Of a stretch of DNA of 33,078 nt, positions 1 to 33,078 are shown in pieces (position 1 is the stretch's first letter; each line of letters begins with the position of its first letter). Source of the stretch: Candidatus Lambdaproteobacteria bacterium RIFOXYD2_FULL_50_16 (lineage in GTDB: Bacteria; SAR324; XYD2-FULL-50-16); assembly GCA_001783695.1 (NCBI GenBank), contig MFNE01000043.1, positions 8,637 through 41,714 on the forward strand, written 5' to 3'. A program made the position numbers and the translations under genes. Below the pieces are notes generated by a model. It did no database searches, was not told the origin of the DNA, and saw only the letters and a list, made by a program, of their open reading frames with translations.

Positions 1-1
1 A

Positions 2-301
2 CTACAGACCTTTCCCAAAGAGGAAGCAGAAATCTGCAAGTCTTTAGAAAAGGCCGATGTACAAACCCGCTGGGCGGCGGCCGAGCAAGTCAAAGGGTTT
101 AGGCCCAAACCTAAAGTGGTTAAAGATAGTGTATTAGAAGGTCCGAAGCTTTGTGGGATTGATCTGTATGGCGAAGAAACCCCGAAACCTACTTTGGTCC
201 AACCGGTAACGCCCGAGGCTCCGGCTGTGGCCCCAGAACCTAAAGTCACCACTCCTACTGAGCAACCGACTACCGAGATTAAAGAGGAAACCAAAGGTTG
301 A
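2..301 (+). CDS. C-terminal part of an unknown protein with Pro/Thr/Glu-rich tail (partial)
   Basis: The reading frame is open from the first bases of the window to the TGA at 299-301, so this is the last ~99 codons of a gene that begins upstream. The visible part has two cysteines (in EICKSL and PKLCGI) and then a tail of about 40 residues rich in Pro, Thr, Val and Glu. Such tails are often extended linkers in envelope or surface proteins. I do not recognise the family. The next gene, a lipoprotein, starts two bases after this stop, so the two are probably co-transcribed and may both be envelope proteins. An internal GTG at 116 could be read as a start, but the frame continues upstream of it without a stop and no ribosome binding site precedes it. 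Confidence 0.6.
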   Translation, partial: LQTFPKEEAEICKSLEKADVQTRWAAAEQVKGFRPKPKVVKDSVLEGPKLCGIDLYGEETPKPTLVQPVTPEAPAVAPEPKVTTPTEQPTTEIKEETKG

Positions 302-303
302 TC

Positions 304-1620
304 ATGAAAACGACGCGCTGCAAAAATTGGATGATCGGTGCCCTACTGGTGGGCCTGTCAAGCCTCGCCGGCTGCGCTTCGGCGGATAAGGATACCAGCT
401 GCACTCAAAGGTTGGACGAAAAAGACTTTGTTAGTGTTTCCGAAGATACGAGTTGTTCTGACTACCAAAGGGCTTCCGCCTATTTAGGTCGGGCGGGCTT
501 CTTGTTTGAAAACTTCTTAAAATCGGATGCGGCTGATAACTACCGATCCACCTTAGGGGTCGCCAGCAGCGTGACCTCCTGGGACACCTGGGAGGGTAAA
601 ACCTACTACCAAAACGCGATGCAACTCTCTGGTGACGAGACCGGCGACCAGTACGAAGGCGTTTCTCGCGCAAATGATTTGATTGAGATCCACCTCTTTT
701 CTAGCTTGGGGGCGATGCTGGCCGAGCTTTATATTGGCATTGATACCGATGCCGATGGAACCTTCGCCCAAACCGAGATCAACACCTTAACAAACATCCG
801 CAGCAGTTCGGACAGTTCCTACGGCAAAAACGATATTTCCACGACCAATTGGTTGCAAATTGTAAATAGTGGTACCGTTTATTTAGTCAACACCTCCACC
901 GGGGCGTGCTACACCGACTCCACCTATGCGGGGATTAGCGGAGTCAACGGGGCGAGCGGCTCCACTACGGTGGGCGCAGGCGATTGCGCGGCTTTAACCG
1001 GGACGGTTTCTGGAAGTTGCGCCATTGTGGCTACGGTTACGGACGTGCAAAATATGTTTTTAACCACCGTAAGCGCCAGCAGTAACTCGGTACTGACGCT
1101 CACCGAAAGTATTGTCGCCTTTAATAGTAGGTTGAACGCCGACATGGCCGCGCTGGGCTTGGGTTCTGACTCTAGCTTAACCTCGGATTCGACCGGTCAA
1201 ATCGACTCGATTGACAACGGCGGTACCTGTTCGAACAGCACCACCACCGAGGTCAACCAGCTTCTGACGCTGGTCAACTCCTCTTCCTCGACTTCCAAAA
1301 CTAGTTATTCTAGTTATAACAAGGTGAAAGCCAGTTCGTTATCTAGTTCATCAGACAACAGCTTAACCATCCCCTCCAGTTTTAGTTACGGCGCGGTCAC
1401 CTTTAGCTGCACCAATAGCAGCGACATGGACGCCCGCCTGGTCTTCCAGACCAGCACTAGCGGAACCTATGCGGCTTATTATGGCACGGCTTCGGACAGC
1501 ATTAAAAACACCTTTACTAGTTTGGCCAATTACCAGCTTGACGCCAGCGGCACCACGAAAGCTAGTGTTAAAGGGGACGGAATCATCTCCTTTTCTGAAC
1601 TTCTTTGCGCGACCAATTAG
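304..1620 (+). CDS. Ser/Thr-rich lipoprotein with EF-hand-like calcium-binding loops
   Basis: A 438-residue predicted lipoprotein. The N-terminus has basic residues, a hydrophobic stretch and the lipobox LAGC, so it should be exported by Sec, lipidated and anchored in the envelope. Residues 147-158 (DTDADGTFAQTE) match the EF-hand loop pattern D-x-D-x-D-G with Glu at position 12. A second, degenerate loop (SVKGDGIISFSE, residues 421-432) keeps Asp-5, Gly-6 and Glu-12. The rest is strongly enriched in Ser, Thr and Asn, with several cysteines that could form disulfides. The ATG at 304 was chosen over an in-frame TTG at 298 because it directly precedes the signal sequence. Family unknown; calcium binding is inferred from the loops only. 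It follows the preceding gene by two bases. Confidence 0.75.
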   Translation: MKTTRCKNWMIGALLVGLSSLAGCASADKDTSCTQRLDEKDFVSVSEDTSCSDYQRASAYLGRAGFLFENFLKSDAADNYRSTLGVASSVTSWDTWEGKTYYQNAMQLSGDETGDQYEGVSRANDLIEIHLFSSLGAMLAELYIGIDTDADGTFAQTEINTLTNIRSSSDSSYGKNDISTTNWLQIVNSGTVYLVNTSTGACYTDSTYAGISGVNGASGSTTVGAGDCAALTGTVSGSCAIVATVTDVQNMFLTTVSASSNSVLTLTESIVAFNSRLNADMAALGLGSDSSLTSDSTGQIDSIDNGGTCSNSTTTEVNQLLTLVNSSSSTSKTSYSSYNKVKASSLSSSSDNSLTIPSSFSYGAVTFSCTNSSDMDARLVFQTSTSGTYAAYYGTASDSIKNTFTSLANYQLDASGTTKASVKGDGIISFSELLCATN

Positions 1621-1720
1621 TAGGCTTGCTCATTTGAACGAAGCCGACTAGGGTAAACACCAGAGGTCAGCCTTCGCCTTTTTCGGGAGGAGGCGAGCTG
1701 CACCAAAAGAGTTTAAGAAT

Positions 1721-2518
1721 ATGGCAGATCCGCTTCAAATTGCTCCAGAAAAACTGTACGATGTTCTAAGCCCGATTGTTAAGGCCAATTGCCAACGGCT
1801 AATGGTCAATTTTTCCAAGGCGTTGGGCGTTGACATCAGCAGTTCTGGCTGGAACTTTATTATCGACAACCGCCAGGCGGTCGATTTCTATAAGCCTTTT
1901 ACCCTAAGCAACGATTGGGAGTCGTTTGACGCCTTTTTCAAAGGGGAAAAGGACCTGTTTATGTATATGGAACAGCCGGTGATGGGGATTGTTTCCAAAC
2001 CGGCCAAGTTTTGGGTCTTTTTTGATCCTAAAATTGCAGTGGCCTATTTCTCGCGACAAACCGAGCGTCCCAAAGATTTCGGTCCGGCAGTTATTAAAAA
2101 GTATCCACGCCCGGCCATGACTGGCCCCATTATCCGCCAGGTACAAGATATTTTGGCAGATAAGTCCGAGCGGCTAAACAACATGATCAAAAAGGTGGAG
2201 ATCTATTACGCGGTGGCCGATATGTACCTTCCCGAGGCCGAGGCTAAAGACTTTCAGGGCAGCATGAAACAGTCTTTGTTAGCCATTGCCTTGGCCGAGT
2301 CCCAATCTTTGCAAAGGGACATCACCGACTCTGGAGTCACCCCGGCTAACTTGGAAAAACGTTTAAATGGAATGTTTAAGTTGTGTATGCGCTTTTATGG
2401 CCGAGGCAACGACCGTGAAAAGGACGGACTCAAGGTTCTTCTTTCTCCAAAGATCGAGCACCGAAAAAAGGCCCTCGAATTAGTCGAACGCCGCCTTGCC
2501 TCTGATTTGGGTCATTAG
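1721..2518 (+). CDS. Conserved-looking hypothetical soluble protein, 265 aa
   Basis: An intact 265-residue frame with codon use like its neighbours, no signal peptide and no membrane segment, so probably cytoplasmic. The N-terminal half is rich in Phe, Trp and Tyr. The C-terminal half (from about residue 140) is helical and charged. I recognise no catalytic motif or family. A weak inverted repeat (tcgcct/aggcga) and a GGGAGGAGG run lie 30-45 bases upstream; the run is too far away to serve as the ribosome binding site, so the start is not strongly supported, although no other ATG or GTG is nearby. A strong hairpin terminator follows at 2551-2596, shared with the convergent flhA. Confidence 0.6.
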   Translation: MADPLQIAPEKLYDVLSPIVKANCQRLMVNFSKALGVDISSSGWNFIIDNRQAVDFYKPFTLSNDWESFDAFFKGEKDLFMYMEQPVMGIVSKPAKFWVFFDPKIAVAYFSRQTERPKDFGPAVIKKYPRPAMTGPIIRQVQDILADKSERLNNMIKKVEIYYAVADMYLPEAEAKDFQGSMKQSLLAIALAESQSLQRDITDSGVTPANLEKRLNGMFKLCMRFYGRGNDREKDGLKVLLSPKIEHRKKALELVERRLASDLGH

Positions 2519-2550
2519 GCCCACGCACTAGCGACCTTCATCTTTGCTTA

Positions 2551-2596
2551 AAAAAAAAGCCCCATCAGGACAAGGTCCAAATGGGGCTTTTTTTTT
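2551..2596. terminator. Bidirectional intrinsic terminator between two convergent genes
   Basis: The arms agccccat (2558-2565) and atggggct (2581-2588) pair. The loop holds a small inner stem, ggac/gtcc. A run of A precedes the hairpin and a run of T follows it, so it can end transcripts from both directions: the unknown plus-strand gene and flhA on the minus strand. Confidence 0.9.
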
Positions 2597-2612
2597 GGCT
2601 GGGCCTACTTTT

Positions 2613-4721
2613 TTACCCGTTAAACTCGACCTGTCCTAGGGACTCAACCTGGACCTCTTGGGCGATTTCGTTGTGACTTAAGACAGTCAGGTTGGGCACC
2701 GCGCGCTCGGTCAGGCGTTTAACCTGAATCCTGGCTTGCGGGCCGGTCAAAAGAACAGGTTGGTAGTTATAAAGGCTGAAGGACTCAATCCCCTGCTCAA
2801 TCGCGCCAATAATAGCGCCAGCCTGTTCTGGGCTAAGGCCTAAGAAGGTGCCTTGGCCCGTGTCTTGGATCGAGCCTACAATCATATTTTCCATCTCTTG
2901 ACTTAAGGTCATCACCGGCACCACACCCTTGTCGTTTTGGTATTGGCGAGTGATGCTGCGGGCTAAACCCTCACGAACATGCTCGACTAACAATTCGGGC
3001 ACCTTGGTGTATTGGGCGGTGTCGGCGAGAATTTCCATAATGGTATTCATGTCGCGAATCGAGACGTTTTCTTTGAGTAGCGCCTGCAAGACCCGCTGCA
3101 CCGTGCCTAGACCTAAGAGATCGGGCACCAGTTCCTCGACCAACTTGGGCTCGTGGGCCGCAATCTTGTCTAGTAACTTTTGAACATCTTGGCGGCCTAG
3201 GAATTCGCCTGCATGAGACCGGATCACTTCGGTTAAGTGGGTTGAAATAACCGTTGGAATATCGACCACCGTGTAGCCGGCGATCTGAGCGCGCTCTTTG
3301 TCAGCCTCGCTGATCCAAATAGCGGGTAAGCCAAAGGCCGGTTCGGTGGTGGCAATCCCGTCCATTTCTTCGTCAACCTCACCGGCCTGCATGGCTAGAT
3401 AATGGTCGATCATCATCTCCCCTTTGCCCACCTCAATACCTTTTATTACAATCGAGTAGGCCCCAGGCTCAAGCTGCAAATTGTCTTTTATATGGACCGG
3501 TGGCACCACAAAACCCAAGTCAAGGGCGACCTGCCGTCTTATGGCCTTAACTCGCTCTAATAACTCTCCATCCTGGTCTGCATCGACCAAGGGGATCATG
3601 GCATAACCCAGCTCTAGCCCTAAGGTATCGATCGGCAATAGATCAACAATTGCTTCACCTGCATCCTCAACCTTGGCCATTTCTTCCATTTGAATCGCCG
3701 TCTGGCGAGTCATGGCGGCTTGCTCACGAGTTTCTTTGGCTTTCCAAGCCACAAACCCTACCAAGGCACCCAGGATCAAAAAAGTAGGTTTAGGCATACC
3801 TGGAACCATAGCAAACAGGACCAAGGTGCCCGCAGCTAGCCCTAAAGCAAAAGGATTGCCAAAAAGTTGCAAGCCAAAATCGACACCTAAGCGGTTTTGG
3901 GCCCCGGCTTTGGTGATTACCATACCCGCAGCGATCGAGATAATTAAGGCCGGAATCTGCGATACTAACCCGTCCCCAATGGTCAAGCTGGTAAAGGTTT
4001 GGGCTGCGACCCCAATCTCCATGTTATAGGTCAAGACCCCTAACACCAAGCCGCCCACCACGTTGATCCCAGTAATAATCAAACCGGCAATGGCGTCTCC
4101 GCGCACGAACTTGGAAGCACCGTCCATGGCTCCAAAAAAGTCGGCTTCCCTTTGGATATCACGGCGTCGGCGAGTCGCTTCGCTTTCATTAATAATCCCG
4201 GCGTTGAGGTCGGCATCAATAGCCATCTGTTTACCGGGCATGGCGTCTAAGGTAAACCGAGCGGCCACTTCCGCGATCCGGCCAGAACCTTTGGTGATTA
4301 CAATAAAGTTAATCAACACCAAGATCAAAAACACGATGATCCCAATTAAATAATTTCCGCCTACCACGTAGGAGCCGAAGGCCTGGATCACATTACCTGC
4401 CGCACTAGTTCCCTGTTTGCCGTTTGTTAAAATCGCTCGGGTAGAGGCGACGTTTAGACTTAAACGGAATAAAGTGGTTACTAACAGGATCGAGGGGAAT
4501 ATCGAAAAGTCTAGGGGCTTTAAAGAGTAAAGGGCCACAAACAAGATCAAGACGGCAAAAGTGATGTTCACCGCAAACAAGATGTCTAATAAGATAGCCG
4601 GCAGAGGCAGGATCATCACCGCTAAAATCAGGATGATACTGAAGGCCAGAATAATATCTGGACCTAAAAATAATTTTTTTGAACTTTGCGCGGAAGCCGC
4701 GCCAGGGATCGAAAGGGCCAT
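2613..4721 (-). CDS. flhA: Flagellar type III export gate protein FlhA
   Basis: FlhA is the largest membrane subunit of the flagellar export gate. It has an N-terminal multi-pass channel domain and a large cytoplasmic domain that docks chaperone-substrate complexes. At 702 residues it is full length. The first ~320 residues hold about eight hydrophobic segments. The FHIPEP family signature, RFTLDAMPGKQMAIDADLN and following, spans residues 155-175. The FVRGDA motif carries D209, matching the Asp implicated in proton-driven export in Salmonella FlhA. Residues ~350-700 form the cytoplasmic domain. Start: the ATG has a short AGGAC sequence six bases upstream. A sigma-54-type promoter lies at 4764-4780, and the terminator at 2551-2596 closes the unit, so flhA may be transcribed alone. 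This is unusual, since flhA commonly follows flhB directly. Confidence 0.97.
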   Translation of the reverse strand: MALSIPGAASAQSSKKLFLGPDIILAFSIILILAVMILPLPAILLDILFAVNITFAVLILFVALYSLKPLDFSIFPSILLVTTLFRLSLNVASTRAILTNGKQGTSAAGNVIQAFGSYVVGGNYLIGIIVFLILVLINFIVITKGSGRIAEVAARFTLDAMPGKQMAIDADLNAGIINESEATRRRRDIQREADFFGAMDGASKFVRGDAIAGLIITGINVVGGLVLGVLTYNMEIGVAAQTFTSLTIGDGLVSQIPALIISIAAGMVITKAGAQNRLGVDFGLQLFGNPFALGLAAGTLVLFAMVPGMPKPTFLILGALVGFVAWKAKETREQAAMTRQTAIQMEEMAKVEDAGEAIVDLLPIDTLGLELGYAMIPLVDADQDGELLERVKAIRRQVALDLGFVVPPVHIKDNLQLEPGAYSIVIKGIEVGKGEMMIDHYLAMQAGEVDEEMDGIATTEPAFGLPAIWISEADKERAQIAGYTVVDIPTVISTHLTEVIRSHAGEFLGRQDVQKLLDKIAAHEPKLVEELVPDLLGLGTVQRVLQALLKENVSIRDMNTIMEILADTAQYTKVPELLVEHVREGLARSITRQYQNDKGVVPVMTLSQEMENMIVGSIQDTGQGTFLGLSPEQAGAIIGAIEQGIESFSLYNYQPVLLTGPQARIQVKRLTERAVPNLTVLSHNEIAQEVQVESLGQVEFNG

Positions 4722-4763
4722 GCCGTCCTAAGGTAAAGGGGATCAAACCATGATAAACAGAGA

Positions 4764-4780
4764 TGCAAAGGGCGGGCCCA
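4764..4780 (-). promoter_or_regulatory. Sigma-54 (-24/-12) promoter candidate for flhA
   Basis: Read on the minus strand, GGGCCCGCCCTTTGCA (4779 to 4764) matches the sigma-54 consensus TGGCACG-N4-TTGC at 9 of 11 fixed positions. GG and GC are separated by exactly ten bases. Transcription would begin near 4753, about 30 bases before the flhA ATG. Sigma-54 control of flagellar genes is common in proteobacteria, and a sigma-54 activator gene lies at 15200-16630. The match is direct; its use as a promoter is inferred. Confidence 0.6.
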
Positions 4781-4897
4781 TACCTCCCCCAAATCGGGGA
4801 AAAATAAAGGGTTGCCCCCAATCCGTCCTTGGTCCTCCGCCTACCCATCCTTGGGTCGGTTATTCAGGTTGATTATGGAAGATTCGGGCCAAATTTT

Positions 4898-5581
4898 TTA
4901 TTTTTTTTGGGCGATATCCCCGGCAAGGACCCATTCTTTGAGAAGGATTTCCTCGCCGAGCTGGGCCCCTTTTTGCAAATTGAGGACACGAGGACCAAAG
5001 CTGGAAAAGTTTTCGGGGGTGTATTCGTCTGCAGGGAGGCCACCTTGCTCTTCTATTAAAAGCAGTTCAAGCCGCTGATAGGCTTCGGCGACCAACTCAG
5101 AGCAAAACAAAGAAGAAAGGTCAACCTTGTTTTGGGGAACAAAGTGGTCGAATTCGGCCCCTATTAGAGCAAAGAGGTCGCGTTCATAGGGGCGGCCGGC
5201 TAGTTCCCCGCGCAGTTTTTCTAGCTTAGGACCAAAGTCGTCGCGGTTCTGTTGACCAGGGTCTAGTTTGCGGTAGGCAACCCGGCCTCGATAACGGCTG
5301 ATCCTAAGCGAAAGTGGCACCAACATCACCCCCATCGTGTATTCCCCCGTATCCCGGTCTTTTAGGTCAGACCAAGGCATCGATTCCCATAACATTACCG
5401 AGTCCTCCCCTAGCTTAATAACCATTCCTACATGGGACCAGTGGCAACCGGTGCCATAGCGCAGACAAAGACTAGCAAGGGTGTTATCAGCCATGAGGAT
5501 AATATCGCCGGTCTCTAGTTGGTCGCGGTGTTTTTTATAGAGGGTAGGTTCTTTGGTGGTTTTGGTAGCTTCGGTGGCCAT
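4898..5581 (-). CDS. YiiX/NlpC-P60-like cysteine hydrolase (permuted papain fold)
   Basis: A 227-residue protein resembling the YiiX/YebB (DUF830, peptidase C92-type) branch of NlpC/P60-like hydrolases. These use a circularly permuted papain-like fold, with the catalytic His N-terminal to the Cys. Visible landmarks are GDIIL (25-29), HWSHVGMV with His50, and LFCSELVAEAY with Cys160 as the likely nucleophile. Members act on peptide or lipid amide/ester bonds; the substrate here is unknown. There is no signal peptide, so it is probably cytoplasmic. AGGA sits just upstream of the ATG. It lies between pilZ/flhB and flhA on the same strand, but its TAA is ~180 bases from flhA, which has its own promoter candidate. 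A role in flagella is not shown. Confidence 0.7.
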   Translation of the reverse strand: MATEATKTTKEPTLYKKHRDQLETGDIILMADNTLASLCLRYGTGCHWSHVGMVIKLGEDSVMLWESMPWSDLKDRDTGEYTMGVMLVPLSLRISRYRGRVAYRKLDPGQQNRDDFGPKLEKLRGELAGRPYERDLFALIGAEFDHFVPQNKVDLSSLFCSELVAEAYQRLELLLIEEQGGLPADEYTPENFSSFGPRVLNLQKGAQLGEEILLKEWVLAGDIAQKK

Positions 5582-5659
5582 TTTTTATCCTGTTAGATGT
5601 TAAATCCGTAAGTTCCTTAAGCGGTAGCAAACCTAATTTGACTTCGCAAGGCTTCTTAA

Positions 5660-5688
5660 TTGCTTGCTTCGGACAACTGTGCTATTTT
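5660..5688 (+). promoter_or_regulatory. Sigma-70-type promoter candidate for the small membrane protein
   Basis: TTGCTT (5660-5665), a 17-base spacer and TATTTT (5683-5688) with an extended -10 TG two bases before it. A strong GGGAGGA ribosome binding site and the ATG at 5715 follow. This supports the downstream ATG over an in-frame start at 5664, which would lie inside the promoter. Confidence 0.45.
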
Positions 5689-5714
5689 GCGCCAAAATAA
5701 AAAGGGAGGAACTG

Positions 5715-6212
5715 ATGGAAAAATTTTTAGGTTCGCTACGATTTTTAATTCCCTTTGTTATCACCCTAAGCATAGCCTACGCGGGCTATCTGCGAGAGGA
5801 CCAAAAAAGTAGGGTTAACAGAGGGTTGGAATTATTAAAAGAAGCGACTGCTCCTGAATTTCTGGCTAATGCCGAGCTGCTTAAACTCGATATCGAACTG
5901 GCTCAAAATGACCCAGAAGCCTTCAAGGCTCGTTTTAACGATCTCAAATTTGCCCAAGGTTTTTGGACCCGCTACCAAGGGCAGTTATACCAATACCGGC
6001 AAGTGGCGGCGATATACAAAAACGATCTGGCCGACCATTGTTTGCTTAGAGAAGCTTACACCTATCCCTTTCGGGATTTAATTGCTTCTTCTTTTCTATT
6101 TATGGCGGTGTTAGACAATATGCGGATCAATGCAGAGGAGTTTGACAGCATATTTGAGGTTTTAGAAAACATGGATTCCCCGCAGACCGAAAAACTCTGC
6201 AAAACTCAATAA
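5715..6212 (+). CDS. Small single-pass membrane protein of unknown function
   Basis: A 165-residue protein with one N-terminal hydrophobic segment (about residues 8-26), followed by a charged, mostly helical soluble part that should face the periplasm or cytoplasm depending on topology. The segment has no clear cleavage site, so it is more likely an anchor than a signal peptide. The ATG at 5715 is preceded by GGGAGGA at good spacing. The gene is on the strand opposite to the flagellar genes around it and runs into pilZ tail to tail with a 7-base overlap. I do not recognise the family. With the PilZ gene it could be an envelope or motility accessory, but only position suggests this. Confidence 0.7.
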   Translation: MEKFLGSLRFLIPFVITLSIAYAGYLREDQKSRVNRGLELLKEATAPEFLANAELLKLDIELAQNDPEAFKARFNDLKFAQGFWTRYQGQLYQYRQVAAIYKNDLADHCLLREAYTYPFRDLIASSFLFMAVLDNMRINAEEFDSIFEVLENMDSPQTEKLCKTQ

Positions 6213-6565
6213 TCGCTGACCTGCTCGTCTATCGCCAGACGCTCAATTAAGGCTTCCAGCAATTTCCGTTTGAGCGGGGTCATACGCTCTAAGCGAAACC
6301 CAATATCCCAAAGGTCTGGATTAATGTCTTGCTGGCAGCGCAGACATTGGGCGTCTAGCTCTAATTCGGTTTTCCCGGCCAGTTCAAAGGGGAAAACTAC
6401 CTTGACCTCATAAAGCTTTTTAACCTCTAAGGGGCTGCTTCCTAACAGCATAATTCCCTCTTCGTTGAGATCGTTCATCCGTCCTATAAGTAGCCCGGTC
6501 TTACGGTCAAAAACCTCGCAATAAAAAACCAAACTTTTCCGTTGTAAATGCCGTTTGCTGCTCAT
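6206..6565 (-). CDS. PilZ-domain protein, candidate c-di-GMP effector
   Basis: A 119-residue single-domain protein. PilZ domains bind c-di-GMP through an RxxxR motif and a D/NxSxxG motif. Here RHLQR (R5, R9) matches the first exactly, and DLNEEG (32-37) matches the second with Asn in place of Ser. The rest alternates beta-type strands and ends in a basic helix, as in other stand-alone PilZ proteins. Position directly after flhB suggests a link to motility control, as with YcgR-type brakes, but YcgR's N-terminal domain is absent. GGAGG lies nine bases before the ATG. It is 81 bases from flhB on the same strand and overlaps the convergent neighbour by seven bases. The Ser-to-Asn change could weaken ligand binding. 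Confidence 0.78.
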   Translation of the reverse strand: MSSKRHLQRKSLVFYCEVFDRKTGLLIGRMNDLNEEGIMLLGSSPLEVKKLYEVKVVFPFELAGKTELELDAQCLRCQQDINPDLWDIGFRLERMTPLKRKLLEALIERLAIDEQVSDY

Positions 6566-6646
6566 CTTAATAGCCTCCAGGTTGCCTAGCTACTCTACCC
6601 GAATATTCCGCGTAGTGCTACTATCTTTTACCTCTATCCTTTAACG

Positions 6647-7717
6647 CTAACGGCGCTTTTTCTTTTTGGCTTTGTACACAAACGCCAAAATCTCAGCGAC
6701 TGCTTTGTAAAAAAATTCGGGAATACTGTCGCCAATCTCGACTTGGAAATAGAGACCACGGGCGACTTGAGGGTTTTCGAAAACGGTAACCCCATTTTGT
6801 TTAGCCACTTCAATAATCCTCCGGGCCATGTGATCGGCTCCTTTGGCAACCACTTGCGGAGCAGACATATTTTCGCGGTCATATAACATGGCTATCGCGA
6901 AATGAGTCGGGTTAGTGACCACTACATCTGCCTTGGGGACCTCCTGCATCATCCGGGCTTGACTCATCTGCTGCTGAATCGAGCGAATCTTGGCCTTGAG
7001 TTGCGGGTCTCCTTCGGACTGTTTCATCTCCTCTTTAATGTCTTGGAGGCTCATCTTGAGTTTTTGTTCTAAGTCCCAGCGCTGGAACATAAAATCAAAA
7101 ACCGCCATGACCGCCATGGCCAAAAACAAGCGAAACGCAAAGGTACCAATAATCTCGCCCACCGAGGTAAACATGGCCATGGGGTCACGGTCCACCAAGT
7201 TAGCAATATCGGGCAAAAACTCGATAAACGTATAGTAGCCAATATAGCCGATCACCGCCATTTTAAACAGGGACTTAATCAACTCACTAAAGGCCTGTTT
7301 AGAAAAAATCCGAGCCAACCCACTGGCCGGGTTTAATTTTTTTAAGCTGGGCATTATCGGCTTTAAGGAAAGCTTAAGCCCTACCTGCATTACGCTCGAA
7401 AAAACCCCAACTAGAATGGCGGTCAAAAAGAAGGGGGCTACCAAAACCGAGGATTGTTTAAAAAACATGCCCACCAAGGTGGTCAATATTCCGTAGTCGA
7501 GTTCAGCTAGGTTTAGGTTGGAAAAGGCAAAAAGGAAGGATTCCCGATACGCATCGAGCATCTTGCCCGCGCCAAAATAAAACAGCAGCAAAAACCCGCC
7601 CAAACTAGCCGCCGAAGAGACCTCTTTGGAATAAGCGACCTGTCCCTCCTCCCTCGCATCATCGCGCCGTTTCTGCGAGGGGGCTTCGGTTTTTTCGTCT
7701 GATCCTGATTCTGCCAT
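6647..7717 (-). CDS. flhB: Flagellar export switch protein FlhB
   Basis: FlhB is the export-gate subunit that switches substrate class from rod/hook to filament after cleaving itself between Asn and Pro. At 356 residues it is full length. It has a charged N-terminus with the typical EKTEAPSQKRRDDAREEGQV (8-27), four membrane segments (about 35-55, 88-115, 142-170, 187-210), a cytoplasmic linker, and the cleavage motif N269-P270-T271-H272. The C-terminus is a Lys/Arg-rich tail. Its ATG overlaps the fliR stop (TAATG), so the two are translationally coupled. The typical N-terminus and the adjacent fliR and flhA argue for the flagellar rather than virulence-type system. Confidence 0.97.
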   Translation of the reverse strand: MAESGSDEKTEAPSQKRRDDAREEGQVAYSKEVSSAASLGGFLLLFYFGAGKMLDAYRESFLFAFSNLNLAELDYGILTTLVGMFFKQSSVLVAPFFLTAILVGVFSSVMQVGLKLSLKPIMPSLKKLNPASGLARIFSKQAFSELIKSLFKMAVIGYIGYYTFIEFLPDIANLVDRDPMAMFTSVGEIIGTFAFRLFLAMAVMAVFDFMFQRWDLEQKLKMSLQDIKEEMKQSEGDPQLKAKIRSIQQQMSQARMMQEVPKADVVVTNPTHFAIAMLYDRENMSAPQVVAKGADHMARRIIEVAKQNGVTVFENPQVARGLYFQVEIGDSIPEFFYKAVAEILAFVYKAKKKKRR

Positions 7718-8502
7718 TAGTGCGCCATGATTCCAATCAGTTCTAAGACTTGACTGCCTAGAGTATTAAAGCTCTTGTGGATAGCACCCGTCAAGTAGGG
7801 CATACCAAAAGCAATGATAACAAAACCAATCAAAATAGTTACGGGGATGCCCACAATAAAAATGTTCATCTGAGGCATAGCGCGGGCCATAAAACCTAAA
7901 ATCACGTTGGCCATCAGCAGGGCCACAATCAAGGGGGCTCCCAGTTGCAGGCCTAAGAGGATCATATTGGCCGTTAGGCGAAGTAAAAAGTCGATTTTAT
8001 TGGCCTCGAAGGTAAATCCGCCTAAGGGAATCTGCTCATAAGAGGTGGCCATCACCTCAAAAAAGATATGGTGCCCATCGATCACCACAAAAAAGAGCGT
8101 GGCCACAAGGCTATCAAAACTGGCGATTAAGCTGGTTTGGATACGGGTTTGAGGGTCCACAACGTTGGCCAAAGAAAGGCCCATTTGAAAGCCAATAACC
8201 GTACCCGCAAAGTCAATGGCCGCAAACAGTAACCGAGGCACTACCCCCAAAAGCAGGCCAATCATAGTTTCGCGAATGGCGATCAAAAAGAAGGCCGTCG
8301 GCGTCCAATCTGCGTAAATCGGCTTTAAAGGGAGAGCCATAAACAAAATAAGCCCTACAAACAAGGCTAAACCGGCGCGTAATTGGCGCGGAACCGTGTC
8401 CGAAGAGAGGATAGGGGCGGTGACAAATAAGCCACCTACCCGCAACATAATCAAAAAATAATTGAAATACTGATCCGGCGAAAAGTTGAGGATGCTTTCC
8501 AT
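7717..8502 (-). CDS. fliR: Flagellar export gate protein FliR
   Basis: FliR is an integral membrane subunit of the FliPQR export pore. The protein has 261 residues, as usual for the family, with several hydrophobic helices spread over its whole length and the conserved N-terminal start with ~LRVGGLFVTAP and SSDTVPRQLRAGLAL. It ends with a one-base overlap onto flhB. Upstream lie a 14-base GC hairpin and the dksA-like gene rather than fliQ; fliO, fliP and fliQ are not in this window. No good ribosome binding site is visible (AAGG about eight bases upstream), so translation may be weak or coupled. Confidence 0.95.
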   Translation of the reverse strand: MESILNFSPDQYFNYFLIMLRVGGLFVTAPILSSDTVPRQLRAGLALFVGLILFMALPLKPIYADWTPTAFFLIAIRETMIGLLLGVVPRLLFAAIDFAGTVIGFQMGLSLANVVDPQTRIQTSLIASFDSLVATLFFVVIDGHHIFFEVMATSYEQIPLGGFTFEANKIDFLLRLTANMILLGLQLGAPLIVALLMANVILGFMARAMPQMNIFIVGIPVTILIGFVIIAFGMPYLTGAIHKSFNTLGSQVLELIGIMAH

Positions 8503-8513
8503 AGCCGGGCCTT

Positions 8514-8527
8514 GGGGCCGGAGCCCC
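8514..8527. other. GC-rich hairpin between dksA-like gene and fliR
   Basis: GGGGC-CGGA-GCCCC forms a perfect five-base-pair stem with a tetraloop in the 30-base gap before fliR. There is no T-run, so it is not a classical terminator. It could stabilise or process the mRNA, or limit fliR translation. Confidence 0.35.
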
Positions 8528-8532
8528 GGAGA

Positions 8533-8934
8533 TTAAAGGTCTTCTTGCTCAGTATCCATAAAACGACCTTGCATTTGATCCAAAGCAGGACCATCTTTGC
8601 CACGAGTGCGTTCGATTTCAGCCTTACAATCAATGCAAAACTCGGTAAAAGGCATGGCCATCAAGCGCTTCTTAGAAATCTTGGTTCCACACTCTTCGCA
8701 GGTGCCATAAGAATCATCTTCAATGCGTTCCAAGGCCTGTTCAATGCGGTCCAATTTGAGCCGGTCACGCTCGCCAAGAAGCTGAAACAACTCGCGGTCT
8801 CGCTCTTCCGTAGCATGGTCGATGCTATCGCCGATGTCGTTGGTAATCGCGCTGGCCGACTGGACCCGCTCGCGCTCAATCTCGTCGATGATCTTCTGCT
8901 GCATTTCCAGCAGCATATCTTTGATCTCTTTCAT
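8533..8934 (-). CDS. dksA: DksA/TraR-family RNA polymerase-binding regulator
   Basis: DksA binds the RNA polymerase secondary channel and, with ppGpp, adjusts promoters to nutritional stress. The protein has 133 residues: an N-terminal coiled-coil (about 1-75) and a C-terminal zinc finger with C79-C82 and C100-C103. The coiled-coil carries D36-S-I-D39-H-A41, matching the DxxDxA tip motif required for DksA function in E. coli. This favours a working DksA over a structural TraR relative. A sigma-70-like promoter is visible at 8977-9006. Its place directly upstream of fliR-flhB suggests co-transcription with flagellar genes; the link between DksA and flagellar expression is known in enterics, but any such role here is inferred. 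Confidence 0.88.
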   Translation of the reverse strand: MKEIKDMLLEMQQKIIDEIERERVQSASAITNDIGDSIDHATEERDRELFQLLGERDRLKLDRIEQALERIEDDSYGTCEECGTKISKKRLMAMPFTEFCIDCKAEIERTRGKDGPALDQMQGRFMDTEQEDL

Positions 8935-8976
8935 ATCAATCTAATAGCCTAGGTTGTCTCGTGAAGTTCAAAGAGT

Positions 8977-9006
8977 GTAATAGAAAATCAATTTGGCCGC
9001 AATCAA
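8977..9006 (-). promoter_or_regulatory. Sigma-70-type promoter candidate for dksA-fliR-flhB
   Basis: On the minus strand TTGATT (9006-9001), an 18-base spacer and TATTAC (8982-8977), about 43 bases before the dksA ATG. Confidence 0.4.
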
Positions 9007-9013
9007 AAAAACG

Positions 9014-10120
9014 TTAATGAACAAGTGCTCGTTTCAGGCGGCCTAGGTTGGCGACGGCAAAGCTTAGTAGGTGGTCTGCGAGGACTAAATTGACCATGGC
9101 GTCCACGTTGGGCACAGCTCTGGGTAACACACAGGGATCATGCCGCCCGCGGGCCTTGAACTGGGTTGTTTCCTGCTTCTTGGTAAGGGTTTCTTGGTCC
9201 CTAAGTAGGGTGGCCGTGGGCTTAAAGGTGATCCGGCCCCAAAGGGTTTGCCCGTTACTAATCCCCCCTAAAACCCCGCCTGCCCGGTTGGTCTGGGTCG
9301 CAATTCGGCCCTCCTTAAGGACAAACAGGTCGTTATGCTCTGCCCCGGTCAGCAAGGCGGCCTCTTCCCCCAAGCCAAACGAAACCGAGCGGCTGGCGGC
9401 TATCGACATAAGTCCTTTAGCCAGATCAGCCGTGAGTTTATCAAACACCGGGTCGCCCAGACCGGCTGGCAATCCTTCCACCTTAAAGCGGATGACCCCG
9501 CCCAAACTGTTGCCTTCTGACTTGGCTTGTTGAATTGCAGCGTGCATTTGTTCGGCCATCTTGGGGTCAGGGCAGCGCACCTCGTTGGCCTCGATTTGGG
9601 ACAAGGTCACCGAATCTGGATCAATTTGTGCTTTTAGCTCATGGACCTGTTCCACCCAACTAAGGCAGCGGGTGCCCAGCAGGCTTTGCAAAAGTTTTCC
9701 GGCCACCGCTCCCGCAGCCACTCTGGCAACGGCTTCCCGGTTAGATGCCCGTCCGCCGCCCCGATGGTCTCTAATCCCGTAGCGCGCATCGTAGGTATAA
9801 TCGGCGTGACCAGGGCGATAGAGATCTTTAAGATTATCGTAATCGCCAGATTTGTGGTCTTCGTTATAGACCACCAATCCAATGGCCGTCCCTAAAGTGT
9901 GCCCCTCGTAAATACCCGAAAGCACCTGTATTAGATCCGATTCTTTGCGGGCAGTGGTAATCTTGGATTGCCCCGGTTTGCGCCGGTCTAGTTCTAATTG
10001 AATCTCTTCGGTGCTGATTTTTAGGCCTGCCGGGCAGCCATCAATAACCACTCCAAGCCCTTGCCCATGGCTTTCGCCAAAGCTGGTGATTTTGAAAAAT
10101 CGGCCAAAACTGCTGCTCAT
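9014..10120 (-). CDS. aroC: Chorismate synthase
   Basis: AroC makes chorismate from 5-enolpyruvylshikimate-3-phosphate, the last shared step of aromatic amino acid synthesis, and needs reduced FMN. The protein is full length at 368 residues. Family motifs are GESHGQGLGVVIDGCP (15-30), the RPGHADYTY block (102-110), DHRGGGRASNREA (118-130), and near the C-terminus RHDPCVLPRAVP. It starts three bases after the bpt stop, so bpt and aroC form an operon, with no clear ribosome binding site of its own. The combination seems to be one of convenience. Confidence 0.97.
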   Translation of the reverse strand: MSSSFGRFFKITSFGESHGQGLGVVIDGCPAGLKISTEEIQLELDRRKPGQSKITTARKESDLIQVLSGIYEGHTLGTAIGLVVYNEDHKSGDYDNLKDLYRPGHADYTYDARYGIRDHRGGGRASNREAVARVAAGAVAGKLLQSLLGTRCLSWVEQVHELKAQIDPDSVTLSQIEANEVRCPDPKMAEQMHAAIQQAKSEGNSLGGVIRFKVEGLPAGLGDPVFDKLTADLAKGLMSIAASRSVSFGLGEEAALLTGAEHNDLFVLKEGRIATQTNRAGGVLGGISNGQTLWGRITFKPTATLLRDQETLTKKQETTQFKARGRHDPCVLPRAVPNVDAMVNLVLADHLLSFAVANLGRLKRALVH

Positions 10121-10123
10121 AGA

Positions 10124-10816
10124 TTAGGGTCGTTGCTCAATCGGACGACTCCACTCGTCGTCGATTAAAAATTGGTGTGGATAGAATTTTGCTTTGTAAC
10201 TCATAGCGTTACAGTTATCCACCCAAAAACCAAGGTGCAAATAGGGTTTGCCCAAGGCTTGGCAAAGTTCGATTTCTTTTAATACTCCAAAGGTTCCCAG
10301 GCTCCTTCGCGACTGGGCTGGGTCAAAGGCAAAATAAACTGAAGAGACTGATTCATAGAGAATATCGAGCCAACTAACCGCCACCAATTGGTCCCCTTCG
10401 TAATATTTGACCATTTGGGTATCTACCGCGGTTTTGACTAAAAATTGCTGAAATTCTTCGGCAGTCGCAGAGCTATTGTAGCGGCCTTTGGTGAAACGCT
10501 CGTAAATCTCAAACGCCTCATTATCAAAGTGAGAGGCAGAAGCGACCAACCGTAAATCCTGATTTCGCCGCCAAATCTTTTTTTGCGATTTAGAAGGAAC
10601 AAAGTTGTTGGCTAAGATACGAATGGGGATACAAGATTCGCAACCTTTGCACTGGTTTTGGTAAAAAATATGTCCGCTGCGCCTAAAGCCGCGATTGATG
10701 AGGGCCTCATAGACGTATTCATCGAGGCGATCCGCATGGGTCAGATAGCTGAGCCATTCCTTACCCTTGAGGTAAGGGCAGTTACCATTGCTGGCTTCGA
10801 ACAGCGGAATTTCCAT
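10124..10816 (-). CDS. bpt: Aspartate/glutamate leucyltransferase (Bpt)
   Basis: Bpt transfers Leu from leucyl-tRNA to N-terminal Asp or Glu, which marks proteins for ClpS-ClpAP degradation. The protein has 230 residues, typical of the family. It has the N-terminal Cys-rich region (NCPYL, then CKGCESCIPIRI), matching the ATE N-terminal domain, and a GNAT-like C-terminal domain with YYEGDQLVAVSWLDIL and the SVYFAFDP and GFWVDNC blocks. The ATG at 10816 was chosen because AAAGGA lies eight bases before it and a promoter places the transcript start near 10851; an in-frame start at 10858 would lie upstream of that. clpS-clpA is 8 kb away in the same window. The eukaryotic-type arginyltransferase shares this fold, but the length and context fit Bpt. 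Confidence 0.92.
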   Translation of the reverse strand: MEIPLFEASNGNCPYLKGKEWLSYLTHADRLDEYVYEALINRGFRRSGHIFYQNQCKGCESCIPIRILANNFVPSKSQKKIWRRNQDLRLVASASHFDNEAFEIYERFTKGRYNSSATAEEFQQFLVKTAVDTQMVKYYEGDQLVAVSWLDILYESVSSVYFAFDPAQSRRSLGTFGVLKEIELCQALGKPYLHLGFWVDNCNAMSYKAKFYPHQFLIDDEWSRPIEQRP

Positions 10817-10841
10817 ATCAAATTTCCTTTCATGAAAAAAA

Positions 10842-10868
10842 GGGGCCCTAGCTGTCATTTATAGCCCC
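10842..10868. other. Terminator-like dyad overlapping the bpt -10 region
   Basis: GGGGC (10842-10846) and GCCCC (10864-10868) pair around a 17-base loop. T-runs lie on both sides (seven on the minus-strand side, TTTTCTTT on the plus side). It looks like a two-way terminator, but the bpt -10 hexamer lies in the loop, so a transcript from that promoter would contain only one arm. It could block stray readthrough in either direction or act as an operator. Confidence 0.45.
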
Positions 10869-10886
10869 TTTTCTTTAAAGGAGCAA
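10858..10886 (-). promoter_or_regulatory. Sigma-70-type promoter candidate for bpt-aroC
   Basis: On the minus strand TTGCTC (10886-10881), a 17-base spacer and TATAAA (10863-10858). Expected start near 10851, giving a leader of about 35 bases with the ribosome binding site for the ATG at 10816. Confidence 0.5.
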
Positions 10887-10890
10887 GTAG

Positions 10891-10921
10891 TTGACTTGCC
10901 TCTTTTTAAAATGACTGATAT
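10891..10921 (+). promoter_or_regulatory. Weak promoter candidate for the AT-hook gene
   Basis: TTGACT (10891-10896) with TGATAT (10916-10921) after a 19-base spacer. It is back to back with the bpt promoter; the two -35 boxes are five bases apart, so the genes may share control. The leader would be about 105 bases. Confidence 0.3.
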
Positions 10922-11033
10922 TAATTCTTCTATCAGACCCATACTGAACTCGGATAAAAAACGGTTTTGGCCCAAATGCTTTGTGGGTTGGCGTACTAAT
11001 AAAGCTGAAAGGGCCTTTCAAAAGGAATGCCAG

Positions 11034-11684
11034 ATGTCGAAATCTATAGCCGAACAAGTCCAAGCTTTTCTTCAAAAAAGCCCTGATGCGTCAAATAAGG
11101 AGCTTTATGCTGCCTTTCCTGACGTGCGTGGCAACACCTTGCGCCATTATCGAAGCAAATTTGCCGCAGCTCCAGCGAAGAAGCGAGCCCCTAAAAAGAT
11201 TGTAGCCCCTAAAACTCCAAAAGTGGCAAAAGAGGAAGTCGCCACGAAGGTGCCCAAGGCAAAAAAGGAACCTAAGGTAAAAAAAGAACCGAAGGCTAAC
11301 AAAGCAACTAGAGTCCCAAAGGCACCAAAAGCCGCAAAGGCCCCAAAGGTGGCTAAAGTGGCTGTGGCTCCTAGTGAGGCAATCGGGGTGCCTAAGTCCA
11401 AACGCGGACGCCCTAAAAAAGTGGCTGACGACACCGAAATGCGCTTGGCCACGTTAGAGCGCAAGGTGGATCAACTCCTTAAAACCTTGGATGTTGAAGT
11501 AGGCAAACGAGGTCGCCGGGTCAACCCGATCGACAAGCGCATCAAAGAAATGGAATCTACCATTCTTAAGTTTCTAAAAGAGCGGGGCTCCTCAATGCCT
11601 GCTGATTTAGCCAAATTAGACGATTTGCAAAAGGCGCTAACCAGCAAGATTGCCGGGTTTATTTCAAACCTAAAGAATCGCTAA
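11034..11684 (+). CDS. Histone-H1-like AT-hook DNA-binding protein
   Basis: A 216-residue basic protein of three parts. Residues 1-43 are helical, with a helix-turn-helix look (SNKELYAAFPDVRGNTLRHY). Residues 44-122 are a Lys/Ala/Pro/Val tail built from repeated KxPK and KAPK units, like eukaryotic histone H1 tails. Residues 123-129 (KRGRPKK) form a canonical AT-hook, which binds the minor groove of AT-rich DNA; KRGRR at 158-162 is a weaker relative without Pro. Residues 135-213 are helical and charged, possibly a coiled-coil. This points to a nucleoid-associated protein or transcription factor, as in AT-hook regulators of myxobacteria. The ATG at 11034 has AAGGA eight bases upstream; an earlier in-frame start at 10896 lies within the promoter. 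It precedes pyrF by five bases. Confidence 0.72.
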   Translation: MSKSIAEQVQAFLQKSPDASNKELYAAFPDVRGNTLRHYRSKFAAAPAKKRAPKKIVAPKTPKVAKEEVATKVPKAKKEPKVKKEPKANKATRVPKAPKAAKAPKVAKVAVAPSEAIGVPKSKRGRPKKVADDTEMRLATLERKVDQLLKTLDVEVGKRGRRVNPIDKRIKEMESTILKFLKERGSSMPADLAKLDDLQKALTSKIAGFISNLKNR

Positions 11685-11689
11685 TCGCT

Positions 11690-12619
11690 TTGGTCCTGAT
11701 TGATCGACTTCAGGCCCAAATCTCGGCCAAAAAAAGCCCCATCTTAGTGGGGCTTGATCCCCTTTTTGACCGCCTCCCGCCTGCTTTAAAACCAGAAAAA
11801 CCAAGCCGTGAGGCCGCTGCACTGGCTCTGTACAGATTTAACGAGGCCCTTTTGGAGGCCATCGCCGATTTAGTGCCGGCGGTTAAATTGCAAATGGCCT
11901 GTTATGAGTTATACGGTCCTGCCGGGTTGGAGGCGTTTGAGCGAAGTGTGGTAAAAGCAAAAGCCTTGGGTTTATTTGTGATTGACGATTCTAAGCGGGG
12001 CGATATTGGCAGCACCGCCGCGCTTTATGCCGCAGGCCATTTAGGTGCCGCCCCTCTAGGCCGTCTATCTGGTCCCTTGGCCGCTCAAGATTTTGTCACA
12101 ATCAATCCCTACCTAGGCAGCGACGGCCTCGACCCTTTTTATAAAGAAGCCTTGGCCCAGGACAAAGGGGTGTATGTATTAGTTCGGACCTCCAATCCCT
12201 CTGCCCGCCAATATCAAGAGGCCCAGATCGAAGGGCGAGCTTTGTTCGAGCAAATCGCCCTTGATTTACAAGCTCAAGCGCAGGCCCACCAAGGGTCCTG
12301 TGGTTACGCCCCCTTTGGTGCGGTTGTCGGGGCCACTTGGCCTGCTGAGGCAGCCAAGCTCAGGGCCATGATGCCTAATGTGCCTTTTTTGGTTCCTGGA
12401 TATGGGGCGCAAGGAGGGGCGGGGATCGACGTGATGCCTTGTTTTGACGGGGCTGGGCAAGGGGCCTTGATCAATTCCTCCCGCGGGATCATTTTCGCTT
12501 TCGAAACCGAAAAAACCCATGACTTTGCTGGTGCCGCTCGTCGGGCTACCCTGGCGATGCGGCAAGATTTGATTGATGCTTTTAAACAGACCGGGAAGCT
12601 CCCTGTTGGCTGGGATTAA
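11690..12619 (+). CDS. pyrF: Orotidine 5'-phosphate decarboxylase, type 2
   Basis: PyrF decarboxylates OMP to UMP, the last step of pyrimidine synthesis. At 309 residues it belongs to the longer type 2 branch. The catalytic block is D100-S-K102-R-G-D105-IGSTA, and LVGLDPLFDRLP (19-30) starts the first strand. The C-terminal part has the phosphate-binding PGYGAQGG and NSSRGI motifs. The start is a TTG; no ATG or GTG is in frame between the upstream stop and this codon, and no good ribosome binding site precedes it, so it may be coupled to the AT-hook gene, which ends five bases before. A hairpin with T-run overlaps the stop. Confidence 0.93.
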   Translation: MVLIDRLQAQISAKKSPILVGLDPLFDRLPPALKPEKPSREAAALALYRFNEALLEAIADLVPAVKLQMACYELYGPAGLEAFERSVVKAKALGLFVIDDSKRGDIGSTAALYAAGHLGAAPLGRLSGPLAAQDFVTINPYLGSDGLDPFYKEALAQDKGVYVLVRTSNPSARQYQEAQIEGRALFEQIALDLQAQAQAHQGSCGYAPFGAVVGATWPAEAAKLRAMMPNVPFLVPGYGAQGGAGIDVMPCFDGAGQGALINSSRGIIFAFETEKTHDFAGAARRATLAMRQDLIDAFKQTGKLPVGWD

Positions 12620-12654
12620 AATCCCTTTTGACGGGGATTGGGTAGTTCCCGGTC
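12589..12654 (+). terminator. Nested inverted repeats at the end of pyrF, candidate terminator
   Basis: GGGAT-TAAA-ATCCC (12612-12625) followed by TTTT covers the pyrF stop codon. An outer perfect nine-base repeat, gaccgggaa (12589-12597) and ttcccggtc (12646-12654), encloses it. The inner hairpin is a plausible weak terminator. Confidence 0.5.
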
Positions 12655-12740
12655 TGAACCCTCGTTTTGTTCGGATCCATCTTTTTGTTTTTTTTTTGGC
12701 TTCCTCGTATTCCACTTCTCCAATCTTGCGATAAAAGGCG

Positions 12741-12769
12741 TTTACAGAGCTAGGTGAATCATTGAAAAT
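12741..12769 (+). promoter_or_regulatory. Weak promoter candidate for the MFS gene
   Basis: TTTACA (12741-12746), 17-base spacer, GAAAAT (12764-12769). A TATATA at 12791-12796, six bases before the ATG, is an alternative -10 that would give a leaderless mRNA; no ribosome binding site is visible. Confidence 0.3.
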
Positions 12770-12801
12770 GGGGCTTTTAAAATCGAATCCTATATAAACC
12801 A

Positions 12802-14043
12802 ATGACGGGCAGGAAGAAACTTTTTACGCCACTCGAAAAAAAAGGCATCCTCTCTTTGAGTTTGATCTTTTTTTTCCGCATGTTTGGGCTTTTCTTGATC
12901 CTGCCGGTTTTTAGTGTACTCGCGTCTGAGGAATTAACGGGCGCCACTCCTGTCCTGGTGGGATTGGCTTTGGGCGGCTACGGACTGACCGCGGCCCTCT
13001 TGCAAATCCCCTTTGGTGCCTGGTCGGACCGCATTGGTCGTAAACCGGTATTAACCATTGGCTTGTTATTATACGTCGCCGGATCGATCCTCGCCGCCCT
13101 GGTTACTGATATCCATTGGATGATTGTAGCCCGCTTGCTCCAAGGTGCAGGTGCAGTTTCAGCCCCGATCTTCGCCCTTATCGCCGATCTGACCCGCCCC
13201 GAAGTCCGCGCCCGAGCCAACGCCTTTTTGGGTGGTAGTGTGGGTATGTCCTTTGGTATCGCTATGTTTCTTGGCCCTCTTTTAGGAGCCTCAATCGGAC
13301 TTTCTGGTATTTTCTGGGTGATCGCTTCTATGGCTTCGGCAGGTTTAGTGCTTTTGTGGCTGGTGGTGCCTGATTCAGACCATGTCCCAGCCAAAGCTAC
13401 TCAAAAACTGCCCGTTTTGGTCAAAGAAGTTCTCCAAATCCCTGCACTTAGAACCATTAATCTAGGGGCCTTGGTTTGCAGCATGGGGCTTTCGGCTACT
13501 TTTTTTATGCTGCCTCTGATGTTAAAAGCCAACGGGTGGGAAAAGGCAGATTGGTGGAAGATTTATTTGACCATGCTGATCGCTGGAGCCTTGACGATGG
13601 TGCCAGCGGCGATTTTTGCGGAGGTTAAAAATAAATTCCGCGAGGTGATGAGTCTAGGCGTTTTAGTCATATTATCAAGCTTCGGATTAATGGCTTGGGC
13701 TAGAATAGAAGGTTCGTTCCCCATCTTTATGGTGGCGGTTTACTTGTTTTTTATGGGTTTTAACGTCTTCGAGCCCTTGTTCCCCAGTTTGGTTACCCGC
13801 CTTACTACCGAACAAACCAAGGGCACCGCTTCAGGGGTATATAACTTTAGTCAGTTTTTGGGGCAGTTTCTGGGCGGGGTTTTGGCCGGGCTTTTGTATC
13901 TCAACCCCCTGCCCTTCTTGCCCCTGGCATTGATCTTTTTGACCCTAATCTTTTTGTGGCGCTGTTTGCAGTTTAAAAACCCCCAGCCTCGAATCAAAGA
14001 GGAAGCCAGCCTGGACCAAGAGACCCAGGCTGATCCTGCTTAA
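12802..14043 (+). CDS. Major facilitator superfamily transporter (YajR-like)
   Basis: A 413-residue inner-membrane protein with about 12 hydrophobic helices in two sets of six. Motif A, G72-AWSDRIGRK81, lies in the loop after helix 2, as in drug:H+ antiporters and E. coli YajR; LLQGAGAVSAPIFALIAD is the following helix-4 region. It lacks YajR's soluble C-terminal domain and ends in a short acidic tail. Proton-coupled efflux is likely; the substrate cannot be read from sequence. It ends tail to tail with the next gene, sharing the four bases TTAA as both stop codons. Confidence 0.85.
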   Translation: MTGRKKLFTPLEKKGILSLSLIFFFRMFGLFLILPVFSVLASEELTGATPVLVGLALGGYGLTAALLQIPFGAWSDRIGRKPVLTIGLLLYVAGSILAALVTDIHWMIVARLLQGAGAVSAPIFALIADLTRPEVRARANAFLGGSVGMSFGIAMFLGPLLGASIGLSGIFWVIASMASAGLVLLWLVVPDSDHVPAKATQKLPVLVKEVLQIPALRTINLGALVCSMGLSATFFMLPLMLKANGWEKADWWKIYLTMLIAGALTMVPAAIFAEVKNKFREVMSLGVLVILSSFGLMAWARIEGSFPIFMVAVYLFFMGFNVFEPLFPSLVTRLTTEQTKGTASGVYNFSQFLGQFLGGVLAGLLYLNPLPFLPLALIFLTLIFLWRCLQFKNPQPRIKEEASLDQETQADPA

Positions 14044-14267
14044 TTGGAGTGATCCCAACGCTCGATCCGATCAATCGCTTGGGCGGGCAGAATCACCTCT
14101 ACCTCGCGGCCTCGGTCCCTGGGATTACTGCTGTGATAGGCAAACCGCAGCACCAAACCAAATGCCTCGTGTTTGACAAACTTCAGGGCGGTCTTGGTTA
14201 AACTAAAGGTGGGAAATCCAGTCGGATGGGCTTTGGTGTAGATGTCGAAATGATATAACTTGGCCAT
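14040..14267 (-). CDS. Small conserved-looking protein, 75 aa, unknown
   Basis: A short basic protein with no signal peptide or membrane segment. Alternating hydrophobic residues suggest a beta-rich fold, with a positively charged loop (SSNPRDRGRE). The ATG at 14267 was chosen because AAGGAGA lies six bases before it; an in-frame start 51 bases upstream lacks this. I do not recognise the family; a nucleic-acid-binding role is possible but unsupported. It overlaps the MFS gene by the shared TTAA. Confidence 0.6.
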   Translation of the reverse strand: MAKLYHFDIYTKAHPTGFPTFSLTKTALKFVKHEAFGLVLRFAYHSSNPRDRGREVEVILPAQAIDRIERWDHSN

Positions 14268-14397
14268 GGGCTCTCCTTTATAGTTGAGCCCAAAACCTAC
14301 CTCACCCTCCCACCCCAAGATAAGGGGAAGGGGTTCTCTGTTTTTGATTTTTCCTTCGAACCTTACCTAATCCCACGCGCGTGCCTCCCTCGTGCCG

Positions 14398-14919
14398 CTA
14401 GGTTCCTGCTCCGTCTGTTTTCAGGGTTTCGATCTTTAGCCCCTCACCTCCAGCACTAGCCAATAAAACCACATAGTTATGACCGTACTTTTGGGCGCAC
14501 CGGGGGCAGAGGGGATAATAATACAACAACCCGTTCATGCGGGCTCCTTGCTGTTGGAGGTAGTCTTTCATTTGCGCCACAAACTGCCCGATTTTACTGT
14601 AGGGCCCCTCAAAGGCTTTGCTGACGAAGGAACCTTTGATTAAACTCATCTGGGCATGGGGGATCGGGTGGGTCACTTGGATATAAACATCGGATCCCCA
14701 AAGGCTATTTTCATCGACCAAAATTACCTGTTTGGCCCCCTTTGCTTGGCTCGCCTCGATCAACTGCTGAGCCCGTTTCATCACGGATCCAAAGTTTAAG
14801 GGGAGGTGCAAAAAACTTCGGACCTTATCCCTTAAAAACAAGGCCCCTTCGAAATCCACCTGGGTTCCGTCCCAGGGAGTGGGATCAAACCGGGGACAGC
14901 ACTCTGCCTGCTGATTCAT
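14398..14919 (-). CDS. Conserved hypothetical protein with CCPRFDP N-terminus and CxxC motif
   Basis: A 173-residue soluble protein. Landmarks are the N-terminal CCPRFDPTPWDG block, a central KVRSFLHLPLNFGSVMKRA block, and a late YYPLCPRCAQKYGHNYVVL block containing a CxxC. I recall this arrangement from a bacterial family often labelled simply 'hydrolase'; the resemblance is from memory, and I see no clear catalytic triad. The C-terminal CxxC with the N-terminal CC could hold a metal. The ATG at 14919 has AGGAG six bases upstream, and a good promoter sits at 14959-14988. Confidence 0.6.
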   Translation of the reverse strand: MNQQAECCPRFDPTPWDGTQVDFEGALFLRDKVRSFLHLPLNFGSVMKRAQQLIEASQAKGAKQVILVDENSLWGSDVYIQVTHPIPHAQMSLIKGSFVSKAFEGPYSKIGQFVAQMKDYLQQQGARMNGLLYYYPLCPRCAQKYGHNYVVLLASAGGEGLKIETLKTDGAGT

Positions 14920-14958
14920 AGTCGCTCCTATCCTAGAGGTTCGCTTTAATCCGGCTAT

Positions 14959-14988
14959 ATTATACGATATAAAAGGAAGACATGGCAA
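14959..14988 (-). promoter_or_regulatory. Sigma-70 promoter for the CCPRFDP-family gene
   Basis: On the minus strand TTGCCA (14988-14983), an 18-base spacer and a perfect TATAAT (14964-14959). Forty bases before the ATG at 14919. Confidence 0.6.
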
Positions 14989-15199
14989 TCTTGGCGAGAA
15001 TAGACCCCAAACAAGAAGGCTTGGAAGTTTAAAAAAAGGTTGAAAACGAATGGGCAGATAGCCCCTTCGCGCGCTATGGCTGACGAAGGGGGATGTGGTT
15101 GGAAACGAGGCCTCAAGGGGTTTTATTGCCCAGAAGGGCAGCTAGGCGCACTTTATATTGATCGGTCACAAAGCGGGCTTGGTTTTTCAACCTGAAACC
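14989..15199. other. Intergenic region with hairpins, no clear gene
   Basis: About 210 bases between the regulator's stop and the next promoter. It holds a perfect eight-base-pair stem, ccccttcg (15062-15069) with cgaagggg (15084-15091), and a smaller tgccc-agaa-gggca hairpin (15127-15140). Neither has a good T-run in the direction of the regulator's transcript. A 16-codon plus-strand frame beginning at ATG 14982 has AAGGAAG before it. I see no longer coding frame. Confidence 0.4.
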
Positions 15200-16630
15200 C
15201 TAGTCATCCCCTTCTTTATACTCGTTGAGTTTGTTTCTCAAGGTGCGGATGCTGATACCTAAGATATCTGCGGTTTTGGTTTTGTTTTGTTCTGTATATT
15301 CAAGGGTTTGCATGATCACTTGGCGTTCGATCTCGGCCAAGGGGGTGCCCATTTTAATGGTAAACAACTCTGAAGCTGTGCTGGCCACAGGACTGCCCTG
15401 GGGAGCTGGCTGCGTCTGAATGGCCTTAGGACTCATTAAGAGGTTGGCCACTTGAATCTCTTGCCCGCCACAAAGCAGCAGCGCCCGCTCCATTACGTTT
15501 TCCAACTCGCGCACGTTGCCGCGCCAGTTATAGTGATCAAGCAGCTTGTAAACATCTTCATGCACCCTAGGTGACTCAATCTGGTTGATTTCGGCATGTT
15601 TTTCGATAAAGTAGTTTGCCAAAAGCCGGATGTCCCCTTTGCGCTCGCGTAAGGGCGGCAGGGCCAGGGGAATTACGTTTAAGCGGAAATAAAGATCTTC
15701 GCGGAAGTGACCTTGGTTAACCGATTCCATCAGATCCCGGTTCGTGGTAGCCACCACCCGCAAATCAATAGGGATCGACTCACTCCCACCCACCCGGTCC
15801 ACCACCATTTCTTGCAAAACCCTAAGCAACTTGGCCTGCAAAGAAAGCGGCATTTCGCTGATTTCATCTAGGAGGATTGTCCCCCCTTGGGCTTGCTCAA
15901 ATTTTCCCCGGTGATCAGCAGTGGCCCCGGTAAAGCTGCCTTTGCGGTGCCCGAAGAGTTCCGATTCTAACAGGTTTTCTGGTAACGCTGCGCAGTTGAC
16001 CGCCACAAAGGGTCCTTCAACCCGGTCCGATTGATTATGAATATACCGGGCCAGTAGTTCTTTACCGGTGCCCGATTCGGCCTGGATCAAAACGGTCGCC
16101 TTCGATTTGGCGATCGACTTGGCCACAGACATGAGATTTCGCATCCCCTCGTCTTGGGTGATAATGTCCTTAAAACTAGACTTGAGCCGAAGTTCGCCCT
16201 TTTTCCCTTTCTTAGCCAACTTGACCGATTCAGGGGCCGCTTGGGTCAGGGTTGGTGGGGCTTGGTAAGAGAGTGCCCGCTCAATTAAAAAGATAAAGGT
16301 GTCAAAGTCGAAGGGCTTTTGGACATAATCAAAGGCCCCGTGTTTCATCGCCGCCAAAGCAGTATCAATAGTGCCATAGGCGGTGATTAAAACCACCGGT
16401 ATTTCGGACTTGAGGGCCTTAATGTCTTTTAAGAGTTCGATCCCGCTGCGCTTGGGCATGGTCATGTCGGTAATGACCAGACTATAGTCCTTTTTTTTGA
16501 ACTTATTTAAGCCGTCGATGGCGTTGTGGCTAAGCTCTACGGGAAAACCGCATTTCTTTAGGGCCGCGCTCATGGCGATACGCATTTCCACTTCGTCGTC
16601 CACTACCAAGATGGGGTCTTTGATCTCCAT
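15200..16630 (-). CDS. NtrC-family sigma-54-dependent response regulator
   Basis: A 476-residue activator that would use ATP to open sigma-54 promoters after phosphorylation. Domains: receiver (about 1-120) with acidic D11-D12, phospho-acceptor D55 and K105; AAA+ (about 150-390) with Walker A ESGTGKE (185-191), the sigma-54 contact loop GSFTGA (231-236) and Walker B TILLDE (251-256); Fis-type helix-turn-helix (about 434-471). Two departures from consensus are visible: Ser for Ala in GAFTGA, and Ala184 for the usual Gly before ESGTGKE. No partner histidine kinase is in the window. It follows sohB by 10 bases, so they share a transcript. Candidate targets are flagellar (FlgR/FlrC-like) or nitrogen genes; domain order alone cannot decide. 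Confidence 0.9.
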   Translation of the reverse strand: MEIKDPILVVDDEVEMRIAMSAALKKCGFPVELSHNAIDGLNKFKKKDYSLVITDMTMPKRSGIELLKDIKALKSEIPVVLITAYGTIDTALAAMKHGAFDYVQKPFDFDTFIFLIERALSYQAPPTLTQAAPESVKLAKKGKKGELRLKSSFKDIITQDEGMRNLMSVAKSIAKSKATVLIQAESGTGKELLARYIHNQSDRVEGPFVAVNCAALPENLLESELFGHRKGSFTGATADHRGKFEQAQGGTILLDEISEMPLSLQAKLLRVLQEMVVDRVGGSESIPIDLRVVATTNRDLMESVNQGHFREDLYFRLNVIPLALPPLRERKGDIRLLANYFIEKHAEINQIESPRVHEDVYKLLDHYNWRGNVRELENVMERALLLCGGQEIQVANLLMSPKAIQTQPAPQGSPVASTASELFTIKMGTPLAEIERQVIMQTLEYTEQNKTKTADILGISIRTLRNKLNEYKEGDD

Positions 16631-16640
16631 ATCCTAATCC

Positions 16641-17633
16641 CTAGAGGGGGGTTGCTGCCGAGGTCCAGGCCTCAGCCAATTGAGTCTTCCATTTACCTAT
16701 TCTGCCAAAGGAGCCCATGGGCTTACGATGGCTTACCTGATATAACGCGAACTGGTCTTTGTGTTTTAGCAAAAAGTCTTCGGCCGTGCCAATTTCGTCA
16801 ATCAGCCCTAACTCCAAAGCCTTTTGACCATACCAATATTCACCGGTAGAAAGCTTTTCTATATCCAGCAGGGGCCGATTGGCTTTAATCCAGTCTTTAA
16901 AAAGTTCGTGTGCCTCGTTTAATTCTTCTTTAAACTTGAGCCGGCTTTCTTCTTCATTTTTGCCAAAAAGGGTCAAGGTACGTTTGTATTTACCCGCCGT
17001 ATGCTGTTCAAAATCAATCCCCCGCTCCTTTAAGAAACGGCTGAAGTTTGGCAAACCGGCTACCACCCCGATACTGCCCACAATGCCAAAGGGGGCGGCA
17101 AGGATATGGTCGGCCACACAGGCCATCATGTAGCCGCCTGAAGCGGCCACCTTATCTACGGACACAATCAGCTTTAGCCCCTGTGCTTTAATCCGCCCTA
17201 ATTCAGAGGCCGCCAGCCCATATCCAGGAATTTGTCCGCCAGGACTGGTTAGACGCAACAACACCTGATCCTTAGGCTGAGCCCCGGTTAAAATTGCCGT
17301 AATCTCGGCTGAAAGATTCGCCACTCCGCTAGCGCGAATATCTCCCTCAAAGTCGAGCACAAATAGCCGGGCTTGGTCTTTCTGGGCTAGTTCCGCTTTT
17401 TTATGGGCCTCTTTAATCCGTTTTACCAGCCCCTTAGGGCCGGTGGTTTGAGCTAAGGCGAGTTCATAATCCCTAAACCGGCGGTTGATCGAAAAAATTA
17501 AAATCCCTTCCTTAGAAGGCCGCCTTAGTCCGCGCAGTAAGACCAACATCCCAAATCCGATAAATAAAACGCTGGTCAAGGCCTTGGCGACAAACAGGCC
17601 AAAATCAGCGTAAAGGGAAGGATCGTTTACCAT
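16641..17633 (-). CDS. sohB: SohB-like S49 family inner-membrane peptidase
   Basis: S49 proteases use a Ser-Lys dyad to cut signal peptides and other peptides at the membrane. The protein has 330 residues. A membrane anchor lies near residues 11-34. A basic coiled region follows, and the protease domain starts with RLFVLDFEGDIRAS (89-102). The nucleophile is S165 in KVAASGGYMMA; the general base is K217 in the TAGKYKRTLTLFGK block. That block and the length are characteristic of SohB rather than SppA. It is the first gene of a two-gene unit with the NtrC-type regulator, an uncommon pairing. Confidence 0.9.
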   Translation of the reverse strand: MVNDPSLYADFGLFVAKALTSVLFIGFGMLVLLRGLRRPSKEGILIFSINRRFRDYELALAQTTGPKGLVKRIKEAHKKAELAQKDQARLFVLDFEGDIRASGVANLSAEITAILTGAQPKDQVLLRLTSPGGQIPGYGLAASELGRIKAQGLKLIVSVDKVAASGGYMMACVADHILAAPFGIVGSIGVVAGLPNFSRFLKERGIDFEQHTAGKYKRTLTLFGKNEEESRLKFKEELNEAHELFKDWIKANRPLLDIEKLSTGEYWYGQKALELGLIDEIGTAEDFLLKHKDQFALYQVSHRKPMGSFGRIGKWKTQLAEAWTSAATPL

Positions 17634-17664
17634 TGGCCCCAGGGTAGATGGTTAAAGTTATCCC

Positions 17665-17693
17665 GTTATAAACCAAACTAATCGCCTTGAAAA
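17665..17693 (-). promoter_or_regulatory. Weak promoter candidate for sohB and the NtrC-type gene
   Basis: On the minus strand TTTTCA (17693-17688), a 17-base spacer and TATAAC (17670-17665), 32 bases before the ATG. Confidence 0.35.
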
Positions 17694-17741
17694 GATGTAA
17701 AGAGGAAGAATTTGCCGGTTAATGAATCTTTGGAACAGCAC

Positions 17742-17769
17742 TTGAATTGGTTTGAGGAACGGTTATAAT
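17742..17769 (+). promoter_or_regulatory. Sigma-70 promoter for the mltB-like gene
   Basis: TTGAAT (17742-17747), a 16-base spacer and a perfect TATAAT (17764-17769). The leader of about 70 bases holds an imperfect dyad (about 17796-17824; 9 of 12 pairs match). Confidence 0.62.
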
Positions 17770-17846
17770 GAATTGCAGATGAGGCGAGACTCGAACCCCG
17801 AAAACTATAGGTTTGCGGGTTGTTTAAGGAAAACCTTAAGGAGAAC

Positions 17847-18785
17847 ATGATGCGCGGTTGGACCAAAATTGCCCTTTTTGCTCTTTTTGCCCTGACTTTT
17901 TTGTCACCGCCCTTGAATGCGGAGGAGAAGCCCCAGTTTTCCCCTGAGGAACGGGCCTTTTTGATTGACCAATTTTCAGACCGTTTTAGCAGTTTCTATT
18001 TGACCCAAGTCTTTGAAGATCAGAGGTTAAATAAATTAGACGTGATCGCCGAGCGCAACGTCAACAACCAAGAAACCCACCGCGACTATCAAGATTTTCA
18101 TAGCCCCTACTCCCTATTTTTGGCCCAGCGATTTGAAAAAAAATGGCGCAAAACTTTGGTCCAGGCCTCGAAGAAGTTTGAGGTAGATCCAGAAGCAGTC
18201 GTCGCCATTTTGTTGGTCGAGACCGGATTTGGTAACGTTTTGGGACGTTATCCGGTAATCGGCGTGTTCAGCTCTATCCTAGTCGAACGGGAAACCGCAA
18301 AAGACCGTTACCCCATTGATCTTTCCTTAAGCGAGAGTGAACAATATTACCTAAATAAATTGGACCGTAAGGCAAAATGGGCTAAAGAAGAGCTGGCTGC
18401 ACTTTTAGAATTGTCCCAAAAAAATCAAAAGAGCCCCTACCATTACAAGGGATCTTATGCGGGCGCTTTTGGACTGCCCCAATTTTTGCCCTCTAGTTAT
18501 CTCAAATGGGGTTACGATTCTGACAAAAGTGGCTCGGTTAACCTTTTTAGGTTCCCTGACTCCATCTATTCGACAGCGAACTATCTGAAGTCGCACGGCT
18601 GGGTCAAGGGACTGGAAAACCAAGCCAACCACGAAGCGGTCTATCATTACAACCGCTCCCAGCCTTATGTGGAGACCGTTTTAAAGATTGCCCAAAAACT
18701 TAGAAACAAAAGGGGCGGGTTATCGGCTTCGGTGGCGTTAGAGATGGACGAATCCGTTGTCAAGCCGCCTGCTTCGGGGATCTAA
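17847..18785 (+). CDS. mltB: MltB-like lytic murein transglycosylase (GH103)
   Basis: Cleaves peptidoglycan between MurNAc and GlcNAc with formation of 1,6-anhydroMurNAc. The protein has 312 residues. An N-terminal signal sequence (about 1-25) lacks a lipobox Cys, so it is likely a soluble periplasmic form rather than a lipoprotein like E. coli MltB. The catalytic Glu is E125 in ILLVETGFGN; the family blocks YAGAFGLPQFLPSSY and DSIYSTANYLKSHGW follow. AAGGAG precedes the ATG at 17847 (a second ATG follows at once). An in-frame start 27 bases upstream has no such site. Confidence 0.9.
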   Translation: MMRGWTKIALFALFALTFLSPPLNAEEKPQFSPEERAFLIDQFSDRFSSFYLTQVFEDQRLNKLDVIAERNVNNQETHRDYQDFHSPYSLFLAQRFEKKWRKTLVQASKKFEVDPEAVVAILLVETGFGNVLGRYPVIGVFSSILVERETAKDRYPIDLSLSESEQYYLNKLDRKAKWAKEELAALLELSQKNQKSPYHYKGSYAGAFGLPQFLPSSYLKWGYDSDKSGSVNLFRFPDSIYSTANYLKSHGWVKGLENQANHEAVYHYNRSQPYVETVLKIAQKLRNKRGGLSASVALEMDESVVKPPASGI

Positions 18786-18797
18786 GTTAAATTTTTA

Positions 18798-18826
18798 CTG
18801 ACAGACTTTCGACCCTTTGTTAATAT
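18798..18826 (+). promoter_or_regulatory. Sigma-70 promoter for clpS-clpA
   Basis: CTGACA (18798-18803), a 17-base spacer and TAATAT (18821-18826). Transcription would start near 18833, downstream of an in-frame TTG at 18827 and upstream of the ATG at 18893; this decides the clpS start. Confidence 0.6.
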
Positions 18827-18892
18827 TTGGCAGCCGAGGATAAAAACCTCCCTTGCCCACTCATTCAACTATTTCATCACGGTTTTAAACCT

Positions 18893-19210
18893 ATGCCGTC
18901 CAAACATGAGCCCGGTTCGTTCGGCCAGAACCAGACCCATGCAGAGTCCAAGGTCGAACTACCCAAGCAGTACCGGGTGTTGTTGCATAACGACGACTAC
19001 ACCCCAATGGAGTTTGTGGTGGATGTATTGATGAATATTTTTTTGTTAGATGAAATTTCGTCAATGCGGATCATGCTGAATGTCCATAAAGAGGGCAGAG
19101 GCATCTGCGGGATATTTTCCTTCGAGGTTGCCGAGTCCAAGATTGCTAGAGTGCACGAATTGGCCAGCAAAAACGAATACCCCTTACGCGCTTCAATGGA
19201 GGAGGCTTAA
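18893..19210 (+). CDS. clpS: ATP-dependent Clp protease adaptor ClpS
   Basis: ClpS delivers proteins with N-terminal Leu, Phe, Tyr or Trp to ClpA-ClpP. The protein has 105 residues, typical length, with a disordered N-terminal part and the core motif YRVLLHNDDYTPMEFVVDVL. The NDDYTPMEFV part lines the N-degron pocket. The rest, through the HKEGRGICG block, matches the family. The ATG at 18893 gives the usual size; no clear ribosome binding site is visible. clpA follows three bases after its stop. A Leu-transferase (bpt) is encoded in the same window. Confidence 0.93.
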   Translation: MPSKHEPGSFGQNQTHAESKVELPKQYRVLLHNDDYTPMEFVVDVLMNIFLLDEISSMRIMLNVHKEGRGICGIFSFEVAESKIARVHELASKNEYPLRASMEEA

Positions 19211-19213
19211 TCC

Positions 19214-21460
19214 ATGCTTTCAAGAGAACTCGAAATCTCCCTGATCTCGGCAGTTCGCGACGCCAAAAAACGGCGGCACGAATACGTGACCCTGGAGCAC
19301 GTTTTTTATGCCCTTCTGCATGATCACGTTACCGCTTCGATTGTCGAGGAATGTGGTGGTGATGTGGAGGAACTCAAGCGCTTGGTGGATCAATATTTAG
19401 GCACCCAAGTGCCTAGCTTGCCCGAGAATGTGGAGCAAGAGCCCCTGCAAACCCTGGCCTTTCAACGGCTGATGCATAGGGTTATGAAACATGTGCAGTC
19501 CTCTGGTAAAAAAGAAGCGGACGGAGGGGACGTACTTGCGGCTTTCTTTAAAGAGGTGGATTCGCATGCTGTTTATTTCCTAAGAAGCCAAGGCATTGAA
19601 AGGCTAGATATTTTGCGCAGCATTAGCCACGGCGAAACTCGGCGCGACTTAAGCGAACCAGGCAAAAACCTAGATCCTGACAAAGCCGCTCCAGGCAAGG
19701 GGCCGGGCAAAAAATCGAGTTTAGACAGTTACACGGTCAACCTAACTCAAATGGCCAAAGAAGGTCGTCTAGATCCGGTCATAGGCCGGGAGGTGGAGAT
19801 CGAACGCTGTTTGCAGGTGCTCTGCCGCAGGCGCAAAAATAACCCGATTTTAGTGGGGGAGCCGGGGGTAGGCAAAACCGCTTTGGCCGAGGCATTGGCC
19901 ATTCGTATCGAAGAAGGACGGGTTCCTAAAAGTTTAGAGCAAGGCGAGGTTTATAGCCTAGACATGGGCTCCTTATTAGCTGGGACCAAGTTCCGTGGGG
20001 ATTTTGAACAAAGGCTTAAGTCGGTAATTACTGAGGTGGGCGAGAAGGACAAGGCGATTTTGTTTATCGACGAGATCCACACCATCGTGGGGGCAGGCGC
20101 TACCTCTGGCAGCAGCATGGACGCCAGCAATATTCTAAAACCCGCCTTGATGACCGGGACTCTACGCTGTGTCGGGGCTACTACCTATGGCGAGTACCGC
20201 AACTTTTTTGATAAAGACCGGGCCCTCTCTCGCCGGTTCCAAAAAATTGACATTCCCGAACCCTCGATTGAGGAAACGGTTAAGATCCTCATGGGGCTCA
20301 AAGAAAAGTATGAGACCTATTTTGGGATTAAATATTCGGGTAGTGCTATCCGCGCGGCAGCTGAACTTTCGGCTCAATATATTCATGACCGATTCTTACC
20401 AGACAAGGCGATCGACGTGATCGACGAAGCTGGCGCGGCCGTGATGCTTTTGCCCGTGCGAAAACGCCGCAAAACGGCAATTAACCTGCTAGATATTGAA
20501 CAGGTGGTCAGTAAAATCGCTCGGGTGCCGATCAAGGTCAAAAATAAAAATGACATCAGCGCCCTAGCCGAGTTAGAGCCCCAATTAAAACAAAAGGTTT
20601 TTGGCCAAGACTCGGCGATTGCGCATATTGTGACCGCGATCAAGCGAAACAAAGCAGGCCTAGGTCACCCCGATAAACCGATTGGCAGCTTTCTTTTTTC
20701 AGGTCCTACTGGGGTCGGGAAGACGGAAGTTTCTAAGCAAATCGCTGAAATTATGGGGATCAAGTTTGAGCGTTTTGATATGTCCGAATACATGGAAAAA
20801 CACTCGGTTGCCCGTTTGATTGGGGCCCCTCCTGGTTATGTGGGTTTTGAACAGGGTGGACTTTTAACCGAGGCTATTCGCAAACACCCTCATACGGTCC
20901 TGTTGCTCGACGAGATTGAGAAGGCCCATCCTGATATTTACAATATTTTGTTACAGGTAATGGACCGAGCTACCTTGACCGACAACAACGGCCAAGAAGC
21001 CAACTTCCGCAGCGTGATCTTGGTGATGACCTCTAACGTCGGCTCTGAAGAGCGGGGGGCCAAGGCCATCGGCTTTGGCGCTACGAATCAGGCCAAAGAA
21101 AGCGAAGCCATCGAACGCCATTTTCCACCGGAATTCCGCAACCGCTTGGACGCGGTGGTTACCTTTAACAGCCTGACCCCAGCAGTGATGGAGTCGGTGG
21201 TAACTAAGTTTATCGGCGAACTGGAACTTCAACTCAAAGAGAAAAAGGTTACCATCGCTTTAAGCAAAAAAGCCTTAGCTTGGCTGGCCAACAAGGGCTA
21301 TGACCCCGAATTTGGGGCTCGTCCTTTGGGCCGGGTGATCCAGTCCGAGATCAAAGACCGGCTTTCAGACGAAATCCTGTTTGGCCAGTTAATCCGCGGG
21401 GGTGAGGTCAAGTTGGATGTTAAAAAAGACCAACTGTCTTTCTCTTTCAAACCGGCCTAA
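19214..21460 (+). CDS. clpA: Clp protease ATPase subunit ClpA
   Basis: ClpA is the AAA+ unfoldase that feeds ClpP. At 748 residues it is full length: Clp N-domain (about 1-145), first AAA+ with Walker A GEPGVGKT (K221), second AAA+ with GPTGVGKT (K503), and a C-terminal D2-small domain. The ClpP-docking tripeptide is I619-G-F621. The absence of a long middle domain and the linked clpS distinguish it from ClpB and ClpC. Its ribosome binding site (GGAGG) lies in the end of clpS, so the two are coupled. A hairpin follows the stop. Confidence 0.97.
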
Positions 21461-21467
21461 ACCCAAC

Positions 21468-21497
21468 CCACCCCTGGGCCTTCGGCTCCAGGGGTGG
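21468..21497 (+). terminator. Strong hairpin after clpA overlapping the next ribosome binding site
   Basis: CCACCCCTGG (21468-21477) and CCAGGGGTGG (21488-21497) form a perfect ten-base-pair stem with an inner gcc/ggc. The T-run is poor (TTATTTC), so termination may be partial. The last two bases of the stem are the first two of the GGAGGG ribosome binding site for the lipoprotein at 21509. Confidence 0.55.
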
Positions 21498-21508
21498 AGG
21501 GTTATTTC

Positions 21509-22102
21509 ATGAAAAAAAGTCTGTTTATTCTGCTAGCTCTGGTTCTATTAAGTGCCTGTGTGCCCTTGCCCACCCCTGTACAGGACCAGACCCAGCGGGA
21601 CTCCTCTGATTTGTTGTCTGAAGTGACTATCACCCAAAAAGGTCCTAAAACCAGGGTGTATATCTCGCCCCGGCAGTATGCTGGTCAAGGGATGATAGAC
21701 AGTCTAGTTCGCTGTTACCGCAACGACGAAAAAAAAAGTTTTTTCTGCCAGTTATTTATGAAGGTCGAAAGCTTGTCTCCTTTGGGCGAGCGGCAGATCG
21801 AATACGAGGTGGACGGTCAAAAGGTGGTTGGTAAAATCCAAGTAGCCAAAACCCAGTTTCAGTGTGGCCCATATTGTGACCGGCTAAACTGCTCCCAACA
21901 ATGTTACAACCTTTATTTAATATCCCATACGTTGGAACAAAAAACGGTCGAAGAACTTTCAAAACTCGCCCTGCTCCCTCCTGAGAAACGCAAACCCTGG
22001 ACTTTCACCCTCCCCGGTTCTGGTTACAGCCCGACGGGAGCGATTTTGCCGGTGGCTATGGCCGCGGTATTACTCAAAATGGACCAAGATATTCTGCCAT
22101 GA
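21509..22102 (+). CDS. Cysteine-rich lipoprotein of unknown function
   Basis: A 197-residue predicted lipoprotein: short basic N-terminus, hydrophobic stretch and lipobox LSAC, then a Pro-rich linker. The mature part includes a cluster of cysteines (CGPYCDRLNCSQQC), which could form disulfides in the periplasm. The hydrophobic end of the protein is a possible second membrane contact. Family not recognised. The ATG at 21509 has GGAGGG seven bases upstream; an earlier in-frame GTG lies in the hairpin. The stop overlaps the next start (ATGA), so it is coupled to the DinB-like gene. Confidence 0.7.
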   Translation: MKKSLFILLALVLLSACVPLPTPVQDQTQRDSSDLLSEVTITQKGPKTRVYISPRQYAGQGMIDSLVRCYRNDEKKSFFCQLFMKVESLSPLGERQIEYEVDGQKVVGKIQVAKTQFQCGPYCDRLNCSQQCYNLYLISHTLEQKTVEELSKLALLPPEKRKPWTFTLPGSGYSPTGAILPVAMAAVLLKMDQDILP

Positions 22103-22551
22103 GTCAACTGGAGAGTTTAAGACTTTTTTACGAAGAGCTATTGTTACCCCTGGAGGTGCCCCTGGCCCATTGGCCGGAACCGGAGGAGGAGCGGGAGCTT
22201 TCACCCTTGTGGCATTTGGGTCACATGGCAGAGGAGGTGGCGCGGGTTTTAGTTAGCCCCTTTGACAAAGAGTCCAATCTCCCCCATCAGTTTTCGGGAA
22301 AATTCCAAGGCTCTTTAGCCCAAGACGCTTGGCGCGGGCCTTGGCCTGAATTTGATGAAATAAAAGCTTGGTGGGAGACTCTATTTATGGGGCTGGCCTC
22401 CTTAGAAGAGCTGCACCAAACCAACCCTGCGATTGACCCCGCTATTGATCTGGGCGGTCATCCCCTGGCCAGCGCCCAAGAGGCCTGGGACTACGCCCTT
22501 TTCCATACGGGCTTTCACCTAGGCCGGGTCCACCAGCTTGTGGGCTGGTAA
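22099..22551 (+). CDS. DinB/YfiT-like four-helix protein
   Basis: A 150-residue protein of the DinB-like fold, whose members bind a metal with three His and often act in thiol transfer or have unknown roles. Visible candidates are H42 in LWHLGHMAEE and the H136-x3-H140 pair in ALFHTGFHLGRVHQ. The helix pattern and spacing fit; the sequence match is distant. Coupled upstream to the lipoprotein by ATGA and followed by a membrane protein after four bases, so the three form a unit of unclear purpose. Confidence 0.65.
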   Translation: MSQLESLRLFYEELLLPLEVPLAHWPEPEEERELSPLWHLGHMAEEVARVLVSPFDKESNLPHQFSGKFQGSLAQDAWRGPWPEFDEIKAWWETLFMGLASLEELHQTNPAIDPAIDLGGHPLASAQEAWDYALFHTGFHLGRVHQLVGW

Positions 22552-22555
22552 CTAA

Positions 22556-22996
22556 ATGAATAAATCTGCCTTTATTTTTTGGACCAGCTGGCTCAAAATT
22601 CTGGCCTATCTGCTAGTTGGAATGGGTCTCTTTTTTGGGTTATTTCACCAAACCGATTGGTTTGGCCGCCTGCTGGTAGAGCCCATGGGGCAACCCTTTT
22701 GGGGGGACCAACCCCCAAAGGGGGAGGTACTCCGGTTTATCGGTTTTTTATATGCCGTGTTGGGGGCCACTTTGATCGGTTGGGGTCTGATGATCGTTTT
22801 TTTGGTCCGCCATGCCCTAACCCAAAGAAAGGCCTGGGCCTGGAAAGCTCTGTGCTGGGGGGGCTGCTTTTGGTATGCCCTAGATACCGGTTGGTCTTTG
22901 TTCTACGGGGTTTGGGCCAATGTGGCTCTCAACAGCTTACTCCTATTGGCGGTTTGGCTGCCACTCCTAAAGCTCCGCCCCCATTGTCAAGATTAG
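22556..22996 (+). CDS. Small four-helix membrane protein, unknown
   Basis: A 146-residue protein with four hydrophobic segments (about 10-30, 58-84, 93-112, 118-138) and many Trp residues. No signal peptide cleavage site or catalytic motif is visible. The family is not recognised. Last gene of the clpA-side block; it ends three bases from the convergent cyclase gene, with no room for a terminator. Confidence 0.65.
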   Translation: MNKSAFIFWTSWLKILAYLLVGMGLFFGLFHQTDWFGRLLVEPMGQPFWGDQPPKGEVLRFIGFLYAVLGATLIGWGLMIVFLVRHALTQRKAWAWKALCWGGCFWYALDTGWSLFYGVWANVALNSLLLLAVWLPLLKLRPHCQD

Positions 22997-22999
22997 GCG

Positions 23000-24301
23000 C
23001 TAGGCCCAATCCACGGCAAAGAGTTGAAGGGGTTGTTTTTTTCCTTTTACGGCTACCTCCCCCATGGGCCTTGTGCGGATTTCCCCGGCCAGTCCCTCAA
23101 CCACCGAGGCAGAGCAGAGAAAATCGTGGTCTAGATCTTTGCAGGCCGATTCAATCCGGCTGGCCTGATTGACCGCGTCACCGATGACCGTATATTCGAG
23201 CCGTTCGGCAGTGCCGATGTTGCCTACGATCACTTCGCCATAATGAATACCGATCCCTTGGCCAATGATGGGCAGTCCTAGCAAGGCTCGTTCTTGGTTC
23301 ATCTCACGTAGGGCTTCCTTCATCTCGATCCCCGCCTTCAGCGCCCGCGAGAGATCATCCGCTTGGGTCAAAGGAGTACCAAACGTGGCCAAAATACCGT
23401 CTCCCATAAACTTATCGAGGGTGCCGCCATGTTTGAAAATAACCCGCACCATTCGTTCATGGTAATCAGACAAAAAGCGCACCACTGCTTCTGGCGGGAG
23501 GGCCTCGCTCATGGAGGTAAACCCTCTGATATCGATAAACATAATGGCCACCGGCTGCCGCTTGCCTCCGGGCTCTAAAAAAGACTGACTGCCGTCGGTT
23601 ATACTCGCGATTAAATTAGGCGAGAAATAACGACCCAATTGTAAATTCGCCTTTTCAAGGGTGACTGCTTCTAAGGTAGTTTTACGGAAACTATAGGCCA
23701 TATAACCCATCCCCGCCCCAAAAACCAAGTAGGCGTAGCTAGTCACCCAATAATAAGCGCTATGTAATGCCGAGCCCAACAGGTGTTCCCCATATTGAAT
23801 GGTCAAAACCGTATTCGGATCAGAAAGCACCCAATAATAATGGAAAGTAGCCACTCCTAAAGCCCCGATAGACATTAAGATTGGGTAGAGCGGGCGGGCG
23901 GCAAAGGCGTTAATACAAATAAATCCTGCCGCCACCAAAGGCATGTTGGTCTTTAAAATATAGGTCGAACTATATGCCCCTGAAGCCCCACCCATTTGGT
24001 ACCAAGCGAAGGGTAACAAGGTGATCAAAAAGAGATCCACCAGCAAACTAGAGAACGCAACGGCCTTAATCCACTGTTTCTTTCGCAGCCAAACTAAAAA
24101 AAGCCCTTCTACCAAAATCAAACTCAAATATATGACCCACAAATAAAACTGGCGATTTACGGGCATCAACCAATCGCTGACCAACAGATAGGTCAAAATT
24201 GATATCTTAAAATAAACATGAATCCGCATCCCTTGAAGCTCTCGCTCGAACAATAACTCATTGATGGGAGCAGGGCAGCGGAGATTGAATTTGTGGCGCA
24301 A
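23000..24301 (-). CDS. Membrane-bound class III adenylate cyclase
   Basis: A 433-residue protein: N-terminal membrane part with about six hydrophobic helices (33-210), a short linker, and a C-terminal cyclase domain (about 248-430). Catalytic residues are intact: metal-binding D257 (FIDIRGFTS) and D301 (KFMGDG), purine-specifying K297 and T371 (EYTVIGDAVN), and transition-state N378 and R382. The K/T pair is typical of adenylate rather than guanylate cyclases. No HAMP or other sensor domain is visible, so the membrane part is the likely input. The start is a TTG, supported by AAAGGAG six bases upstream. cAMP receptors are not in this window. Confidence 0.88.
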   Translation of the reverse strand: MRHKFNLRCPAPINELLFERELQGMRIHVYFKISILTYLLVSDWLMPVNRQFYLWVIYLSLILVEGLFLVWLRKKQWIKAVAFSSLLVDLFLITLLPFAWYQMGGASGAYSSTYILKTNMPLVAAGFICINAFAARPLYPILMSIGALGVATFHYYWVLSDPNTVLTIQYGEHLLGSALHSAYYWVTSYAYLVFGAGMGYMAYSFRKTTLEAVTLEKANLQLGRYFSPNLIASITDGSQSFLEPGGKRQPVAIMFIDIRGFTSMSEALPPEAVVRFLSDYHERMVRVIFKHGGTLDKFMGDGILATFGTPLTQADDLSRALKAGIEMKEALREMNQERALLGLPIIGQGIGIHYGEVIVGNIGTAERLEYTVIGDAVNQASRIESACKDLDHDFLCSASVVEGLAGEIRTRPMGEVAVKGKKQPLQLFAVDWA

Positions 24302-24449
24302 GGGATTCTCCTTTGAAGGTATAGGTCAAGATAGCACTAAAGGTTTCAAAGCGAAAAGAGGGCTTGTTGCTTTTGGTCTTCTGGCGAACTCCCTGGGTTT
24401 AGGGCGAGAATTAATCAAGTTTTAATAAAGTGTTCATTTTCTTTTCATC

Positions 24450-24479
24450 TTGACCCAATAGTTTAAGTGGGACTATCAA
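24450..24479 (+). promoter_or_regulatory. Sigma-70-type promoter candidate for the cytochrome lipoprotein
   Basis: TTGACC (24450-24455), an 18-base spacer and TATCAA (24474-24479). Expected start near 24486, just before the ATG at 24500 and downstream of an alternative GTG at 24467. Confidence 0.4.
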
Positions 24480-24499
24480 ACTTGACTCAAAAAACACCG

Positions 24500-24748
24500 A
24501 TGAACATAACTAAAACTCCAAAAATTTTGTTGATTTTATTGGTATTGTTTTTCTCGTTGGCCTTGGCGGGTTGCAAGGAAATTGAAAACGAGGCTCCCTC
24601 TGACCATACGGTTAGCAAAGGTGGTAAAAACCATGCCCCCGGACTTTATGACCCCCGCGCCAACTGTACCGGCTGCCACGGTTCCAACTTAGAAGGCAGC
24701 GGCGAAGCCCCTAGCTGCACCTCCTGCCACGGTAACAAGTGGGATTAA
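24500..24748 (+). CDS. Small c-type cytochrome lipoprotein with two heme motifs
   Basis: An 82-residue predicted lipoprotein. The lipobox LAGC (Cys25) follows a strong hydrophobic stretch. The mature ~58 residues carry two heme-attachment motifs, CTGCH (56-60) and CTSCH (73-77), only 12 residues apart. No obvious distal Met ligand lies between them. It is a probable periplasm-facing electron carrier; such compact diheme lipoproteins are common in anaerobes and metal reducers. The ATG was chosen over a GTG at 24467 because the promoter lies between them; the ribosome binding site is weak. Confidence 0.8.
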   Translation: MNITKTPKILLILLVLFFSLALAGCKEIENEAPSDHTVSKGGKNHAPGLYDPRANCTGCHGSNLEGSGEAPSCTSCHGNKWD

Positions 24749-24873
24749 TCTAGCCCTCGGAGCCCGCTAAGGGGCAGCCGCTTTCCTAACCTTTTGCTTA
24801 GTTTTTAGTCGCCTCCTGGCCTCTGATAATTACTCAAAAGTGTTTCTAACTTTTAGAATAGTTTAATTTTGTT

Positions 24874-25407
24874 TTGGTTCGGTGCAAACTGTGTAAGAGC
24901 AAACGAAAAAATTCCCTTGTGGAAAAGGCCCGTAACACCAGGTTAAAGGTCCAGGCTTGGTGGCGGTCGCTTGGCAGGCCGGGAGTAACGATGGCAATAC
25001 CCGTAATTTCAACATCAAAACCGAAAAATCGGCGACGGGCGCCAAGAGTGGCACCGCCTTTTTTTGGCTTTGCCGAAAACAGCAACACCGCGCCCGTCTT
25101 GGCAATAGGCGGGATGATCTGTAACTGGGCTGGGCCTAATAACAAACGGGACAAGGCGACCGGCTGGAAATAGGTGCAACAAACCCGCTCGGTCAATACC
25201 GCTGCCCTCTGGGTTCCGGTGACCTCGAACATCACCTTCGCCCCAACCCACAACTGTAACCTTGTGAACAAAGCAGACTCCACCTATGGAACCGCCACTT
25301 TCTCGACGGCGACGAACCAAGGGGTGGTGACCCCTAGTTTGGCGCTCTTGGCTACCGACCAAAGCCTCACCCACCCCATCGCCCCCTACCCCCGCTGCCC
25401 AAGCTGA
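24874..25407 (+). pseudogene. Probable remnant of a repetitive surface/tail-fibre-like protein
   Basis: The ~760 bases between the cytochrome gene and fmdB hold no convincing intact gene. On the plus strand, one frame reads GNTRNFNIKTEKSATGAKS (about 24993-25049), resembling the GNxGNxxIKTG repeats of fibre or adhesin proteins. Downstream the first frame gives NSNTAPV and, after an in-frame TAG at 25171, a Thr/Asn-rich stretch to 25407 with codon use like real genes here. So the reading changes frame near 25055-25070 and hits a stop. Long minus-strand frames in this stretch lack any recognisable feature. The remnant is an inference; a real minus-strand gene is the alternative. Confidence 0.3.
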
Positions 25408-25510
25408 GCTTGGGTGGCATTCCTCCCTCTTGCTCATTTAGCGAATAAAGGGTATATTTAGCGATGAGCTTGTTGGGCGAGTGCGCCCTCTCGAACCTTC
25501 AGGAGTGAAT

Positions 25511-25762
25511 ATGCCTCTGTACGAATACCAGTGCCAAGCCTGCGGGAAGCAGCAAGAGTTGATCCGTAAAATCGCCGAAGCCGACGACAAAACCTGCCCC
25601 GCCTGTGGAGCTGAAGGATTGGAGCGCCAGACCAGCCGCACTAGTTTTCAACTAAAAGGTGGCGGTTGGTATTCAGACGGTTACGCGGCCCCGGCTTCGG
25701 CTTGCGAAGCGGCCAAGCCCGCCTGCAAAGAAGGTGGCTGCCCTGCGGCCCAGGCCTCTTAG
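25511..25762 (+). CDS. FmdB-family zinc ribbon protein
   Basis: An 83-residue protein. It starts with the family hallmark MPLYEYQCQACG and has a second CPACG, giving a four-Cys zinc ribbon (residues 8-38), followed by a Ser-rich segment and a C-terminal tail rich in Ala and Cys. The role is unknown; members are often annotated as regulatory. AGGAG lies six bases before the ATG; an in-frame start 30 bases upstream lacks this. A strong terminator follows. Confidence 0.85.
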   Translation: MPLYEYQCQACGKQQELIRKIAEADDKTCPACGAEGLERQTSRTSFQLKGGGWYSDGYAAPASACEAAKPACKEGGCPAAQAS

Positions 25763-25767
25763 CGATC

Positions 25768-25791
25768 GGGGCCTTTTTAGAGGCCCCTTTT
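25768..25791 (+). terminator. Intrinsic terminator after the fmdB-like gene
   Basis: GGGGCCT (25768-25774) pairs with AGGCCCC (25781-25787) around TTTTTAG-like loop bases and is followed by TTTT. The htrA-like ATG lies 15 bases later, so that gene must rely on readthrough or an internal promoter. Confidence 0.75.
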
Positions 25792-25806
25792 CCTACCTTT
25801 ATTAAA

Positions 25807-26862
25807 ATGACCAAACCACTAAACTGGGTCTTGTTCCCTCTGTTTTTGTTGTGTTTAAGCTCCACCGCTTTCTCTTTTAACGAAGGCGAGGCCCTGACCT
25901 TGGGTGAGCAAAACAACATTGAGGTCTTCGAGAAGGTCCACCGCTCGGTGGTTTACGTCACCAACAGCCAAGTCCGCCAAGATGTTTTTACCTTAAACGT
26001 CCAAGAGATTCCCGCTGGTGCAGGCACCGGGTTTATCTGGGACGACTCCGGTCTGATTGTCACTAATTTCCACGTGATTCAAAACGCGGACAAGGTGCGT
26101 ATCACCTTGGACAACCGCGCCAGCTACTTTGCCAAACTGGTGGGTGTGGCCCCGGATAAGGATTTGGCGTTATTAAAAATCGACGCCCCCAAAGAAAAAC
26201 TGGTCCCTATCGAACGCGGCGACTCGGACGATCTCCAGGTAGGCCGCAAGGTTTTGGCCATTGGCAATCCCTTTGGGTTAGACGCCACCTTGACGGTGGG
26301 GGTGGTCTCGGCACTAGGCCGCGAGATTCAATCGGTTTCAAATCGCAAAATCGGTGGGGTGATTCAGACCGACGCGGCGATTAATCCAGGTAACAGCGGC
26401 GGGCCACTCCTAGATTCCCAAGGCCGCTTGATTGGGGTTAACACCCAAATCGTCAGCCCCTCAGGGGCCAATTCGGGGATCGGTTTTGCCATCCCCGTCA
26501 ATATCGTCAAAAAGATTGTCCCCCAACTCTTAGAACATGGCCGCTTGATCAGACCCACTTTAGGGGTAAGCCTCCTGCCCGACACCCTTGCTCGACGCAG
26601 TGGGATTAAAGGGGTGGTGTTGGTGGAAGTGGCCCCAAATGGGCCAGCGGGGCGGGCCAAGTTACAAGGACTCAAACGCGACCAACGGGGTGAATTGATT
26701 TTGGGGGATGTGATCCTCAGGTTCGACGGGGAACCGGTTGACACCCAAGATGATCTCCTCACCCAGCTCGAACGCCACAAGGCCGGGGATAAGGTTAAGC
26801 TAACCCTAGCACGGGGCAACCGTCAGATCGAGGTCGAAGCCACTTTAGCCGAGGCGCAATAA
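25807..26862 (+). CDS. HtrA/DegP-family serine protease with one PDZ domain
   Basis: A 351-residue periplasmic protease. A signal peptide covers about residues 1-23. The trypsin-like domain carries the triad H89 (VTNFHVI), D119 (DKDLALL) and S197 (GNSGGPL). A single PDZ domain (about 245-340) follows, so it is DegS/HhoA-like rather than DegP-like in layout, but it has a cleavable-looking signal instead of the DegS anchor. It likely degrades or senses misfolded envelope proteins. The ATG was picked because it directly precedes the signal sequence; the frame stays open 141 bases upstream through the terminator and fmdB, which is not plausible coding. No clear ribosome binding site is seen. Confidence 0.9.
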   Translation: MTKPLNWVLFPLFLLCLSSTAFSFNEGEALTLGEQNNIEVFEKVHRSVVYVTNSQVRQDVFTLNVQEIPAGAGTGFIWDDSGLIVTNFHVIQNADKVRITLDNRASYFAKLVGVAPDKDLALLKIDAPKEKLVPIERGDSDDLQVGRKVLAIGNPFGLDATLTVGVVSALGREIQSVSNRKIGGVIQTDAAINPGNSGGPLLDSQGRLIGVNTQIVSPSGANSGIGFAIPVNIVKKIVPQLLEHGRLIRPTLGVSLLPDTLARRSGIKGVVLVEVAPNGPAGRAKLQGLKRDQRGELILGDVILRFDGEPVDTQDDLLTQLERHKAGDKVKLTLARGNRQIEVEATLAEAQ

Positions 26863-26904
26863 GCCCACCAGACTCATGTTTTAATTAGGCTTTGTACAAA
26901 AAAC

Positions 26905-26995
26905 GTGGGTACTCCCTGGGAGGGTCTTTCCCACAAGCATTTAAGCTGGCCCATAGTTTAAAAAAAATCCGGTTCTTACCCTTAAAAATTGGGCC
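26905..26995 (+). promoter_or_regulatory. Two structured elements upstream of the TauE/SafE gene
   Basis: Element one: GTGGG (26905-26909) with CCCAC (26930-26934), enclosing CTCC-CTG-GGAG. Element two: GGCCCA (26948-26953) with TGGGCC (26990-26995), extended by TTTAA/TTAAA across a three-base internal loop. They may be a weak htrA terminator, a structured leader or an unknown regulatory RNA; I match neither to a known riboswitch. Confidence 0.3.
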
Positions 26996-27040
26996 AAAAG
27001 CTGCATCCATGGCTCCGGTAGTAAACCCAATTGGAAGAAC

Positions 27041-27865
27041 ATGGATTTTTTAACCTTAGCCGTTTTAATCTCAGTAGGGGCCATGGCCGGGACTCTGGCC
27101 GGGTTAATGGGGATTGGCGGGGGGATCTTGTATGTTCCCGCCCTGATTTATTTATTAGAGCGTGCCCAGTTGGCAGGCGACGAAATCCCCCTGGTCGCGG
27201 TCTCCACCAGCCTTTTAGTAATCTTTTTTTCCATCCTTAACGCCGCTTGGCACCATTTTAAAGCAGGCAACTTATCCCTAGGCCCCTTGCCGGGTATGGC
27301 TTTAGGCGGACTAGTGGGGGCCTGGCTGGCCGCGTGGGGATTAAGTGGGGTGCATGCAGATCCGTTTAAAATTCTGCTGGGCCTTTTTGAAATCGCCATA
27401 GGACTCAAACTAATATTAAGCCGTAGCCCTCAACCTAGGGGCGAGGAAGAGCGCGACTTAGGGCTCCTCCGCTATGGGGCGATTGGATTTTTTGGCGGGT
27501 TTCTCTCCGCCTTTTTTGGGGTGGGTGGGGGCTTGGTTGTGATGCCGCTTTTACACTTCTGGGGACATTTTCGTATTGCCAAAGCCATTGGCACGGCTTC
27601 GGGGTTTATGATTGTTGCCACCCTGTTTAGTTTAACCGCTTACGCAATCCAGGGCTCTTCAGCGGTGGAGTTAGAGGGCCTGTGGCTGAGTTTTTACCTG
27701 CCCGGCTTTTTTGCCTTATTGCCCACCGCCTTTATCTTCAACGGCTTCGGTGCCAAACTCGCCGATCGGCTCGACGGCAAACGCTTGGCCCGGCTCTTCG
27801 GCTATTTTGTGCTTCCCCTCGGTCTGCTCAACCTAGCCAATGGTGGCCTTTCTTGGCTGGCTTAG
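27041..27865 (+). CDS. TauE/SafE family membrane permease
   Basis: A 274-residue inner-membrane protein with about eight hydrophobic helices arranged as two halves, each with a glycine-rich signature: LMGIGGGILYVP and FFGVGGGLVVMP. The family moves sulfite, sulfoacetate or related anions; the substrate is not readable from sequence. GGAAG lies five bases before the ATG. It overlaps the convergent ROK gene by four bases. No sulfur-metabolism gene is adjacent, so the name rests on fold only. Confidence 0.85.
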   Translation: MDFLTLAVLISVGAMAGTLAGLMGIGGGILYVPALIYLLERAQLAGDEIPLVAVSTSLLVIFFSILNAAWHHFKAGNLSLGPLPGMALGGLVGAWLAAWGLSGVHADPFKILLGLFEIAIGLKLILSRSPQPRGEEERDLGLLRYGAIGFFGGFLSAFFGVGGGLVVMPLLHFWGHFRIAKAIGTASGFMIVATLFSLTAYAIQGSSAVELEGLWLSFYLPGFFALLPTAFIFNGFGAKLADRLDGKRLARLFGYFVLPLGLLNLANGGLSWLA

Positions 27866-28749
27866 CTGTCGGCTAAAAGCGCGGCGCCGAAGACGCCGGA
27901 GGAGTCGCCTAGCTGGTTTTGGACGATAGGGGTGTCTAGTTCGTCGTTGAAGATATGGTGCCGGACCGCTTCGATTCCCTCGGTATATAATAAGGGTAGA
28001 TTGGAGGCCCCGCCCCCTAAGATAACAATATCTGGGTCATAACAGCTTATCAGATTTGCCATGCCTAGCCCAAAGTGATGGATATAATCTTGGATCGTCG
28101 CTTGGGCGTGGGGGTCTTCTCCCGTTAGTGGGTATATTTCAGCGAGTTTTTTAAACTGGCCCGAGCGTTTTTGGTAGTTCGCCTCGGCGGCGGTGCCGGA
28201 GATGTAAACCTCCAGGCAGCCCCGGTTGCCACACCAACACTTAGGCCCCTCGAAGTTGATTGTCGAATGGCCAAACTCCCCGGCAATCCCTTGGGCTCCC
28301 ACCCAAAGATGGCCCTCGTTGATCAGCCCCCCACCCATGCCGGTGCCTAGGATAATCCCCATCACATTTTTATAACCTTTCCCCGCCCCAAAACGCGCTT
28401 CCGCAAGCGCAAAGCAGTTGGCATCGTTTTCGACCCGAACCGGCAGGCCAATCGCTTCGGCAAGGTCCTGACCAAAAGGTTGGCCGATTAAACATTGGGT
28501 GTTGGCGTTTCTGACCAGCCCGGTTTTGGGGTTAATAGTCCCAGGAATTCCGATCCCGACCACCGGGTCATCGTCTAACCGCGCCCAGAAATCTTGCACT
28601 AGACCCGCAATTTGACCCAAAATAAAATGGTAACCCTTCTCCTGGCCCGTGGGCACGCGCACCTTATCAACCACTTCTAAGGGATTTGCACGCGTCAAAA
28701 TCACTTCGGTTTTAGTCCCCCCTAGATCAATCCCAATTCGGTGTTTCAT
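27862..28749 (-). CDS. ROK-family sugar kinase (fructokinase/glucokinase-like)
   Basis: A 295-residue enzyme without an N-terminal DNA-binding domain, so a kinase rather than a ROK repressor. Features: phosphate loop IDLGGTKTE (7-15), catalytic D109 in VENDANC, glycine-rich GTGMGGG, ROK motif GEFGH with H161, and the zinc cysteines C171, C173 and C178 in CWCGNRGCLEVYISG. The zinc motif matches Mak/NagK-type enzymes, which phosphorylate hexoses or GlcNAc; the exact sugar is open. No clear ribosome binding site. A dyad lies 50 bases upstream. Confidence 0.9.
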   Translation of the reverse strand: MKHRIGIDLGGTKTEVILTRANPLEVVDKVRVPTGQEKGYHFILGQIAGLVQDFWARLDDDPVVGIGIPGTINPKTGLVRNANTQCLIGQPFGQDLAEAIGLPVRVENDANCFALAEARFGAGKGYKNVMGIILGTGMGGGLINEGHLWVGAQGIAGEFGHSTINFEGPKCWCGNRGCLEVYISGTAAEANYQKRSGQFKKLAEIYPLTGEDPHAQATIQDYIHHFGLGMANLISCYDPDIVILGGGASNLPLLYTEGIEAVRHHIFNDELDTPIVQNQLGDSSGVFGAALLADS

Positions 28750-28797
28750 CGCTTTTTTTTGGTTCAGGTTTAGTCAAAGTTTTCCTTAAAACTAGGG

Positions 28798-28817
28798 GCT
28801 TTGTCGAGAGACGAAGC
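28798..28817 (-). promoter_or_regulatory. Near-perfect dyad upstream of the ROK kinase
   Basis: GCTTTGTC and GACGAAGC (7 of 8 paired) flank GAGA. It overlaps a weak -35 candidate for the kinase gene on the minus strand, which is what an operator would do. No local regulator gene is a clear partner. Confidence 0.25.
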
Positions 28818-28884
28818 TTAGTGCCTTTATTATCAATCTGCTAAGTAACCACCTAAAAACCACCCTCCCTAAAACCGCCAAAAG

Positions 28885-28904
28885 TGACTATGTCAAATTT
28901 GTCA
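28885..28904 (+). promoter_or_regulatory. Candidate activator site upstream of glnN
   Basis: TGAC-TAT-GTCA (28885-28895) with a further GTCA at 28901-28904. It lies about 85 bases before the sigma-54 element, a typical enhancer distance. A second dyad, CCGAT/ATCGG (28929-28946), is closer. Neither matches the NtrC consensus well. Confidence 0.25.
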
Positions 28905-28976
28905 TTATGGTGAATAAGGGAAAAAATACCGATCCTAAAATATCGGCAACACACTGAAAATATAGTGCCAAAAAAA

Positions 28977-28992
28977 TGGCCCCTCCCCTGCA
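28977..28992 (+). promoter_or_regulatory. Sigma-54 promoter candidate for glnN
   Basis: TGGCCCCTCCCCTGCA matches TGGCACG-N4-TTGC at 8 of 11 fixed positions, with GG and GC exactly ten bases apart. Transcription would start near 29003, giving a leader of about 57 bases to the ATG at 29060. It overlaps the in-frame ATG at 28976, which therefore cannot be the start from this promoter. Confidence 0.5.
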
Positions 28993-29059
28993 ACGGTTCG
29001 TGGGTTATAAAAAGTTTTCACCCCATCGAAAACCTTTTTTTAAACCTCTAAGGAGACCC

Positions 29060-31213
29060 ATGACTACTGCTAGGCAAACGACCAATATCGCCATTACCGA
29101 ACGCGGCGGCGTTAGTGACTACAAGCCAGAAGGCGCACAAATTACCGACATCTACGGCAAGCACGTATTCAACGACCATGTGATGCGCCAGCGTTTGCCC
29201 AAGCAAGTTTATAAAACCATCAAAAAAACCATCGACAACCGCGAGCCTTTAGACGCCACGATTGCCGACACCGTAGCTGCGGCCATGAAGGACTGGGCGG
29301 TTGAGTTGGGTGCGACCCACTTTACCCATTGGTTTCAGCCTCTGACTGGGGCTACCGCCGAAAAACACGATGCTTTTTTGGTAGCCGATGAACTAGGCAA
29401 TGCGATTTTGCAGTTTTCTGGCAAAGAATTGGTTCAAGGTGAACCAGACGCTTCCTCCTTTCCCTCTGGTGGTATTCGCGCCACCTTTGAGGCCCGAGGT
29501 TATACTGCTTGGGACCCAACTTCCCCCGCTTTTGTTCGCAAAACCAACACTGGGGCTACCCTTTGTATTCCTACTGCGTTCTGCTCTTATACGGGCGAGG
29601 CTTTAGATAAAAAGACCCCACTACTTAGAAGCGAAGCCGCCATGTCTAAGGCTGCCGCCAGACTGCTGAATCTTTTAGGGTCTGAAGAAGTAACCGGGGC
29701 CCACTCGAACGCGGGTTTAGAACAAGAATACTTCTTGATCGACGCCGAATATTACCACCAACGCCCAGACCTAGTCGCTGCGGGCCGTACCCTATTTGGG
29801 GCCCCTAGCTACAAAGGCCAAAGCCTAGAAGACCATTATTTTGGTGCTATCAAAAGCCGCATTCGTACTTTTATGGAAGATTCGGAGCGCTACTTGTACC
29901 GCTTGGGGATTCCGATAAAAACCCGGCACAACGAAGTAGCCCCCGCTCAATATGAAGTAGCGCCGATCTTTGAAGCCGCCAACATCGCCGTGGATCACAA
30001 CATGTTGATCATGGAAGTGATGAAAGAGGTGGCCGGCAAACACAAGTTGCGGATGATTTTGCATGAAAAGCCGTTTGCTGGCATCAACGGCTCAGGCAAA
30101 CATTGCAACTGGTCTATAACCGATTCCTTGGGCAACAACCTTTTAGAGCCCGGTCACACCCCCCACGAAAACATGCAGTTTTTGGTGGTTTTAACCGCCA
30201 TCATCCGCGCCGTGGACAAGTATGCCAAGCTGCTGAGGATTTCAGTCGCTCACGCGGGCAACGACCACCGCTTGGGCGCCAACGAAGCCCCCCCTGCAAT
30301 TATCTCTATCTTCTTAGGTGAAGAGCTGGAAACGATTGTTAAGCAACTGGTTGCCGGGTCCAAAACCAGCAGCAAAGGGGCCAGCAAGATTCAGTTAGGC
30401 TCAAGTGTACTCCCTCATCTGCCTAAAGATACCACTGACCGCAACCGGACCAGCCCTTTTGCCTTTACGGGCAATAAGTTTGAGTTCCGCGCGTTAGGTG
30501 CCAGCCAGCATGTATCTGGTCCGGTGTTTTTCCTTAATACCATGGTGGCCGACTCGATGGACTATTTGTCCGAACAGATTCAGGCGGCTATTGATGGTGG
30601 TTCTACTTTGGAACAAGCGGCTGACAAGGTAGTCAAAGCTACCTTAACTAAGCACCAACGGGTTATCTTCAACGGCGACGGATACTCGCAAGAATGGCAA
30701 GCTGAAGCGGCAAAGCGGGGCTTGTACAACCTCAAGACCACTCCCGACGCCACCGCGCACATGATGGACGAGGACATCATTGAGCTTTTCGAGCACTACA
30801 ATGTCTTGACTAAAGGCGAGTTGGAGTCGCGCTACAACATTAAGTTGGAGACCTACATTAAAAGTCTCCAGGTTGAAGTGGACGCAGTTAAGGATATAGC
30901 CAAAACGATGATCCTGCCTGCCGCGCTCAAGTACAAAGCGCAGATGGACTCCTTAAACCTGGGACCAGCGGTCAAAGCCATTTCGGGCGACCTCGACGGC
31001 CAGATTGAAGCCTTGGCAAAAGCCATCGCTAAGCTGGAAAAAGAGGCTGCTCATGAAGGCGGTCATGATCTTGGCGCACATGCAAAACATTTCTGCGACA
31101 AGTTAGTGCCTGCTATGCTTGCAGTTCGTGAGCACGCAGACAAGTTAGAAACCTTGGTTGCAGACGAACTTTGGCCTCTGCCTAAGTATCGCGAGATGTT
31201 GTTGTTGTCTTAA
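29060..31213 (+). CDS. glnN: Type III glutamine synthetase
   Basis: Makes glutamine from glutamate, ammonia and ATP. At 717 residues it has the length of type III (GlnN), far longer than GlnA. Catalytic landmarks: LEQEYF (E221, E223), NEVAPAQYE (291-299) and GINGSGKHCNWS (341-352), and the late FGFRALG-like block. The ATG at 29060 has AAGGAG six bases upstream. The longer frame to 28976 would run through a sigma-54 promoter and reads as low-complexity basic sequence. It leads a block with glnK and amtB. Confidence 0.96.
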   Translation: MTTARQTTNIAITERGGVSDYKPEGAQITDIYGKHVFNDHVMRQRLPKQVYKTIKKTIDNREPLDATIADTVAAAMKDWAVELGATHFTHWFQPLTGATAEKHDAFLVADELGNAILQFSGKELVQGEPDASSFPSGGIRATFEARGYTAWDPTSPAFVRKTNTGATLCIPTAFCSYTGEALDKKTPLLRSEAAMSKAAARLLNLLGSEEVTGAHSNAGLEQEYFLIDAEYYHQRPDLVAAGRTLFGAPSYKGQSLEDHYFGAIKSRIRTFMEDSERYLYRLGIPIKTRHNEVAPAQYEVAPIFEAANIAVDHNMLIMEVMKEVAGKHKLRMILHEKPFAGINGSGKHCNWSITDSLGNNLLEPGHTPHENMQFLVVLTAIIRAVDKYAKLLRISVAHAGNDHRLGANEAPPAIISIFLGEELETIVKQLVAGSKTSSKGASKIQLGSSVLPHLPKDTTDRNRTSPFAFTGNKFEFRALGASQHVSGPVFFLNTMVADSMDYLSEQIQAAIDGGSTLEQAADKVVKATLTKHQRVIFNGDGYSQEWQAEAAKRGLYNLKTTPDATAHMMDEDIIELFEHYNVLTKGELESRYNIKLETYIKSLQVEVDAVKDIAKTMILPAALKYKAQMDSLNLGPAVKAISGDLDGQIEALAKAIAKLEKEAAHEGGHDLGAHAKHFCDKLVPAMLAVREHADKLETLVADELWPLPKYREMLLLS

Positions 31214-31225
31214 TCAAGAAACCCT

Positions 31226-31273
31226 ACCTCCCCTTAAATGGGGAGGCTTTGTGGGCCAAGCTGCGCCTTGGCC
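31226..31273 (+). other. Two consecutive hairpins between glnN and glnK
   Basis: CCTCCCC-TTAAAT-GGGGAGG (31226-31245) and GGGCCAAG-CTGCGC-CTTGGCCC (31252-31273) are perfect stems of seven and eight base pairs. Neither is followed by a strong T-run (CTTTG and TAAACC), so they may be mRNA processing or stabilising elements that set different levels of glnN and glnK-amtB. Confidence 0.5.
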
Positions 31274-31284
31274 CTAAACCTTAA

Positions 31285-31635
<351 letters not shown>

Positions 31636-31666
31636 TTTCAAACAACCCCTCAAAACAGAACTACTT

Positions 31667-32953
31667 ATGATCCGTCCCCTAGGTTTTTTGCTGGGCCTTT
31701 TGTGGGTTCCTTCGCTGGCATTTGCCGGTGAAATCGACAAAGCCGATACGGCTTGGATGTTAATTTCCACCGCCTTAGTAATGTTTATGGTGCCCGGTCT
31801 GGCGCTGTTTTATGGCGGCTTGGTGCGTAGCAAAAACGTTTTGTCGGTGGTGATGCATTCGGTTTTCGCGATGGGGATTATCAGCCTTCAGTGGTATTTG
31901 CTGGGCTATACCCTCGCTTGGGGCCCGGACACGGGATATGGCTTTATCGGTGGATTGGATCATCTTTTTTTACAAGGGGTGGATCAGGAAGCTAACGGTA
32001 GTATCCCTGCTGTGCTGTTTATGATGTTCCAAGGGATGTTTGCTATTATTACCCCGGCCATTATTGGTGGGGCTGTGGTCGAACGGATCAAATTTTCCAG
32101 TTTTGCTTGGTTTATGGTGATTTGGAGTACCTTGGTTTATGACCCCTTATGTCACATGGTTTGGCACGCCGATGGTTTTTTACTAAAACGTGGTGGGCTG
32201 GACTTCGCTGGGGGCACGGTGGTGCATATTTCCTCCGGGATTTCTGCCCTAGTGCTTGCCTACTTAGTAGGCAAACGCAAGGGATACGGACGACTGCCCA
32301 TGCCGCCTCATAACCTCCTCTTAACCCTGGTTGGAGCGGGCATGTTGTGGTTTGGTTGGTTTGGTTTTAACGCCGGGTCCGCCCTCGCTTCAGGAGGCCT
32401 CGCCGCCAACGCCTTGGTTACCACCCACCTATCAGCAGCGGCGGGCTTGTTTTCTTGGTCTATAGCGGAATGGTTTATGCTGAAAAAACCCTCTCTTTTA
32501 GGGGCGCTTTCAGGAATGTTGGCTGGGCTGGTAGCCATTACTCCGGGGGCGGGTTTTGTGAGTCCCTCGGCGGCCATTTTGATTGGGCTTTTAGGGGGGT
32601 TGGTTTGTTTCGGCGGGGTGCGGATCAAAAGCCGTTTTGGCTTTGACGACTCCTTGGATGCCTTTGGGGTACACGGCGTTGGCGGAATTTTTGGGGCCTT
32701 GGCCACCGGGATTTTTGCGAGCACCCTGATTAACCCGGCTGGGGCAGATGGGGTTTTTAGTGGTTTGGCTTCTGGTTGGCATTTGTTAAGCGAACAAGTC
32801 ATAGCCATTGGGATTACCACTGTTTACGCAGCAGTAATGACCTTTGTGATTGCTAAAGGAATTGATCTGGCCATGGGGCTCAAGGTTACCGAAGATGTGG
32901 AAACCCAAGGGCTCGATGCCCAACTCCACGGGGAGACCGCCTACCAAAACTAA
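31667..32953 (+). CDS. amtB: Ammonium transporter AmtB
   Basis: A 428-residue channel with a cleavable signal peptide (about 1-20) and 11 membrane helices. Key residues: the conserved Asp of LDFAGGTVVHI (D180) and the twin pore His, H187 and H336. The C-terminal cytoplasmic tail, which GlnK contacts, is present. The ATG at 31667 was chosen because it precedes the signal sequence; the frame extends back into glnK without meaning. 31 bases separate it from glnK. Confidence 0.96.
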   Translation: MIRPLGFLLGLLWVPSLAFAGEIDKADTAWMLISTALVMFMVPGLALFYGGLVRSKNVLSVVMHSVFAMGIISLQWYLLGYTLAWGPDTGYGFIGGLDHLFLQGVDQEANGSIPAVLFMMFQGMFAIITPAIIGGAVVERIKFSSFAWFMVIWSTLVYDPLCHMVWHADGFLLKRGGLDFAGGTVVHISSGISALVLAYLVGKRKGYGRLPMPPHNLLLTLVGAGMLWFGWFGFNAGSALASGGLAANALVTTHLSAAAGLFSWSIAEWFMLKKPSLLGALSGMLAGLVAITPGAGFVSPSAAILIGLLGGLVCFGGVRIKSRFGFDDSLDAFGVHGVGGIFGALATGIFASTLINPAGADGVFSGLASGWHLLSEQVIAIGITTVYAAVMTFVIAKGIDLAMGLKVTEDVETQGLDAQLHGETAYQN

Positions 32954-32961
32954 CCCGTTCG

Positions 32962-33036
32962 GGCCCGTGACAATTACCTGGGGTCGTCATAAGATCCCGC
33001 GGGTATGGGGGGTAAGCGTCACGGGCCTTTCGTTTT
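32962..33036 (+). terminator. Long-loop terminator after amtB
   Basis: GGCCCGTGAC (32962-32971) and GTCACGGGCC (33018-33027) form a perfect ten-base-pair stem, followed by TTTCGTTTT. The 46-base loop is unusually long and may hold inner structure. Confidence 0.7.
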
Positions 33037-33070
33037 CTCTTGATGGGTGCTAGACTAAACCCAAATTCGC

Positions 33071-33075
33071 AGGAG
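33071..33075 (+). promoter_or_regulatory. Ribosome binding site at the window edge
   Basis: AGGAG lies three bases from the end of the window, so another plus-strand gene likely begins within the next few bases. Confidence 0.4.
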
Positions 33076-33078
33076 AAC

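Follow-up and report, generated by a model that had tools for sequence, protein, structure and literature searches.

What is the function of the 216-residue protein encoded between a bpt-like and a pyrF-like gene in Candidatus Lambdaproteobacteria bacterium RIFOXYD2_FULL_50_16? Within the window (the whole analysed stretch of 33,078 nucleotides from contig MFNE01000043.1, by which all positions are numbered), an earlier note described this protein from the DNA letters as a combination of a helix-turn-helix (HTH)-like N-terminus, a basic KxPK-repeat tail resembling that of histone H1, one AT-hook and a helical C-terminus, and proposed that a control region shared with bpt and a five-base spacing to pyrF might link its level to pyrimidine synthesis. 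The shared region and the spacing are as described: the 217 bp are present, and the stop at 11684 is followed, after 5 bp, by the proposed TTG start of pyrF. The ATG of the gene is preceded by AAAGGA, and a dyad, TGAAAGGGCCTTTCA, lies at 11006–11020 inside the shared region. We take the divergent neighbour to be bpt and the downstream gene to be pyrF, both by recognition of the sequence (for bpt without a profile search); the start of bpt was set to the ATG at 10816 by judgement from the starts in relatives. The features are collected in table 1.

Table 1. Features of the bpt/pyrF locus in the window (strand "." denotes no strand)
Feature	Position	Strand	Details
bpt-like leucyltransferase gene	10124..10816	-	divergent neighbour
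Control region common to bpt and the gene	10817..11033	.	217 bp
Whole gene	11034..11684	+	ATG start; 216 aa and stop; pI 10.4
N-terminal HTH-like module	11034..11165	+	residues 1–44; single copy here, 1–3 scored in relatives
Third helix of module, basic, candidate DNA-reading helix	11130..11162	+	from AlphaFold2 and charge
Predicted disordered Lys/Ala/Pro tail with KxPK repeats	11166..11387	+	residues 45–118
DNA tandem repeats in tail	11256..11349	+	18 bp x2.9 (11256–11308); 9 bp x3.9 (11315–11349)
AT-hook KRGRPKK	11400..11420	+	residues 123–129, by sequence
Predicted C-terminal long helices	11421..11678	+	residues 130–215; conserved columns in 8 orthologues
Second RGR core (GKRGRR), in a loop linking C-terminal helices	11502..11519	+	part of a block of 24 residues shared unchanged with G002
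pyrF-like orotidine 5'-phosphate decarboxylase gene	11690..12619	+	proposed TTG start at 11690

The order bpt, gene, pyrF is found in eight of the ten genomes of the host's family (the window and orthologues in seven other genomes), and the divergence from bpt is kept in all eight. In the remaining two genomes pyrF either lies at a contig edge (G009) or has no match in an assembly that is 68% complete (G007), and we therefore claim no loss of the locus in either. Outside the family, pyrF was matched in three of seven genomes (G010 weakly, G011 and G013), and neither an adjoining family gene nor bpt was recognised there; judged by gene order, the locus is old within the family. Compared with the orthologue in genome G002, synonymous sites are saturated and pN is 0.20 in the module and 0.25 in the C-terminus, both ends are 66–67% identical (pyrF 65%, bpt 70%, aroC 74%), and the 24-residue block carrying GKRGRR and the KRGRPKK hook are both unchanged. 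By the evidence of this one pair, the reading frame is a real gene under purifying selection. All eight orthologues encode basic proteins (pI 9.9–10.4), and seven orthologues are found in public metagenome-assembled genome records titled Lambdaproteobacteria (one), SAR324 (two), Deltaproteobacteria (two) or bacterium (two).

AlphaFold2 modelling of the whole protein with eight orthologues (mean pLDDT 67.9, pTM 0.25) predicts three N-terminal helices (residues 5–15, 21–27 and 33–43), with a pLDDT of 88–92 in each 10-residue block of residues 1–40, and the identical three helices are obtained when the module is folded alone (12 rows, mean pLDDT 84.5). The helix-3 region is net positive in all 61 full-length modules, with a mean charge of +2.6 compared with +0.9 for helix 1 and –0.2 for helix 2; these values use 61 of 71 module matches (10 partial ones being omitted) and include the lysines just past helix 3. 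The three-helix core with a basic third helix that characterises the HTH superfamily is hence present at the level of predicted structure and charge, in agreement with the HTH-like N-terminus first proposed. The tail that follows is predicted to be disordered (pLDDT <50 at residues 48–94 and 96–118) and carries a net charge of +18 over residues 45–118, within which there are nine PK and six KxPK units; in 10,000 shuffled versions of this stretch the means are 3.1 and 0.84, and neither observed count is ever reached. Its description as a basic, H1-like KxPK tail is thereby borne out. The tandem repeats in the underlying DNA fit recent growth of the tail. The hydrophobic 105-aa ORF that runs antisense across the tail (11147–11464, minus strand) is apparently a side effect of the composition of the repeats. 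The C-terminus is modelled, as part of the same low-pTM (0.25) prediction, as three long helices (residues 130–158, 165–187 and 189–215), in keeping with the helical end originally described, and these probably constitute a coiled-coil part through which subunits would oligomerise.

The AT-hook is a different matter. KRGRPKK does have the RGRP core with basic flanks of an AT-hook, and exactly one such motif is present as had been claimed, but it is not a defining part of the protein: the AT-hook and the RGR loop occur in only two of the eight orthologues, both of them single-module proteins, and RGR cores are confined to the window and G002, with two in each (a GRP in G008, within SGRPLQ, lacks basic context). 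The Pfam AT_hook model (PF02178) scores 11.9 bits on the protein, below its cut-off of 17.4, and 15.5 bits in the scan of its own genome; as KRGRPKK is only the second of four matches to this model at E ≤10 in that genome, none of which exceeds the cut-off, the hook is weak when taken alone.

Searches for a known family returned little. No Pfam or NCBIfam model exceeded its cut-off on the whole protein or on either end searched separately, including any that would identify an end as part of a known non-DNA-binding family; the same held for Pfam on 17 modules and seven paralogues, and the best match of the module profile among PDB sequences had an E-value of 0.23. Two candidates were rejected: a likeness to the NCBIfam IgA-binding BAC model (E 3.9e-5, 21.7 of 1700 bits, residues 58–114), which we attribute to tail composition, and one to the RNA polymerase-binding SutA (E 0.0089, residues 2–14, 15.8 of 29.3 bits), which is too short. 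Among phage families, five of eight family proteins match PHROG phrog_1324 ("transcriptional activator"; best E 3.8e-11 and 6.7e-10) and three do not; the best of these, paralogue L071 (E 3.8e-11), also matches phrog_1687 ("MarR family", E 3.9e-7), with alignments that cover its modules. The 216-residue protein itself reaches E 0.0095 against phrog_1324 (18.6 bits and E 0.002 in the genome scan) and has no match to phrog_1687, and phrog_1324 finds matches in two of 11 relatives and three of 14 control genomes. The structural neighbours of the module include many DNA-binding HTH domains (Lrp/AsnC, homeodomains, FapR and mariner-type), all of them weak: no Foldseek E-value is below 0.001 and every Z-score is below 8, the best being the RecQ C-terminal domain (3iuo; Z 6.5, 2.4 Å over 44 residues). 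An arrangement of three short helices is common, and the same lists contain unrelated proteins such as nicotinate dehydrogenase, NTPDase, ribosomal chains and alanyl-tRNA synthetase. The module family is also unnamed in the open-licence literature that we searched on SAR324/Lambdaproteobacteria and on bacterial AT-hook/H1-like, Myb-like, xenogeneic-silencer and nucleoid-associated proteins.

Although the HTH-like head holds, the earlier reading overlooked that this head is one module of a lineage-specific repeat family. In the host's family, 30 proteins carry one to three scored copies of a helix-turn-helix-like module of ~44 residues, and a profile (A1) built from 17 of 20 aligned module copies (three divergent ones being omitted) matches all ten genomes of this family and none of the 42 others of the class at E ≤0.001, these 52 genomes constituting the whole phylum sample. 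The 216-residue protein matches A1 at E 4.4e-23, its own sequence being a row of that profile, and is the single match in its genome even at E ≤10. A second profile (A5), made without the window sequence from seven of the eight third modules of paralogue groups III and IV (that of L084 being omitted), likewise finds the gene as its sole match in the genome (E 1.8e-4); it matches nine of the ten family genomes (not G004) and, weakly, three of the 42 others (E 0.0027–0.006), matches that we take as chance. There is one family protein in each of G000, G001 and G002, two in G004 and G005, three in G007, four in G003, five in G006 and G008, and six in G009, the genomes of G003, G006, G008 and G009 measuring 6.7–7.8 Mb. 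Copies at the bpt/pyrF locus have one or two modules and paralogues up to three scored ones; of 41 pairs of modules, 21 are tandem copies at a spacing of 50–54 residues. Outside the modules, the 30 proteins contain seven GRP cores compared with a mean of 0.37 and a maximum of three in 2000 shuffles, although these seven are not all independent (the window and G002 are related, as are three group II paralogues) and one lacks basic context.

These features also bear on the idea that the protein binds RNA or ribosomes, with RNA and not DNA as the target of its lysine-rich tail and small helical domain. Ribosomal proteins and RNA chaperones commonly have basic tails, and the weak fold matches include ribosomal chains and an RNA chaperone of the FinO type; the tandem repetition of an HTH-like module, the AT-hook-like cores of some paralogues and the predominance of transcription regulators among the named PHROG matches argue the other way, and we regard action on RNA as improbable.

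Still less credible, in our judgement, is an origin from a mobile element, of which the protein would be a remnant or a domesticated product that has no function of its own in the cell. A few members do have suggestive surroundings, read by eye: in G009, a two-module paralogue (L027 266–2208) has a transposase-like ORF as its neighbour and genes of phage type nearby, and in G004 a divergent single-module protein (L070 5985–6593) sits on a short contig of 8.8 kb among unfamiliar, possibly mobile genes. Two paralogues, moreover, show a weak likeness to the Pfam model HTH_Tnp_Tc3_2, below its cut-off. Against such an origin stand the single conserved locus that group I (the bpt/pyrF copies) occupies in eight of ten genomes, the purifying selection seen in the single comparison made, with G002, and the lack of any relative in viral contigs, in phage records (tblastn with the 216-residue protein and one paralogue) or in plasmid records (one paralogue as query); a single module gave one match in phage records, at E 0.5 over 30 residues. 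One narrow peptide pattern run against genome contigs matched 22 stretches, seven of which are relatives. From searches that covered sequences outside the phylum narrowly, the family so far appears specific to its lineage, and divergent modules elsewhere remain compatible with this result.

Which known systems, then, does the protein resemble? Linker histone H1 and bacterial H1-like proteins join a small helical globular domain to a Lys/Ala/Pro-rich KxPK tail, and Myb-type proteins carry a few three-helix repeats at a spacing of ~50 residues. The tail of the 216-residue protein is of the kind found in H1 and the H1-like Hc1 and HC2, whereas its head is modelled as three helices without strands and is accompanied by a C-terminal helical part; no linker histone, Hc1 or HC2 family appears at E ≤1 in the Pfam scan. 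The likeness to Myb-type repeats is one of layout alone; a Pfam scan of the modules and of eight proteins returned no Myb family. One study describes AT-hook motifs as rare in bacteria and reports that Myxococcus CarD works with its tail replaced by histone H1 or the H1 C-terminal region (PMC8156234). As described there, CarD similarly attaches a disordered, basic tail bearing AT-hooks to a folded domain; that domain binds RNA polymerase, and the tail has four RGRP hooks (PMC8156234). The 216-residue protein differs in its HTH-like module, its single hook and its helical C-terminus, and the CarD family is not found in its Pfam scan at E ≤1. A further comparison is with the DNA-bridging proteins H-NS, Lsr2, MvaT and Rok, which consist of an oligomerisation domain, a flexible linker (basic in H-NS, MvaT and Lsr2) and a DNA-binding domain; H-NS and Lsr2 contain a Q/RGR core that resembles an AT-hook, and Rok uses a winged helix (PMC6936261). 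The 216-residue protein is predicted to have the same kinds of parts in reversed order: oligomerisation is N-terminal and DNA binding C-terminal in H-NS and Lsr2. The protein also differs from H-NS and Lsr2 in having no profile match to either and in belonging to a family whose relatives repeat the module.

We hypothesize, with slightly better than even confidence, that the protein is a chromosome-associated, probably oligomeric DNA-binding protein of this lineage-specific family. The module would read the DNA major groove, and the linker and AT-hook would grip AT-rich DNA in its minor groove. Joined through their C-terminal helices, the subunits would combine several weak contacts and so could bridge or coat DNA as H-NS, Lsr2 or Rok do, with the order of parts reversed. 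The chromosome would thereby be organised, and transcription would be affected locally or globally. Scans of the ten family genomes find HU/IHF-type proteins in all ten and neither H-NS (PF00816) nor Lsr2 (PF11774) in any. We prefer this reading to that of a local regulator because of the H-NS-like parts in reversed order, the CarD tail swap, the presence of HU and the failure to find H-NS or Lsr2; HU also counts against a chromosomal role, as it can already serve as a general nucleoid protein.

The same data also fit ordinary local transcription factors. On this account, which we consider possible but on balance unlikely, the protein would regulate bpt, together with the operon that its own gene forms with pyrF, by binding to the 217 bp shared with bpt, and the paralogues would likewise regulate their own neighbours (such as a FliL-like gene or a sensor). 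The constancy of the locus, with divergent bpt and downstream pyrF in all eight cases, speaks for it, as do the paralogue matches to the phage activator family phrog_1324. The control regions do not: across the eight shared regions there is no common word above chance and no common dyad, and in that of the window no sigma-70-like site was found (0 vs 0.8 in shuffles), with one terminator-like hairpin vs 1.9 expected. Nor is the connection to pyrF uniformly close, the gap being 5, 4 and –4 bp in the window, G002 and G005, where co-transcription is plausible, but loosening in the remaining five orthologues to 54, 59, 80, 206 and 228 bp, as counted to the pyrF start listed first. With a tight gap in three of eight loci, no control-region word above chance and no pyrimidine-synthesis gene recognised by eye within three ORFs on either side of the paralogues, the suggested link to pyrimidine synthesis is not upheld. 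The long charged tail, furthermore, exceeds the need of a local factor.

The surroundings of the paralogues, which we grouped by best matches, were likewise read by eye, and the names given here are those that we take the neighbouring genes to have from their sequences, without a profile search. Group II adjoins a PAS-type sensor-like gene in five of five cases (with a sirtuin-like gene in three), group III lies between an NtrC-type regulator with a SohB-like protein and an MnmA-like gene in four of four, group IV is near an ACT-domain protein in three of four, and group V is near a FliL-like gene in four of four; group VI comprises three two-module proteins with no noted common neighbour. That neighbours are shared within groups points to cell functions, and the retention of distinct neighbours favours local control; in two of the four group V loci (L073 4458–5813 and L079 5029–6432), the gene lies 9 and 18 bp upstream of the FliL-like gene, which suggests an operon. 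Group III, in contrast, is convergent with its regulator neighbour in all four cases, an arrangement that counts against a local factor.

Returning to the chromosome-associated reading that we favour, variation among the orthologues suggests how the putative DNA contacts may have been exchanged. The stretch from the first module to the C-terminal helices spans 28–138 residues in the eight orthologues, and in four of them (G006, G003, G008 and G001) this count includes a second module, which occupies the place of the tail and hook of the 216-residue protein. In an unrooted tree of concatenated pyrF, bpt and fliR, the window groups with G002, then G005, then G001 (support 1.0, 1.0 and 0.86), and G003, G006 and G008 fall together; the second modules of the latter three cluster with a support of 94, and with that of G001 at 76, in a module tree that is weak overall (support 23–94). 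Within the limits of an unrooted tree, this pattern fits an older two-module form from which the window lineage lost the second module and gained minor-groove hooks.

A broader proposal, which we offer as speculative and rather doubtful, is that one SAR324/Lambdaproteobacteria lineage has its own family of chromatin proteins, in which tandem HTH beads, a basic linker and a coiled coil make up an H-NS turned inside out, in genomes where neither H-NS nor Lsr2 can be detected. The family would have multiplied into several vertically inherited paralogues in the 7-Mb genomes, and the second HTH bead and the AT-hook/lysine tail would serve as interchangeable second contacts. If DNA is bound and bridged, an uncultured lineage would organise its chromosome with a family to which our searches of Pfam, NCBIfam and PDB gave no name, and a locus at which an extra HTH module is swapped with an AT-hook tail would permit a direct comparison of the two kinds of contact; if the members are only local regulators, the family would represent an ordinary lineage-specific expansion.

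The C-termini of group I are not detectably related to those of other groups (profile comparison probability 5% and 0.6%). A conserved additional N-terminal domain of ~53 residues, with the motif SKTTIKRAK, occurs in five proteins of groups II and III (L067 4807–5874, L072 4444–5595, L077 4641–5825, L083 4732–5898 and L028 5901–6995) and is possibly a diverged module; as its profile comparison with the module reaches only 19%, we do not claim a fourth module. Elsewhere in the window (15200–17633, minus strand), genes for an NtrC-type response regulator and a SohB-like protein are present with no adjoining family gene, and homologues of these genes, as read by eye, adjoin a group III paralogue in G003, G006, G008 and G009.
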